Shown one piece after another: positions 1 through 50,326 of a stretch of 50,326 nucleotides of DNA. Each line of letters begins with the position of its first letter. Position 1 is the stretch's first letter. A model generated the notes under the pieces. That model worked only from the letters and a program-made list of their open reading frames with translations. It had not been told where the DNA came from and did no database searches. This DNA comes from a virus, in IMG/VR virus record IMGVR_UViG_3300033156_000254, positions 1 to 50,326 of that record. One strand, given 5' to 3'. Made by a program: the position numbers and the translations under genes.

Positions 1-64
1 TGCAGATGCACGGGATTTTGGTGCTGTTCTGGACGGGACAACAGATGACAGCGCTGCAATCCAA
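1..64. repeat. 64-bp terminal direct repeat (left copy)
   Basis: These 64 bases are identical to 50263-50326. Both copies lie in the same reading frame of the tailspike gene, so joining the ends restores one uninterrupted gene. The repeat is most simply the overlap of a circular or circularly permuted assembly, not a biological terminal repeat, because it lies inside a coding region with no packaging signal in sight. Confidence 0.95.
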
Positions 65-1147
65 GCAGCGATAGACAGCGGGCTAGGTATTGTTGTGGTG
101 CCTTATTCTCCCTCGGGCACACGCATAGCTAACACGATCAATCTGAATGGAACTCGCAGAGTTTTTCTCTTCTATTCAGATGTGTTTGTTGATGTGCCAA
201 GCGGCGATCCTGGCTTTTTGATAAACGGTGATAGCCGCAATACTATCCGCTTTTATGGCCGGTGCTATGGTAATGCCAAGACCAATGATTTCCTCAAACT
301 ACGTCATGGTATCAATAATAATATCTTCATTAATCGCGCTGATACGTTCCGCTACGCAATCTACTTAAAACAAGAGGCTGAAGGAGAGACCCTTACCGAA
401 AACATCATCACGTACAATTATATCGGTGGAAATACGAAAAATGTTTATATCCCCAATCCTCCTTCAGGACAGTCGACGATACCTATAGAGGGGCTGGAAC
501 TACGCGGAGGTAGCTTATTTAGCGCTGACTATGGCATTCATATCGAGTCGGATATCGATGCCAAGTATATGTTAGTCACAGGCACTATCGATTGTGGGGC
601 AGGGAATTACGACTTTGTGAATGAAGGAGAGAATCACGTCCTTATCCTTGCCAAATGGTTGATTGAAGCTAACTGCATCTTCGGACCTGGGGATATCGTG
701 TTTGATCTGAAGACGGGCCGCCTGAAGATATACGGATCGGCTAGCACTCCTGGATTGATACTTGATCCCGATGATGCTCCTTCACAAGTGATCAGTGGAT
801 TCAAATATATACAACTTATCAGGAACATCGCGGCGCCGAACACTCGCGAGGGCTTGCTGATAGGGTCCGCTCCCTTGGACTCCCCAGATGCCGTAAGTCT
901 CAACGTATATACTGATGTAAAGGATGGGACAGCCTCCGGGGAAAAGGAGGGAGGCCTCCAACTGGCCTACCGCAGGAATGACAACGCCAGCGCTATTGCG
1001 GGAGGAAGGATCGCTATTGTAAAGATCGCTGGGAGCAATAAAAGTAAATTCCAGTTTTTTACCGAAGAAGGAATCCAGATAGCTGAGCTAGATGACGCTG
1101 GAAATCTTAAAATTGCAGGCACAGTGACAGAGAATGCTACGTTCTAG
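2..1147 (+). CDS. tailspike / tail fibre with pectate-lyase-like beta-helix (C-terminal part; continues from 49724)
   Basis: The reading frame is open from base 2 and ends with TAG at 1145-1147. The N-terminal part is at 49724-50326. Joined through the 64-bp repeat, the protein is about 561 residues. The segment starting ARDFGAVLDGTTDDSAAIQ is the signature of the pectate lyase 3 / right-handed beta-helix family (GAxxDGxTDDSxAIQ), seen in many phage tailspikes that bind or cleave surface polysaccharide. The part after it is rich in N, I, Y and G, as expected for beta-helix rungs. The end (residues roughly 480-561) looks like a fibre-tip domain. Receptor binding at the tail tip is inferred from the fold and from its position among the last tail genes. 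Confidence 0.85.
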   Translation, partial: ADARDFGAVLDGTTDDSAAIQAAIDSGLGIVVVPYSPSGTRIANTINLNGTRRVFLFYSDVFVDVPSGDPGFLINGDSRNTIRFYGRCYGNAKTNDFLKLRHGINNNIFINRADTFRYAIYLKQEAEGETLTENIITYNYIGGNTKNVYIPNPPSGQSTIPIEGLELRGGSLFSADYGIHIESDIDAKYMLVTGTIDCGAGNYDFVNEGENHVLILAKWLIEANCIFGPGDIVFDLKTGRLKIYGSASTPGLILDPDDAPSQVISGFKYIQLIRNIAAPNTREGLLIGSAPLDSPDAVSLNVYTDVKDGTASGEKEGGLQLAYRRNDNASAIAGGRIAIVKIAGSNKSKFQFFTEEGIQIAELDDAGNLKIAGTVTENATF

Positions 1148-1178
1148 CCATTAAAAGGAATCGTGCAGGGAGTGAGGA

Positions 1179-2825
1179 ATGATGGGTTCAACTAGTGGGT
1201 TGCCGCGCAGCGGAGTATACGGAGTCAGGGCCAATCTGTCTGATTGGTCTATTCCTGTATTTATCCAGATGCCTACACGCCCAAGCGGCCCCGCGGTTCC
1301 CTCTAATGTATCTGCATCTGGAGCACTAGAGTCCATCGTGGTAACTTGGTCTAAGCCCACTACCCATGCCGATGGGACTCCGCTTAAAACAGGAGAACTG
1401 GCCGGATTCTGGCTGTATTGGGGTGATAGTCCCGGCATAGACCCTACCGATCCCTCATCTTATGATGGCAAAGAATGGATCAACGGAGAGAGGTTTACAT
1501 TCACCATCCCGGATCCCTCATCTTATCCGGGGCCTTACTATTTCGCTGTACAGGCCATGGATACTGAGGGCAACGCTTCTGATCTTAGCAACGAAGTTTC
1601 AGCGAGTGGTTGGGCACAAGAGGATGTGCCTCCCGATCCTGTGGTAGATGATTGGTCTACAGGAAATGCCGAATCTGTCTTAGTTGGCAGGGAGCGTATC
1701 TTTATCAAGTTTCGGCTCCCCAAATCGTCATGGGTACGGTTCTCACATTACAACGTTTACTATGATGTAGATACGGGCGGCGGATTCTCGGGATCTTGGA
1801 CATATCTAGCCTCTGAGGTAGTTGGCTTCATGCATTCGCCCTTGAACGAATCCTACAAGTACAGATACAAGATCACGGTGGTGGCCGAGGACGGCACAGA
1901 GACCACGGGGACAATCCATGACAATTCCGGGGCAGGATATCAGCCGAATGAAACTGACCAATCCAATCTTTTAGCCGACGTGGTGGCAGCCCAACATATT
2001 GTGGCGGCATACGACATCACAGCGCGGACGCTCTACGGTGGGACGCTACAAAGCTTAAACTGGGGCACATCTGCGGGCACTCAACTGGACCTTGACAATG
2101 AGGTAGTCAGGCTAGGGGGCAGCAATGTGGGATACAACTCTGGCACTGGCATCTGGATTGGCAATGATGCAGGCACCTACAAACTATTCGTGGGCAATTC
2201 TGGTGGCAACAAGCTGCTATGGGATGGGGCGGGACTTACTCTAGTGGGTGTGGTCACTATCACGGGCGGGTCGATTATTAACTCGGGCGGATACATCAAA
2301 TCGGTCAATTATTCGGAGGGGAGCGCGGGATTCAAGATTGACGGTTCGGGAGATGCGGAGTTTAACGATGTAACTGTGCGCGGAAGCCTGGAAGTAACTA
2401 GCAACGATGCGATTATAATCACAGATTCTGCGGGATCTACGATCTTCGATTCCGATAGTAAATTTCAAGGGGCACGGCTGATAGATGCAGGCTATATTTC
2501 CGATCCTACCACGGGTTATACAATTGTGAGGTCTTGGGCATCTGTGACAGTCCCGACAGGGAAAAGGTGGATTGTCATTGTCTCTCCTTGGGAGACATAT
2601 TTCCACGATACTGATATGAACATCGGGACACTGGATGATTTTCTATTGCAGGTAGGAGGAGAATTCAAAGAGGGGTCGATAGTAACGGGGTTCTTGACGG
2701 CAGGAAGCCATACCGATGTGGATGTATATGTACAACATCGGGTTAAATTGGTTCGAGACGATGGAACAGAGTTTATTGATTACACGAACGGGATAAACTG
2801 GATTATCTTGGAGGTTCCGGCATGA
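1179..2825 (+). CDS. tail-tip / fibre protein with fibronectin type III-like domains
   Basis: 548 residues. About residues 35-150 and 150-260 look like two FN3-type beta sandwiches (PSNVSASGALESIVVTWSKP, then WVRFSHYNVYYDV). The segment NLLADVVAAQHIVAAYDITARTL, then LYGGTLQSLNWGTSAG, resembles the region after the FN3 domains in phage host-specificity J-type and fibre proteins. The C-terminal third is a repetitive beta region (GGSIINSGGYIKS; FNDVTVRGSLEV). Start ATG 1179, with GGGAGTGAGGA directly upstream. A second ATG follows at 1182. It follows the tailspike by 31 bases and overlaps the next gene by 4 (ATGA), so it belongs to the late tail operon. Confidence 0.75.
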   Translation: MMGSTSGLPRSGVYGVRANLSDWSIPVFIQMPTRPSGPAVPSNVSASGALESIVVTWSKPTTHADGTPLKTGELAGFWLYWGDSPGIDPTDPSSYDGKEWINGERFTFTIPDPSSYPGPYYFAVQAMDTEGNASDLSNEVSASGWAQEDVPPDPVVDDWSTGNAESVLVGRERIFIKFRLPKSSWVRFSHYNVYYDVDTGGGFSGSWTYLASEVVGFMHSPLNESYKYRYKITVVAEDGTETTGTIHDNSGAGYQPNETDQSNLLADVVAAQHIVAAYDITARTLYGGTLQSLNWGTSAGTQLDLDNEVVRLGGSNVGYNSGTGIWIGNDAGTYKLFVGNSGGNKLLWDGAGLTLVGVVTITGGSIINSGGYIKSVNYSEGSAGFKIDGSGDAEFNDVTVRGSLEVTSNDAIIITDSAGSTIFDSDSKFQGARLIDAGYISDPTTGYTIVRSWASVTVPTGKRWIVIVSPWETYFHDTDMNIGTLDDFLLQVGGEFKEGSIVTGFLTAGSHTDVDVYVQHRVKLVRDDGTEFIDYTNGINWIILEVPA

Positions 2826-3175
2826 GCATAGTGGTTTTCTATGATCGCAAAACAGGCGATATTCTAAAAGTTGACCCACACCCCGAATGGGGACAGCGAG
2901 AGCTTGTTTTGAACTATTATCGCAGAAATCCGGGGCTTTGGCCAAAGGGGGCAGGAGCGCTTACTGTACCAGAAGAAATTCCTTGGGACGGAACCCCAGA
3001 TAATTGGATTGTAATACAAGATAGCACAGGGAATCCGCGGCTGATGCTGCGTGAAGAGTATGAGATAGAATGTGAAATTAGAGAGAAAAGAGAAGAGCTT
3101 TTACTTGGCTTAGTGTTGGACAAATTGTCTGACACGGCCCAAAAGAAGGTACAACGGAGTCTGTTAGATCAATAA
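2822..3175 (+). CDS. small tail-associated protein, unknown function
   Basis: 117 residues, translationally coupled to the fibre gene by an ATGA overlap. The N-terminal half is mixed and aromatic (MSIVVFYDRKTGDILKVDP; NYYRRNPGLWPKG). The C-terminal third is a charged helix (EYEIECEIREKREELLLGLVLDKL). Small genes of this kind often follow fibre genes as chaperones or tip components, but I recognise no family. It is the last rightward gene of the tail operon and overlaps the end of the convergent metalloprotease gene by 7 bases. Confidence 0.6.
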   Translation: MSIVVFYDRKTGDILKVDPHPEWGQRELVLNYYRRNPGLWPKGAGALTVPEEIPWDGTPDNWIVIQDSTGNPRLMLREEYEIECEIREKREELLLGLVLDKLSDTAQKKVQRSLLDQ

Positions 3176-3648
3176 TCGGGCCTTATACTTACAAACGGAA
3201 AGAGACACACATCAGAACCAGGGTGCCACATGGTTCTATTACAGGCTGCAATGTTTCGGGCTTCGTACAGATAACTGCATCCCTCTATTGGGATTATGTG
3301 CTCTATGCCGGGACAGTAGAGAAAAGGCCCCATGGCCTGGAATTGTTGTACATGTATAAGTTCGTGCTCTAGAACATTCTTTGGAAAACCATCTCCCCAT
3401 CTAGAGACGCCAATTGTATAGATGTCCTTTGAAATAACCACAAGGTATCCGCACTGGAGAGCCCATGCCTGAAAGGGAAAGGATAGCTCTGCTACAAATA
3501 CAGGATTGATATTGATTGCCCAGCCCAGATGTGTGGATACGGTTTGAATTTCAATCCTTTCTACATAGATCTGAGAGCCAGTCAAAGCAACTATCACTAG
3601 CGGGACGATCGTAATCCAAAACCCAATTCCCAGGTCTATGCGCATCAT
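3169..3648 (-). CDS. membrane-anchored zinc metalloprotease-like protein
   Basis: 159 residues from ATG 3648 (ATG 3645 and GTG 3654 are also possible). Residues 5-25 form one hydrophobic segment (LGIGFWITIVPLVIVALTG), a signal anchor. Near residue 95 is LEHELIHVQQF, a clear HExxH zinc-binding motif. EARN about 35 residues later could give the third ligand. Zincin-type proteases and some peptidoglycan peptidases carry this motif. The gene stands alone on the minus strand between the tail and lysis genes. A TATAAT lies at 3665-3660 (minus), so the mRNA would have almost no leader. No other gene in the window looks like an endolysin, so a role in cell-wall opening is possible but unproven. Confidence 0.65.
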   Translation of the reverse strand: MMRIDLGIGFWITIVPLVIVALTGSQIYVERIEIQTVSTHLGWAININPVFVAELSFPFQAWALQCGYLVVISKDIYTIGVSRWGDGFPKNVLEHELIHVQQFQAMGPFLYCPGIEHIIPIEGCSYLYEARNIAACNRTMWHPGSDVCLFPFVSIRPDY

Positions 3649-3659
3649 AATCACCCAAT

Positions 3660-3665
3660 ATTATA
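3660..3665 (-). promoter_or_regulatory. -10 box for the metalloprotease gene
   Basis: TATAAT on the minus strand, 11-14 bases before the candidate start codons, so transcription would begin at or next to the start (leaderless or nearly so). The -35 position (about 3683-3688) reads TAGCCC, a poor match. Confidence 0.4.
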
Positions 3666-3704
3666 TCGCATTATTATCCTGGGGGCTACTTTCGCATGGA
3701 AGAC

Positions 3705-3733
3705 TTGCCCCTTGCGCGACTTTGTGCTACAAT
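3705..3733 (+). promoter_or_regulatory. sigma70-type promoter, lysis-region operon
   Basis: TTGCCC (3705-3710), 17-base spacer, TACAAT (3728-3733). The same TTGCCC-17 layout is found at 27904. It is followed directly by an AGACR hairpin and a terminator, as at 27904 and 32707. Confidence 0.75.
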
Positions 3734-3750
3734 GAGTTTGGACGGGCAGA

Positions 3751-3765
3751 GCCTTAGACGAAGGC
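3751..3765 (+). promoter_or_regulatory. AGACR leader hairpin, copy 1
   Basis: GCCTT-AGACG-AAGGC: 5-bp stem and 5-base loop, starting 17 bases after the -10 box. Its last two bases are the first two of the terminator stem that follows. Same design at 27948 and 32751. Confidence 0.7.
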
Positions 3766-3792
3766 CCCCAGTCGAAAGACTGGGGGCTTTTT
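3764..3792 (+). terminator. intrinsic terminator in the leader
   Basis: Perfect 10-bp stem GCCCCCAGTC / GACTGGGGGC with a GAAA tetraloop, then TTTTT. It lies about 25 bases after the start site and 24 bases before the first gene, so default transcription would stop after about 55 nucleotides unless antitermination occurs. Confidence 0.85.
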
Positions 3793-3815
3793 GCTTGAGC
3801 CCGCAAGGAGGCAGC

Positions 3816-4112
3816 ATGAGAGCAAAGCTGGCCAAAGAGGACTTCTGGAAGCTCAAAGCACTAAACCAGGAGGCACGTGCTATTGGTGCAGAGGAACAGT
3901 TATTGCAGGCCAGGTATGAATCGTTGCAGCGGCGCAAGCAAGAACTAGAAAAGAAGTGGCAAGAGGCAATGGAGCGGGCGGCCCGTAGGGCCAAGGCCGG
4001 AGGGGCATTCGGTCAGTGGAGGGTGAATCTTCAATCTGACAATCCTGAGGAGGGATGGATCGAGTATCCAGATCCTCCTGCGGGAAAAAAGAAAAAAGGA
4101 GGCGAAGGATGA
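3816..4112 (+). CDS. small coiled-coil protein, first gene of the lysis-region operon
   Basis: 98 residues. SD AAGGAGG lies 5 bases before ATG 3816. An alternative start at 3696 would place the promoter and terminator inside the gene and is rejected. Residues 5-65 are a charged amphipathic helix (KLAKEDFWKLKALNQEARAI, QARYESLQRRKQELEKKW), likely a coiled coil. The tail is Lys/Gly rich (GKKKKGGEG). Position after the leader and before secreted and holin-like genes suggests a lysis or late accessory role, but no family is recognised. It overlaps the next gene by 4 bases. Confidence 0.6.
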   Translation: MRAKLAKEDFWKLKALNQEARAIGAEEQLLQARYESLQRRKQELEKKWQEAMERAARRAKAGGAFGQWRVNLQSDNPEEGWIEYPDPPAGKKKKGGEG

Positions 4113-4552
4113 GAAAGGCATTTGGGGCGGTCATTCTGGCGGCACTATTCGGGGCGGTCGCATTTGCCGGACCGTTCATCGGTTTTCGGCAGTTTGTAGA
4201 CCCGGGCGTGCCGGCCGCGTATCCCTGCTACTCCTTTGGGTGGGATGACACCTACTTTGGGGTGCAGGCGAGCAAAGTCTTCCCAGCGGACTTTGGGCTT
4301 GATGGAGCATGGCTTGTGGATGCTCAGGGCTACTTCCCTGCTATCAATATCAGTTCCCAAGTGGCCGTGCAGCCCACTTTGGGGCTGGGCGTGGGGGTCT
4401 ACATTACTAATCCGGCCATGTATTTCTCACCATGGTATGGCCTGGCTGGTGTCAGATTCAGGATCTTCAACGGGTCTGTATCCTGGGGTCTGATATATGG
4501 AGCGGGATGGTGGTATATCGACACCATTCTAAGATTTGAACTGAGGTGGTAG
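4109..4552 (+). CDS. secreted beta-rich protein with signal peptide (outer-membrane-like)
   Basis: 147 residues from ATG 4109 (SD AAAAGGAGG). The N-terminus MRKAFGAVILAALFGAVAFA is a textbook Sec signal peptide, with cleavage likely after AFA. The mature part alternates aromatic and small residues in short strands (YFGVQASKVF; LGVGVYITNPAMYFSPWYGLAGVRF; SWGLIYGAGWWYIDTILRFELRW) and ends with aromatic/basic residues and a final Trp, like a small outer-membrane beta barrel. If so, the host has an outer membrane and the protein may act in lysis or superinfection exclusion. The bases encoding the signal peptide contain one perfect and one near copy of the GGGGCGGTCG motif. Confidence 0.6.
   Translation: MRKAFGAVILAALFGAVAFAGPFIGFRQFVDPGVPAAYPCYSFGWDDTYFGVQASKVFPADFGLDGAWLVDAQGYFPAINISSQVAVQPTLGLGVGVYITNPAMYFSPWYGLAGVRFRIFNGSVSWGLIYGAGWWYIDTILRFELRW
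4151..4160 (+). repeat. GGGGCGGTCG motif, intragenic copy
   Basis: Inside the signal-peptide codons (reads Gly-Ala-Val). A near match (GGGGCGGTCA) lies at 4124. This copy may be codon coincidence, as it is not near a start. Confidence 0.5.
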
Positions 4553-4554
4553 GC

Positions 4555-4794
4555 ATGTCTTGGTGGCAAAAACTGCTAGTAGCGATTGTCAAGAGATGGG
4601 CGCCTCAGCTCGTGGCCCAGCTTCTCACTTCAATTGACCCGGAAGAGCTAGCGGATCGGATCAAACCGTACATTGTTTCGGCAATGCTACAGATGCCCAT
4701 AGAGTGGCAAAAGAACTTCGTGTTGGCTCTCAGGAAGTTAGCTGAATTCGTATCGGGGCTGGTACCGGATGAGGGGGCAACGGGCGGCCAGTAG
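4555..4794 (+). CDS. small amphipathic/helical protein, lysis region
   Basis: 79 residues from ATG 4555, with GAGGTGGT seven bases upstream (an earlier GTG at 4546 is less likely). MSWWQKLLVAIVKRWAPQLVAQLL gives an amphipathic N-terminal helix. Two more helices follow (DPEELADRIKPYIVSAMLQM and WQKNFVLALRKLAEFVSGL). No true membrane span. Possibly a pinholin or antiholin-like partner of the next gene, judged only from position. Confidence 0.5.
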   Translation: MSWWQKLLVAIVKRWAPQLVAQLLTSIDPEELADRIKPYIVSAMLQMPIEWQKNFVLALRKLAEFVSGLVPDEGATGGQ

Positions 4795-4819
4795 CGCAAG
4801 ATGGGATGCCGGGTCTGGT

Positions 4820-4830
4820 GGGGCGGTCGG
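4820..4830 (+). repeat. GGGGCGGTCG motif, intergenic copy
   Basis: GGGGCGGTCGG in the 80-base gap before the holin-like gene, 41 bases ahead of a second copy at 4861. Confidence 0.8.
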
Positions 4831-4860
4831 GTACCCGGCGGGGCAGGGGTGGGCAGAAAA

Positions 4861-4870
4861 GGGGCGGTCG
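4861..4870 (+). repeat. GGGGCGGTCG start-associated copy (holin-like gene)
   Basis: Ends 4 bases before ATG 4875. AAAAGGGG at its left edge occupies the SD position. There is no other SD. Confidence 0.8.
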
Positions 4871-4874
4871 ACGC

Positions 4875-5138
4875 ATGGATTGGATAGGCCAACTTAAGGG
4901 ACTACCGGAGACGGTTGCAGTTTTATTGGTGTCAGGATTTATCCTGGTAGCAGTTCTTCGCGGTGTCCTGCGATGGATCGTCAATCCCTTTTCCAAATTG
5001 ATCGAAAATCACCTAGAACATGATTCAGAGGAACGCAAACAGATGCGCAAGGTAATTGAGGGAGTTGACGAATCTCTACAGCACAACACGCATGTTCTAC
5101 AGCATCTTGCAAATATGCTGCAGTCAAAAGAGGAATAG
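4875..5138 (+). CDS. holin-like protein (one membrane span plus coiled coil)
   Basis: 87 residues from ATG 4875. Residues 10-32 (LPETVAVLLVSGFILVAVLRGVL) form a single membrane helix. The rest is a soluble charged helix (LIENHLEHDSEERKQMRKVI, ESLQHNTHVLQHLANML) like the coiled coil of XhlA / phi29-type holin-associated proteins. The start was chosen at 4875 because the upstream extension to 4806 is low-complexity Gly/Arg and carries the GGGGCGGTCG repeats. Lysis role inferred from size, topology and neighbours. Confidence 0.55.
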   Translation: MDWIGQLKGLPETVAVLLVSGFILVAVLRGVLRWIVNPFSKLIENHLEHDSEERKQMRKVIEGVDESLQHNTHVLQHLANMLQSKEE

Positions 5139-5146
5139 GAGGTGGC

Positions 5147-6253
5147 GTGCCGTTATCAGAAGAGCGCGCACTGGAGATAGTAAAGGCGTACAGGCAGATT
5201 AAAGAAGAGCATCCTGACTGGTCAGATCAAGCGATAGCGACACAGATTCCCAGGCGGGATGGGAAGAAGGGCATCACTCCCCACACTCTTACAATTGCTA
5301 AAACTCTAGCCGGAGAAACACGAAAGCGTGACATAGCCGACATTATCAGATCCATTACGAGCAGAGTTCCCAGGGGCCGCTCTGTTCTGGATGTAGTAGG
5401 TGTACCCGATGGTGCTGTAGCGTTCGGCGATATGCATTTCAATGATGTAGACTGTATGCACGAATCCTTTTTCTCTGCCCTGGATAAGGCGATTGAGCGA
5501 GTTAGCTTGCTCGGGTTTAGGCACATACTGTTCATTATTCCCGGTGACCTTATCAGCGGCACGGGAATCTTTCGGGGACAGGCTATTTCCAATATTGTCA
5601 ATGCACCACACCATCAGGCTATTGTGGGGGCCTGGGCTCTAAGAGTTATCTATTATCAGTTTCAGCAAGCCGGAATTGATGCCGAATTCATATATGTACA
5701 GGGCAACCATGATGTGTCCCGGGATAGCGGTGGGGATCTTGGATGGTGGGTCACTACAGAGGCACAAAAGCTTGGTTTGGAAATCAGTTATTTCCCGCTT
5801 GAGGCAATCGTTCAGTTTGCACCCGGCATAAGCATGCTAGTGGTACATGGGTTTGGATATTCTAGATTTCGCCCACAAAGCCCAGCATTTCAAGATCATG
5901 CCATCCGGCGAATACAGGAATTGAATGCCATGCGTCCACCGGAAGAGCAAGTGCAACATATCTTACATGGACATCAGCACTGGCTAAATCTGGGGTTCAG
6001 CATGGGGAATAGTTCCATTACGTTTCACTCTCTCGGAGGCTTTCAGCGTTATACGCGTAGGGTAAAATCGTTCAGGCCCATAGGCGGTGCATTGTTCTAT
6101 GTACGCGGCGGCGATCTAGTTTGGGAAGAATTGCGCCCCGATCCTGAAATACTTGAGCAAGAGCTAGATGATCCTTTCCTTTATGCTCGTAATGTAAGCC
6201 GAGTAGGTGATTGGCTTTATAGGGGGGCAGAGGAGCTCGGCTATGGACGATGA
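5147..6253 (+). CDS. metallophosphoesterase with N-terminal helix-turn-helix-like region
   Basis: 368 residues from GTG 5147, with AGGAGGTGGC directly upstream. Residues 1-60 look like a DNA-binding helical domain (YRQIKEEHPDWSDQAIATQI, GITPHTLTIAKTL). From about residue 85 the calcineurin-like motifs occur in order: GDMHFND, GDLISG, GNHD, VVHG and GHQHW, which supply the two-metal site. Such enzymes cleave phosphodiester or phosphomonoester bonds. The DNA-binding front half suggests a nucleic acid substrate. Its position in the lysis region is unusual. The end overlaps the next gene by 11 bases. Confidence 0.8.
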   Translation: MPLSEERALEIVKAYRQIKEEHPDWSDQAIATQIPRRDGKKGITPHTLTIAKTLAGETRKRDIADIIRSITSRVPRGRSVLDVVGVPDGAVAFGDMHFNDVDCMHESFFSALDKAIERVSLLGFRHILFIIPGDLISGTGIFRGQAISNIVNAPHHQAIVGAWALRVIYYQFQQAGIDAEFIYVQGNHDVSRDSGGDLGWWVTTEAQKLGLEISYFPLEAIVQFAPGISMLVVHGFGYSRFRPQSPAFQDHAIRRIQELNAMRPPEEQVQHILHGHQHWLNLGFSMGNSSITFHSLGGFQRYTRRVKSFRPIGGALFYVRGGDLVWEELRPDPEILEQELDDPFLYARNVSRVGDWLYRGAEELGYGR

Positions 6254-6485
6254 TGTCCTTGATGATCTTTACGAGGAGCTTGGCCGCATTGTCACAGAGC
6301 TAGTCATTCGGGCATTTCGTGATTATCTGGATGAGCAGGGTGAAGACTTATTGACGGCGGTGAAAGCCCAGCTATATGAGGGGATTCGGGATGCGGCTCG
6401 GGAGGAGATTGAGGCCGCGATCAAAAGCAATCTTTTGTTGATTCAAACTGCTCTAGGGGGTACTACGCGGGATGTCGAGGGATAG
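6243..6485 (+). CDS. small acidic helical protein
   Basis: 80 residues from ATG 6243 (SD GAGGAG; a longer frame from 6207 is less likely). It is almost wholly helical and acidic (MDDDVLDDLYEELGRIVTEL; REEIEAAIKSNLLLIQTAL). It overlaps the phosphoesterase gene by 11 bases, so is probably co-translated. Function unknown. Confidence 0.5.
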   Translation: MDDDVLDDLYEELGRIVTELVIRAFRDYLDEQGEDLLTAVKAQLYEGIRDAAREEIEAAIKSNLLLIQTALGGTTRDVEG

Positions 6486-6497
6486 CCTTCATAAAAG

Positions 6498-6506
6498 TGT
6501 TATAAT
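6498..6506 (+). promoter_or_regulatory. extended -10 promoter, leaderless start
   Basis: TGT-TATAAT: an extended -10 element with the box at 6501-6506, only 5 bases before ATG 6512. The predicted transcript would begin at about the A of the start codon. No clear -35. Confidence 0.5.
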
Positions 6507-6511
6507 GGGGT

Positions 6512-6919
6512 ATGCCATTGACCCTGCCGGAACTCGAAAAGATGCTCGGGTTGAAGTACAACGAACTAAGATCCCGTTTGAATGCTATCCGTGATATTCT
6601 GGACTCTATGCAGGCGATCCGGCGCGGCCCCCATAACCAGATCATACTCACGGACAATGGAGTGGCATTGCTACAGCGGCTCCATGAACTTATCAAAGAG
6701 GGCCGAACCATCCGTCAAGCCTCGGAGGAATTGCGCAGGGAGTTAGACTTGACCAAAGAGAGGGAGCCAGCACTAAGAAAAGAGGTTAGATTGGTCCAGA
6801 TCCGGCTCAATGAGTTAGAACAGCGACTGAATGAGCTTGAGCGCCAGGTAGATTTTCTCCGGGTTCCCCGGTGGAGGAGGATGCTGCCATCGCTCTTTCG
6901 CAGACAGGAACCCGATTAG
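6512..6919 (+). CDS. helix-turn-helix plus coiled-coil DNA-binding-like protein
   Basis: 135 residues. Residues 1-55 resemble a MerR-type winged helix (LTLPELEKMLGLKYNELRSR; ILTDNGVALLQRLHELI). Residues 65-120 are a long heptad coiled coil (LRRELDLTKEREPALRKEVR, LVQIRLNELEQRLNELERQV), ending in a basic tail (RVPRWRRMLPSLFRR). MerR-like proteins dimerise through such coils, so a small transcription regulator is plausible. There is no SD. An extended -10 lies 5 bases before the ATG, so leaderless translation is likely. Confidence 0.6.
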   Translation: MPLTLPELEKMLGLKYNELRSRLNAIRDILDSMQAIRRGPHNQIILTDNGVALLQRLHELIKEGRTIRQASEELRRELDLTKEREPALRKEVRLVQIRLNELEQRLNELERQVDFLRVPRWRRMLPSLFRRQEPD

Positions 6920-6948
6920 ACAGTATGTGGGACATTGGTCCGTTTCCC

Positions 6949-6977
6949 TTGTCACGCGCAAAAAATTACAATATAAT
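6949..6977 (+). promoter_or_regulatory. sigma70-type promoter
   Basis: TTGTCA (6949-6954), 17-base spacer, TATAAT (6972-6977). Followed about 40 bases later by an intrinsic terminator, so it would make an RNA of about 65 nucleotides. Confidence 0.75.
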
Positions 6978-6983
6978 TGATAG

Positions 6984-7048
6984 ACACCGATGACCATATA
7001 CGCTGCGCTGCTTCTCCCCGCGACATCAAGGACGCGGGGTTCTGTTTT
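6984..7048 (+). ncRNA. candidate short RNA / attenuated leader
   Basis: Predicted transcript from the promoter at 6949 to the terminator at 7016-7048, in a 212-base non-coding gap. It lacks the AGACR hairpin of the other three leaders. It could be a small regulatory RNA or an antiterminated leader for the XRE gene. Confidence 0.4.
7016..7048 (+). terminator. intrinsic terminator
   Basis: CCCCGCG / CGCGGGG stem with a 10-base loop, then TTCTGTTTT. Confidence 0.75.
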
Positions 7049-7069
7049 AGACAGGCTTTCTGATGGGAC

Positions 7070-7098
7070 TTGACTTTTGCATCAAACTTTTATATAAT
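7070..7098 (+). promoter_or_regulatory. sigma70-type promoter for the XRE gene
   Basis: TTGACT (7070-7075), 17-base spacer, TATAAT (7093-7098). It lies 22 bases after the terminator at 7048 and drives the XRE gene and the recombination operon. Confidence 0.8.
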
Positions 7099-7131
7099 AG
7101 TTCGATGATGACAGAAAGAAAGGAGGTGGGG

Positions 7132-7314
7132 ATGCAGATCAGAGCTGCTAGGGAGCGGCTCGGAATGAGCCGCGATGAACTGGCCGCGAAGCTTGGTTGC
7201 TCTGTCATGACCATATACAACTGGGAAAAGGGACGCACCAGGCCATCGCGGCCATATCGCAGGATCTTGGAAGAGCGGCTGGGGATTAAGATCTCTGGCA
7301 AACCAAAAAAGTGA
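7132..7314 (+). CDS. XRE-family (Cro/C1-type) regulator
   Basis: 60 residues from ATG 7132 with SD AAAGGAGGTGG. It is almost exactly one helix-turn-helix domain: IRAARERLGMSRDELAAKLG, then SVMTIYNWEKGRTRPSRPYR, with the canonical recognition helix and W-E-x-G-x-x-x-P motif. There is no dimerisation domain, so it is closer to Cro than to a full CI repressor. It follows a consensus promoter and heads the nuclease/Sak4 operon, so it probably sets early transcription. A second, shortened relative is at 19182. Confidence 0.85.
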   Translation: MQIRAARERLGMSRDELAAKLGCSVMTIYNWEKGRTRPSRPYRRILEERLGIKISGKPKK

Positions 7315-7365
7315 GAGGGGCACAAAGCCGCTAGTCTAATGTGCCCCCCTCGAAAGGAGCCTCGC

Positions 7366-7710
7366 ATGACTCCCAGAAGTATTGTAGCACGAACAGAGAA
7401 TCCAGGCAAGGGGGCGGTCGGAGTGCTAGTACGCTATGGTACCCGCATTGGGACTCTTACCCAGATAGAGCACGGCAAGGCCCTCGTGCTATTCGATGAT
7501 GGGCCATGGATTGTGCAAGTTCGTCTTCTAAAACCGTATCCCTCCCACGAAATCCTCTTGGATAAGTGCTATGGTCAATCGCCTTGGTCATGGTGCATAG
7601 ACATCGTGGGCGGCAAGCTTGCTCTAAAGAGAAGTGGCCGCCCCAAGGGGTCGGGGCGGCCAGCCGCGTTTCAGACTTTGGGGCGGTCGGAAAGCGGCCC
7701 CCCATTATAA
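7366..7710 (+). CDS. small beta-barrel-like protein, unknown
   Basis: 114 residues from ATG 7366 (SD AAGGAG). Residues 15-60 (GAVGVLVRYGTRIGTLTQIE, then ALVLFDDGPWIVQVRLLKPY) have the look of an SH3-type barrel. The rest is basic and ends in GRSESGPPL, encoded by a stretch that nearly repeats the start of the next gene (MGRSER). It contains two GGGGCGGTCG copies. Function unknown. Confidence 0.45.
   Translation: MTPRSIVARTENPGKGAVGVLVRYGTRIGTLTQIEHGKALVLFDDGPWIVQVRLLKPYPSHEILLDKCYGQSPWSWCIDIVGGKLALKRSGRPKGSGRPAAFQTLGRSESGPPL
7410..7421 (+). repeat. GGGGCGGTCG motif, intragenic copy
   Basis: GGGGGCGGTCGG within the barrel-like gene (reads Gly-Ala-Val-Gly). Confidence 0.6.
7680..7690 (+). repeat. 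GGGGCGGTCG motif copy near gene end
   Basis: GGGGCGGTCGG near the 3' end of the barrel-like gene, 47 bases before the next copy. The coding frame gives L-G-R-S-E, almost the same as M-G-R-S-E at 7725, suggesting a local duplication. Confidence 0.7.
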
Positions 7711-7724
7711 CACAAGGAGGAGAC

Positions 7725-8651
7725 ATGGGGCGGTCGGAGCGCATAGTTCTGACTAGTTCGGAAATCGGCACGTGGAAAGCGTGCCCGCGTAAGTGGTGGT
7801 TCAAGTACCACGAGGGGCTTGAACCACTGAAACCCAAGCCCGCCCCCTATTTCGGCTCCTTGGTTCATGTAGGGCTGGGAGCTCACTACGGGGGGCAAGA
7901 CCCGTTCGAAGCCATGCAGGAGCACCTGACTTCCAATACCTCGCCATGGGGAGACGATGAGGCTGAGCATAACATAGGCATAGCCGAAGTGCTCGTTGGA
8001 GGGCTCCTGGCCCGCGATCCAGTTAGGGCTATGGAGCACGAGGTGGTAGCAGTCGAGAAGGAGTTTATCGTGCCCCTCAAGACTGCTACTGGCCGCAAGT
8101 CTCCTAAGTTTTCCCTGGCCGGGAAGATCGACCTCGTTACAAAAGATCCGCATGGCAATGCTTGGCTGTGGGATTGGAAGACCGGTTCCCGAGAGCTAGA
8201 CACAGACAGGCTCCAGATAGATGACCAGATGGCCTACTACATGTGGGCACAATGGCAACTGGGGCTCAAACCCATCGGGATTATCTACTATCTCATCCGC
8301 AAGCCACAGATCCGTATCAGAAAGAACGAGGATTCTGATGCCTACTTTAAGCGGTTGTCCGTTGAAGTTGGGCTGACGGCTCCCTTCAATGGTACCCAGC
8401 CTCGGCCCGAGTGGTACTACCAGAAGAGTGCTATCGTCAAATCTCCAAGAGACCTTGATCAGATTGGAAAAGAACTCATTGCCATAGCACGAACGATTGG
8501 GAAGGGAGCAACATGGAGAAACCCTGATGCATGTCGCTACCACGGGTGCGTCTACCGGGAGCTTTGTCTTAGTGACTCAAAGCTGGCTAGGAAGGCAGGG
8601 TTCAAACAAACCCGGAAGCACAGTGAATTACAGGAGGTAATAACATGGTAA
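7725..8651 (+). CDS. Cas4/RecB-like PD-(D/E)XK nuclease
   Basis: 308 residues from ATG 7725, SD AAGGAGG. N-terminal SEIGTWKACPRKWWFKYHEG is the typical opening of the PDDEXK_1 (Cas4/AddB C-terminal) family, giving Cys20. The active site has KIDLV, then WLWDWKTG (D-x-K), then DDQMAYY (QxxxY-like). The C-terminus CRYHGCVYRELC adds three cysteines, completing a probable 4Fe-4S cluster. Phage members resect DNA ends and work with Sak/Sak4 recombinases. The Sak4-like ATPase overlaps it by 7 bases. The GGGGCGGTCG motif begins at the third base of the start codon. Confidence 0.85.
   Translation: MGRSERIVLTSSEIGTWKACPRKWWFKYHEGLEPLKPKPAPYFGSLVHVGLGAHYGGQDPFEAMQEHLTSNTSPWGDDEAEHNIGIAEVLVGGLLARDPVRAMEHEVVAVEKEFIVPLKTATGRKSPKFSLAGKIDLVTKDPHGNAWLWDWKTGSRELDTDRLQIDDQMAYYMWAQWQLGLKPIGIIYYLIRKPQIRIRKNEDSDAYFKRLSVEVGLTAPFNGTQPRPEWYYQKSAIVKSPRDLDQIGKELIAIARTIGKGATWRNPDACRYHGCVYRELCLSDSKLARKAGFKQTRKHSELQEVITW
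7727..7737 (+). repeat. GGGGCGGTCG start-associated copy (nuclease gene)
   Basis: GGGGCGGTCGG begins at the G of ATG 7725. Here a normal SD is also present upstream. Confidence 0.8.
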
Positions 8652-9412
8652 TGCTACCAAAGGAGAAAAAGAAGGCCGATGTGGGGTTTCCTAAGCAGGG
8701 TACTTGGCTCGTGTTTGGGGCACCCAAGATCGGTAAGACCAGCTTTGCGGCCCAATGGCCCGAATGTCTGATTCTGGACATGGAAGGTGGTACTAGATAC
8801 ATAGGGGGTGTCTACGTATCTAAGATCAAGAACCTGGACGAGTTGCGCGAGGCCTATGCTGAACTGCGGGCCGCGGCAAGCGAAGGGAAACTAAAGTACA
8901 AGACCGTCGCGCTCGACACTATAGATGTGGTAAATGACTGGATCGAGCGCGAAGTATGTGAGGAAATGGGCATTGCCCACCTTGGCCAAGCTCCATTTGG
9001 AGGAGATTGGAGCGAGGTTAGAAAACGGGTGCTCAGACACCTCAAGGCGTTTTCTCAATTACCCATAAATGTTCTTTTCATCTCTCATTCCCGATGGGCT
9101 CTAGTCGGTGAGGTCACGGTAGGTCACACCATTGACCTCCCGGGCCGCCTGGCCAGGTTTGCCCTTGCCGCTGTGGACAACATCCTGTTCTGCACCACGG
9201 AGAAAGGTGAACGCAAAATCGTATTTCGGCCCTATGAGGGCATCGAGGCCGGCAGCCGCAACCCAGTCCTGGATAGGGCTGGATCGTGCCCGATGAGCTA
9301 CAAAGCATTACGGGCACTGTTTGACGAGCCCACCGAGAAGACAGAGAAGCCCAAGAAAGCCGAAAAGGGTAAGCCTCACACCGAGGAGCTTATAGCAGGA
9401 GGTGTGGAATGA
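8645..9412 (+). CDS. Sak4-type RecA-like ATPase
   Basis: 255 residues. Walker A GAPKIGKTS at residues 25-33, a hydrophobic strand ending in Asp (KTVALDTIDVV) as Walker B near residue 85, and INVLFISHS as the sensor strand. Fold and size match the phage AAA_24 / Sak4 group, RecA-core annealing and recombination proteins. The C-terminus is a charged Lys/Glu tail (EKTEKPKKAEKGKPHTEE). It overlaps the nuclease and the DUF669-like gene (4 bases), so nuclease, ATPase and ssDNA-binding protein form one recombination module. Confidence 0.8.
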   Translation: MVMLPKEKKKADVGFPKQGTWLVFGAPKIGKTSFAAQWPECLILDMEGGTRYIGGVYVSKIKNLDELREAYAELRAAASEGKLKYKTVALDTIDVVNDWIEREVCEEMGIAHLGQAPFGGDWSEVRKRVLRHLKAFSQLPINVLFISHSRWALVGEVTVGHTIDLPGRLARFALAAVDNILFCTTEKGERKIVFRPYEGIEAGSRNPVLDRAGSCPMSYKALRALFDEPTEKTEKPKKAEKGKPHTEELIAGGVE

Positions 9413-9837
9413 AAGTGGGAGACTTGATAAGTGTGCTTGATCCTGGGATCTACGAAGTAAAGGTCAAGGACCTGGATCCGACAGGTAAGACCAAAGCGGG
9501 CGATCCCATGGTATCACTTCAGATGGAGGTTGTTAACAATGAGGATTGGGAGGGCGCTATGGTGTGGGACAACCTCCCGGTCAACGCAAAAGCAGCCTGG
9601 AAATGGGTTCAGGTGTGGGTAGCCCTCGGGGGCAGCACAGAGGACGAGATCGAGGGCTTGCAAGACCTAGCCGATAGGTGCTGTGTCGAGCTCCCAGATA
9701 AAACGATCTACATCAAAGTAAAGAAGGACACCTACGAGGGCAAGACTCGCCCCAAGGTAGAGGAGTATCTGGCCCCGGGGGTAGGTAAATCTCTGATGGG
9801 TGCCCAGGAGAGAGCCAAGAACGGGGTGCCTTTCTAG
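9409..9837 (+). CDS. DUF669-like single-stranded DNA-binding protein
   Basis: 142 residues. The pattern LDPGIYEVKVKDLDPTGKTK, VSLQMEVVNN, then CVELPDKTIYIKVKKDTYEG, matches the DUF669 / SSB-like OB-fold family regularly found next to Sak4. It lacks a long acidic SSB tail. It shares 4 bases with the ATPase gene and closes the recombination module. A tRNA-like region follows. Confidence 0.75.
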   Translation: MKVGDLISVLDPGIYEVKVKDLDPTGKTKAGDPMVSLQMEVVNNEDWEGAMVWDNLPVNAKAAWKWVQVWVALGGSTEDEIEGLQDLADRCCVELPDKTIYIKVKKDTYEGKTRPKVEEYLAPGVGKSLMGAQERAKNGVPF

Positions 9838-9851
9838 CATGGCTAATAACT

Positions 9852-9963
9852 GCCATCCCAGACCCATGGTTGGGGGCCAGGCTGGGTTCGTAACTCAGCA
9901 GCACGGTGGTTGCACCTCCTCTACCGTAGCGGTTACGGGTTCGAGTCCCGTGGGATGGTGCCA
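9852..9963 (+). tRNA. tRNA-like element 1, possible tRNA-Thr(CGU), atypical
   Basis: The 5' GCCATCCC pairs with 3' GGGATGGT, followed by G and an encoded CCA (9961-9963). A normal T-arm is present (ACGGG-TTCGAGT-CCCGT). CTGGG-TTCGTAA-CTCAG makes a good anticodon arm with anticodon CGU. However, the element is 112 bases long, the D-arm is poor, and about 36 bases separate anticodon and T arms, more than a normal variable arm. It may be a long-variable-arm tRNA, an interrupted tRNA, or a tRNA mimic. Confidence 0.45.
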
Positions 9964-9967
9964 TTAC

Positions 9968-9999
9968 CGGCCCGGGGAGTCTAACCACTCCCTGGGTCG
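9968..9999 (+). other. tRNA-minihelix-like hairpin
   Basis: GGCCCGG and CTGGGTC pair (two G-U). Between them, GGAGT and ACTCC pair with a 6-base loop. Together they form about 12 continuous base pairs, followed by GCCA. This resembles an acceptor/T-arm minihelix ending in discriminator plus CCA. It could also be a simple hairpin between the two tRNA-like elements. Confidence 0.35.
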
Positions 10000-10006
10000 C
10001 CAGAAT

Positions 10007-10167
10007 GCCCGAGCGCGGTGGTGGGTACACCGGCCTCCTGTGGGGAAGCGGCCAAATGCCTACGGGCGGCGCTACCGCAACCCACAGGGAAGGGGTGGAC
10101 ATACGGATGGGAACCCGGCCCATCTAAAACAAGCGGGTAGCCGGTTCAAATCCGGCCTCGGGCGCCA
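10007..10167 (+). tRNA. tRNA-like element 2, expanded (161 bases)
   Basis: The 5' GCCCGAG pairs perfectly with 3' CTCGGGC, followed by G and encoded CCA (10165-10167). The T-arm GCCGG-TTCAAAT-CCGGC is canonical. A D-arm-like hairpin CGGTG/CACCG follows the acceptor. The 161-base length is about twice a normal tRNA. The middle holds extra hairpins such as GATGGG-AACCCGG-CCCATC. No anticodon can be assigned with confidence. An insertion in a tRNA or a tRNA-like RNA is possible. Confidence 0.35.
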
Positions 10168-10208
10168 GAAGGGTCCCGAAACCAAAAATAGAAAGAAAGG
10201 AGGAATAT

Positions 10209-10595
10209 ATGGGATTGTTGGGCCAGCTAGAGAATTTGCTCGACTTGCGCTGTCATCGAAGGAGCTGTGATACGTGTGCATTCTTCCGCATACAAGATCA
10301 AGGCAATGGTCTGCCGTATGTCGGCACATGTCTGCTATTGGGGCGCATAATGAGCCTCTCTGACAAATGGAACCAAATAGCAGATTGGGCCAAGGAACGA
10401 GTCTGTGATGGGTGGCTTCCACGCCCCGAGCACGTCAAAGTAGAGACCAAGAAGAATCCCTATTTTCATGACCCCTATATATCGAGGGAAACGATTAAGA
10501 CTCTGCGCCAGATAATCTTCAATATCACAAGAAACCGGGAGCCAGAAATGGATATCAGCATAGGAGAGCTATCTGATGCAGACGATGCGTTATAA
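10209..10595 (+). CDS. small cysteine-containing protein, unknown
   Basis: 128 residues from ATG 10209, SD AAAGGAGG. Residues 14-43 contain CHRRSCDTCAFFR, then a later Cys (VGTC), perhaps a small metal site. The rest is mixed helix. It follows the tRNA-like block and is followed by a structured non-coding stretch. No family recognised. Confidence 0.55.
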   Translation: MGLLGQLENLLDLRCHRRSCDTCAFFRIQDQGNGLPYVGTCLLLGRIMSLSDKWNQIADWAKERVCDGWLPRPEHVKVETKKNPYFHDPYISRETIKTLRQIIFNITRNREPEMDISIGELSDADDAL

Positions 10596-10596
10596 T
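10591..10596 (+). promoter_or_regulatory. -10 box before a structured RNA region
   Basis: TATAAT at the very end of the preceding gene. No good -35 at the right distance. Confidence 0.4.
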
Positions 10597-10601
10597 ATAG
10601 G

Positions 10602-10735
10602 GCCTCCCTATTGGGGGAGGCAGGGGATCAGACGGACTGGAGTTGGCGGCTCCAGGCCGGACGGGGAAGGTATGAGTGGTCACCGGTTCCCCGGCGGCAT
10701 TGTGATTGTACTGCCCCCGGGGGCCGCTGTCAAGA
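10602..10735 (+). ncRNA. candidate structured RNA
   Basis: A 150-base gap with successive GC-rich hairpins: GCCTCCC/GGGAGGC (10602-10621), CTGGAG-TTGGCGG-CTCCAG, CGGGGAA/TTCCCCG with inner GGT/ACC, and GCGGC/GCCGC with an inner CCCCCGGGGG. A TATAAT lies just upstream. Such dense pairing outside a gene suggests a folded leader or small RNA ahead of the replication genes. Confidence 0.45.
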
Positions 10736-10748
10736 AAGGGGGTAGATA

Positions 10749-11051
10749 GTGCATGTAATGGGCCTATTCGAACAAGACCGGGCGGGGCTCATCAACGCTG
10801 GCCGCATCATAGCCAAGGAGATTGCTCGGGAACAAGGCACGGTCACAATTGATGATGTAAGGGAACGTCTGGGGGTTCTTCCAGTTACAGTAGACCTGAG
10901 GGCATTGGGGGCGGTCTTCAAAGAACCGGGCTGGGAGTGCGTAGGGTATAAGAAGAGCAAGAGAAGGGAGTGTCACCATAGACCCATTGGCGTCTGGCGC
11001 TGGAAAGGGGATGGTGCGGGAAAACAAAGCAGGGGGCGGTCGGCATGGTAG
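10749..11051 (+). CDS. small winged-helix-like protein next to the replication initiator
   Basis: 100 residues from GTG 10749 (ATG 10758 is an alternative). INAGRIIAKEIAREQGTVTI, then DDVRERLGVLPVTVDLRALG, resembles a small winged helix, as in proteins often encoded before phage initiators. The C-terminus (YKKSKRRECHHRPIGVWRWK) is basic. It overlaps the initiator gene by 7 bases. Function inferred only from context. Confidence 0.5.
   Translation: MHVMGLFEQDRAGLINAGRIIAKEIAREQGTVTIDDVRERLGVLPVTVDLRALGAVFKEPGWECVGYKKSKRRECHHRPIGVWRWKGDGAGKQSRGRSAW
11032..11043 (+). repeat. GGGGCGGTCG start-associated copy (initiator gene)
   Basis: GGGGGCGGTCGG ends one base before ATG 11045. Its G-run takes the SD position. 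Confidence 0.85.
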
Positions 11052-11872
11052 ACAAAAAACTGGAAACAGGAAGCACAAAGAGAGCACAAGAGCACGAAAT
11101 AGGCTGGGTGTTGATTCCCCCGGCAATTGCATGTGCCAAAGACCTTAATGCAGCCCAAAAGATCCTTTGGGGAAGGATTTATGGGCTAGTAGGAACTAAT
11201 GGGTATTGCTGGGCGGGCAATAGTTGGTTGGGAGAACAACTGGGAATGAATCCCCGGACGGTTGAGGGTCATATCTCGGCTCTAGTATCTAAGGGATATT
11301 TGCGACGTGAATGGGGGGCAGCAGGCAAAAGGACTCGTAGGTTATATCCAGTAATCCCATCCCGCGAAACTACGGGAAGCCATCCCGCAGAATCACGGGA
11401 AGCCATCCCGCAGAATCACGGGAAGTATAAAAGCAGTATAGACAAAGACAGTAATAGAGATGATAGTAAGACTTCGTCTCGCCCTATCAGGCGACCCCAG
11501 CTAGAGGAAGATGCTCAAGAAATCCGGGAGTATCTAAACAAGCAATGTAGCCGGCGGTTCCCCCCCGACAGCGGGCAGATGAAGTATATCCGGGCGAGGT
11601 TGAAGGAAGGAAAGCCCAAGGAACATCTCAAGCTTATCGTTGACTACTTCGCCCAAGAATGGGGGGATGATGATAGAATGCGGGTCTATCTGCGGCCTGC
11701 AACCTTGTTTAGCAAGGAGCATTACGATGAATACTACGAGAGGGCCTTAGAGTGGAAGGAAAAGGGAAGGCCTCCCAAGAGAAACGGCAACGGTCAACGG
11801 CTATCAAATGCTGCCCGCATAGAGGAGGACCTTAACCAGGCGGTAGCAAGGCTTTGCGGGAGGGGGACGTGA
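11045..11872 (+). CDS. O-like replication initiator
   Basis: 275 residues. Residues 18-100 are an HTH_36-type winged helix (AQKILWGRIYGLVGTNGYCW, then GEQLGMNPRTVEGHISALVS). Residues 150-240 match the conserved C-terminal domain of phage initiators (EIREYLNKQCSRRF, YIRARLKEG, VYLRPATLFSKEHYDEYYE). The linker between the domains is encoded by three iteron-like DNA repeats (11359-11423) followed by an A-rich stretch, the layout of the lambda origin inside gene O. The DnaC-type loader follows with a GTGA overlap. The initiator probably binds its own gene and hands the host helicase to the origin. Confidence 0.85.
   Translation: MVDKKLETGSTKRAQEHEIGWVLIPPAIACAKDLNAAQKILWGRIYGLVGTNGYCWAGNSWLGEQLGMNPRTVEGHISALVSKGYLRREWGAAGKRTRRLYPVIPSRETTGSHPAESREAIPQNHGKYKSSIDKDSNRDDSKTSSRPIRRPQLEEDAQEIREYLNKQCSRRFPPDSGQMKYIRARLKEGKPKEHLKLIVDYFAQEWGDDDRMRVYLRPATLFSKEHYDEYYERALEWKEKGRPPKRNGNGQRLSNAARIEEDLNQAVARLCGRGT
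11359..11423 (+). repeat. lambda-like iterons (three 19-bp copies, 23-bp period)
   Basis: ATCCCGCGAAACTACGGGA at 11359-11377, then ATCCCGCAGAATCACGGGA at 11382-11400 and 11405-11423. Each has dyad symmetry (ATCCCG...CGGGA) and is spaced by 4 bases. The 23-bp period is not a multiple of three, so each copy encodes different amino acids: selection is on the DNA. An A-rich stretch (11424-11470) follows on the right. Probable replication origin. Confidence 0.85.
11424..11470 (+). other. A-rich candidate unwinding region of the origin
   Basis: Directly right of the iterons. Few G/C bases on the top strand relative to the surrounding gene, with A-runs and TATAA/AGTATA steps, comparable in position to the AT-rich segment beside the lambda iterons. 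Confidence 0.55.
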
Positions 11873-12477
11873 TCTTGGGGGCACCCCTAGGGCGGCGGTT
11901 TCACGGTGGTTTCGAGGCCATAGAAGTACACGACGGGATTGCCGAAGCCCTTGAATATTGTCAAAAGATAGTGGCGGGTGAATCATGGTCTCTCCTTCTG
12001 TGGGGCAAGACGGGACGGGGTAAGACTAGACTAGTTACGGCTTTACTGAACGAGCTTGATGCTAAATGGCCACATGGGCGGTATGTCTATTGGCCCATGG
12101 CCGAGCTTGCCCTAGCACGCAGGTGGGCAATTCAACATGGAGGAGAAGATCCACTTAAGCGGGCCATAGATGCTACCATGGTTGTAATAGATGACTTGGG
12201 AGTAGAGAAGCCATCTGAGTACGCACTAGAGGCGATTGAGGTATTGGTGGACCGCAGGTGGAGAGATCAGAAACCCCTAATCGTGACAACTAACTTAGTA
12301 GTAGGAGGTGAGGACGATGAGTTCCAGCGCAGGTACGACCCCCGGATTATGCGGCGGTTCTTGGCCCCAGATGCGAGGATTATCCCTATCACGGGGCCAA
12401 ACTGGAGCATAAAGGAGGTCGGGGAAATACGGGCAGTAAATTGGCAAACAAAACTCAATGAAAGGGGCGGTCGATGA
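11869..12477 (+). CDS. DnaC-type AAA+ helicase loader
   Basis: 202 residues from GTG 11869, overlapping the initiator stop (GTGA), with GGGAGGGGGAC as SD. Walker A GKTGRGKT at residues 46-53, Walker B VVIDDLG, sensor LIVTTNL, and a late arginine-rich region (RRYDPRIMRRFL) as in DnaC/IstB loaders. It would load the host DnaB helicase. No phage helicase, primase or polymerase gene is seen, so replication must rely on host enzymes. Confidence 0.85.
   Translation: MILGAPLGRRFHGGFEAIEVHDGIAEALEYCQKIVAGESWSLLLWGKTGRGKTRLVTALLNELDAKWPHGRYVYWPMAELALARRWAIQHGGEDPLKRAIDATMVVIDDLGVEKPSEYALEAIEVLVDRRWRDQKPLIVTTNLVVGGEDDEFQRRYDPRIMRRFLAPDARIIPITGPNWSIKEVGEIRAVNWQTKLNERGGR
12464..12473 (+). repeat. GGGGCGGTCG start-associated copy (HNH gene)
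   Basis: Abuts ATG 12474. AAAGGGG supplies the only SD-like stretch. Confidence 0.85.
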
Positions 12478-13319
12478 TTAGCAAAAAAGTACGGGAGTAT
12501 GTCTGGCAGCGCGATGAAGGGGAGTGTCAATTATTTCATGGCAGGCCGATGACAGAAGGGCTTGAAATAGCCCATAAAGACCATCAAGGCATGGGCGGTG
12601 CTCCCCCCGATGCCGAAGAGAACGAACCCGATAACCTCATGCTAGTCTGTCACCAATGCCACATGAAGCTCCACGGTCCTGGTATCCCTTACCGGATCGT
12701 GCGGTGGGATCCAAGCGACTTGACCGGCGGCTTGGAAATAGTAGATCCAGAGGGGCGTAGGGTTCCCCACGAACAACTCTGGTTTTATAAGAAGCAGGCG
12801 GCCCGGGAAGCCAAGGAAAAACTCGCAACACTTTCAACGGCAACTCGTAGTGTCCGATTTACCATGTGGTTGATTGCCGATATATTCCGTTGGTTTAAGG
12901 AGCATAACGTGGCCTTCATGGTGGGCTGGAACGATGTCTACGAGCTCGGGGCGGCCCTTGGCTATACCAGCGCACAAGTAAAGCGGTTCATCCGGGCTTC
13001 TAGATGGGCTCAAGAACAAGACTTGCGGGATGCCGTAGAGGTTGTGGATATAGACGTGGTGAATGCTTTGCGACGTGTGCCGGAAGGAGACCTGGAAGAA
13101 GTACTGGGATGGTTTGCTGAACTGCCCCCGGCCGAGGCATGGGAGCAGTTCAATCAACGCTACTCCAAAGAGCGCATGAGGACGTTCCGAGTACTTCCAC
13201 GTGTCCCGGTGCGGACGGTGAAAGCAAGGGCGATAGAGGAGGTAGAGTATGGGCCAGACGAGATGGTAATTCATGGCGGAAGCATTGTGATTGGCCAAGA
13301 CCAAGAGGAGGTGGACTGA
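12474..13319 (+). CDS. HNH-domain protein with helical C-terminal part
   Basis: 281 residues. Residues 1-75 form an HNH fold: VWQRDEGECQL, LEIAHKDHQG (first His), NLMLVCHQCHMKLHG (Asn/His with CxxC). The remaining 200 residues are helical, with a possible helix-turn-helix (YELGAALGYTSAQVKRFIRA), and are not a standard HNH partner. It could be a recombination nuclease acting with the replication module or a homing-type nuclease. The tight 4-base overlap with the loader argues for an integral gene. Confidence 0.75.
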   Translation: MISKKVREYVWQRDEGECQLFHGRPMTEGLEIAHKDHQGMGGAPPDAEENEPDNLMLVCHQCHMKLHGPGIPYRIVRWDPSDLTGGLEIVDPEGRRVPHEQLWFYKKQAAREAKEKLATLSTATRSVRFTMWLIADIFRWFKEHNVAFMVGWNDVYELGAALGYTSAQVKRFIRASRWAQEQDLRDAVEVVDIDVVNALRRVPEGDLEEVLGWFAELPPAEAWEQFNQRYSKERMRTFRVLPRVPVRTVKARAIEEVEYGPDEMVIHGGSIVIGQDQEEVD

Positions 13320-13510
13320 TGTATTTACAGGATCTGAGGGCAAGCAATGTGGGAGAGTACAAGGGCGGGGTAGTCACTGTTCATGTAGACAGATTGGGAG
13401 ATTTACATGTCTACACGAATTATGGTTTTCATATTGTGTTCAGTGCAGATGAAGCAAAGCAACTGGCGGATATTCTGATGGAATCCGGGAAAGGAAGCGA
13501 CAATGGTTAG
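13319..13510 (+). CDS. small protein, unknown
   Basis: 63 residues from ATG 13319, sharing one base with the HNH stop and preceded by GAGGAGGTGG. A frame from 13139 overlaps the HNH gene and is rejected. Beta-rich start (GVVTVHVDRLGDLHVYTNYG) then a helix (SADEAKQLADILMES), a pattern common in small phage accessory proteins. Confidence 0.55.
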   Translation: MYLQDLRASNVGEYKGGVVTVHVDRLGDLHVYTNYGFHIVFSADEAKQLADILMESGKGSDNG

Positions 13511-13727
13511 TTTGGTAGATCGGCGCGAAATGGGGATATATTGCAGCGGGATAGAGCTTGGAAGTATTATCAAAGCCTCGATCGAGAACAATGTCCACAA
13601 TGAACCGGTTCGGGTAGTGATCCAACTCGATAATGGCTATCTGATCTCGTTAGACATTGATGAATGGGAAAAACTCCTTGTGCTGTACTATGGAGGACAA
13701 AAGATAGATACAGTAAAGGAGGCATAA
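13503..13727 (+). CDS. small protein, unknown
   Basis: 74 residues, SD AAAGGAAG, overlapping its neighbours by 8 bases and 1 base. Its C-terminal half (PVRVVIQLDNGYLISLDIDE, then WEKLLVLYYGG) resembles the strand-helix design of the preceding gene, suggesting distant relatives. Confidence 0.5.
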   Translation: MVSLVDRREMGIYCSGIELGSIIKASIENNVHNEPVRVVIQLDNGYLISLDIDEWEKLLVLYYGGQKIDTVKEA

Positions 13728-14014
13728 TGTACTCAGAAATTACGCTGCATTGCACAGAAGCACTCGCAAAACAACTTGCGATTGGCGTTGCAGAGGAAGT
13801 ATGTCGTTGGAAGGGCATAGAACCAGATGGCATCCCCAATAGCATAATGCAATCGTGGCCGCGAGTAAGTTTGGGCGGCCAGATAGATCTCCTCATGGAG
13901 TACAGAGACTCAAAGTTGTGGATTGCACGACTTTGGGACAAATCGTTCAGGCGCAGAATCATGCAGAAGATCGGCAGGATTTGTGTGCTTGACTTAGAGC
14001 CCAAAGAGGAATAA
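13727..14014 (+). CDS. small protein, unknown
   Basis: 95 residues from ATG 13727 (AAAGGAGG upstream; TAATG junction). Amphipathic helices (CTEALAKQLAIGVAEEVC), then a mixed basic part. A consensus promoter for the downstream ThyX gene lies in its last 26 bases. Confidence 0.5.
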   Translation: MYSEITLHCTEALAKQLAIGVAEEVCRWKGIEPDGIPNSIMQSWPRVSLGGQIDLLMEYRDSKLWIARLWDKSFRRRIMQKIGRICVLDLEPKEE

Positions 14015-14017
14015 AAT
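13989..14017 (+). promoter_or_regulatory. sigma70-type promoter for the ThyX gene
   Basis: TTGACT (13989-13994), 17-base spacer, TAAAAT (14012-14017). The predicted start is near 14024, so GGGGCGGTCGG at 14028 lies at the 5' end of the transcript. Confidence 0.75.
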
Positions 14018-14027
14018 TATGCGTGAT

Positions 14028-14038
14028 GGGGCGGTCGG
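14028..14038 (+). repeat. GGGGCGGTCG motif, left arm of an inverted pair
   Basis: Top-strand copy, complementary to 14071-14080. Lies about 5 bases into the predicted transcript. Confidence 0.85.
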
Positions 14039-14070
14039 TTCATGGCGATTCTGCCTATCACCTCCTTTTT

Positions 14071-14080
14071 CGACCGCCCC
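14071..14080 (-). repeat. GGGGCGGTCG motif, the only perfect minus-strand copy
   Basis: CGACCGCCCC on the top strand, 21 bases before ATG 14101. It pairs with 14028-14037. Confidence 0.85.
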
Positions 14081-14100
14081 ACCACCCAAAGGGGGACGGC

Positions 14101-14985
14101 ATGTTTGAGCTGATCGATTGCACGGAGAACCCGGTGGGGTTAATAGCTGCTTGTGCTAGAGTTTCCCATAATTCGTTTGCGGTTTCATCTCCCCAGAATA
14201 ACGCCCGGCTAGTGAGCAAACTAATTGAGCTTGGACACCTTTCATCTCTAGAGTTTGCCAGAGCCACCTTCTATGTTAGCCCTAACGGGTTCCGGCAAGT
14301 TCGAGAAGAAGTGGTGGAGATGATGGCAGATAGTCACGGATGGGCTGCATCATTGGATCGTGGTGCTGTCTATATCACTTTGAATGCAAGGACCATATAT
14401 GAGTTACTACAACGGCGTAGTGACTTAGTAGGCGATATGGTGTCCTTGCTCCCCGGGCCATGGAAAGCCTTACTAGAAGGGAATCCCGAGCCAGCTCCTG
14501 TGGTAGACGGCAATGTATATCTCATGGATGTTTACAAGCCCCCCGTGCCCGCCAGATTTCTGCCACGCCACAGCTATGCTACAGTACACTTCCGGCGGAT
14601 TTCCCGGATTGTGGCTAATCAGATAGTGCGTCACAGGATCGCTAGCTATATGCAAGAATCTCAACGGTACTGCTATGCCACAAAGAATGGGGTCAAAGTT
14701 CCTCCTAGTATAAATAATTCACATCATACGGGCACATTCTTCGCTGCGGTGGCTTATGCGGAAAAAGCATATACCAGGTTAATAGAAGCTGGAGTGCCTA
14801 AAGAAGATGCCCGGTTCATTTATCCCTTGGGGGCTAAAACCAACCTTATTGCGAGTATGAGCATAGAGATGTGGAAACATTTCATCGAATTAAGGGCGTC
14901 TCCGAGTGCTCAATGGGAAATACGAAAGTTGGCTGAGGGGCTACGAGAGGTGATAGTTCAGAAAATGGGGGTGACTTTATCGTGA
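14101..14985 (+). CDS. thyX: ThyX-family flavin-dependent thymidylate synthase, divergent
   Basis: 294 residues from ATG 14101 (GGGGG upstream; the frame is open from 14023 but that part is the stem-loop leader). The ThyX signature RHR-X7-S is at residues 177-187 (RHRIASYMQES), with DARFIYPL and LRASPSAQWEIR following, so fold and dUMP site are kept. Two things differ from the family as I remember it: about 100 extra residues lie between GHLSSLEFA and RHR, and the usual flavin-contact N-x-R before HF..LR reads S-I-E (residues 254-256). With the hypermodification operon at 28 kb, it may make 5-hydroxymethyl-dUMP in place of dTMP. That is inference. Confidence 0.85.
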   Translation: MFELIDCTENPVGLIAACARVSHNSFAVSSPQNNARLVSKLIELGHLSSLEFARATFYVSPNGFRQVREEVVEMMADSHGWAASLDRGAVYITLNARTIYELLQRRSDLVGDMVSLLPGPWKALLEGNPEPAPVVDGNVYLMDVYKPPVPARFLPRHSYATVHFRRISRIVANQIVRHRIASYMQESQRYCYATKNGVKVPPSINNSHHTGTFFAAVAYAEKAYTRLIEAGVPKEDARFIYPLGAKTNLIASMSIEMWKHFIELRASPSAQWEIRKLAEGLREVIVQKMGVTLS

Positions 14986-15248
14986 TGAACAAAGAATCTA
15001 AAAAGTCAACTGTGGAAGTTGAGGAAGCATTGAAGGAGGCCCTGCAGCTGGCAGTAGATCGGCTACAAAAGGGAAGTATGAGATATGCCAAACTAGTTGA
15101 TCAGATAGCCGATGCTATACCTGAGCCAATAGAAATTAAAAGGGCAGCCAGGCTTACTGTTGCTTGTGGGGCTGTGCTTCAGTTGATTGCCTGGGGCTAT
15201 GCAACAGTTGACGGCCATGGAAATGTGTCGTTGGGGGAGGCGAAATGA
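14985..15248 (+). CDS. small helical protein, unknown
   Basis: 87 residues from ATG 14985 (GTG 14982 gives one more). Residues 10-40 are a helix (VEVEEALKEALQLAVDRLQK), followed by AARLTVACGAVLQLIAWGYA, a weakly hydrophobic helix. Overlaps ThyX by one base and the next gene by 4, so it is in the ThyX transcript. Confidence 0.5.
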   Translation: MNKESKKSTVEVEEALKEALQLAVDRLQKGSMRYAKLVDQIADAIPEPIEIKRAARLTVACGAVLQLIAWGYATVDGHGNVSLGEAK

Positions 15249-15622
15249 CCCGCGAAGAGATCTTGCGGATGGAAGCCGGTCCGGAATGGGACCGGCTGGT
15301 AGCTGAGCAAATAATGGGATGGTCCGAAGGAAAGCACTTTGAGGTGGGTGACTTTGGAGTAGTCAAGCTTGGCGAAGTCATTGACATCTGGTCCCCCTCC
15401 ACCGACATTGCGGCGGCAATGGAAGTTGTACAAAAGCTTTTAGAGAAACGATTGAGGGTGTCTATGTACAGCCCTTGGGGAGATCGGAACGAACCCTACG
15501 CTATACCTGAGTGGACGGTTTTTGTTTTGAGCAATCATGGCTTGGGCATAGAGATGGGGGGAGAGACCCTTCCCCTCGCCATTTGCCGCGCTGCCTTGAT
15601 TGCACTGGAGCAGAGCGAATGA
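15245..15622 (+). CDS. phage ABA sandwich-domain protein
   Basis: 125 residues. The order of elements, MEAGPEWDRLVAEQIMGW, then WSPSTDIAAAMEVVQKL, then ETLPLAICRAALIALE, is typical of the small phage ABA sandwich family (function unknown, common in accessory regions). Coupled to both neighbours by 4-base overlaps. Confidence 0.7.
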   Translation: MTREEILRMEAGPEWDRLVAEQIMGWSEGKHFEVGDFGVVKLGEVIDIWSPSTDIAAAMEVVQKLLEKRLRVSMYSPWGDRNEPYAIPEWTVFVLSNHGLGIEMGGETLPLAICRAALIALEQSE

Positions 15623-15858
15623 CAGTTATATTTGTGTTTGCCGGGATCGGGGCTTTCGTACTCTATGGAGTCATCGGCGGCCTGATAGCACGGCTCACGT
15701 CCGCAAGAATAGATGATGACTGGACAGTCCTCTGTTGTGTGGCGTGGCCAGTGCTTTTTCTACTCGTAATCCCGGGCCTATTTTTCGTGCTCTATCAGAT
15801 TGGGAAATGGGTATTTATGTACGGGAGAGACAGGGAGGAGACCGCGAGTGAACCGTGA
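15619..15858 (+). CDS. small two-span membrane protein
   Basis: 79 residues. Two hydrophobic segments (VIFVFAGIGAFVLYGVIGGL; VLCCVAWPVLFLLVIPGLFF) with a short polar loop and a charged C-terminus (YGRDREETASEP). Could change the host envelope. No family recognised. Confidence 0.55.
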   Translation: MTVIFVFAGIGAFVLYGVIGGLIARLTSARIDDDWTVLCCVAWPVLFLLVIPGLFFVLYQIGKWVFMYGRDREETASEP

Positions 15859-16234
15859 ACGTATCCTGCGGCGGCTTGAGGAGATCGAGAGACGGGTAAC
15901 GAAGACGACGCCGGGGCCATGGAGATTAGCGGGACATGTTGTTGAACCACTAGGGTCCTCTCAAGTTATCAGGTGCGGCGACCGAATTGACGTTTGGAAC
16001 GATGAAAGTTATGCAAATGCCGAATTCATTGCTCATAGCCGGGAGGACATGTTCTGGTTGCGTCAACTAGTGCGGAGGCTTCTGGCAGTAGCCGAGGCGG
16101 CGGAAACGATGGCGAATATGCCGCTGACACATGCTTATGAAGATGAAGCATGCATTGCCCAAAATCGTTTGCGCCAAGTCCTGACTGCATTGGAGGAGGA
16201 GCAATATGAGCGGAAAGTTGGGGAGGATGCGTAG
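15848..16234 (+). CDS. TPGPW-family accessory protein, copy 1
   Basis: 128 residues from GTG 15848 (SD GGGAGGAG). Opens with ILRRLEEIERRVTKTTPGPW and later ANAEFIAHSREDMFWLRQLV, the hallmark of the widespread Ea22-like / TPGPW phage accessory family. It is a paralogue of the gene at 16417. Function unknown. These genes sit in early accessory blocks. Confidence 0.7.
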   Translation: MNRERILRRLEEIERRVTKTTPGPWRLAGHVVEPLGSSQVIRCGDRIDVWNDESYANAEFIAHSREDMFWLRQLVRRLLAVAEAAETMANMPLTHAYEDEACIAQNRLRQVLTALEEEQYERKVGEDA

Positions 16235-16457
16235 GGAGGCCATTCAGGATCTGTTGGATCGGATAGAGAAACTAGAGGCAGTGGCCGGAGCGGCACGGAG
16301 GGTGCAATTGTTATTGCATCGTCAATTTGAGTGGCAGACCCTCGAAAGAGAAATGCCTGGATTATTAGGCGCGATGATGGACTTAGGAAAAGCCCTCAGA
16401 GCGTTGGAAGAGGTGAATGATGAATCAAGAGATCCTCAAGCGGCTCGAAGAGATTGA
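16206..16457 (+). CDS. small helical protein, unknown
   Basis: 83 residues, SD GGAGGAG. Helical throughout (AIQDLLDRIEKLEAVAGAAR; LLGAMMDLGKALRALEEV). Lies between the two TPGPW paralogues and overlaps both, by 29 and 41 bases. Looks like the C-terminal helical half of a TPGPW protein, so it may be a split relative. Confidence 0.5.
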   Translation: MSGKLGRMRREAIQDLLDRIEKLEAVAGAARRVQLLLHRQFEWQTLEREMPGLLGAMMDLGKALRALEEVNDESRDPQAARRD

Positions 16458-16857
16458 AGCTCGGGCGGCCAAAGCGACGCCAGGGCCGTGGAAGTGGGAT
16501 GAAATCCCTGAAGATGGCGCGGGCAGGTATTGGGGGCTATGGTCGCAGAACAGATGGCTGTCAGACCCTGAAGTGCTTGGCCCATATCCAGAGGATGAGG
16601 ACTGTCTTTCCGTTGAAGTGCGCCAGGCAGATGCTGACTTCATCGCTGCGTGCCGTGAGGATAACCCTTGGCTGTGCCAAGTTGTGCGAGAGCTGTTTGC
16701 ACGATTAGAGCGGTCGGAAGCGGTGGTCGAGGCAGCACGGGCTTATGTGGCACTGGGAAGGCAGTTTGAAACAGTCGATCCGATCAAAGAGTCAGCCAAA
16801 CGGTTCCAGGCGCTGGAGGAAGCCCTCGCAGCATTGGAGGAGGGAACCGATGACTAG
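16417..16857 (+). CDS. TPGPW-family accessory protein, copy 2
   Basis: 146 residues from ATG 16417 (or 16420). ILKRLEEIEARAAKATPGPW and ADADFIAACREDNPWLCQVV align with copy 1. The C-terminus adds a helix (RFQALEEALAALEE). Tandem paralogy suggests local duplication of an accessory gene. Confidence 0.65.
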   Translation: MMNQEILKRLEEIEARAAKATPGPWKWDEIPEDGAGRYWGLWSQNRWLSDPEVLGPYPEDEDCLSVEVRQADADFIAACREDNPWLCQVVRELFARLERSEAVVEAARAYVALGRQFETVDPIKESAKRFQALEEALAALEEGTDD

Positions 16858-17368
16858 GCTACATTTAATATTTGAACGCTTTCGGTGTCCTACTAGCATT
16901 ACGCTCAAAGAGACAGAGCTTTGCTTTCCTCCCGAGATTGGTGCTGCTATCACTGAGGGAAAAACTATCCAGGAGATACCCAAGCACGTAGATACGGTGG
17001 AGATGTTTGAGTTGCCGGAGGCCATATCGGTATACGTTGAGTCTGACAAGCCAATTGAACCTAAGCGAAAGCGGCTGGAGGTCCGGGAGTGGCGTGCTCG
17101 GGTCTGTGTACCGGACATTGCAGGGGCCTTGGACTATGCCGTAACTCATTTGGAGAATGAATGCCGTCAAGAGTTTGCTCGCTATCATCGCATCTTCCTG
17201 GGGAATACGGCGCTAAAGATGAGGATAGACCGCCTGCTTACATGGTCTCTGAGGAGCAAATTGCGTTACTGGTGGTTGCGTCTTACAGGGCGTTCCGTGA
17301 ACTTTCAGACCTTTCCAGGGCACAACGAGATTACCTACACGGTCTTGGTCAGGGCAGCGGTGGAATAG
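16850..17368 (+). CDS. hypothetical protein
   Basis: 172 residues from ATG 16850, overlapping the preceding gene by 8 bases. Mixed alpha/beta, basic C-terminus (LRSKLRYWWLRLTGRSVNFQ). No motif recognised. SD GGAGGAGGG lies at the proper distance, which supports the call. Confidence 0.5.
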   Translation: MTRLHLIFERFRCPTSITLKETELCFPPEIGAAITEGKTIQEIPKHVDTVEMFELPEAISVYVESDKPIEPKRKRLEVREWRARVCVPDIAGALDYAVTHLENECRQEFARYHRIFLGNTALKMRIDRLLTWSLRSKLRYWWLRLTGRSVNFQTFPGHNEITYTVLVRAAVE

Positions 17369-17379
17369 GAGGAGGGCGA

Positions 17380-17814
17380 ATGCTAGTAAAAGTGTCTACT
17401 CCTAAAGGGACATTGTGGAGACAGACTCAGCTCAAAGAACTGATTCGGGAGGTTGATGCTTATAGGGGGCAACCCAAACCTGAAACGGTAAAGAAGTTGG
17501 CAGAGAAATATGGCGATACCGAAGAGTTTGTGTGGAGTCTGTTTCGCACACGCTGCTATAGGCAGAGCATGAAATGGAGAAAGCTTAGAGAATCTGCTCG
17601 GACCGCTGCAGCGCACCGCATTCAGGATAGCAAAGATAGGTGGCTTCGGGAAGAAATAGAATATTTGTACGCCAACTGGCAGTACATGGCCGATGAAGAG
17701 CTTGCCAGAGCGATAAGTGACCTTCCCTGTAACCGAGCACGAGGAAAGGCAAGGAACCGCAATGCGGTGGCCAAGAAGCGTTGCGATTTGGGATTGAGAA
17801 AGAGAGGGGCGTGA
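17380..17814 (+). CDS. helix-turn-helix-like DNA-binding protein, unknown
   Basis: 144 residues from ATG 17380, SD GGAGGAGGG. Basic and helical. PETVKKLAEKYGDTEEFVWS and WQYMADEELARAISDL, then NRNAVAKKRCDLGLRKRG, look like two helix-turn-helix units of the kind in GcrA/Myb-like phage regulators. The frame from 17161 overlaps its neighbour and was not used. Confidence 0.5.
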   Translation: MLVKVSTPKGTLWRQTQLKELIREVDAYRGQPKPETVKKLAEKYGDTEEFVWSLFRTRCYRQSMKWRKLRESARTAAAHRIQDSKDRWLREEIEYLYANWQYMADEELARAISDLPCNRARGKARNRNAVAKKRCDLGLRKRGA

Positions 17815-17818
17815 TGGA

Positions 17819-18028
17819 ATGGAACCGTCCATGAGCGAAACTCGTGTCTGCCCTCGATGTGGAAAGCGGATGATCAAACGTTACGAACCGCGCGTACTGG
17901 CTTCATATCCACCGCAATATCCTTGGTTCTGGTGGTGCAAGTGTGGCCATACTGAAGAGGGAGGAATCGATCGAGGGATGACGGATGAGGAGGTCTACGA
18001 AAGACTGTGGGAGGAAGCTAACAAATGA
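17819..18028 (+). CDS. zinc-ribbon small protein
   Basis: 69 residues (ATG 17819; ATG 17831 is an alternative). CPRCGKRM and WCKCGHTEEG are two knuckles 27 residues apart. The C-terminus is acidic. One of several tiny zinc-binding proteins in this phage. Confidence 0.6.
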   Translation: MEPSMSETRVCPRCGKRMIKRYEPRVLASYPPQYPWFWWCKCGHTEEGGIDRGMTDEEVYERLWEEANK

Positions 18029-18067
18029 GCGAAAGCGGCTGTGCGGCAGGAGAAAGGAGGGTGAGCC

Positions 18068-18406
18068 ATGAAAGCTTTTGCGGATATAGGTCGGCCTCTG
18101 GTGATCGAGCTTGAAGATGCTTCAGATCGGGTTGAGGCTGTACCAAATCAAGAGGGCGTATGCGCAGCCTGTGGGCGAAAGATACAGTTCGATTTTTCAG
18201 TCACAGATCGGTTTTGGCAGCAGGTAATGGGCGACAAACCGAAAGACTTGCGGCTGGACATGATCTGCATATCGTGTTTTGATAGATTCTGTCGCGAAAA
18301 AGGCATTCTTGATTGGGGCGAACATCTGCGAGCTGTCTACTATGTTGCACCCACATTTACGGTTCAGTTGAAACCGACGTTTTTGGTTCTCAAAAAGAGA
18401 AAATGA
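18068..18406 (+). CDS. small zinc-finger protein
   Basis: 112 residues, SD AAAGGAGGGTG. CAACGRKI and MICISCFDRFC are two C-x2-C pairs. The middle (DRFWQQVMGDKPKDLRLDMI) is charged. Unknown role. Confidence 0.6.
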   Translation: MKAFADIGRPLVIELEDASDRVEAVPNQEGVCAACGRKIQFDFSVTDRFWQQVMGDKPKDLRLDMICISCFDRFCREKGILDWGEHLRAVYYVAPTFTVQLKPTFLVLKKRK

Positions 18407-18481
18407 ACTGGACATTCTTTGCATACCCAGCCCTCTTGCTGCATGAAGAGATAATTGAAATACTGGAGGAGAGGAGGCACC

Positions 18482-18829
18482 ATGTACTTTCATGTAATGA
18501 GGAAGAAGCAATGGGAGAAGTTGCCGGAGGATTTGCGCCCACCGGCGGAGGAGATCATACAAGATTGTGTGAACTTCCTCCTTGTGGTCTTGTATTACCC
18601 GGATGGGGAGTTGCAGTACACGGTAGATATTGAACGGTTGGACCGGCTTGTGAAGAATCCAGGGTCGGTAAACTTTGGCGACCTGAAATGCACCAATGTG
18701 GAGCGTCGGAATGATGTGTATGTGGCGTACGTGTCGGAAGCCAGCCCTAGCGCGGATGGGCTCAAGCGTTACCTAGAAGAGTGGTTACATCGGTGGGGCT
18801 GGCCGGTAGTGGTCGAAACAGAATGGTAA
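18482..18829 (+). CDS. hypothetical protein
   Basis: 115 residues from ATG 18482 (SD GGAGAGGAGG; the frame from 18455 is unlikely). Pattern: basic start (MYFHVMRKKQWEKLPEDLRP), helix, two strands, helix (SADGLKRYLEEWLHRWGWPV). No known family. The 75 bases before it hold an open frame in another register that I do not call. Confidence 0.5.
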   Translation: MYFHVMRKKQWEKLPEDLRPPAEEIIQDCVNFLLVVLYYPDGELQYTVDIERLDRLVKNPGSVNFGDLKCTNVERRNDVYVAYVSEASPSADGLKRYLEEWLHRWGWPVVVETEW

Positions 18830-18837
18830 AGAGGACG

Positions 18838-18951
18838 ATGGTTAAGAAGAAATCGCTTGACCGAGCGATCGATGAGGACAAAGAGGAGACCAAACGAAAG
18901 CCCACTCTGCGCGAGTGGGCCAAATGGGCCGGGTATGATTGTGGAGAATGA
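18838..18951 (+). CDS. very small charged protein (37 residues)
   Basis: ATG 18838 to TGA 18949-18951, with AAAGAGG upstream, overlapping the next ATG. Sequence is very basic and acidic (KKKSLDRAIDEDKEETKRKP) and ends LREWAKWAGYDCGE. Tight junctions support it as a real small gene. Confidence 0.45.
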   Translation: MVKKKSLDRAIDEDKEETKRKPTLREWAKWAGYDCGE

Positions 18952-19172
18952 AAGGACTAACCGTGGGAACCAGATGGATCATTGACATAGTTTGTCCAAG
19001 CTGTGGAAGTCATGATGGGGCTTGCTGTACCCCCGAAACGGAAACATGGACGTGCCCGGTATGCGGGAAGGAGTATACGATCAATTGGGGGTTCAGCCTT
19101 GTGCCACTTTGCATGAAGACCGAAAGGGAGAAAAGCAGAGAGTTTGTAGAGCATTCTCGCGGCAAGATATAG
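18948..19172 (+). CDS. zinc-ribbon small protein
   Basis: 74 residues from ATG 18948 (ATGA overlap). IVCPSCGSHDGACC and WTCPVCGKEYTINWG give two knuckles of a zinc ribbon. The C-terminus carries a Cys and charged residues. Similar in size to the genes at 17819 and 25927 (minus). Confidence 0.6.
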   Translation: MKGLTVGTRWIIDIVCPSCGSHDGACCTPETETWTCPVCGKEYTINWGFSLVPLCMKTEREKSREFVEHSRGKI

Positions 19173-19181
19173 GGAGGTGAT

Positions 19182-19370
19182 ATGTATCCAATTATGAGGC
19201 GGTCGGACTTGCCGGCGATATTAAAAGATGTGCGCAAAGAGCGTGGAGCCACTTGGGGCAAGTGGGAACGAGGCAAGGAAGTCCCTTCTCGACATTACCG
19301 AAAGATACTGTGGGAGATGTTCGGTATCCGCATCATGTTTGGCCCACATGCAGATGGAGGGCTAGAATAG
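19182..19370 (+). CDS. truncated XRE-like protein
   Basis: 62 residues, SD GGGAGGTG. Its second half (TWGKWERGKEVPSRHYRKIL, then FGIRI) aligns with the last helices of the XRE protein at 7132 (TIYNWEKGRTRPSRPYRRIL, then LGIKI), but the helix-turn-helix region before it is missing. It may be a DNA-binding-deficient partner that dimerises or poisons the XRE protein, or a relic. GGCGGTCGG, a partial match to the start motif, lies in its 5' end. Confidence 0.5.
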   Translation: MYPIMRRSDLPAILKDVRKERGATWGKWERGKEVPSRHYRKILWEMFGIRIMFGPHADGGLE

Positions 19371-19376
19371 AACACG

Positions 19377-19976
19377 ATGAGAAAACTAGAAGAAGCCCTT
19401 AAAGAAGCGATCCGGGTTGAGTACGTGACCTCACCGGAGCGGCCATCACTGCGGGCACTTGCCGCAAAGTATGGTGTGGCTATCCGCACAGTCGAAAAAT
19501 ATTCCGCACAAGAGCAATGGAGGGCACAGAGAGAATCATACTGGAGAACTACGGTTGTGGATAATCTCAAACAAAGTGCTAGGCAAAACGCGGCCCGGGC
19601 CGTTAGGGCCAATGAATCTGAAAGAGAGCGGACCGCCAAAGTTATCAAGTGGCTGAGAGATTACTTGGTGGGGCTAGCGCGGGAAGTGGGTCGTGGCCTG
19701 GTCCCTACGGCCAATGATCCCCAGGAGACGATTCAGGAGATACGCAGAGCATGGGCACAGTTGCCAGCTGCTACGCGTGCGAGGTTACTGCCCCAGATTG
19801 TGCGCACGGCGGGAGAATTGATACGGATCGAGCAATTACTGATGGGGGAGCCCACAGAGCGAATAGAGATGACAGAGCGGCCAATAGAGGTCACAGATGA
19901 GGAAGCAGAGGTACTCCAACGGGTGTGGCGCAGGGCAACGATGATGGCCAAGGGGGAAGAGAATGCCGGTGATTAG
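19377..19976 (+). CDS. terminase small subunit
   Basis: 199 residues. RPSLRALAAKYGVAIRTVEK is a helix-turn-helix typical of small terminases, followed by W-rich helices (AQEQWRAQRESYW) and a long helical region. It overlaps the large terminase gene by 14 bases. It would recognise the packaging site. Confidence 0.75.
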   Translation: MRKLEEALKEAIRVEYVTSPERPSLRALAAKYGVAIRTVEKYSAQEQWRAQRESYWRTTVVDNLKQSARQNAARAVRANESERERTAKVIKWLRDYLVGLAREVGRGLVPTANDPQETIQEIRRAWAQLPAATRARLLPQIVRTAGELIRIEQLLMGEPTERIEMTERPIEVTDEEAEVLQRVWRRATMMAKGEENAGD

Positions 19977-21507
19977 TCCGGTTGCTGTAGCTCAACGCAT
20001 ACGAGCCCTGGAAGGGACTACCCCTCTCTGGTGGGCTGTAGCACATCGGCGAATGCCGGATGGCGGGGCGTACAGCATTGCAGATGAGCCGTTCCGCCAG
20101 CCGTATCTCATGGCGGTATACGAGGCCATGGGCGCACTCTTACCTGGTGGGCGCATTGTGGTGATGAAGTGTGCTCAGAGTGGTTGGACCGAAGCAGCCT
20201 TAAACTTCACATTCTGGTTTATGGACAGACGGCAAGAGGGCGTGCTGTACATGCTCCCCACGGATCGCCAGCTTTCAGATTTCGCCCAAGCTCGGGTAAA
20301 CAAAGCGATCAAACTGTCTCCCTACCTCAAGCACGCATTTACGGACACAGATAACGTAGGGCTCAAGATTGGGTTTGGGCAGTCTCTGTATCTGCGCGGT
20401 GCTAACTCAAAGCAAAAACTGCTTGAGATTCCGGTCGGTGCCTTGGTGCGAGATGAGTTTGGGGCCATGGACCCCGAGGGGCGCGAGCAAGCAGAATCTC
20501 GTTTGGGCGCTAGCCGGTACAAGTACAAAGTTGACCTTTCGAACCCACAGTTTCCCGAATCCGGGATCCATCTGGCTTACCTAGAAGGCACGCAGGAAGT
20601 TTGGGAGATTGAGTGCCCAGAGTGCGGGGCAAGAGCCGAACCGCGTTGGCCGGATAGTATTGACCCTGGGAAACCGGAAAGTATTGTCTGCCCCGAGTGC
20701 GGATGCCCTATTGATAAGTATTCGGGTAAGTGGCGGGCACTTAATCCGGATGCCCCCTATCGGTCATTTAGAATGTCGCAGCTCATATCCCCCACGGTGC
20801 GACCTTGGGAGTTGATGGAGCTTTGGAAAGAGGCCAAGGGAGACGCCACCAAGATGCAGGTGTTTTACAACTTTCACCTTGGCCTGCCGTATGCCCAAGA
20901 AGGGGCACGAATAGACGAGCAAGCATTCAGGGCTCTGCCAAGAGGCGGCCAGATGGCTCTTAGCTCTGATCGGCCAACGGTCATGGGGGTTGATGTGGGG
21001 GCTGTGCTTCATGTGTGGATACGACGCATAGAGGGGGGTACGGTATGGACAGGAACGTGTGACTGGCATGAGCTGGAAAGAAAAATGCAGGCGTACAACG
21101 TTCAGATGTGCGGCATTGATGCGATGCCAGAGACAACTAAGGCAAAAGAGTTTGCCAGAAGGTTCCCCGGGCGCGTCGTGCTTATACGCTACCATACTAG
21201 CCCAACGGCGATTGGGGGGAAACAGACACAGGAGGATGGGGTAACGATTATCACGGTCCCTCGGACAGAGGCGATGGACCGTGCTTTTGCCCGCATACTG
21301 AACAAGGAAGAATCAGTGCCCGAGGATCTGCCAGAGGAGGTGATCAAACATTTCCGGGTGCTAACTAGGCAGATCGTCCGGGGCGGTGGAAAGGAGTACG
21401 CATCTTGGGTAGAGAGCGGGCCGGATCACTATGCCCACGCATTTACGTATTCTGAGGTGGTTCGGGACGAAAGGCCAATTTGGCAACGGGTACAGTTGTT
21501 TGTCTGA
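19963..21507 (+). CDS. terminase large subunit, GpA type
   Basis: 514 residues. ATPase: FRQPYLMAVYEAM, then VVMKCAQSGWTEAALNF (Walker A-like, as in lambda gpA), VLYMLPTDRQL, and GALVRDEFGAMD (Walker B). Two zinc-ribbon halves follow (CPECGARAEP; VCPECGCPI). The nuclease half starts VMGVDVGA with later acidic residues (MCGIDAMPE; DHYAHAF). This GpA family packages DNA from concatemers into the procapsid. It is 514 residues where lambda gpA is 641, as in many phages of the group. Confidence 0.9.
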   Translation: MPVISPVAVAQRIRALEGTTPLWWAVAHRRMPDGGAYSIADEPFRQPYLMAVYEAMGALLPGGRIVVMKCAQSGWTEAALNFTFWFMDRRQEGVLYMLPTDRQLSDFAQARVNKAIKLSPYLKHAFTDTDNVGLKIGFGQSLYLRGANSKQKLLEIPVGALVRDEFGAMDPEGREQAESRLGASRYKYKVDLSNPQFPESGIHLAYLEGTQEVWEIECPECGARAEPRWPDSIDPGKPESIVCPECGCPIDKYSGKWRALNPDAPYRSFRMSQLISPTVRPWELMELWKEAKGDATKMQVFYNFHLGLPYAQEGARIDEQAFRALPRGGQMALSSDRPTVMGVDVGAVLHVWIRRIEGGTVWTGTCDWHELERKMQAYNVQMCGIDAMPETTKAKEFARRFPGRVVLIRYHTSPTAIGGKQTQEDGVTIITVPRTEAMDRAFARILNKEESVPEDLPEEVIKHFRVLTRQIVRGGGKEYASWVESGPDHYAHAFTYSEVVRDERPIWQRVQLFV

Positions 21508-21528
21508 TTGGTCCAGATTGTGTAGAAT
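21500..21528 (+). promoter_or_regulatory. sigma70-type promoter after the terminase gene
   Basis: TTGTCT (21500-21505), 17-base spacer, TAGAAT (21523-21528). The GGGGGCGGTCGG motif begins at about +3 of the predicted transcript, as at the ThyX promoter. Confidence 0.7.
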
Positions 21529-21537
21529 GTGACCAGA

Positions 21538-21549
21538 GGGGGCGGTCGG
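21538..21549 (+). repeat. GGGGCGGTCG start-associated copy
   Basis: GGGGGCGGTCGG ends one base before the TTG start at 21551. No other SD. Confidence 0.85.
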
Positions 21550-21550
21550 T

Positions 21551-21748
21551 TTGTATGCAAAGATCGTTAGGAAAGCTTGTCTGAATCCCCAGATTACTAT
21601 TAGTGCTGAACCTGGACAATGGGCGATTGTTTTGCAGCCCACATCGGATCTCATAGAGGTTGTCGAGCATGTGCTGGAAGAGGCGGGCTTTGAAGTATGC
21701 GCTGGGGATGAGGGGATAATTGTTTTTCCTGGAGGGACCCATGCCTAA
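21551..21748 (+). CDS. small protein with TTG start, unknown
   Basis: 65 residues. The in-frame start is TTG 21551; the ATG at 21555 is out of frame. Strand-helix-strand pattern (ITISAEPGQWAIVLQP; EVVEHVLEEAGFEV; EGIIVFPGG). It heads a short operon of membrane and small proteins under its own promoter. Confidence 0.5.
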   Translation: MYAKIVRKACLNPQITISAEPGQWAIVLQPTSDLIEVVEHVLEEAGFEVCAGDEGIIVFPGGTHA

Positions 21749-21971
21749 TATAGCAGCTCCATTCCTGGGATTTGCTGTGCTTCTTACCCTAGCAGCTATG
21801 GGCTGGTCTGTCTGGTTCTACGTGACTACATCAGACGGAGAGGCGCAGCGGTTGCCCAAGAAAGGGCGCGTAGTATACAGAGCCGGGCAATGGGTCCTTT
21901 TGGTGGCAATAGCCGTTACATTGGGGCTTGCTGCTTGGGCAGTTGGAAATGCACTGATGGGGGGAATATGA
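21741..21971 (+). CDS. small two-span membrane protein
   Basis: 76 residues from ATG 21741, SD TGGAGGGA. Hydrophobic segments at residues 5-27 (APFLGFAVLLTLAAMGWSVW) and 51-70 (WVLLVAIAVTLGLAAWAVGN), with a polar loop between. It could be a second holin or an exclusion protein. Nothing proves either. Confidence 0.5.
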   Translation: MPNIAAPFLGFAVLLTLAAMGWSVWFYVTTSDGEAQRLPKKGRVVYRAGQWVLLVAIAVTLGLAAWAVGNALMGGI

Positions 21972-22216
21972 ATATAGAAGAGAAGCTCGTATCACGGGAT
22001 GTAGAGGTGCGGTTTGGGGCGGCTTGGGCGACAAGAGTTTTTATTGACGGGGAGCAGGTCAAAGACTTGACGTTTGTTGGCATTTCGCATGGGGTAGATG
22101 ACTTGAGCCCTGTGCTGGTATTGGAGTTCTGGGAAAAGGGGACCCGAGGAAAAGGGCGCGTAGAAATTCCCATTAGGGGAGTCTTCAAGGGGAAAGGATT
22201 GGGGGGTGAAACATGA
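21968..22216 (+). CDS. small beta-rich protein, unknown
   Basis: 82 residues, with 4-base overlaps on both sides. Strands dominate (DVEVRFGAAWATRVFIDGEQ; SPVLVLEFWEK; GRVEIPIRGVF). No family recognised. Confidence 0.45.
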   Translation: MNIEEKLVSRDVEVRFGAAWATRVFIDGEQVKDLTFVGISHGVDDLSPVLVLEFWEKGTRGKGRVEIPIRGVFKGKGLGGET

Positions 22217-22527
22217 ATTGGTGGATTGGTGTAGTGGTGGGCATTGCTGTAGTGCTGGCGGGGCTAGCCGTAGCGTTTTCGGTGGTCCCCGGCGAGATGT
22301 GGGGGTATGAGTGGGGCGTGCTTGGGCCAGTGCCCAGCCCTAACGTGGCCGACTACGAAATCTATCTTGATGGTGAATATATCAAGACGGTAGACCGTGC
22401 CATGTTGGTAGGGCCTATGTTGCAATATGTAGGAGTTGAAGGCGAGACCGGCATTATCGATGTGGGCGGGCACACCCTAGAGGTACGTGCAGTAGACGTA
22501 GTAGGGCCTTACAAGGGGACACCGTGA
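22213..22527 (+). CDS. membrane-anchored or secreted small protein with Ig-like part
   Basis: 104 residues. N-terminal hydrophobic segment (WWIGVVVGIAVVLAGLAVAF) as signal anchor, then a beta region (ADYEIYLDGEYIKTVDRAML; HTLEVRAVDVVG) that resembles an FN3/Ig-type strand set. Probably exposed outside the inner membrane. Confidence 0.5.
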   Translation: MNWWIGVVVGIAVVLAGLAVAFSVVPGEMWGYEWGVLGPVPSPNVADYEIYLDGEYIKTVDRAMLVGPMLQYVGVEGETGIIDVGGHTLEVRAVDVVGPYKGTP

Positions 22528-22916
22528 CTGAGAAAGGTAAGCCTGGGCCGAAAGAGGTACCAGCAATCAAGGCTGTCGTCAAGGGGTTTCTTGAGGCTCT
22601 AATGAGGGGGCCTCAAGATAAGCCCAGGAAGAGTTGGCGTGAGTTTGCCCAGCTAACCTTTCGGGATTCCAAGGCGGAGCCCGCTATCCCGGTCTTTCAA
22701 GGATATAAAATCCAACGAGTGCGCAAAGTTCCAGGATGGAATGATAAGACTGTGCGCGAAGTTGATGTCGAGCTGTTACTAAGTCCTACGGGTGGCTATC
22801 CTCTGCGGTGGCTATCTGGTACTTTGCGTGTGATAAAAGAGAGCGAACCCTATAAACCCGATGAAAATGGGGAGTGGGGGGTGTGTCCAGTATCATGGCG
22901 GCCGCGGAGGAGCTAG
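22524..22916 (+). CDS. hypothetical protein
   Basis: 130 residues from GTG 22524 (GTGA overlap). Contains a basic helix (KAVVKGFLEALMRGPQDKPR) and beta strands (VREVDVELLLSP; WLSGTLRVIKES). No family recognised. Confidence 0.45.
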   Translation: MTEKGKPGPKEVPAIKAVVKGFLEALMRGPQDKPRKSWREFAQLTFRDSKAEPAIPVFQGYKIQRVRKVPGWNDKTVREVDVELLLSPTGGYPLRWLSGTLRVIKESEPYKPDENGEWGVCPVSWRPRRS

Positions 22917-23168
22917 GTGTCGCTTGCCGATATAGAGCTGTGTGATCGTCAGTTACAAGAGCTAGCCAATCTGGGATATACAGGGCAGCTAGTGGTGCAT
23001 ATGCATCAGGGGCGCATTCGCAGGATCACTATTGAAGGAGCAGTGCTAGTTGACGGAGGCGAGCAGAGGCTACACCTAGTTCCAGCGGTTGGATATAACA
23101 AGGGGGGCGGTCGTGAAGGCAGCGGAATTCCAGGCCAAGCTGCGAGAGCAAAGGAAGCTGTACGGTGA
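22917..23168 (+). CDS. small hypothetical protein
   Basis: 83 residues from GTG 22917, SD GGAGGAG. Helix then strands (CDRQLQELANLGYTGQLVVH; RRITIEGAVLVDGG). Its last 56 bases overlap the RNA ligase start, and residues there are low-complexity Gly/Ala/Arg, so the true gene matters only to about residue 65. Confidence 0.45.
   Translation: MSLADIELCDRQLQELANLGYTGQLVVHMHQGRIRRITIEGAVLVDGGEQRLHLVPAVGYNKGGGREGSGIPGQAARAKEAVR
23103..23113 (+). repeat. GGGGCGGTCG start-associated copy (RNA ligase)
   Basis: GGGGGCGGTCG shares its last G with the GTG start at 23113. AAGGGGGG serves as the SD-like run. A TATAAC lies at 23094-23099. Confidence 0.85.
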
Positions 23169-24063
23169 CTGGCTATATCGTTATCAACATGTCGAGCGAC
23201 TTGGCGACGATGAAGTAGACGGCCTGCTTGATGGCACGGTAGTTGTACAAGAGAAGATTGATGGAGCTAATGCCACCGTAGCATGGGATGAGGATGCTGG
23301 GCTTTTAGTTTGTACGCGTAACCGGGCTATATCTATTGGCGGTGAACCTCCTAACGGTTTCAGGGGCCTTGTCGAATATGTGCTAGCCCACGATGGAATC
23401 AAAGAACTTTTTCAATCCCATCCTGATTGGATCTTGCGAGGTGAGTGGCTAGTTCGTCATAGCGTTGTCTATCCCATTGAGTACATGAACAAGCTGTACG
23501 TGTTCGACGTGCAGTTGCGGGATGGTAGCTATATTCCTTGGCAAGAATACAAAGATGTTCTCTCTGCATTCAAGATAGAGATGGTGCCACATATTGCGGT
23601 CATGGAGAATCCTACCGTGGCGGATCTTGTCCCCTTGACTCAGGAGCCTAGCCTACTGGGTGGTGGTGAACGCGAAGGTATCGTGGCCAAGAGATATGAC
23701 TTTGTAAACTGCTATGGCCGTACGGTATGGGGCAAGTTGGTCTCTGCTGATTTCAGGGAAAAGAACAAACTGCATTTCGGTGCTGGGCATAAAGAGCCAG
23801 TAGAGCTTCAGTTTGCCGCAGCCTGTGTAACTGAGCACCTAGTGCTCAAGATCATTGACAAGATACATGATGAGCGGGGCTCGGTGAGTGTGCGCAATAT
23901 GCCCGAGATCCTGGGGCGGGCATGGCATGATGTGTTCAACGAGGAGCTTTGGGGCTTTGTAAAGAAGCACAGAGTTGGCAAGTTTGACTTTCGGGCTGCC
24001 CGCAAGTTGGTGGAACGAAAGACTCGGGATATTGCGCTGGCCTACTTCAACGGAGTATTATGA
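23113..24063 (+). CDS. RNA ligase (nucleotidyltransferase family)
   Basis: 316 residues from GTG 23113. Motif I is EKIDGANA with nucleophile Lys48. Then RNRAISIGG (motif Ia/III region), LRGEWLVRH (III), EGIVAKR (IV) and WGKLVSADF (V) follow in order. Family: Rnl2/DRB0094-like ligases that reseal nicked or cleaved RNA, for example tRNA cut by host defence. It is coupled to the RusA-like gene by a 4-base overlap. No polynucleotide kinase is seen alongside. Confidence 0.8.
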   Translation: MKAAEFQAKLREQRKLYGDWLYRYQHVERLGDDEVDGLLDGTVVVQEKIDGANATVAWDEDAGLLVCTRNRAISIGGEPPNGFRGLVEYVLAHDGIKELFQSHPDWILRGEWLVRHSVVYPIEYMNKLYVFDVQLRDGSYIPWQEYKDVLSAFKIEMVPHIAVMENPTVADLVPLTQEPSLLGGGEREGIVAKRYDFVNCYGRTVWGKLVSADFREKNKLHFGAGHKEPVELQFAAACVTEHLVLKIIDKIHDERGSVSVRNMPEILGRAWHDVFNEELWGFVKKHRVGKFDFRAARKLVERKTRDIALAYFNGVL

Positions 24064-24503
24064 AGGGCATTCACCTGGTCATCTACGGGCAGCCGGCGCG
24101 TAAGTCCAACTCTCGGCGAATCGTTCGTGATCGAAGGACGGGTCGCTGGATGATTATAAAGAGCGCCGAAGCCCTTCACTATGAGGAGACCTTTGAGCGA
24201 CAAGTACCACAATGGGCAAGGCAGAGACTAGGCTCCCAAAAACATCCACTGGAGTTGCAAGCACGAGTCTTTATGCGGCACAAATGGACATCTGATCTAT
24301 CGCTGGAGCTTGTCCAAGATTGCCTGGAAAAAGCCGACGTGATCTCTGATGACCGTTATATTGTGAGAAAAGTTTCAGAGAAGAAATGGGATAGGCGGGA
24401 GCCGAGAGTAGAGCTTTGGATACGGGAACTTGATGAATGGGAGTGGGGCGAAGGCGGTTGTCATTGCCGCATGGCAGTCGAGTCGGAAAAGGAGGAGGAG
24501 TGA
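24060..24503 (+). CDS. RusA-like Holliday junction resolvase
   Basis: 147 residues. LVIYGQPARKSNSRRIV opens the RusA fold. SDLSLELVQDCLEKADVISD, ending D-D, carries the characteristic acidic residues, and PRVELWI forms the last strand. It resolves recombination or replication branches before packaging. Slightly longer than RusA (120) by an acidic tail. Confidence 0.75.
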   Translation: MKGIHLVIYGQPARKSNSRRIVRDRRTGRWMIIKSAEALHYEETFERQVPQWARQRLGSQKHPLELQARVFMRHKWTSDLSLELVQDCLEKADVISDDRYIVRKVSEKKWDRREPRVELWIRELDEWEWGEGGCHCRMAVESEKEEE

Positions 24504-24781
24504 TTGACCTTTGCCCGTATTGTGGAGAACAATTAAGTACAGCAGGAATTTGTCTCAGATGTGGAAGGCGAGCACTGAAATTGTCATCGAGCAACGAAAA
24601 TATGCCCTACGGCCCGCACCCCACATGGAGACAATTCCAGGAATTACTTGAGCGCGTGAAGGCACTTGAGGGGCAGACGGCGAAGTTAGAATTCAAGGAT
24701 TGCCATGTGGGAGTTGGCGATCCTTCACCTAAGCCGCGAAAGCTGGATATCCATGGCTCGGGCAACTATTACAATCGATGA
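24500..24781 (+). CDS. zinc-ribbon small protein
   Basis: 93 residues from GTG 24500 (GTGA overlap, SD GGAGGAGG). LCPYCGEQL and ICLRCGRRA are the two knuckles. A helical stretch (WRQFQELLERVKALEGQTAK) and a Gly/Asn end (GSGNYYNR) follow. It ends the rightward block. Confidence 0.6.
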   Translation: MIDLCPYCGEQLSTAGICLRCGRRALKLSSSNENMPYGPHPTWRQFQELLERVKALEGQTAKLEFKDCHVGVGDPSPKPRKLDIHGSGNYYNR

Positions 24782-24785
24782 TTGG

Positions 24786-24809
24786 TAACTTGCCAGATTT
24801 GGCAAGTTA
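24786..24809. terminator. inverted repeat after the rightward block
   Basis: TAACTTGCC-AGATTT-GGCAAGTTA, a 9-bp perfect stem 5 bases after the last stop. No U tract, so it may be a weak terminator or a protein-binding palindrome. Confidence 0.5.
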
Positions 24810-24919
24810 TTGCACTGGATCTTTTGCCTCTGACTTTATGGCAACCAAAGTTAGCGCCCGCTGAATTTTAGCAGGGATAAAATTGGGCGATAGACTGTCT
24901 ACTATATTGAGGGTAGCAC

Positions 24920-24991
24920 GCTACTTGACAAAGGCGCACGAAAGGCGCAAAAGTTTTGCTCCTTTCGCGTTTTAGTGTCAAGCGAAGTAGC
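24920..24991. repeat. long imperfect inverted repeat
   Basis: GCTACTTGACA at the left pairs with TGTCAAGCGAAGTAGC at the right (5-base bulge). Inside, GCGCAAAA pairs with TTTTGCTC imperfectly and GAAAGG with CCTTTC. The structure would be a tall, bulged hairpin of about 70 bases. Confidence 0.6.
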
Positions 24992-25163
24992 ACGATCTGT
25001 TAGTTTGGGGCATATAAGTCACGCTATCAGGTAAGGATCATGTAGCAAACCAATATATCGTAACACCGGCGGCTGAAATCCATCCATGGGGCGAATGGAA
25101 TCCATTCACATTTGAGGCATGCTTACTGGGCACGCTAGTATGCCGTTGTTAGCATGTTAGTGA

Positions 25164-25195
25164 TAGTGGCCCTTCACAATAGTGGAGGGCCACTA
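25164..25195. terminator. stem-loop at the end of the leftward operon
   Basis: TAGTGGCCCTTCAC-AATA-GTGGAGGGCCACTA: 14-bp stem with one G-U pair, 25 bases past the stop of the last leftward gene. No clear U tract on either strand, so terminator function is likely but not certain. Confidence 0.6.
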
Positions 25196-25220
25196 AAACG
25201 TTGCTGTCAATGAACATTGA

Positions 25221-25385
25221 TTACTGATTGCATTCTGTCAGTTTTTCAACTATATAATCAATAAACGTTTGCCAGATCTTGGCCAGTTCAGTTATGACCT
25301 CTTCATCGCTGGCATAGAGCCAACGAAAAGGCTTTTTATGGTACAAAATCAAAAACGTGCGTGCTCCCTCAACCATGTCTTTCAT
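25221..25385 (-). CDS. small protein, last gene of the leftward operon
   Basis: 54 residues from ATG 25385, SD GGGAGGAA. Sequence begins MKDMVEGARTFLILYHKKPF and ends in an amphipathic helix (EVITELAKIWQTFIDYIVEK). Convergent with the rightward block. No family recognised. Confidence 0.5.
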   Translation of the reverse strand: MKDMVEGARTFLILYHKKPFRWLYASDEEVITELAKIWQTFIDYIVEKLTECNQ

Positions 25386-25454
25386 GGATTTCCTCCCTCG
25401 CTATTCTTTGCTGCCCCGAGATTTTTCACCTTGGCCTCCTTGTAATGAACCTGG

Positions 25455-25667
25455 CTACTGGAATGGCCACTTTCGAGCCCACAGCGCAAGAATGATGTAA
25501 AGGCTGCCAATAGCACTCAAAATCCCTAGCCCCGTGCATAGGGCCCTTCCCTGGATTATGCCCATATACGCAGCTACCCCGCCACGTGTGGCGAAACTGC
25601 ATAGTATAATGCTAATTGGTAACCTTAATGTTACCAGTATCTTTTCCATTGCGTACCCCCATCTCAT
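25455..25667 (-). CDS. small two-span membrane protein
   Basis: Up to 70 residues. ATG 25649 is a good alternative start, giving 64. Two hydrophobic segments (VTLRLPISIILCSFATRGGV; LCTGLGILSAIGSLYIILAL) and a basic end (WARKWPFQ). May act on the host membrane. Confidence 0.5.
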   Translation of the reverse strand: MRWGYAMEKILVTLRLPISIILCSFATRGGVAAYMGIIQGRALCTGLGILSAIGSLYIILALWARKWPFQ

Positions 25668-25687
25668 TTCCCGTCTTTCAATTTGAC

Positions 25688-25918
25688 CTACATATCAAAG
25701 TCTGCTTCATTTCCAGGTACAATGATTTCCAAAAGCAGTACGCCCCGCTTTTTGAGCAATTGCTTGAGCCGCTCCCTGGGCATGGCTGCGGGAACATGCC
25801 ACTTGGCTAAGGCTCGGTCTGGGATATCAAGTAGGCGTACCTTGTCTAGTGGAATAGTAACGAATCGCTGGCTGCCTGTTTTCCAGATCCGATATAGTCC
25901 TCCCGGTAGTTTTGCCAT
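25688..25918 (-). CDS. small protein, unknown
   Basis: 76 residues, SD AGGAGGTAG. YRIWKTGSQRFVTIPLDKVR resembles the swapped-hairpin start of AbrB-type proteins. The rest is helical and basic (MPRERLKQLLKKRGV). The AbrB link is weak. Confidence 0.45.
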   Translation of the reverse strand: MAKLPGGLYRIWKTGSQRFVTIPLDKVRLLDIPDRALAKWHVPAAMPRERLKQLLKKRGVLLLEIIVPGNEADFDM

Positions 25919-25926
25919 GCTACCTC

Positions 25927-26145
25927 CTAGAATAGGCCGCCAGACATGAATTCTTCATCCGCGGCTTCCGAGACGAACCGTTGCCAGGCAGATTCGCCGC
26001 ACTTTTCGCACATCACAGTGCGAGTTCGTGGCCAATAGAGAATGCGATCCCCAGGGTGCAGTTCCGCCCCACACTGAGAGCACAGACCACCGTATTTGGC
26101 CTCTATCCATCGTGGATCTCCTTTCATCCTAGTCCATGGCCTCAT
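25927..26145 (-). CDS. zinc-ribbon small protein
   Basis: 72 residues, SD AAAGGAGGG. GGLCSQCGAELHPGD and VMCEKCGESAW form a zinc ribbon. The start is basic and the tail acidic (EAADEEFMSGG). Confidence 0.6.
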   Translation of the reverse strand: MRPWTRMKGDPRWIEAKYGGLCSQCGAELHPGDRILYWPRTRTVMCEKCGESAWQRFVSEAADEEFMSGGLF

Positions 26146-26157
26146 TCTGCCCTCCTT

Positions 26158-26493
26158 TCATAAACCCATTCTCTGTATAGAATTTACTAGGGGACCAACT
26201 TGCATGGCCCTTTCTGCCCACCCCTCCATGGCCCGTTCGACTTCTTCTCTTGTCTTGAAGACACCAAGCACCACAAACTTATCGTGGGATGGAGACTGTT
26301 CGACGCCATACAGCTCACCAGTATCCTGTATCCACGACACTCTCCATGTCCATCCAAGGCCTGGCCCGGAACCCGACAAGTACCAATGCACTCCGAAGTC
26401 TACCTCTGGAGATTTCTTGCGCTCTGGTACATTTGCCCACTCCCGGTAGTCCATCCTGATTTCTCCAATCGGCCCAGTTTCCACGGTTGCCAT
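26158..26493 (-). CDS. hypothetical protein
   Basis: 111 residues from ATG 26493, chosen because AAGGAGGTGG lies upstream at the right spacing (frame open to 26529). Aromatic beta region (DFGVHWYLSGSGPGLGWTWR) followed by a helix (TREEVERAMEGWAERAMQVG). Unknown. Confidence 0.5.
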   Translation of the reverse strand: MATVETGPIGEIRMDYREWANVPERKKSPEVDFGVHWYLSGSGPGLGWTWRVSWIQDTGELYGVEQSPSHDKFVVLGVFKTREEVERAMEGWAERAMQVGPLVNSIQRMGL

Positions 26494-26529
26494 CAACACC
26501 ACCTCCTTATCATTCTTTGAACGGCCCAC

Positions 26530-26997
26530 CTATTTCAGATCTCCTTCGGGCATATAGGCCCACGGTTCTGGAGCTCCCCATATAGCTTCTTCATACCCTG
26601 GCAGGGCTTGTATTGCCCGGTGTCTCAGGGCCTCAATGAAGGCCCTGGCCTCGGACTTGTGATACTCGGGATCCTCGCATGCTTGATATTCGTAGTACGC
26701 GCAGGATTTGAGGACCTGTACAGGGTCAATGTGGTACCAGATGAACTTGCTGTGGTCTTCCTCTCTGACGATGAAGTCTTCGTCAATTGGCCCGGGGATC
26801 TCACCGTCAGGATATCGGATATAGACAGCGTGCAGGGCTTCATCCCACAGCATTTGCGCTATTCGAAGCGCATCTTTGATGTCGGCAATTTCATGTAGCT
26901 TTCCATCCCAGTAGTGAAACCCCAATCGGGCTCGGTACGTTTCCGCGGCCTTCACCAAGTACCAGATCTCTTTTCTGTCTGGCACAATAGCACTCAT
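26530..26997 (-). CDS. hypothetical protein
   Basis: 155 residues, SD GGAGGAAT. Mixed alpha/beta, acidic, with several Tyr/Trp (KEIWYLVKAAETYRARLGFH; HSKFIWYHIDPVQVLKSCAY). Overlaps the upstream gene by 4 bases. No motif recognised. Confidence 0.5.
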   Translation of the reverse strand: MSAIVPDRKEIWYLVKAAETYRARLGFHYWDGKLHEIADIKDALRIAQMLWDEALHAVYIRYPDGEIPGPIDEDFIVREEDHSKFIWYHIDPVQVLKSCAYYEYQACEDPEYHKSEARAFIEALRHRAIQALPGYEEAIWGAPEPWAYMPEGDLK

Positions 26998-27173
26998 GAT
27001 TCCTCCTCCATAAACTCTTCTAGATGTTCAAATGCCCACTCGTGAGCTTGCCCAGAATCGCGGAATCTGATCTCTTGGGCCATCTCTAATGCTTTTGCCC
27101 AAGCCCTATCCTGATCATCCACGAACTTGGCCCCGTCTAGCCCCCTATCTCCTCGTGCACTTATCTTTGCCAT
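26994..27173 (-). CDS. small acidic helical protein
   Basis: 59 residues from ATG 27173, with AAAGGAGGTGG ahead. The longer frame from 27233 runs into the upstream gene. Ends in a helical acidic tail (AHEWAFEHLEEFMEEES). Confidence 0.5.
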   Translation of the reverse strand: MAKISARGDRGLDGAKFVDDQDRAWAKALEMAQEIRFRDSGQAHEWAFEHLEEFMEEES

Positions 27174-27400
27174 CACGCCACCTCCTTTCCGCACCCCACG
27201 CACTTCGTAATGGGAAACTTTCGATCCCGCCAAAGTGGGGTCGAGGCATTCGGGAGATTAAATCCACGCATCATGATTCGTCCCGAACACTCGGCGCATA
27301 GCACCAGCCCGTTCGGGAGCTTCCATCCTGCCAGGTCTGGATTGGACCGGCCTGGCTCGGGGGCATCTTCCAAGATCTTTTTGATAAGGTCCTGATTCAT
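27173..27400 (-). CDS. zinc-ribbon small protein
   Basis: 75 residues from ATG 27400 (GGGAGG upstream). VLCAECSGRIM and TKCVGCGKEVA are the two knuckles, separated by 28 residues. TGATG junction with the next gene. Confidence 0.6.
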   Translation of the reverse strand: MNQDLIKKILEDAPEPGRSNPDLAGWKLPNGLVLCAECSGRIMMRGFNLPNASTPLWRDRKFPITKCVGCGKEVA

Positions 27401-27412
27401 CTCTGCCTCCCT

Positions 27413-27745
27413 TTACAGCCCCTGGCGGATGCTATCCGCCAGATCCTCTGGCACACCATGCTTGATCTTGAGAACAAGCAGGTCCGCCAAAACCTTTGCC
27501 TGACCTACCGCCACCTCGAACTCGGTTGCGGTAGACTGGAGCTCTCCCAGGCTGTTCCAGCCAACGGGGCTGCCTTGCTCTACCTTTTCTAGGCCGTTAC
27601 GGATCCAGCGCATTTTGTCGGCTGCTTGCTCTAGGACAAAGATCAGCTTGTCGAGCATTCTTTCAAGATCTCGGTCTTCAACTTCGGACCTCCAATAAGT
27701 TTCCTGGGCCTTCTTTAGTGCCTCGATCCTTTCATTCAAGTTCAT
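27413..27745 (-). CDS. helical protein, first gene of the leftward operon
   Basis: 110 residues, SD GGAGGAG. Entirely helical (LNERIEALKKAQETYWRSEV; LDKLIFVLEQAADKMRWIRN; AKVLADLLVLKIKHGVPEDL). Being first behind the strongest promoter in the genome it is probably made very early and in quantity. Function unknown. Confidence 0.5.
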   Translation of the reverse strand: MNLNERIEALKKAQETYWRSEVEDRDLERMLDKLIFVLEQAADKMRWIRNGLEKVEQGSPVGWNSLGELQSTATEFEVAVGQAKVLADLLVLKIKHGVPEDLADSIRQGL

Positions 27746-27802
27746 CTTTGTCTCCTCCTTTTTCTTTTTCGGGGGCTTTCTTTCCTCCCCCTTTCTACTA
27801 GT

Positions 27803-27831
27803 ATTATAACATGTTTCGGTCCATGTGTCAA
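27803..27831 (-). promoter_or_regulatory. consensus sigma70 promoter of the leftward operon
   Basis: On the minus strand: TTGACA (27831-27826), 17-base spacer, TATAAT (27808-27803), a perfect match to the sigma70 consensus. Divergent from the promoter at 27904. The 95-base gap holds no gene. Confidence 0.9.
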
Positions 27832-27903
27832 GTCCTTTTTGAGGGGATTTTTTTAACCTAAGAGGTCTTCTGTTAAATAATGCAGGTGAATGACCTTGCG
27901 CAG

Positions 27904-27932
27904 TTGCCCCGAAGCATCTTGAATGCTATAAT
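27904..27932 (+). promoter_or_regulatory. sigma70-type promoter, hypermodification operon
   Basis: TTGCCC (27904-27909), 17-base spacer, TATAAT (27927-27932). Same -35 as at 3705. Confidence 0.8.
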
Positions 27933-27947
27933 ACAATAGCAGGCATA

Positions 27948-27962
27948 GCCTGAGACACAGGC
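27948..27962 (+). promoter_or_regulatory. AGACR leader hairpin, copy 2
   Basis: GCCTG-AGACA-CAGGC, 15 bases after the -10 box, with its last two bases shared with the terminator stem. An upstream AGGC (27941-27944) can pair with GCCT instead, so alternative folds are possible. Confidence 0.75.
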
Positions 27963-27995
27963 CCCTGTCCGAAAGGGCGGGGGCTTTTGTTTTTT
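27961..27995 (+). terminator. intrinsic terminator in the leader
   Basis: GCCCCTGTCC-GAAA-GGGCGGGGGC, 10-bp stem with two G-U pairs and the same GAAA loop as at 3764, then TTTTGTTTTTT. It lies 21 bases before ATG 28016. Confidence 0.85.
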
Positions 27996-28015
27996 GCCTG
28001 CGAAGGGAGGAGAGA

Positions 28016-28597
28016 ATGAAGATCGTCAAAAAGAAAGTGTCGGATTTGGCGTTTGCCCCCTATAACCCTCGCCAGATTGATGATATTACCTTAGATAAAT
28101 TGACAGCAAGCATTGAACGGTTTGGGTATGTGGAACCCATAGTGGTGAACAAGCGGACAGGGCATATTGTGGGTGGGGAGCAGCGCGCCAAGGCCCTCGC
28201 TAAATTGGGGATTGATGAGGTTGAATGTGTGGAAATTGACATAGACCCGGAAAGCGAAAAAGCACTGAACTTGGCACTTAACAAGATCGAGGGCACATGG
28301 GACTATGAAAAACTGCGGGCGGTCTTTGCCGAATTAGATGCTGAGCTAACTCCCCTAACCGGTTTCGGTCCTGAAGAGATTGCCGTGTTGACGGCTGATT
28401 TTGATGACTTGGACTTGAGTGACATAGAAGATGAGATTTCTGAGCTAGAGGAAAAGGCAAACGACAAGGGGGCCAATTATGTAGTATACCTTTCGTTCCC
28501 TAGCAAGGAAGAGGCCGAGTCCTGGTTGGTCAATAACGGCTTTGAAAAGCATGCCTTCAAACCAGGGGCGCGGACTATGGTCATTGAAATGGGATGA
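28016..28597 (+). CDS. ParB/Srx-fold protein of the modification operon
   Basis: 193 residues. LAFAPYNPRQIDDITLDKL, then VVNKRTGHIVGGEQRAKALA, is the ParB N-terminal domain (NPR and GGEQR motifs). The C-terminal half is acidic (DDLDLSDIEDEISELEEKAN), then a small alpha/beta part. There is no helix-turn-helix, so it is not a plasmid-type partition protein. ParB-fold proteins of this type are regularly encoded beside phage DNA-modification enzymes and may act as nucleotide-dependent DNA-binding or nuclease factors. Overlaps the kinase gene by 4 bases. Confidence 0.8.
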   Translation: MKIVKKKVSDLAFAPYNPRQIDDITLDKLTASIERFGYVEPIVVNKRTGHIVGGEQRAKALAKLGIDEVECVEIDIDPESEKALNLALNKIEGTWDYEKLRAVFAELDAELTPLTGFGPEEIAVLTADFDDLDLSDIEDEISELEEKANDKGANYVVYLSFPSKEEAESWLVNNGFEKHAFKPGARTMVIEMG

Positions 28598-29067
28598 TTT
28601 ACATTGTGATAGGCCAATCCGGTTCGGGCAAGACGACATTTGTCAAACAGCGCTGGCTTACGGGGGACAGTCAAATAGTAGAGGGCAACGTGCCTTATAC
28701 GTTGTGCGAAGGGTGTGCGTTGATCGGCAAGTATGACGTTGGGCTCAGGACAGAGGGGACAGACACGCTCCCTTACAATGCCTTGCCCCGGATTCTGAAA
28801 CAGATTGACCGTTTGTATCCGCACATGGACATAGTCTTGGAGGGGGATCGGATTAACAACGGGCGGCTGTTTGAGCACATACTGCGGCGGGGTTATGCGG
28901 CCAAACTCTTTTTGCTTAGATGCCCCCTTATGACGTCGATAAAGAGGCTAAGGGCAGCGGGTTCCAAGATCACCCCCACATTTGTGAAGGCCACGCGCAC
29001 AAAGAGCGAGCGCAACTTTTTGCGGTATGCAGCCGCGATGAATGGGGAAGTGGTGGTGACCGGCTAA
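28594..29067 (+). CDS. small P-loop kinase, predicted 5-hydroxymethyl-dU DNA kinase
   Basis: 157 residues. Walker A GQSGSGKT at residues 7-14. The order EGTDTLPYNALP, DIVLEGDRINN, KLFLLRCP and TRTKSERNFLR fits a small phage kinase group that lies beside ParB-fold and amino acid:DNA transferase genes and is assigned (Iyer, Aravind; Lee, Weigele) to phosphorylate 5-hydroxymethyl-dU in DNA. The phosphorylated base is then displaced by an amino-acid or amine nucleophile. ATG overlaps ParB by 4 bases and the stop shares one base with the next ATG. Substrate assignment rests on family memory and the neighbours. Confidence 0.7.
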   Translation: MIYIVIGQSGSGKTTFVKQRWLTGDSQIVEGNVPYTLCEGCALIGKYDVGLRTEGTDTLPYNALPRILKQIDRLYPHMDIVLEGDRINNGRLFEHILRRGYAAKLFLLRCPLMTSIKRLRAAGSKITPTFVKATRTKSERNFLRYAAAMNGEVVVTG

Positions 29068-29711
29068 TGTGTGGGATCATTGGCTATTATTCCCAAAATC
29101 CTGTGCCAGAACACTTTGAACTTTTCTACTCTTTAGCTAAAGAGGCTAAAATACGGGGGCTACATGCGTTTGGTGTTTCCTATTATGAGGGCGATTGCAT
29201 AGTAACGCGCAAGTGGTTTTCTTTCCCCAATCGGGACCAGATGGGGCCGGTTTGTGAAAACGGCCGTGCCATTTGGCACAATCGTTATTCCACTAGTGGC
29301 GATTGGCGCGTGATGGCCAACAATCAACCCATAGACATTGGCTTTATATCCGTTGCTCTCAATGGCGTGATTACAATGGCCCCCAAGGAAGAATGGGAAG
29401 AAGAATTTGGGGTGTGCTGTATCTCCAATAATGACGCTGAAATACTGGCGCGCATTTTAGAAAAAGGCGTAGATCCCGGGAAGTTTGCATCGTCCATACG
29501 GGGTTCTGTGGCGGCTGTTTGGCTGCAAGGCGGGAAGGTTTGGGCGGTTAGGAACCTTCAAAGACCTTTGCATTATTTTGTGGCGAGCGGGGCCGTTTTT
29601 GTGGTTTCTACGGTGGATATAGCTAGGCGCGGCGCTGGGGTTGAGCCAAGACCGGTGCCGCCATTTCGGGCTATAGAGCTAGGGGAGCTAAGTGCTGGAC
29701 TTTCGATTTAG
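29067..29711 (+). CDS. stand-alone class II glutamine amidotransferase
   Basis: 214 residues from ATG 29067 (an open frame from 28920 is rejected because it would hide the catalytic N-terminus). MCGIIGYYS gives the N-terminal nucleophile Cys2. HNRYSTSG at residues 71-78 matches the HxRxxTxG glutamine-site motif. ALNGVI supplies the oxyanion Asn99/Gly100, and NNDAEIL the acidic substrate contact (Asp123). It ends after the glutaminase domain, with no synthase or isomerase domain, so the ammonia must go to a partner protein, most likely a product of this operon. It overlaps the transferase gene by 20 bases. I know of no such gene in characterised thymidine-hypermodification pathways. Confidence 0.85.
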   Translation: MCGIIGYYSQNPVPEHFELFYSLAKEAKIRGLHAFGVSYYEGDCIVTRKWFSFPNRDQMGPVCENGRAIWHNRYSTSGDWRVMANNQPIDIGFISVALNGVITMAPKEEWEEEFGVCCISNNDAEILARILEKGVDPGKFASSIRGSVAAVWLQGGKVWAVRNLQRPLHYFVASGAVFVVSTVDIARRGAGVEPRPVPPFRAIELGELSAGLSI

Positions 29712-30717
29712 CAGGTGGGAAGGCTACAAAAAGTACCATGTTTTGATGATGCGCATTGGGGATTGCGATCCAGCCTATCCTGCATTGAGATACGTAGCGG
29801 ACCGGTTTGAGTTGACTTTAGAACAACGATGTTGGCTGGCCTGGTTATACGCTGCCTCTTACTGTGCAGCCACGGCCTACTATATGATTAGCGAGTTCCC
29901 TGACTACGAAAATGTTGATGTGCGGCGGCTTGAGAATTGGTGGGCGGCTAACAAGCACAGGTGCCTTTTCCAGACTGACCGGTTGAGGGTCAAGACCCAA
30001 GATCAATTTGTGCGGATGTTCGTTTCTTACCGAAAGATGATGGGGGACTCGCAAGTGGAGACTTGGAAGCGTCTGTTGCGTCCAAGTCCCGGCGAGACGT
30101 ATGACGCAGCTTATGAGTGCATGGGGAAACTGTACTATTTCAGCCGTTACTCTTTGTTTTTGTTTTTGGAGGCCGTTCACCGGCTGACTAAGTTTCCGAT
30201 GGCCCCCACGGGCATTGATCTACGCAATGCCGAGAGCTGTCGTAACGGGCTTTGTTATGCAACGCATAAGGATGGATGGGTAAAGCGGCCCCTGACAAAT
30301 GACCAATGGAAGTATTTGCACAGGCGGTTGAAACAGCTTTATCGGGAGTTGAAGGAGGAACATGCTAGCTTGCCCATAGACTACTGGAACATTGAGACCA
30401 GTTTGTGCGCGTACAAAAAGCTATTTTGGCGCACACGTTATTTGGGGTACTACATAGACAGGCAGATGGCGGAGATTATCAAGATGCAATCGGTCGAAGG
30501 TGTGGACTGGTCTGTTTTGTGGGACTTCCGGCGGGAGTTTTTTCACCCGGCGCTGTTGGGGGAGGTAGGCGGCTGGCGCGGCCCGAGGCCCTGGCGGTGC
30601 AACCTGGTCATGGATCGTGGAGCGTTGAGTGATATTCCTTTCCCGGATGTGCAATACAAATATGCCGTAGAGTTTCCGGGAGCATGGAGTGCATATGGGG
30701 AGCCGTCATGGAGATAA
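29692..30717 (+). CDS. amino acid:DNA transferase (aGPT-PPlase/AADT family)
   Basis: 341 residues from GTG 29692. Wholly helical. The order MLDFRFSRWEG, WLAWLYAASYCAATAYYM, RLENWWAANKHRCLFQTD, FVRMFVSYRKMMG, FSRYSLFLFLEAV and AESCRNGLCYA matches my memory of the amino acid:DNA transferase family (alpha-glutamyl/putrescinyl-thymidine pyrophosphorylases). These attack phosphorylated hydroxymethyl-dU in DNA with an amino acid or polyamine and release the phosphate group. With the kinase just upstream this defines a hypermodified-thymidine pathway. The substrate cannot be read from sequence. Confidence 0.75.
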   Translation: MLDFRFSRWEGYKKYHVLMMRIGDCDPAYPALRYVADRFELTLEQRCWLAWLYAASYCAATAYYMISEFPDYENVDVRRLENWWAANKHRCLFQTDRLRVKTQDQFVRMFVSYRKMMGDSQVETWKRLLRPSPGETYDAAYECMGKLYYFSRYSLFLFLEAVHRLTKFPMAPTGIDLRNAESCRNGLCYATHKDGWVKRPLTNDQWKYLHRRLKQLYRELKEEHASLPIDYWNIETSLCAYKKLFWRTRYLGYYIDRQMAEIIKMQSVEGVDWSVLWDFRREFFHPALLGEVGGWRGPRPWRCNLVMDRGALSDIPFPDVQYKYAVEFPGAWSAYGEPSWR

Positions 30718-31127
30718 GGCGATATACAGAGGATGAGGAGCAGTTGGTTCACGATATTTGCTATGGTTGCGGTAGCGCAATGTCTAAGAGAATGTATGCC
30801 TATATTCGCACAGCGCGGTGGTATGCGAAAAAGAGCAAAAGTATCAGCTTTGTTGGATACGTTTTTGGCTATGTCGGATTCTATTGTGGGCTGCTAATGG
30901 CGCGGGATTTCCGCTTGATTGCCTTTGCGGTGTTGGAAGAGCACCAAGGCAAGGGGATTGGAAAAGCAATGTTAGAACACTTGAAAGCGATGGCGGCTGG
31001 GCATGGAGCACAAAGGATTGTGTTCAAAACAGAAAGTGGCAGCGCAGCCTTTGCATGGTGGATCAAAAGGGGGGCATGTCCCGTTCGAGCAGTGGGCGGG
31101 GAAGTAGAAATGGAGGTGAGACTATGA
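30708..31127 (+). CDS. GNAT-family acetyltransferase
   Basis: 139 residues from ATG 30708 (GGGGAG upstream; the frame opens at 30684). LEEHQGKGIGKAMLEHLKAM is the acetyl-CoA binding motif A (Q/RxxGxG/A). FAVLEEH precedes it, and the C-terminal IVFKTESGSAAFAWWIKRGA is motif B. GNAT genes occur in phage modification clusters, where they could acylate the new amine on the base. Overlaps the transferase by 10 bases and the radical SAM gene by 4. Confidence 0.85.
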   Translation: MEIRRYTEDEEQLVHDICYGCGSAMSKRMYAYIRTARWYAKKSKSISFVGYVFGYVGFYCGLLMARDFRLIAFAVLEEHQGKGIGKAMLEHLKAMAAGHGAQRIVFKTESGSAAFAWWIKRGACPVRAVGGEVEMEVRL

Positions 31128-32434
31128 AGTTGGATTATGTTTCTCCAAGATGGTCACAAGAGATACTGGATTGTTCAATGCCCATGACGTTTGACACTTA
31201 TTCCGTTTGCTCATTCGGATGTCTGTACTGCTTTTCCTTCTTTCAAAAGTCTCATATCACGAAGGGGTATTTGGACAAAAACGTAAGGGCAGTTAATCCG
31301 GACAAGGTTAAGGCTATGTTTGCGGCAATCCTATCTGGCAATCGGGATAAGTTGAACAAGGAGCAGCGGCAATTCATCCCTTATGTAACGGGGCGCTATG
31401 TCATGCAATGGGGGGCTTTGGCAGATCAGTTTGATGAATTCGAACATCATTACGGAATCACATTGGATCTTATGAAATTCTTTGATGAAATAGACTACCC
31501 GCTGTCATTTTCGACCAAAGCAACTTGGTGGACTGATGATGACAGATATATGGAGCTCGTAAGGCGGCATCCGCACAATTGGCACTTTAAGATTTCAATT
31601 ATCACCGCTGACGAGCGCAAGGCCAGAATAATTGAAGCTGGCGTTCCATCTCCCCAAGAGCGGCTTGAGGCGATATATCGCCTTGCGCGTGCCGGGGCAC
31701 ATGTTACATTGCGGTTGAGACCCTACATGATAGGTGTCTCGGAGGATTACGCGAAGCTGATCGAGATGGCAAAGGATGCAGGGGCCGATAGCGTTACCAC
31801 GGAATTTTTGTGCTTGGAGGCAAGAGCAGACAAGCGGCTTAAGGCTCGTTACCAGGCCATGAGCAAGGTTGCCGGATTTGATATTTTTAAATTCTATCTG
31901 GAACACTCACCCCAGCATGGTTACAAGCGGTTGTCTAGAGAGATCAAAGCCCCCATCATCTTCAAAATACGAGCCGAGACCATCAAACATGGGCTAAGAT
32001 TTCACGTCTCTGATGCAGCCTGCAGAGAATTAAATGATGCCCCCAATTGTTGCGGGGTTCCCCCAGAGTGGAAGTCTCAGACGGCCCATTTTGGTTCTGC
32101 TATCTTGATTGCCAAAGAGCGGGGCGTGGTTCACTTTAGCGATATAAGGGATGGAATCAAAGAACTATTTTCGGGGTTCCTTTGGCATCGTGCGCGGGCG
32201 TTTAATACGTCTAGCAATAAGCATCGGGCATTGTACGCTCACGCTACTATGGCAGACTGGATCCGTTATGTTTGGAATCATCCCCATCTTGGCACTAGTC
32301 CAATGAAAATGTATGGTGGCATATTGGTGCCGCAAGGGCTAGATGTCAATGGCGATGTGATCTATGCCTACCGAGAACGTTCTTCTCCCAGCAAGGGTAG
32401 TTGTCCCCCGAATAGTGGAATCTGTCCGGGGTGA
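31124..32434 (+). CDS. radical SAM enzyme of the modification operon
   Basis: 436 residues from ATG 31124 (SD GGAGGTGAG, ATGA overlap). CSFGCLYC gives the C-x3-C-x2-C cluster at Cys29/33/36. Radical SAM barrel strands follow (PLSFSTKATWW; WHFKISIITADE; GAHVTLRLRPYM; SVTTEFLCLEARA). A second Cys group (CRELNDAPNCCG) is like auxiliary cysteines in SPL-like members. It probably performs a rearrangement or C-N/C-C chemistry on the modified base or its amino-acid adduct. Its last 67 bases overlap the convergent small gene. Confidence 0.85.
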   Translation: MKLDYVSPRWSQEILDCSMPMTFDTYSVCSFGCLYCFSFFQKSHITKGYLDKNVRAVNPDKVKAMFAAILSGNRDKLNKEQRQFIPYVTGRYVMQWGALADQFDEFEHHYGITLDLMKFFDEIDYPLSFSTKATWWTDDDRYMELVRRHPHNWHFKISIITADERKARIIEAGVPSPQERLEAIYRLARAGAHVTLRLRPYMIGVSEDYAKLIEMAKDAGADSVTTEFLCLEARADKRLKARYQAMSKVAGFDIFKFYLEHSPQHGYKRLSREIKAPIIFKIRAETIKHGLRFHVSDAACRELNDAPNCCGVPPEWKSQTAHFGSAILIAKERGVVHFSDIRDGIKELFSGFLWHRARAFNTSSNKHRALYAHATMADWIRYVWNHPHLGTSPMKMYGGILVPQGLDVNGDVIYAYRERSSPSKGSCPPNSGICPG

Positions 32435-32613
32435 GTGCCGACGGGCTTAACAACTATCTTGTCACCCATGCGTTTGACAATTAAGTTGCCGACCTTTATG
32501 GCGGATCTGTCAGCAAGGGCGAGCTCAAGCTGTTGCTTGATCTCGGGCAAGGACTGTGCCAACCTTTCCCTGTAGGCGTATGATCGTGCCAAGGACTCTA
32601 CCTTTCCCGGCAT
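32368..32613 (-). CDS. small leftward protein between the modification and head operons
   Basis: 81 residues from ATG 32613, SD AAAGGAGG, chosen in place of the longer frame (32694) because of the SD. Helical start (MPGKVESLARSYAYRERLAQ, SLPEIKQQLELALADRS), a strand pair (AIKVGNLIVKRMGDKIVVKP), then a Pro/Gly tail that overlaps the radical SAM gene. Its own promoter and isolated, divergent place suggest a regulator. Its leader carries a variant of the start motif. Confidence 0.55.
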   Translation of the reverse strand: MPGKVESLARSYAYRERLAQSLPEIKQQLELALADRSAIKVGNLIVKRMGDKIVVKPVGTHPGQIPLFGGQLPLLGEERSR

Positions 32614-32614
32614 T

Positions 32615-32625
32615 CCGACCACCCC
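32615..32625 (-). repeat. variant start motif GGGGTGGTCGG
   Basis: One base different from GGGGCGGTCGG, one base before ATG 32613 and directly after the SD AGGAGG. Confidence 0.6.
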
Positions 32626-32638
32626 TCCTTTCGCAGTA

Positions 32639-32666
32639 ATTATATGGTATGTGTGTGCAAAAACAA
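32639..32666 (-). promoter_or_regulatory. promoter for the small leftward gene
   Basis: Minus strand: TTGTTT (32666-32661), 16-base spacer, TATAAT (32644-32639). Divergent from the portal promoter at 32707. Confidence 0.55.
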
Positions 32667-32706
32667 AATGCCAGATGATTTGTGAAGAGAACAATCATAT
32701 GCGCCC

Positions 32707-32735
32707 TTGACTGTCTGATGTAGTTTGGGTATAAT
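32707..32735 (+). promoter_or_regulatory. sigma70-type promoter, head/tail operon
   Basis: TTGACT (32707-32712), 17-base spacer, TATAAT (32730-32735), near consensus. Confidence 0.85.
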
Positions 32736-32750
32736 GCTACGCAAGGTAGC
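32736..32750 (+). promoter_or_regulatory. additional leader hairpin
   Basis: GCTAC-GCAAG-GTAGC, directly before the AGACR hairpin. Confidence 0.55.
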
Positions 32751-32765
32751 CCGTGAGACACACGG
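32751..32765 (+). promoter_or_regulatory. AGACR leader hairpin, copy 3
   Basis: CCGTG-AGACA-CACGG, 15 bases after the -10 box, sharing two bases with the terminator stem, as in copies 1 and 2. Confidence 0.75.
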
Positions 32766-32793
32766 CCCTCGTTATACGGGGGCCTTAATTTTT
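32764..32793 (+). terminator. intrinsic terminator in the leader
   Basis: GGCCCTCG-TTATA-CGGGGGCC, 8-bp stem, then TTAATTTTT, directly followed by the start motif and the portal gene. Confidence 0.8.
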
Positions 32794-32804
32794 GGGGGCG
32801 GTCG
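32794..32804 (+). repeat. GGGGCGGTCG start-associated copy (portal)
   Basis: GGGGGCGGTCG shares its last G with GTG 32804, exactly as at the RNA ligase start. No other SD is present. Confidence 0.85.
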
Positions 32805-34966
32805 TGGGAATACTAGCGGCGCTAGAGAAGGGACTAGGGATCAAGGCCGAAACGGGCAGCCGTATCGCGGCTGCTTGGGCCGACTATGAGGGGGCCGAGG
32901 CTTCCCATAGTGGGAGGTGGACTGACCTCTCTCAGGCGTATCGCGTCCACCCGTGGGTTCATGCGGGAGTAAAGGCCATTGCCCGAGCTGCTGCCGATGT
33001 GCCCTTGCGGGTGATCCGTGTGCAGGGCGGAACCCCGAAGTCCCTAATCGCATACAAGTCCATTCTGGGGATTAAACGCTGGGAGGATGTACTAGAGCGG
33101 GTCAAGGCCGAGGGGGGCGAGGTTCTTGAAAATCATCCTCTCCTTTCAGTGCTGGAGAATCCGCTCCCCGAGGCCCACATCACGCGACATGAGTTTCTAG
33201 AGGCCATAGTGACCTATCTTGAACTGGAGGGGGTGGCTTATGCTGAGAAGATTTTTGCTGACCAGGCCAAGAGAACCCTTCGAGGGCTGTGGCCTTACAT
33301 CGACCCGCGACATATCTGGGTAATTCCCGGCGAAGACAAACTGGTGCAAGGATACATTTATCGGCGCGGGGCCAATGCGATTGTATTTGCCAGTGATGAG
33401 ATTGTGGCCTTCAAATATTTCCATCCTGAGAACCCCTACTATGGCTTAGCCCCTACTGAGGTCCTGCGCCAGGCGTTGATTGCCGACCTGCGGGCGATTG
33501 ACTGGAACCGGATGTTCTTTGACAACGATGCTACCCCCGGCGGTGTTTTGAGCACCGAGCAAGATATTACTCCGGCTCAATCTCGGGCTATGCGGGCGCT
33601 GTGGGAAGAGCGCTACCGGGGGCCGCGCAAGGCCCACCGCACGGCAGTGCTCGGCAAAGGACTCAAATATCAACCCGTATCTCCCTCTCACAGGGACATG
33701 GGTTTCCTGGAGTTGCGTGGCTGGACTAGAGAAGAGGTCCTGGCTGTATACGGGGTTCCACCTATCGTAGTGGGGCTTTACAAGGATGTGAACCGAGCAG
33801 CGGCACAGACCATGCGGCGGCTGTTCTATGAAAATACAGTTCTCCCCCGTCTAGGGAAGATTGAATCTGTGCTGAACTATGCTCTAGTCCCTGATGGAGA
33901 GAATGTCCGGCTGGTATTCGATGTGTCTGCGATCGAGGCCCTGCAGGAGGATGTGACAGAAAAGGCCAGGGTTGGGCGGCTTCTTACCGATCAGGGCTGG
34001 ACTAAGAACGAGCTGCGCAATTGGTGGGGCAAACCTAGGGCCGAAGGGGACCTTGTAGATGCCGTCATTCTCCCGATCAATGTACAGGCTGCGGGAACGG
34101 TTGCCCCTCAAAAATCTTTTGCTAACAAATCTATTGTAAAAGACAAGCCCGCTGGAGGAGTTCCCGAAGCATTCTTGCCTCCCGAAAGCGAGAGCTTGGA
34201 AGACCAGCGGCGGGTTCACATATCGTTCCTGCCTATTCTGGCTTTACTGGGGGCCAAGCATGCGGTCAATACCCTTGGTGATTTGGGCCATCCGGTGCCG
34301 ATTGACTGGGAAGAGCGGTTCAACTTCATTGATGCGATTCAGCACTGGATAGACCAGCGCATGGGCAAGCTAATCAAGGGCATTGACGAGGTCACCCGGC
34401 GCGACATTGTACGAGTAATTCGGGAAGGAATGAGAGAAGGGGAAGGGCCAAAGGCAATAGCTAGCCGCATTCGGCGACGGTTTGACTGGATGTCTACGGT
34501 ACGGGCTGAGCGCATAGCACGAACTGAAGCAGGAGCTGCTACGGCTTTTGGACAGCACAAGCTGTACAAAGATGTGGGCATCCAGAGGCACATGTGGATA
34601 GCGACGTTGGATATGCGAGTGCGGGATTGGCACATGCAGATTCACCACCAAGAACGCCCCATGGATCAACCGTTCGAGGTGCCCAATGAGAATGGCGATA
34701 TAGAGCAGATGATGCATCCCAGGGATGGTAGTTTGGGTGCGTCTGCATCCAACATCATAAATTGCCGTTGTACCGAGGCACCTGTAATAGAGGGCGCAAA
34801 GATCAATGACGAGGAGTACTGGAAAGAGTTCGACGTGTTTCTTCTGGGCGTTGAACAAGGGGAAGGGCACAAGTACCAAGAGGAGCTGGCCGCGTTTTTC
34901 AGGCGCGAAGGAGACAGATATGTCCGCTATTTCCTTGAGATGGCGGGTGAAGGAGGTGGGGCATGA
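32804..34966 (+). CDS. portal protein fused to a MuF-like head morphogenesis domain
   Basis: 720 residues from GTG 32804. Residues 1-420 are an HK97-type portal (VHPWVHAGVKAIARAAADVP; WPYIDPRHIWVIPGEDKLVQ; EVLRQALIADLRAIDWNRMF; WTREEVLAVYGVPPIVVGLY). After a linker with PPESES, residues about 480-700 are a MuF/gp7 domain (RAERIARTEAGAATAFGQHK; MWIATLDMRVRDWHMQIHHQ; GASASNIINCRCTEAP). In most phages these are two genes. The fusion puts about one MuF domain on each of the 12 portal subunits. Confidence 0.85.
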   Translation: MGILAALEKGLGIKAETGSRIAAAWADYEGAEASHSGRWTDLSQAYRVHPWVHAGVKAIARAAADVPLRVIRVQGGTPKSLIAYKSILGIKRWEDVLERVKAEGGEVLENHPLLSVLENPLPEAHITRHEFLEAIVTYLELEGVAYAEKIFADQAKRTLRGLWPYIDPRHIWVIPGEDKLVQGYIYRRGANAIVFASDEIVAFKYFHPENPYYGLAPTEVLRQALIADLRAIDWNRMFFDNDATPGGVLSTEQDITPAQSRAMRALWEERYRGPRKAHRTAVLGKGLKYQPVSPSHRDMGFLELRGWTREEVLAVYGVPPIVVGLYKDVNRAAAQTMRRLFYENTVLPRLGKIESVLNYALVPDGENVRLVFDVSAIEALQEDVTEKARVGRLLTDQGWTKNELRNWWGKPRAEGDLVDAVILPINVQAAGTVAPQKSFANKSIVKDKPAGGVPEAFLPPESESLEDQRRVHISFLPILALLGAKHAVNTLGDLGHPVPIDWEERFNFIDAIQHWIDQRMGKLIKGIDEVTRRDIVRVIREGMREGEGPKAIASRIRRRFDWMSTVRAERIARTEAGAATAFGQHKLYKDVGIQRHMWIATLDMRVRDWHMQIHHQERPMDQPFEVPNENGDIEQMMHPRDGSLGASASNIINCRCTEAPVIEGAKINDEEYWKEFDVFLLGVEQGEGHKYQEELAAFFRREGDRYVRYFLEMAGEGGGA

Positions 34967-35943
34967 AGAAGTTTATGGCAGTTGTGGGCCTGCTCGTAAT
35001 GGCGGGCTTGAGTGCGTTTGCCCTAACTGCGTCCAATTACTGGATCTACTGGGTAAGCGGTGACACGGTCATTGCAGGGATCACGGCCAGTGGACGGCTA
35101 GATACGCTGGCCGGGGCAACGTTCGGAGGCAATATAAGTCTGTCCGGCACCCTTACTGTGGGGGAGGACGACACTGGCTACGATGTCAAGTTCTACGGCG
35201 CTACCAGTGGGAAGTACTGGCTTTGGGATGAGAGCGCAGACGGCGTCGTTCTAAAGGGTTCTTTCTCACAAACAGGCAACATGTCTATTGTCGGAACTCT
35301 AACGGTGGGCGTTGATGATACAGGACATGACGTCACATTTTATGGAGCGACTTCCGGCAAGAAGTTCTTCTGGGATGAAAGTGCTGATACTGCCTTTCTG
35401 ACTTGCACCGTAGATATAGACGGCACGGTTGCCATTGGTGAAGACGATACTGGATACGACGTTACTTTATACGGGGCCACCGCCGGGGCTGCTGTGCAGT
35501 GGGATGAAAGCGATGACCAACTTGAGTTAGTGGGGAGTGCCAATATCTCTCATGCTTCTGCAACCAATGCAGGGCCGATCTTTGTATCAGTAAATACTGT
35601 GGATTATACGCAGACGGCCTCGAAGACCCTGTGCGTTGTACCAGCAAATGCCGACATTGTGGATGTGATGATAGTTATCAATACAGCCTTTGATGACTCG
35701 GGCACCAATCTCCTGAATGTTGGATGGTCTGCCGATCCAGATGCCCTTGTCGATGACCATAACGTTGCCTCTGCGGGCGTAGCAAGGATGGGGAGTGGGG
35801 CCACTATGCCGTATGCCAATATCGGGGATGTGGGAAGCAGCGATCTAACTATCACTGGTTCTTACACGGGTCAAAACGGAGATGCTTCTGCGGGTTCCGC
35901 AACGATTTATATCTACTGGACTACTGGAACCCCAGGTAGCTAG
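34963..35943 (+). CDS. secreted or virion repeat protein with signal peptide
   Basis: 326 residues. N-terminus MKKFMAVVGLLVMAGLSAFA is a signal peptide (cleavage after AFA likely). Residues 60-190 carry three copies of a repeat of about 43 residues: GTLTVGEDDTGYDVKFYGAT and SGKYWLWDESAD; GTLTVGVDDTGHDVTFYGAT; GTVAIGEDDTGYDVTLYGAT. The C-terminal part is beta-rich. Such DDTGYDV repeats occur in environmental phage structural proteins. A signal peptide inside a head cassette is odd. It overlaps portal-MuF by 4 bases. Confidence 0.65.
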   Translation: MKKFMAVVGLLVMAGLSAFALTASNYWIYWVSGDTVIAGITASGRLDTLAGATFGGNISLSGTLTVGEDDTGYDVKFYGATSGKYWLWDESADGVVLKGSFSQTGNMSIVGTLTVGVDDTGHDVTFYGATSGKKFFWDESADTAFLTCTVDIDGTVAIGEDDTGYDVTLYGATAGAAVQWDESDDQLELVGSANISHASATNAGPIFVSVNTVDYTQTASKTLCVVPANADIVDVMIVINTAFDDSGTNLLNVGWSADPDALVDDHNVASAGVARMGSGATMPYANIGDVGSSDLTITGSYTGQNGDASAGSATIYIYWTTGTPGS

Positions 35944-35951
35944 ATGGAGAT

Positions 35952-36092
35952 ATGCGGATGGTATGTCCTAACTGCGGCATGATAGTCAAGGGCTGGGCAC
36001 GAGAGTGCCCCAGATGCGGTTCACCCATGCTTAAGTTGGGGCGGCTCCCTATCCGCAAAACTCGAAGGAAAGCTAGGGAGGTGAAAAAGTGA
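35952..36092 (+). CDS. very small zinc-ribbon protein
   Basis: 46 residues from ATG 35952 (TGGAGAT upstream). MVCPNCGMIVKG and ECPRCGSPML form a compact zinc ribbon, followed by a basic tail (LPIRKTRRKAREVKK). GTGA overlap with the protease gene. Could bind DNA or RNA. Confidence 0.6.
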   Translation: MRMVCPNCGMIVKGWARECPRCGSPMLKLGRLPIRKTRRKAREVKK

Positions 36093-37444
36093 AAGTGAAA
36101 ACGGGGCCGGTTGCGACCAAAGTCCTTCTAACGCATGAGGACAAGCCCCTAGTCCTTCCAGCCGAGGGCGTAATAGAAGCGCATAAGGCCGGGGAGCTCG
36201 CCGCGATCTACAAGCTGTCTGTCGGACGGTTGAATTCAGAGGGGCGGCTCGGTCGTGCTGTTATCACGTCTCTGGTTGAGGACCGGGACGGCGATGTGGT
36301 GGTTCCTTCGGGGGCAATTACCGAGAACTATGAAAAGAATCCCGTCGTACTGCTAAACCATAACCATGGCGGGCTCCCTATAGGGCGGACAAGCAAACTC
36401 GAACGGCAGAAAAAGAAAATTGTCGCAGAGTGGGAGTTTGCACGAGCTGATGAGAATCCATTGGCCGAGTATGCATACAAACTGTGGGCGGGGGGATTCT
36501 TGAATGCTACTTCAATAGGCTTTCTGCCTCGGGAAATCATCACGGCCGATGAAGCCGATGGGAAGTTTGGGGGGATCCGATTTAGCGGTCTCGCTTTTCC
36601 GGAATGGGAGCTACTGGAATTCTCTGTTGTGACTGTCCCGGCCAATCAGGAGGCATTGCGAACTGACTCTGTCAAGAAGTATTGGCCTGCTGTGGTCAAG
36701 GGCGCTGCTGGAGGGGTCTGGTCTACCGATGACCCCATAGCGAGAATTGACAGTGGTACAACTACTCCGGATACGTCGGTATGGACGGTTTCGAAGGAGA
36801 TGCCTCCTAACGGCACTGTCAAGATCGTTATAGAGGACATCCCCACGACAGAAGATATCGAAAAGGGCGTTATCACCTACGGAGCTGCTCATCCCAACGG
36901 GACACCGAAGGCTCCCGAAGATGAGCCCTGGAATGGATCGGCCGAAGTTACGGCGGCGGATATAGCGGATCTCAAGGTGATGTGTACTTGGTACGATTCT
37001 GAGAAGCCTGATGTCAAGGGCTCCTACAAGCTCCCCCACCACAAAGCGAAGGGGCATGCTGTGGTGTGGCGGGGTGTCGCTGCGGCTACGGGAGTACTGT
37101 TCGGTGCCCGGGGTGGAGTCAACATCCCAGATAGTGATCGCAAAGGTTGCTACAACCACTTGGTCAAGCATTACAAGGAGTTTGACAAGGAGCCACCCGA
37201 GTTCCGGGCTTACACGGCGGAGGAGCTCGTAGAGCTGTTCCCGGAGGCATATGACGACCTGAAGACGCCCAATGATGTGCGGATAGCATGGGTAGCGGGG
37301 GCCATCGGGGCCGAGGAAGCATTTGCCCTGATCGGGAAGATCGTGCGGCGGATGGAGGAGGAGCTGGGGGCTGCCAATAAAGAGGCGGCCAGGTGGAGAA
37401 AAGAGTGTGCCGAATTGGCAGCTCGAACCATACTGAGGGGGTGA
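36089..37444 (+). CDS. HK97-type prohead protease with C-terminal extension
   Basis: 451 residues from GTG 36089. Protease domain residues 50-220: SLVEDRDGDVVVPSGAI, PVVLLNHNHGGLPIGRT (catalytic His), NATSIGFLPREI (Ser) and EWELLEFSVVTVPANQEAL. The C-terminal 230 residues, absent from the basic family, hold YGAAHPNGTPKAPEDEPWNG and HHKAKGHAVVWRGVAAATG, then a helical end. This extension may be a scaffold or a second domain. It directly precedes the capsid gene. Confidence 0.85.
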   Translation: MKVKTGPVATKVLLTHEDKPLVLPAEGVIEAHKAGELAAIYKLSVGRLNSEGRLGRAVITSLVEDRDGDVVVPSGAITENYEKNPVVLLNHNHGGLPIGRTSKLERQKKKIVAEWEFARADENPLAEYAYKLWAGGFLNATSIGFLPREIITADEADGKFGGIRFSGLAFPEWELLEFSVVTVPANQEALRTDSVKKYWPAVVKGAAGGVWSTDDPIARIDSGTTTPDTSVWTVSKEMPPNGTVKIVIEDIPTTEDIEKGVITYGAAHPNGTPKAPEDEPWNGSAEVTAADIADLKVMCTWYDSEKPDVKGSYKLPHHKAKGHAVVWRGVAAATGVLFGARGGVNIPDSDRKGCYNHLVKHYKEFDKEPPEFRAYTAEELVELFPEAYDDLKTPNDVRIAWVAGAIGAEEAFALIGKIVRRMEEELGAANKEAARWRKECAELAARTILRG

Positions 37445-37449
37445 GGCTT

Positions 37450-38646
37450 ATGGAGGAAAAAATCCTCGATGACCTGACGAATGAGGAAGTCAAGGAGCTA
37501 ATAGCTGCGGCCAAGGCCAAGCTAGAGGCAGAAGAGGCGGGCAAAGAGTCCGCTAAGACCGAGGGGGTGGAGCGCAAGGATCCCACAAAGGTAGCTGCGG
37601 TTGACCCGGAGGATGCGGTCAATCGCGAGAACGAAGCCACCTTTGGCAAGCCCGCGATTCATCCCAAGAAGCCCAAGGAGTTGAAACAGTTCAGCATCGC
37701 CAAAGCGGTGCGGGGCGTAGCCTTGGGCGTGTGGAAGGATGCGGACCTCGAAAAAGAGTGGGTGCAGTACACGATGAAGGAACTCAACATTGAGGACGAC
37801 ACGTCCGGCGGGTTCCTGGTGCCCACGGAGCTTTCTAGTGAGCTGATTGACAAACTACGGGCTAAGGCTGTGATGAGGGCTGCGGGTGCCCTGGTCATTC
37901 CCAATGCTCCACAGCGGCTTAACATTCCACGGCTCACTGGAAGCGCTACAGCATACTGGGTGGGGCAATCCAATTCCACGATTACGGCCAGCGAACAGAC
38001 CTTCGGGCAAGTCACCCTTGATCTGCGGCGCTTGGCTGCGCTGACCAAGATTGATGAGGACTTGCTTCTTCACTCGGTAGTGTCTGCGGAGACCGTGGTT
38101 CGGAATGACTTGGTGCAACAGATTGCCCTTGCTGAGGATTATGCATTTATCCTTGGCACCGGCGGGGATCAACCCCTGGGCATATACAATAATCCAGAGA
38201 TCAACACTACATCCATCGGCGGGACTCCCACATTCGATGACCTCATTGATGCCATGGCTTCTATTGAGGCTCGGGATGGAGAGTACAACGCCTGGTTGAT
38301 GCACTCCAACATCCTGTACTACCTGCGCAAGCACAAGACCGGTGCGGCTGCTTACGACTATGTGCTTGATCTGTCGAATACTCCACCGAACCGGATCTTG
38401 GGTCTGCCGGTCTATACCACTTCGCAGATCCCCGTGAACTTGGGTGCGGGCGGCAATGAGTCCTTCATCGTGCTTGGGAACTTCCCAGACTTCGCCATCG
38501 CGGAAGGCGGAGGTATCGAGATCAAGGTGCTTCGAGAGCGCTATGCCGAGCATTTGCAGATTGGAATTCGGGCCGTGCATCGGGTAGACGGCGTGCCTCG
38601 CCAGCCGGACAAGTTCCAGATTCTGACTGGCGTGACCACCTCGTAG
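37450..38646 (+). CDS. major capsid protein, HK97 fold
   Basis: 398 residues from ATG 37450. Residues 1-110 are a charged helical delta/scaffold domain (LTNEEVKELIAAAKAKLEAE). Then SGGFLVPTELSSELIDKLRA, APQRLNIPRLTGSATAYWVG and TKIDEDLLLHSVVSAETVVR, up to LGTGGDQPLGIYNN and ALAEGGG-type strands, mark the HK97 fold. The prohead protease probably cleaves near residue 105. Confidence 0.9.
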   Translation: MEEKILDDLTNEEVKELIAAAKAKLEAEEAGKESAKTEGVERKDPTKVAAVDPEDAVNRENEATFGKPAIHPKKPKELKQFSIAKAVRGVALGVWKDADLEKEWVQYTMKELNIEDDTSGGFLVPTELSSELIDKLRAKAVMRAAGALVIPNAPQRLNIPRLTGSATAYWVGQSNSTITASEQTFGQVTLDLRRLAALTKIDEDLLLHSVVSAETVVRNDLVQQIALAEDYAFILGTGGDQPLGIYNNPEINTTSIGGTPTFDDLIDAMASIEARDGEYNAWLMHSNILYYLRKHKTGAAAYDYVLDLSNTPPNRILGLPVYTTSQIPVNLGAGGNESFIVLGNFPDFAIAEGGGIEIKVLRERYAEHLQIGIRAVHRVDGVPRQPDKFQILTGVTTS

Positions 38647-38658
38647 GAGGTGATATAG

Positions 38659-39048
38659 ATGAGGGAGAACTATAGCGATAGCAAGTACGCTGTCCAGTTG
38701 CTAGATCCGCAGACCATTTCTGGCGATGGGTCTGAGCATGATGGCAGCTGGGTGGACTTGAAGAACTTCCGGGATGGCGTCCTACTTGTCTCGGCGGGCG
38801 CCATTGATGCTGCCACTACAGTCACTATTCAGTGCCAAACGGCGGAGGATGATTCGGGGACCGGGGCTGCGGATGTACTCAGCGCGGACCAGTCCTTCAC
38901 GAATACTGGAGCCAATGCCGTACATGCCTATGAGCTTAAAAACCTCAAGAGGTATGTGCGGCTCCAGTATAAAGTGACCAACGCCAAGAATGCATTGATT
39001 GGTGCAGTTGTGGTGGGCTGGAATAGATTCCAGGTTCCGGCGAGCTAG
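38659..39048 (+). CDS. probable head decoration or fibre protein
   Basis: 129 residues, SD GGAGGTGAT. Beta sandwich-like (GSWVDLKNFRDGVLLVSAGA; TVTIQCQTAEDDSGTG; KRYVRLQYKVTNAKNALIGA). Position right after the capsid and size fit a decoration protein. No sequence family recognised. Confidence 0.6.
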   Translation: MRENYSDSKYAVQLLDPQTISGDGSEHDGSWVDLKNFRDGVLLVSAGAIDAATTVTIQCQTAEDDSGTGAADVLSADQSFTNTGANAVHAYELKNLKRYVRLQYKVTNAKNALIGAVVVGWNRFQVPAS

Positions 39049-39054
39049 GCTAGA

Positions 39055-39066
39055 GGGGGCGGTCGG
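39055..39066 (+). repeat. GGGGCGGTCG start-associated copy (head-tail connector)
   Basis: GGGGGCGGTCGG, 2 bases before ATG 39069. GTG 39066 starts at its last base. Confidence 0.85.
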
Positions 39067-39068
39067 TG

Positions 39069-39671
39069 ATGTCATGGCCTACAGCTAGTGACGTAGAGGC
39101 TCGTACGGGGATTGCCTTGACTGATGGGGCAACCTCCTATGGGCTCGATGTGTCTGAGCTTCTGGATAGAGCCAAGGCATTTGCCGAATCTTATTGCCAC
39201 CGCTCCTTTGATGAAGCAGAGGTAACCGAAGAACACGATGGGGGGGTGGTCATCGGCATCTCTCGTCCCCCCATCGTGTCCGTTTCATCTTTGACCTATA
39301 ACGGCGTCGCGCTTGCCGAGAATGATGACTTCTATATCTATCCGTTCTACATCTACATAGAGGGAGCTCGGTTGCGTGACTTAGAAAGCCGGGCGCCATT
39401 TGAGCGCGATCCGAAGGCTATATCCATCACGTATATCGGCGGATACTCTGACGATTCCGGGGACCACATCCCCATTCCGTCTGAGCTGAAGGAGATAGTG
39501 CTGGAGATTGCCTGTCGATGGCTGCTCAGGATTGACCAACGGTACCGAGAGGACAAGAACGCTGAAAGGATCACGGTGGGGGAGATGTCCGCTGTGTTTG
39601 TATCGCCTGAAGACGATATGGCAGATCTCTTGCGGCGTCTGGATCAGTTTAAGCTACCGGTGATCGAATGA
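39069..39671 (+). CDS. head-tail connector (HK97 gp6-like)
   Basis: 200 residues from ATG 39069 (GTG 39066 possible). WPTASDVEARTGIALTDGAT and DRAKAFAESYCHR, then SDDSGDHIPIPSELKEIVLE with helix AAS-type arrangement and RVTVGEMSAVF-like end (ERITVGEMSAVFVSPEDDM), match gp6-type connectors, which ring the portal. 4-base overlap with the next gene. Confidence 0.8.
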   Translation: MSWPTASDVEARTGIALTDGATSYGLDVSELLDRAKAFAESYCHRSFDEAEVTEEHDGGVVIGISRPPIVSVSSLTYNGVALAENDDFYIYPFYIYIEGARLRDLESRAPFERDPKAISITYIGGYSDDSGDHIPIPSELKEIVLEIACRWLLRIDQRYREDKNAERITVGEMSAVFVSPEDDMADLLRRLDQFKLPVIE

Positions 39672-40006
39672 TAGGGCTAAATCAACTGGTAAGCGTAGAG
39701 AGAGCAACCGAGACCGTAAATGACCTCGGGGAACCCATAAAGACCTGGGCGACGGTAGCGGAATCGGTTCAGGCTCGGATTATATCGGCATCTCCTTTGG
39801 AGAGGCAGGGAATGGCATCGGTGGCAGGGGGAGAACACGAGGTGGCCACGCACAAGATCTTGTTCCATAGCACAGCCGATGTACGGCCCGGGGATCGGGT
39901 GGCATTCCTCAATGAATACTATGAAATTCTGACAGTAGAAGACGTAGACAAGATGGGCCACCACAAAGAGGCCTGGGCTGTGTACGTGGAGGGGGTAACA
40001 TCGTGA
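39668..40006 (+). CDS. head-tail joining (head closure) protein
   Basis: 112 residues. LVSVERATETVNDLGEPIKT, ATVAESVQARIISAS, HEVATHKILFHSTADVRPGD and YYEILTVEDVDKMGHHKEAW are the standard pattern of the SPP1 gp16/HK97 gp7-like joining family. Order and overlaps agree. Confidence 0.85.
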   Translation: MIGLNQLVSVERATETVNDLGEPIKTWATVAESVQARIISASPLERQGMASVAGGEHEVATHKILFHSTADVRPGDRVAFLNEYYEILTVEDVDKMGHHKEAWAVYVEGVTS

Positions 40007-40383
40007 AGAAAGTGACTTGGGCTCCACGATCATTTATCACCTCAGTTCAGGGCAATGCCCAAGATCGGGTGAGAGATTGTGTGGCCCTGGCCGTACAGAC
40101 TGCCAAGGACAACATGCTCCACATGGACGTGCCTTCGCCACCGGGTGGCTATCCCCGCGTAGATTATGGCACTTTGCGCGACAATATCACCTTTGAGCTA
40201 ATCGTTGGGGCAACACAGATAGTGGGTAGGTGGGGTGTACTGAAAAGAGAAGCCGAGGGCAAATCACTGGACTATGCATACTGGCTGGAAGTAGGAACCG
40301 AACACATGAAGCAGCGGCCCTGGCTGTCACTCACGATGGACCAGGTGTGGGGCGACTGGAAGCGAATGCTGGGGGCAATATGA
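40003..40383 (+). CDS. HK97 gp10-like neck protein
   Basis: 126 residues. Amphipathic N-terminus then VALAVQTAKDNMLHMDVPSP, GTLRDNITFEL, YWLEVGTEHMKQRPWLSLTM. The phrase LE-G-T--M--RPWL is typical of the HK97 gp10 family of tail completion proteins. Confidence 0.85.
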   Translation: MKKVTWAPRSFITSVQGNAQDRVRDCVALAVQTAKDNMLHMDVPSPPGGYPRVDYGTLRDNITFELIVGATQIVGRWGVLKREAEGKSLDYAYWLEVGTEHMKQRPWLSLTMDQVWGDWKRMLGAI

Positions 40384-40799
40384 ATGCGTGGATGGAGGAG
40401 CTGGCCAAGGCGTTGCGTGCTCATATAGTGGGCGATGACAGTATTACCACTTTTGTCGATACCCGGGTCTACCCTGCGGGTGTAGCTGAGAATCCGGCCA
40501 TGCCCTACATCACGTATACGCTCCCGATCTCCTCGCGCCACGAGTATGTGCTGGGCGTGGTGGATCCGGCTGCTAGTTGGGTCCGGTTCCAGGTGGACTG
40601 GTATAGCACCAGCTATACCGAGGCAGTACAGCTCGGGGACGCTCTATTTGTCTCATTGGCCACTGCAACACTAACAGTGTCGGGCTGGGGGTCGGTACGG
40701 GTCTTCCCTCTGCCGACAGGTTTTGTGGAGAAACAGGAAGAGGCGGGAGTTACATACTTCCGGGGGATGCATAGGTATTGGGTACTTTTGTGCTCTTGA
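40380..40799 (+). CDS. tail terminator-like protein (DUF3168-type)
   Basis: 139 residues from ATG 40380 (ATGA overlap). RVYPAGVAENPAMPYITYTL, VRFQVDWYSTSYTEAVQLGD and YWVLLCS follow the tail completion/terminator pattern. Last neck gene before the tail tube. Confidence 0.8.
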   Translation: MNAWMEELAKALRAHIVGDDSITTFVDTRVYPAGVAENPAMPYITYTLPISSRHEYVLGVVDPAASWVRFQVDWYSTSYTEAVQLGDALFVSLATATLTVSGWGSVRVFPLPTGFVEKQEEAGVTYFRGMHRYWVLLCS

Positions 40800-40810
40800 G
40801 GAGGTGACAC

Positions 40811-41212
40811 ATGGCTGGTATAGCGGGCTACAAAGGCGTAGTGAAGATAGGGACCGACATTCTCCCGGTAAAGGGGGATGTGGTCGTGACCAAGGCGAAA
40901 GCCTCGATTGACGAGACGGCACTGGGGGATACTTCGCTACCATACCGGACTTATATCTTGGGCTTGGTGGATGAGCAGCGGTTCTCTCTCCCAGTGAGAT
41001 ATGAAGCTGCCAATGCAGCCATCACAGCATGCCGTACGGCTTGGGAGAACGAGACTACGGTCACAATGACGATTGAGTCCGAATCCGGGACCACGCTTTG
41101 GGTCGCGGATTATCTGGTGACGCAGTGCGGCTGGAGGGCAACTATGGATGGGTACCAGGAGTACACCATCGAGTTCTTGCTGAATGGCGCACCAACCACG
41201 GACAACCTGTAA
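40811..41212 (+). CDS. major tail tube protein
   Basis: 133 residues, SD GAGGAGGTGA. MAGIAGYKGVVKIGTDILPV, VDEQRFSLPVRYEAANAAIT and TTLWVADYLVTQCGWRATMD, then YTIEFLLNG, correspond to a small tail-tube fold. Likely the main tube subunit, as it directly follows the terminator. Confidence 0.75.
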   Translation: MAGIAGYKGVVKIGTDILPVKGDVVVTKAKASIDETALGDTSLPYRTYILGLVDEQRFSLPVRYEAANAAITACRTAWENETTVTMTIESESGTTLWVADYLVTQCGWRATMDGYQEYTIEFLLNGAPTTDNL

Positions 41213-41223
41213 GGAGGTAGCCA

Positions 41224-42120
41224 GTGACTGCAATTCAGGGGTATTTGGCGGCCATCTATAAATCTATAGGTGTGGCCGTAGGAGGGAGCACGCTGCATCA
41301 GCTCCTTACGAACCCCGATTTCGAGACTGGCGACCTCACTGGGTGGACGGTCAACATTGGCGATACTGGTACTGGTACAGCTACGGTCGGAGATTGGGGT
41401 TATGGTATTAACTCCAAAGGCGTCAAGATCGTGGACGATGGGTTGGGAGTTGAACTAGAGCAAACAGTTACACTCGATTCGGCCCTTACCGAGGCCAGTG
41501 ACTGCATTGCACGCTGCTATGCCAAGTTAGCGAGTGGCAATACAGCTACTCTTAAGGTCACGTTCCTAGATGCCTCTGATGTGGAACTTGGCAGCGCTAC
41601 CCGGTCTATATCGTCCACTCCATATCTAGGCGAGGATGGGGATTGGGGGCTATGGTCAATCCTTACATCGGCACCTACAGGCACCAAGAAGGTCAAGTTC
41701 GAGGTCTATTCCGCAGCGGCCTTTACCTGGTACGTGGACAACTGCGAAGTGGCTTTCATGGAACAGATTGCAGGGGCCTATGGCACACTAGGAGTCAACT
41801 TGGTGGCCGAGGCCCAAGACACCACTACGTTTGCCTCTGCACAGACCAACAGCGGATACAGGTCGTTTACCATGACACTCAAGCGGGCGGATGAGATTCC
41901 CGTGACTACGTACTGGGGTACAACTGAGGAATATCCGGAGATCGACTCTGATACCCCGGTATTCGTGGCCTTATTCACACAGAAGGGGACCGTCAAAGAT
42001 CGGTTTGAGTTCTGGGCATATATAAAGGGCGTAGAACACACGATTCCGCTTGAAGGAGTACAGAATCGCAACATCACGCTACAGGTAAACGGCATTATCG
42101 GGGCGACTAAGGAGGCGTAA
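41224..42120 (+). CDS. second tail-tube-like protein with inserted carbohydrate-binding-like domain
   Basis: 298 residues from GTG 41224, SD AAGGAGG. The ends (MTAIQGYLAAIYKSIGVAVG; then GVNLVAEAQDTTTFASAQTN, YRSFTMTLKRADEIPV and VEHTIPLEGVQNRNITLQVN) resemble a tail tube protein. Residues about 25-178 are an insert beginning LLTNPDFETGDLTGWTV, the hallmark opening of CBM4/9-type jelly rolls (LLxNPxFExGxxxGW), ending FTWYVDNCEVAF. It would display a sugar-binding module along the tail. Confidence 0.65.
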   Translation: MTAIQGYLAAIYKSIGVAVGGSTLHQLLTNPDFETGDLTGWTVNIGDTGTGTATVGDWGYGINSKGVKIVDDGLGVELEQTVTLDSALTEASDCIARCYAKLASGNTATLKVTFLDASDVELGSATRSISSTPYLGEDGDWGLWSILTSAPTGTKKVKFEVYSAAAFTWYVDNCEVAFMEQIAGAYGTLGVNLVAEAQDTTTFASAQTNSGYRSFTMTLKRADEIPVTTYWGTTEEYPEIDSDTPVFVALFTQKGTVKDRFEFWAYIKGVEHTIPLEGVQNRNITLQVNGIIGATKEA

Positions 42121-42815
42121 TGGGCAAGTCTAGCTTGCTCAAGGCTTATAAGGCTGGGGCCAAAGAGGCTCACAAGCGGGAGTTTGAGGTGGCGGGGCAG
42201 AAAATCATCCTGCCCCGTCTATCTCTCAGTCGGCAGGCCAAATTCGAGAAGTTAGCCGGAGTAAACTTAGGGGCTATTCGGAACAAGGCAGCCATGGCGA
42301 TTGCAGATTGTGTCGAAGATGTTCTAGCTGATTTGAGAGAGGCCGGAGTGCCACAACACCTTGAAAACAAAGAAGAAGCCAAACTTTGGGCAGCTCGGTT
42401 CCAGGCAGGCATAGTGGCAAGGTGGGGGCCGTATGTGGATGCTATATTCGAGCCATTCAATAGTAATCCTGATCATTCTCCTCGTGATCTTATGCTAGAG
42501 GCGTTGACTCTAGCGTTTCAGCAGGAGTATGGGATACAGATCGAAGATGGCGATGAGACCATAGACATTGACAAGGATTTCGTAGACAGACTTCTATCCA
42601 ATGAACCGGGACAAAAGATTGAGACGATGTTCCATTGGGTCCTGGGCCTAGTCAATGTCCCCGATGAGAAAGAAGACCGCGATATAGCTACTACTTTAGA
42701 TGCTATGGTAGAACAATTGGTGGGAAACCCAAAAGTATCAGAGAGAAAGCCACCAAAGAAATCAACTACCTCGACTTCATCCCGATCGTCTCGGCAGCGT
42801 ACGGACTCAGCCTAG
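42120..42815 (+). CDS. tail assembly chaperone, short form (G-like)
   Basis: 231 residues, TAATG junction with the previous gene. FEVAGQKIILPRLSLSRQAK and later helical, acidic parts are typical of tail chaperones. The ribosome meets C-CCA-AAA at 42728-42734 near codon 204. Normal reading continues to the Ser/Thr/Arg tail (STTSTSSRSSRQRTDSA). Confidence 0.75.
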   Translation: MGKSSLLKAYKAGAKEAHKREFEVAGQKIILPRLSLSRQAKFEKLAGVNLGAIRNKAAMAIADCVEDVLADLREAGVPQHLENKEEAKLWAARFQAGIVARWGPYVDAIFEPFNSNPDHSPRDLMLEALTLAFQQEYGIQIEDGDETIDIDKDFVDRLLSNEPGQKIETMFHWVLGLVNVPDEKEDRDIATTLDAMVEQLVGNPKVSERKPPKKSTTSTSSRSSRQRTDSA

Positions 42816-43036
42816 ATGATATATGGAAGCTTGATGATGAGCAGTTCGGGTATCTGCTTGCGGGATTGGGTGCAATCGGGAGGTGGAACATGGCTTTAAA
42901 TCCTCCTGCCATGGCTGGAGAAGATACCAGAAGAAAGATTATGGAGGCGGCACCCAAACCGCTAGCAATCAGTGAAGCATATATTGAGGAGATCAGCAAG
43001 GAATGTGAGGCTAAAGGAGTGAGGGGGCCAGAATAG
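42120..43036 (+). CDS. tail assembly chaperone, -1 frameshift form (G-T-like)
   Basis: A -1 shift on CCCAAAA (42728-42734, in the right register C-CCA-AAA) joins residues 1-205 to a second frame that is open from there to TAG 43034-43036, about 100 more residues: SIREKATKEINYLDFIPIVS and AAYGLSLDDIWKLDDEQFGY, ending ECEAKGVRGPE. Total about 305 residues. The second part has normal protein composition while the zero frame becomes Ser/Thr/Arg noise, which strongly supports a programmed frameshift, the standard arrangement before a tape measure gene. Confidence 0.85.
42728..42734 (+). promoter_or_regulatory. programmed -1 frameshift slippery site
   Basis: CCCAAAA, read as C-CCA-AAA in the chaperone frame, so both tRNAs can re-pair after a one-base slip (CCC, AAA). 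Confidence 0.8.
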
Positions 43037-46000
43037 AAAAGATAGGAACTGCCTATGCTGAGCTTGTTCTTGACCAGAGTAAGTTTGTGTCTGGAATTAA
43101 GCAGGCCGAAAGCACATTTCGGTCTGGTGCAAGCTCCATCACGGCATCGGCAAGCAGGATAACTGGTTCTTTGACCCGCCTGATCGGGGTGGGAGCAGGA
43201 CTGTATGCCCTCAAGCGGGGGATACAGTCCGCAGTAGGGGCCTTCGCCTCTTTCGATGAAGCCCTGCGCAATGTGTGGACTCTGACCGGTGAAACCTGGG
43301 AGCAGATGCAGAAGGTGGGCCAGGAAGTACGCGATCTGGCCCCGAAGTTCGGCATAACAGGCACAGAAGCCACTAAGGCCCTTTATCAAATCTATTCAGC
43401 GGGCTACAAAGGTGCAGAAGGCATCGAGGTACTCAAAGCTTCTTTGGTTGGGGCAGCGGCGGGCCTTACAGATGTCTTCACGGCGGCAGACGCTACCACC
43501 TCTATTCTCAATGCATATAAGATGTCTGCGGATAAGGCAAGCTATGTCAATGACGTGCTGTTCAAGACAGTCGAACGTGGCAAAACTACATTCGGCGAAT
43601 TGTCATCCAGTATTGGCCGCCTAATCGGCATTGCAGCACCGCTTGGGGCCGGTTTTGAAGAAGTCACAGCTGCTTTGGCGACTCTGACCAGACAGGGAAT
43701 CTCTACCGATGAAGCAGTTACTGCCGTAAGGCAAGCAATTGTTCAGCTAGCACGTCCTACTGAGGAAACAGCCGAAGTGATTGAGGCTCTGGGCTATGAA
43801 TCAGGCGCGGCTATGATGGAAGAACTCGGGTTTGCTGAGGCCCTTGCCAAAGTAACTGACTATGCCAAGGAACACAACATTGAATTATCAGACATGTTCA
43901 CGAATATTCGAGCTGTACTGGCTGTGCTCCCTCTTGCTACTACATCTGCGGGTGAATATGCAGAGGACATGAAAGAGATAGCAAATGCTACAGGTGCAGC
44001 CGCAGCGGCATTTGAGAAACAGAAGGGGCTGGCATTTCAGCTACGACAGGTCAAGGCTTATTTCGCTGAAGTGGCTACTACACTAGGGGAAACGTTCCTA
44101 CCCGAAATTAGCAAACTGTTGCGGATAGTGCAAAGCATAATCGGCCCCCTGTCCAAGATGGGCGATGCACTCAAAAATATTGTCACCGTGCTGGGTACTA
44201 CCACCCTGGGTGCCCTATTTGGCGGCATGTCCGGCGGCGTCATTGGAGGAATTATCGGCGGACTTATCGTTCTGGTCAACATGATAAAGGATTTAGTAGA
44301 CACCATGCGTGGGTTGGGGACAGGAATCGAACCTATCGACGTCGAAACGGCAAAAACAGAGATACTAAAAACCATAAAAGAGCAACAGGAAGCAGTAGAA
44401 GCTGCCATGCAGATGCCTGAAGGCCCGGAGAAACCAATTCCGCCAGAGGAACTAGAACTTACGGCCCCACTACCATATACACTGGGCATTGACAGAGTAG
44501 AACAGCAGTCTGAGGTATTAGAGCAAACAACAGAGGACTTTGCCGATACTTTGCAGGAAGGTGCCGAGAATATTGTAGAGGCTGCACGACAAATTGCCGA
44601 GGCGGCCGGATTGACCGAATTCGAAATAGAGCCCAGCCCCACTTTGACGATTGAAGAAGCATCACAAGCTATTAGGAATTATGCAGAGAAGATGGGAAAG
44701 CTGAAATCAGTAACAGGGGAGGCAGCCGATACAGCAGAAGAAGCAGCCAGCACAACAGAAAAGGCAACCGATGCTGCAGAAGAAGCAGCTAAAAAGTGGC
44801 AGGAGGAGCTGGACAAGCTTACTGACCAACTGGCCGAAGATCCTATCAAAGCCGCAAGTGCCCTTACAGAATTTATCGGCACATTCAAAGGCATCCCCAG
44901 TGCTATGCTAGCCGCGGCCGACACAGCCGAGACACTGATAGGCATTCTAGAGGACTGGCTTGCTCTTCCTGCCGAGATGCGGGCTGGGGCGGGCATATCA
45001 GAGACAGATGTACAAGGGCTAATTGAGCAACTCAAAGAATACACCATTCAGATAGAGCAAACCAAAAGCCGTCAAGAGGAATGGGCCAAACAGTGGGATA
45101 AGTGGATAAAGCAACTAGATGATGGAACTCTGTCCGTAGAAGAATTCATCGGTATTGTCCAGGATCATATGCGGGCCAATGCAGATGATGCTGAACAGCT
45201 TGTGTATCACTACCAAAGGCTTCAAGACCTTGAAAACCGGTACGAGATGCTGGTGCCGATCCTCGAAAGCCTGGGCCTATCATCAGAAGAAGCAGAAAGT
45301 GCGGCCCAAGCACTGGCCAATGCCCTGGGCAATGCTACGAGTGCGGCTCAAAGCCTAGCCGACCAACTCAACGCCCTTTCTTTGGCAAATATCGGAGATA
45401 TTATCCCCCGAGCCGGAGAAATTGTGGAGAAACTACGCACTGGGGATGTAGAGAATGTAGGTGAGTGGCTAAAGCTATGGGGCGAGCTACAAGCACTTAA
45501 AGGGGGAGTAGAGGCCTTTCGCGAGGGATTGTACCGAGTTGGGGCCGGCGCGGGAGATCTCCAGAATTCAGTTGAGGTCCTAAAGAAATATATAGATTCG
45601 GTCACGAGTGGCAAGACCCCGGAAGAAATAGCGGAAGAGAGACAGAGAGAAGCCGAGCGCATAAAGAGAGAAGCGGAGAAAGCCAGACGAGAGAGAGAAA
45701 AGGCAGCCCGTGAAGCCCAAAGGGCAGCCGAGGAGGCAGCCCGAGAGGCGCAAGAGGCATTCAAGCGTAAGTTCGACTTACCCGCCCTAGGCGCCCTGGC
45801 AACCGGCGACTGGGAGGGTGCAGCCAAAGCCGTCCACGAGATGGCTCAAATGTACGATGATCTGGTCCAAGAAGCCCAGGCACTTGCAGAGGTCAATGGC
45901 AAGCGGCTTGACGAGAGAGATGTTCTCCAGTTGCTAATGGGGGCCGAGCGGCAACTGTTATCGGCATTGCAAGACAGGATTAGACTGGCACAGCTAGCGG

Positions 46001-47931
46001 GAAAATTTGATCTCGCCGCCGAATTGCAGAAACAGTACGAGAGGATAAAGGAATCATTTACCCTGCCCGAGGGCTTGCGGTCTACATTTGATGAGATCAG
46101 GGAGACATGGAAAGAGGATGCCACTGGAGCCGGGGAACAACTGCGAAAATTGGCCGAAACTTTTGATCCTACTCTAGTAGCCAAATTTCTGGATGAGCTT
46201 GTTTCTGAGGCTGAGGATGAAATTAGAATTATGGAAAAGTTCGGCCAGGATACCACAAAAGCTGCCAAGGCCCTCAATGATTTACAGGTAGCTGCTAGGG
46301 GTGGACTTACATGGTGGGAGAAAGCCCAGGAAAAGTTTGGCTGGGCCGCAGAGGGACTGGATATTCTAAACGAAGCACTCAGTGCCATGGGGGATATTCC
46401 GAAAGCTATATCCACAGCCATAGCTGGAGCTCGCAGTGCAATCGACAGCCTTTTCAGGGGAGATGTAAAGCAGGCACTCATCACCGGCATAGAAACGATC
46501 TTTGCAGTTGTCGTGGCTGTCCTGCAAGAAAAGAAGGCTCAGCTTGAGCAGATCCTGGATTTCTACATATCTAGCTTTAAACAATTGGGTTCTGCTGCCG
46601 CTAATCTGGTTCAATCTCTGTCGTTGGGCCTTGGAGGTCCGCTTAGTGGTCTCTTTGGGGCTCTTATGTCTGCAATAACCTCGGCAATTAAGATGACTTT
46701 TCTTTCGGGGATAGAGCTATTGACAGAAGGAATTAATATGCTGGTTGGATTCATGACCCAGCTTGCCAGTAGCTTCGCCAACCTAATCAAGCAATCCAGG
46801 GCATACTCTGCACTTCAAAAGGAAACGGATTCAGTTTGGAAAGCCATAGCCGACCTATTTGGTGAATTCTTGTGGCCGCTAGTGGCAATCATTCGCTACC
46901 TAAGAGAATGGCTAGGGATACAAGATGAAGTCAATAGACAAGTAGCCTCAAGTCTCAATGTTCCTGTGGGCTGGAAGGCAGAACGGATCAGGCATGGGGC
47001 TGCTACTCCAGGCGAGCCACTACTAGAAACTACTGCGGGTGCCGAGATTCCTGCCTGGGCGGATGCCGTCGGAAAGAAGATTGCCGAGTACATAATGAAC
47101 CTATTGCAAGGATTCGGCATAGATAGCTGGACTGATCTCTTGTCCGCATTCCGGGATGCCGCGGTAGGGATGTGGGATTGGCTAACCGGCAAGATGCCAG
47201 ACATCATCGAATCCATTTCCGGCGCAATTGCAGCGGTAGGAGAAGTACTAGCAAAGCACGGGATTAGTCTGGACTCCATAGCCGAGTGGATGGCTAAAGG
47301 GGTAGATTGGGTAATTCAAAATCTTCCTCAGATAGCGGCCGATATTACAGAGTTCATTCTGGGATTATTCAAGCTTGGAAAGGATGTCTGGAATTGGGTC
47401 GTTCGTAACTTTCCTTCATGGGATGATATCCAGAGCGCGTTTGACAAGTTCATAGACGAACTGGACAAACTTCCATCCTGGGATCAGGTGCGCACCTCAC
47501 TAGATAGACTGATTGGTACGCTAAACGCTTTGAAGACGGGACTGATCTATGCAATGTTCGGCGCGGCGGGGGCTCTAATTGGCGCCATGGCTGCAATGAA
47601 TCCCATTATGGGGTGGGCGGCCATAGGGGGCGCTGCTCTAGGAGTTGCCGGGGGAATCGGTCTAGCATACTTACTTCAGCAATGGCTCGGGACGTTTGCC
47701 GGGGGCGGCATTGCAATGAAGCCAGGGTTTGCCCGCATAGGGGAAGCGGGGCCAGAAGCCGTGCTCCCCCTTTCCAGGCTGCCTGAATTCATGGGCAAGG
47801 AAAGCAATCAAGGACCGTTCATTTTCAATATACACGTTGGCAATGAGAAAATTGCCCGTGTTGTACTTAAAGAACTGCGGCGAGATAACAACGTAGCAAG
47901 TGGATATAACCTGGCTCCACTGGGGGTGTGA
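43033..47931 (+). CDS. tape measure protein (probable non-canonical start)
   Basis: About 1632 residues if started at ATA 43033; 1614 from the first canonical start, GTG 43087. The extra residues IEKIGTAYAELVLDQSKF are the conserved opening of tape measures, so translation must begin upstream, and no ATG/GTG/TTG is in frame there (stop at 43012). ATA 43033 overlaps the G-T stop (ATAG) and has AAAGGAG upstream. Residues about 70-280 are the TP901 core (FGITGTEATKALYQIYSAGY). Hydrophobic segments lie near 390-420 and 1535-1565. The last part (GFARIGEAGPEAVLPLSRL) is the usual C-terminus. Tail length about 240 nm by 0.15 nm per residue. Confidence 0.85.
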   Translation: MEKIGTAYAELVLDQSKFVSGIKQAESTFRSGASSITASASRITGSLTRLIGVGAGLYALKRGIQSAVGAFASFDEALRNVWTLTGETWEQMQKVGQEVRDLAPKFGITGTEATKALYQIYSAGYKGAEGIEVLKASLVGAAAGLTDVFTAADATTSILNAYKMSADKASYVNDVLFKTVERGKTTFGELSSSIGRLIGIAAPLGAGFEEVTAALATLTRQGISTDEAVTAVRQAIVQLARPTEETAEVIEALGYESGAAMMEELGFAEALAKVTDYAKEHNIELSDMFTNIRAVLAVLPLATTSAGEYAEDMKEIANATGAAAAAFEKQKGLAFQLRQVKAYFAEVATTLGETFLPEISKLLRIVQSIIGPLSKMGDALKNIVTVLGTTTLGALFGGMSGGVIGGIIGGLIVLVNMIKDLVDTMRGLGTGIEPIDVETAKTEILKTIKEQQEAVEAAMQMPEGPEKPIPPEELELTAPLPYTLGIDRVEQQSEVLEQTTEDFADTLQEGAENIVEAARQIAEAAGLTEFEIEPSPTLTIEEASQAIRNYAEKMGKLKSVTGEAADTAEEAASTTEKATDAAEEAAKKWQEELDKLTDQLAEDPIKAASALTEFIGTFKGIPSAMLAAADTAETLIGILEDWLALPAEMRAGAGISETDVQGLIEQLKEYTIQIEQTKSRQEEWAKQWDKWIKQLDDGTLSVEEFIGIVQDHMRANADDAEQLVYHYQRLQDLENRYEMLVPILESLGLSSEEAESAAQALANALGNATSAAQSLADQLNALSLANIGDIIPRAGEIVEKLRTGDVENVGEWLKLWGELQALKGGVEAFREGLYRVGAGAGDLQNSVEVLKKYIDSVTSGKTPEEIAEERQREAERIKREAEKARREREKAAREAQRAAEEAAREAQEAFKRKFDLPALGALATGDWEGAAKAVHEMAQMYDDLVQEAQALAEVNGKRLDERDVLQLLMGAERQLLSALQDRIRLAQLAGKFDLAAELQKQYERIKESFTLPEGLRSTFDEIRETWKEDATGAGEQLRKLAETFDPTLVAKFLDELVSEAEDEIRIMEKFGQDTTKAAKALNDLQVAARGGLTWWEKAQEKFGWAAEGLDILNEALSAMGDIPKAISTAIAGARSAIDSLFRGDVKQALITGIETIFAVVVAVLQEKKAQLEQILDFYISSFKQLGSAAANLVQSLSLGLGGPLSGLFGALMSAITSAIKMTFLSGIELLTEGINMLVGFMTQLASSFANLIKQSRAYSALQKETDSVWKAIADLFGEFLWPLVAIIRYLREWLGIQDEVNRQVASSLNVPVGWKAERIRHGAATPGEPLLETTAGAEIPAWADAVGKKIAEYIMNLLQGFGIDSWTDLLSAFRDAAVGMWDWLTGKMPDIIESISGAIAAVGEVLAKHGISLDSIAEWMAKGVDWVIQNLPQIAADITEFILGLFKLGKDVWNWVVRNFPSWDDIQSAFDKFIDELDKLPSWDQVRTSLDRLIGTLNALKTGLIYAMFGAAGALIGAMAAMNPIMGWAAIGGAALGVAGGIGLAYLLQQWLGTFAGGGIAMKPGFARIGEAGPEAVLPLSRLPEFMGKESNQGPFIFNIHVGNEKIARVVLKELRRDNNVASGYNLAPLGV

Positions 47932-49707
47932 ATGGCTAGAACAGATATAGCGAATGCCAATAGTCAGGCCAAAGTCACTTCCCAGTCTGTGGAGATATAT
48001 AATGGTTCCAGTTGGATTGATCTTACCAGTCCGGCGGGGAGCTCTTTTCCGGGCAAGTCCCGAATAAAGGCATTGTCGTTTCGCTATGTAGATGGGCGAT
48101 GGCGGGCACAGGCTATCATTTTCAACACGCAAGATTTCCGGGCGGCCAATGAATCCCTTGATCCTGGCCATGCCAGCATCTTCAATCCTAGCGGCGTTCC
48201 CCTCTTGGGGGCCTATCATGATGTAAGAATCAAGATCGGCAAAGGCGGTGATGCGGCCGGGCTAGTGTTCCAAGGCTTTGTCGGCCCCGGCGATCTTACG
48301 AGCGGGGAAGATGTTGAGATGGAGGACTACATCACAGTTGACTTCTACGGTACTATGCAGCCGTACTTTGATTACTATATAGACAAAGAAAACGGACGAG
48401 AATACAAGGAGACTTACCTTTCGGCTTCCGTAAATGTTCTTAATCAGATCTTGGAGGACTACGGATTCGCTCCTGTAATTATTGTCCAAGATGACCCCAA
48501 TTACTACGTGAACCGTTATGCTATCGGGGATACCAGTATAGGCGATGCGATCATGAGGCCAGTTAACTCCATAGGTTACCTATTGATGGAGAAATACAAC
48601 GCTGCGGCTGGGGAGTTTAGGCCCACAGTAGTTGACCCACAGAGGAGCAATACCACTCCCGATATAGACCTGGGCGGAAATATCCGTACTACTAGATTGA
48701 CCTACACGGAGGCCAATGTGCGGACATGGGTCAGGGTGCTATATACGGACCGCACTACAGGCAAACAGGCTCATGCAGATTCAAAAGATGATACAGCCAG
48801 GACTATTTATGGCGTTCCTGATGGCAGCGGCGGCCGACTGCACCGCTATATGAGGATCGTAGAGAAGGATGGTTCATGGATCGACACGCGAGCCGAAGCA
48901 CAGAAAGAAGCCAATGCGGCGCTACATGATCTGTCAACTCCATGTCCTGGGGCTGAAGCAGTTATCCCGTGGCTGGTTTTGGGGGTAGAAGGCGGCGATC
49001 TGGTAAGAATAGAGACACCATCCGAAACTATTGATATTGGTGTCACAGAGGTAGAGTGGAATATAGCCTCTCCAGAGGATGTAATGGGGAGCACAGTAAT
49101 CAGGGGCGCAGTTGGCCGGCGTGTAGGAGCTACCCGATACTGGTTTGTGCGTGGACGCACGGATTGGATAGGAAAGCACGATAGGGACAGAGATGACCTT
49201 CACGGGGTTACCCCTGGTCCTCCTACAGAGATAGAGGCCATGGGGGTATGGGGAGAGAATGAGGATGGGAGTCCCGCTCCCGTGCTACATGTTCGTTGGC
49301 ACGGTACGCGGGATTGGCTGGCAAAGGGTTACCGGGTTCGTTACAAGGAGCTAACTCTTTCCGATTCTGGTACGGCTACAGGGGGAACTGCCACAACTCT
49401 CCAAGATACATCGAAATCGTGGGGCACAGACCAATGGCGCGGATTCTATGTGGCCCTCCAGGGTAGTGGGCGCAAGGGGACTAACATAATCCGCAAGATC
49501 CTGTCCAATACAGCTACAGAAATCATAGTTGAGGAGGCATGGAATGATGCACCGGCAGCAGGAGAATCGTATCTGATATTACAACCGAGCGGAGACTACA
49601 ACGTGGTCTCAACGGACAAATATCCCTATGTGCAGGTGCCTGGTCTTAAAGAGGGAGCCTATATAATGGCAGAGGTAGCGACAGTGCCGCGTGGAATAGA
49701 GCGGTAA
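47932..49707 (+). CDS. tail tip / baseplate hub-like protein with FN3-like end
   Basis: 591 residues, next after the tape measure. The first 380 residues resemble distal-tail/hub proteins (VEIYNGSSWIDLTSPAG; GLVFQGFVGPGDLTSG; VLNQILEDYGFAPVIIVQDD; TRAEAQKEANAALHDL). The end is FN3-like (PTEIEAMGVWGENEDGS, HVRWHGTRDWLAKGYRVRYK) with an insert of about 75 residues (SDSGTATGGTATTLQDTSKS up to SYLILQPSGDYN) before the last strands. No enzymatic motif. Confidence 0.7.
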   Translation: MARTDIANANSQAKVTSQSVEIYNGSSWIDLTSPAGSSFPGKSRIKALSFRYVDGRWRAQAIIFNTQDFRAANESLDPGHASIFNPSGVPLLGAYHDVRIKIGKGGDAAGLVFQGFVGPGDLTSGEDVEMEDYITVDFYGTMQPYFDYYIDKENGREYKETYLSASVNVLNQILEDYGFAPVIIVQDDPNYYVNRYAIGDTSIGDAIMRPVNSIGYLLMEKYNAAAGEFRPTVVDPQRSNTTPDIDLGGNIRTTRLTYTEANVRTWVRVLYTDRTTGKQAHADSKDDTARTIYGVPDGSGGRLHRYMRIVEKDGSWIDTRAEAQKEANAALHDLSTPCPGAEAVIPWLVLGVEGGDLVRIETPSETIDIGVTEVEWNIASPEDVMGSTVIRGAVGRRVGATRYWFVRGRTDWIGKHDRDRDDLHGVTPGPPTEIEAMGVWGENEDGSPAPVLHVRWHGTRDWLAKGYRVRYKELTLSDSGTATGGTATTLQDTSKSWGTDQWRGFYVALQGSGRKGTNIIRKILSNTATEIIVEEAWNDAPAAGESYLILQPSGDYNVVSTDKYPYVQVPGLKEGAYIMAEVATVPRGIER

Positions 49708-49711
49708 ATAA

Positions 49712-49723
49712 GGGGGCGGTCGG
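49712..49723 (+). repeat. GGGGCGGTCG start-associated copy (tailspike)
   Basis: GGGGGCGGTCGG abuts ATG 49724. AAGGGGG takes the SD position. Confidence 0.85.
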
Positions 49724-50326
49724 ATGGCAACTTATGTCAAGTGGGCAGATACGATTGTTGACGATAGCGGCATTGTCATACCGTCGGTAACTGTTACAGT
49801 AAAAGATCCTGATACAGGGGATCCCATTACTATCTATAGTGATCGGGCAGGAACCACAAAGGGCAATCCATTTACAACCGGCGTTGATGGCATAGCCGAA
49901 TTCTATGTAGATGTCGAAACCAATCCCCGAATAAAAATAGAATTATCTAAAACAGACTATGATTTTACGGCAGCTAATGAGATGCTGAATGATGTTTACT
50001 TGGCGAGCAAAGGAGAAACTCTCGGTAGCCTTTCCGACGTGACTATTTCCTCCCCGTCAAATGATGAACTTCTGGCCTACGACGCCGGATCGGGGAAATG
50101 GATCAATCAAACGCCAAGCGAAGCCGGATTGCTTGCCGCTGACGGTTCAGTTCCCCTGACTGCTGACTGGGACGTAGGAGGTCACTCTCTCAGCAGTGTG
50201 TTGTCATTGGACCAGACAGGGCAAGGTGGCCAAACCGGCTATGAGGGAGCCTTTAGAGGGGTTGCAGATGCACGGGATTTTGGTGCTGTTCTGGACGGGA
50301 CAACAGATGACAGCGCTGCAATCCAA
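49724..50326 (+). CDS. tailspike / tail fibre (N-terminal part; continues at 2-1147)
   Basis: 201 codons to the end of the window, continuing in frame at base 65 after the 64-bp repeat. MATYVKWADTIVDDSGIVIP, TVTVKDPDTGDPITIYSDRA and DGIAEFYVDVETNPRIKIEL form a beta-sandwich head domain that likely docks to the tail. A linker with DVTISSPSNDELLAYDAGSG and PLTADWDVGGHSLSSVLSLD (a common fibre repeat) leads to the pectate-lyase-like beta-helix at about residue 181. Confidence 0.85.
   Translation, partial: MATYVKWADTIVDDSGIVIPSVTVTVKDPDTGDPITIYSDRAGTTKGNPFTTGVDGIAEFYVDVETNPRIKIELSKTDYDFTAANEMLNDVYLASKGETLGSLSDVTISSPSNDELLAYDAGSGKWINQTPSEAGLLAADGSVPLTADWDVGGHSLSSVLSLDQTGQGGQTGYEGAFRGVADARDFGAVLDGTTDDSAAIQ
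50263..50326. repeat. 64-bp terminal direct repeat (right copy)
   Basis: Identical to 1-64. See the left copy. Confidence 0.95.

Follow-up and report, generated by a model that had tools for sequence, protein, structure and literature searches.

A six-gene phage operon predicted to decorate DNA thymines by an oxygen-free route

A complete phage genome of 50.3 kb carries, at positions 28016-32434 of the + strand, six co-directional, abutting or overlapping genes that are predicted to decorate the thymines of the phage DNA by an O2-free route. Comparison with about 180 related loci suggests that the radical SAM enzyme of this operon performs the first step that a TET/JBP oxygenase performs in phages of oxygen-using hosts. 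That the operon serves thymidine hypermodification of DNA we hold with high confidence; the whole model, a post-replicative system suited to anaerobic hosts whose chemistry we infer, seems to us evenly balanced between right and wrong. The window, that is, the whole stretch of DNA analysed (50,326 nucleotides), begins and ends with the same 64 bases, which marks it as complete and either circularly permuted or terminally redundant. Because the genome is complete, absences within it are meaningful.

The operon opens with a ParB-fold protein of 193 residues (28016-28597; Pfam ParB_N, 2e-7; PHROG ParB-like, 1.9e-41), followed by a P-loop kinase of 157 residues (28594-29067) with the Walker A motif GQSGSGKTT and a match to Ploopntkinase3 (2.2e-5) that lies under the curated cut-off. 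A class II glutaminase of 214 residues with the N-terminus MCGIIGYYS comes next (29067-29711; GATase_6, 2.5e-6); its start was set at 29067, the mechanical reading frame that begins at 28920 being too long. The remaining genes encode an ADDT of 341 residues with a GTG start (29692-30717; PF18724, 2.2e-18), a GNAT of 139 residues, or 147 with an earlier ATG (30708-31127; Acetyltransf_1, 5.9e-9), and a radical SAM enzyme of 436 residues with Cys29/33/36 (31124-32434; PF04055, 5.7e-7). An earlier note on this DNA had described six overlapping genes and no PLP enzymes; all six reading frames were found, overlapping or abutting on the + strand, and no PLP enzyme was detected in the complete genome. 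Since every operon gene has family matches and the identical gene set is met again in dozens of unrelated contigs, the association is not due to chance.

In phages M6, ViI and phiW-14, 5hmdU is acted on by a 5hmdU DNA kinase and then by an alkylamine or amino-acid transferase (PMC6449724). The present operon likewise unites an ADDT-family transferase, a P-loop kinase, a GNAT and a radical SAM enzyme, and follows the same DNA-level logic. It differs from those systems in that the genome yielded neither a PF00303 hydroxymethylase nor a PLP enzyme, in the pairing of a PurF-like glutaminase with the transferase, and in that the radical SAM enzyme seems to precede the transferase rather than to succeed it.

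What the earlier note called a helical transferase belongs to the amino acid:DNA transferases: residues 23-245 of the protein match Pfam ADDT with 67.3 bits against a cut-off of 26.2. A sequence search of the PDB with the ADDT alignment gave nothing useful. The AF2 model (pLDDT 91.5) has as its only confident Foldseek matches in the PDB the 5-PmdU glycinyltransferase structures 8z2n and 8z2m (prob 1.00, TMt 0.56-0.63), and because this sole match is a 5-phosphomethyl-dU glycinyltransferase, the reading as thymidine hypermodification holds, and with it the kinase-plus-transferase core that had been proposed. The fold is thus that of gp46/PUGT of a Pseudomonas phage; unlike gp46/PUGT, for which no glutaminase partner is named and with which identity is ~15%, the ADDTs considered here form an extended, distinct clade. 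In the ADDT tree, the glutaminase-linked ADDTs fall on one side of a starred branch, as a group of their own in which conserved positions are changed, and the short, glutaminase-less ADDTs stand apart. Relatives of ADDT also occur in Ackermannviridae. The enzyme is predicted to displace the phosphate from 5-phosphomethyl-dU.

Profile searches that identified the 341-residue protein as ADDT left the 157-residue protein with a generic assignment, Ploopntkinase3, whose 24.5 bits fall just short of the cut-off of 27, and with no named HMUDK family. Motif and Pfam together distinguish this kinase from TAGT glycosyltransferases, and we predict, with support from its genomic context, that it is a 5-hydroxymethyl-dU DNA kinase yielding 5-phosphomethyl-dU. 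Its profile is found in 56 of 64 JBP loci and 55 of 110 radical-SAM loci, and Methylophilales phage Melnitz-3 encodes a relative close to its Tet_JBP gene. The corresponding counts are 52/64 and 42/110 for the GNAT, which is predicted to acylate the new amine, and 56/64 and 94/110 for the ParB-fold protein, probably a DNA-binding or targeting partner.

The glutaminase scores just above the cut-off of PF13522 and has the features of its class: an N-terminal Cys, the HxRxxTSG motif with its Arg and Thr/Ser, the NG pair and an Asp. C2, N99, G100 and D123 are present in all 79 relatives, and R73 in 78 of them. The nearest solved structures are PurF and then GlmS, with which it shares the Cys nucleophile and the glutamine-binding residues; unlike these enzymes, it stands alone at about 205 residues, with no synthase domain, and its partner is a DNA transferase. 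A search of viral contigs with the single protein returned no matches, and a two-row alignment of the glutaminase with its L063 counterpart, used as the query, returned 72 loci. The glutaminase is not a peculiarity of this one genome. Wherever a locus holds both genes (74/74), ADDT lies 3′ of the glutaminase on the same strand, usually with the kinase, GNAT and ParB, and in the viral scan ADDT is also encoded in 69 of 70 loci with a glutaminase reading frame. The link between glutaminase and transferase that had been proposed is thereby supported, and it is very likely that the two proteins work together. Counting against our best model, L167 and L183, close relatives of the operon, have ADDT, kinase, GNAT and radical SAM genes without the glutaminase, so some operons do without it. 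In PurF, ammonia displaces pyrophosphate. A similar displacement of phosphate by ammonia is plausible here; that ammonia replaces the amino acid as nucleophile for ADDT we propose tentatively, at slightly under an even chance.

What, then, is the source of the hydroxymethyl handle, on which the earlier note was silent? The hydroxymethylase of the thymidylate-synthase type (PF00303) is absent from all 26 long radical-SAM records, as it is from the present genome. Most glutaminase operons (62 loci) carry a Tet_JBP dioxygenase where the radical SAM enzyme stands here, and the two never co-occur in the collected loci. Tet_JBP (PF12851) is likewise absent from this genome and from all 27 long radical-SAM records searched; the same search, as a positive control, had matches in 17 of 22 records, mostly of the glutaminase set. 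On the ADDT tree, the type of handle switches at least 4 times. ParB, glutaminase, GNAT, ADDT and kinase are common to this operon and to phage TET/JBP operons, in which Tet_JBP accompanies a kinase and ADDT or TAGT; the difference is that a radical SAM enzyme takes the place of the O2-dependent dioxygenase and that the hosts of its family are anaerobes. JBP relatives in isolated phages belong to aerobic hosts, and Nonlabens phage P12024L has a Tet_JBP and TAGT pair. The radical SAM family has relatives in 30 bacterial or archaeal loci, nearly all of obligate-anaerobe lineages, a skew that is weak taken alone because radical SAM enzymes are commoner in anaerobes in general. In Bacteroides fragilis S82 the gene is accompanied by ParB, ADDT and kinase genes, and in Selenomonas ruminantium S137 by ParB and kinase genes. 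SAM synthetase is encoded in 27 of 110 radical-SAM loci vs none of 64 JBP loci (p about 1e-6).

The radical SAM enzyme matches PF04055 with 30.3 bits, against a cut-off of 29.5, and contains CX3CX2C. Sequence alignment against the PDB gave no match; in Foldseek, the best matches of the model are spore photoproduct lyase (SPL; E 2e-5, prob 1.00), a radical SAM enzyme that acts on thymine in DNA. As modelled, the likeness is one of fold only and is remote by sequence: TIGR04070 gives 16.3 bits against a cut-off of 400, and Pfam SPL an E of 0.13. Unlike SPL, the present enzyme is phage-encoded within modification operons, is ~100 residues longer and has four extra Cys beyond CX3CX2C that are invariant or nearly so; C29, C33, C36, C309 and C310 occur in 110/110 relatives, and C17 and C230 in 109/110. 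Among the 110 radical-SAM loci, 43 have ADDT and 41 a TAGT glycosyltransferase; 27 of 113 loci counted have no recognised transferase, which weighs against our best model.

The earlier note had placed the radical SAM enzyme after the transferase, as a rearrangement step. This is probably wrong: TET/JBP and this family stand in for one another, and the family also occurs beside glycosyltransferases where ADDT is lacking, both of which point to an earlier, shared step; that it makes the handle we consider moderately likely. An unlikely alternative leaves it a tailoring role late in the pathway, as an isomerase of the adduct, with the handle coming from ThyX or an unrecognised hydroxymethylase. 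Radical SAM isomerases are reported by Lee et al. (2022) to act in other thymidine-hypermodification pathways, and the genome does encode ThyX (14101-14985, +; PF02511, 1.7e-46; TIGR02170 above cut-off). However, the ThyX motif, RHRIASYMQES, is canonical, the gene is missing from most relatives, including all 26 long radical-SAM records, and the family also occurs in loci with no recognised transferase. ThyX was therefore rejected as a general handle-maker and is probably an ordinary supplier of dTMP, outside the conserved system; that this genome has the gene while most relatives lack it counts against our best model. In the literature searched, no paper turned up on 5-PmdU or on radical SAM enzymes in connection with base J. 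It is quite improbable that the target is instead 5-methylcytosine or hydroxymethylcytosine: TAGT glycosyltransferases, whose Pfam name comes from TET, may act on hydroxymethylcytosine and are frequent in radical-SAM loci, but C5-methyltransferases are found in only 3 of 36 records, the structural relative of ADDT uses 5-phosphomethyl-dU, and SPL acts on thymine.

The glutaminase, too, admits another role, which we regard as rather unlikely, in which it is no ammonia donor and, like EgtC, acts by hydrolysis or transfer on the gamma-glutamyl group of a glutamine or glutamate adduct installed by ADDT. Its lack of a fused synthase domain would suit such a role, as would the use of amino acids by relatives of ADDT such as the solved glycinyltransferase; SP10, with its alpha-glutamylthymine, offers a parallel for an adduct of this kind. 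Against it stand the proximity to PurF and GlmS, the complete set of glutamine-binding residues, which vary little or not at all, and the separate grouping of glutaminase-linked ADDTs. Could the substrate of the operon be a peptide, the cell wall or some other small molecule rather than DNA? The glutaminase is distantly related to gp19 of LUZ24, whose neighbours are amidoligase and ATP-grasp genes, and locus L087, which has glutaminase and ADDT, contains one Amidoligase_2 gene. Yet ADDT, ParB, the alternation with TET/JBP and the TAGT links all indicate DNA, and a LUZ24-type function is very improbable. Glutaminase matches in isolated phages (LUZ24 and relatives) were put aside, as they lie in amidoligase/ATP-grasp operons wherever inspected, a different context.

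We propose the following pathway for the handle-first model. The SPL-like radical SAM enzyme would abstract a hydrogen from the thymine 5-methyl group in DNA, and a second electron would be lost, perhaps to a putative auxiliary Fe-S cluster held by C17, C230, C309 and C310; the resulting cation would take up water to give 5-hydroxymethyl-dU, the O2-dependent task of TET/JBP in sister operons. The kinase, as its family suggests, would phosphorylate the hydroxymethyl group, and ADDT, an assigned transferase with a presumed nucleophile, would displace the phosphate with ammonia released by the glutaminase to give 5-aminomethyl-dU. The GNAT may then acylate the amine, leaving an N-acylated aminomethyl-type base, with ParB perhaps guiding the complex to DNA. 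The joint reading would make the radical SAM family an O2-independent counterpart of TET/JBP on thymine in double-stranded DNA, passing its handle to glycosyltransferases or to kinase and ADDT, with a glutaminase-ADDT amidotransferase in one subset producing 5-aminomethyl-dU that is then N-acylated; as a whole it is possible, though rather less than evenly likely.

If correct, this would explain how phages of anaerobes make hydroxymethyl pyrimidines in DNA, where the O2-dependent TET/JBP enzymes cannot work, and a base-modifying radical SAM enzyme would join anaerobic-for-aerobic enzyme pairs such as HemN/HemF and anSME/FGE. The glutaminase and ADDT would constitute a DNA-directed amidotransferase drawing on glutamine nitrogen. 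The radical SAM family is carried by sequenced isolates such as Bacteroides fragilis S82 and Selenomonas ruminantium S137.

The window operon probably encodes a novel form of thymidine hypermodification in phages. Its six genes lie on the plus strand at the positions (28016-32434) and in the order described in the earlier note, namely ParB, P-loop kinase, glutaminase, a 341-residue helical protein, GNAT and radical SAM, with every start overlapping or abutting the preceding stop. The glutaminase start is taken as 29067 (MCGIIGYYS), and a mechanical ORF start at 28920 was set aside. The helical protein (29692-30717), proposed earlier to be a transferase, is indeed an amino acid:DNA transferase (ADDT, PF18724; 2.2e-18, over the cut-off). 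The only confident PDB matches of its AlphaFold2 model (pLDDT 91.5) are of one type, to the 5-phosphomethyl-dU glycinyltransferase of a Pseudomonas phage (8z2m/8z2n, probability 1.00). Sequence relatives occur, for example, in Shigella phage Ag3 and Dickeya phage LIMEstone1 of the Ackermannviridae, the family of ViI, a phage with known thymidine hypermodification. For the operon kinase the sole match is to the generic model Ploopntkinase3, at a score slightly below the cut-off, and the role of the protein as a DNA kinase is therefore based on context. In the pathway of M6, ViI and phiW-14, 5hmdU in DNA is the substrate of a 5hmdU DNA kinase, followed by alkylamine transferases (PMC6449724). 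Relatives of the modification kinase are annotated as terminase small subunit in PHROG 800, which is a pitfall.

Since bases 1-64 of the window are identical to bases 50263-50326, it is a complete genome, circularly permuted or terminally redundant. Among its proteins of at least about 75 residues, no PLP enzyme was detected, in agreement with the earlier note, nor any 2-oxoglutarate dioxygenase or PF00303 (thymidylate-synthase-type) hydroxymethylase; a canonical ThyX is encoded at 14101-14985. An RNA ligase family protein (23089-24063; PF09414, 3.8e-21) lies in the replication/recombination region.

The nearest solved relatives of the glutaminase are PurF, first, and GlmS, second. A two-row glutaminase profile retrieved 72 viral loci; Cys2, Asn99, Gly100 and Asp123 are invariant in all 79 sequences, and Arg73 is present in 78 of the 79. 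At first annotation, ADDT was encoded in 69 of 70 loci with a glutaminase ORF, and in all 74 collected loci with both genes it follows the glutaminase gene on the same strand, in many with GNAT in between. On the ADDT tree, whose details are unsure because several branches are long, a starred branch parts the glutaminase-linked ADDTs from the short ADDTs of radical-SAM loci that have no glutaminase, and the conserved positions of the two sets differ. The glutaminase is missing from three radical-SAM rows that fall with the glutaminase-linked ADDTs (L020, whose contig begins inside the locus, L167 and L183), and also from the Microbacterium phage row, L004. We infer that the glutaminase would switch the ADDT nucleophile from an amino acid to ammonia; PurF, in which ammonia displaces pyrophosphate, is a natural model. 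The downstream GNAT would acylate the amine so formed. Two glutaminase loci carry, after ADDT, an Amidoligase_2 protein (L087:2213-3217, Pfam 2.2e-7) or one similar to it by eye (L130:11606-12604), possibly for a further amide-forming tailoring step.

What, then, supplies the handle, the hydroxymethyl or like group to which kinase and ADDT add? Most glutaminase operons in viral contigs run ParB, Tet_JBP (a TET/JBP dioxygenase), glutaminase, GNAT, ADDT, kinase. Across the collected loci, JBP and radical SAM never share a locus; in long radical-SAM records, Tet_JBP was found in 0 of 27 (window included) and PF00303 in 0 of 26. The same Tet_JBP search was positive in 17 of 22 records, mostly of the glutaminase set. 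Among glutaminase records with neither JBP nor radical SAM, L138 has a PF00303 protein, which is a third way to the handle, and L153 has no detectable PF00303 or Tet_JBP. The handle type switches at least four times on the ADDT tree. In Pelagibacter phage HTVC112P, the Tet_JBP gene (MN698246.1 gp18) bears the misleading name DnaJ/SNF2.

The window radical SAM protein has 135 relatives in viral contigs, of which 80 were kept, and almost none in isolated phages. The genes mostly adjoin ParB and are closely followed by terminase or portal genes, and the variable part of the cassette in between holds ADDT, kinase and GNAT, TAGT glycosyltransferases, or other sets. Two unlike downstream transferases, both needing a hydroxymethyl (or equivalent) group on the base, share this enzyme, which also stands in the place of TET/JBP; most simply, therefore, it would be the source of that group. 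If proved, this enzymatic activity on DNA would be a new one. In keeping with this reading, the best fold matches of the enzyme are to spore photoproduct lyase, likewise a radical SAM enzyme acting on thymine in DNA. Of seven conserved cysteines, three serve the radical cluster, and C17, C230, C309 and C310 would suffice for an auxiliary cluster, which could accept a second electron. SAM synthetase accompanies 27 of 110 radical-SAM loci versus 0 of 64 JBP loci. All these locus counts are not independent events, because sampling was anchored on glutaminase and radical SAM genes and included near-copies. Thymine is favoured as the target because C5-cytosine methyltransferases are rare among the searched records. 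The hosts also agree with the reading, although radical SAM genes are generally commoner in anaerobes: the 30 genome loci with radical SAM belong to Clostridia, Selenomonadaceae, Bacteroidales, Methanobrevibacter and similar (for two, L168 and L186, the hosts' oxygen relation is not assignable), whereas JBP relatives in isolated phages have aerobic hosts. As far as checked, in literature that did not extend to the main pathway papers, neither the glutaminase-ADDT pair nor the radical SAM/TET-JBP alternation has been described before.

Some loci have features of their own. L051 (4077-9659) is a PLP-containing variant of the same modification system: besides ParB, kinase, ADDT and the radical SAM family protein, it encodes a further radical SAM protein and a PLP enzyme of the PALP type. 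In L012 (3855-5829) and L078, TAGT is paired with a second radical SAM protein in the variable part, that of L012 having a SPASM match. APH/HAD-like, cytidylyltransferase-like and TAGT genes stand together upstream of ParB genes and radical SAM in L013 (6415-8640), L019 and L021, perhaps making an unusual nucleotide-activated sugar or alditol and transferring it to DNA. JAFYOI010000001.1 carries ParB-ADDT-kinase-GNAT-radical SAM twice (L177, L178), apparently identical and about 54 kb apart, as either an assembly artefact or tandem prophages. In L130 (6426-9217), an intein-like Hint domain splits the radical SAM gene exactly at the CX3CX2C motif, and a homing-endonuclease-like ORF lies between the two halves.
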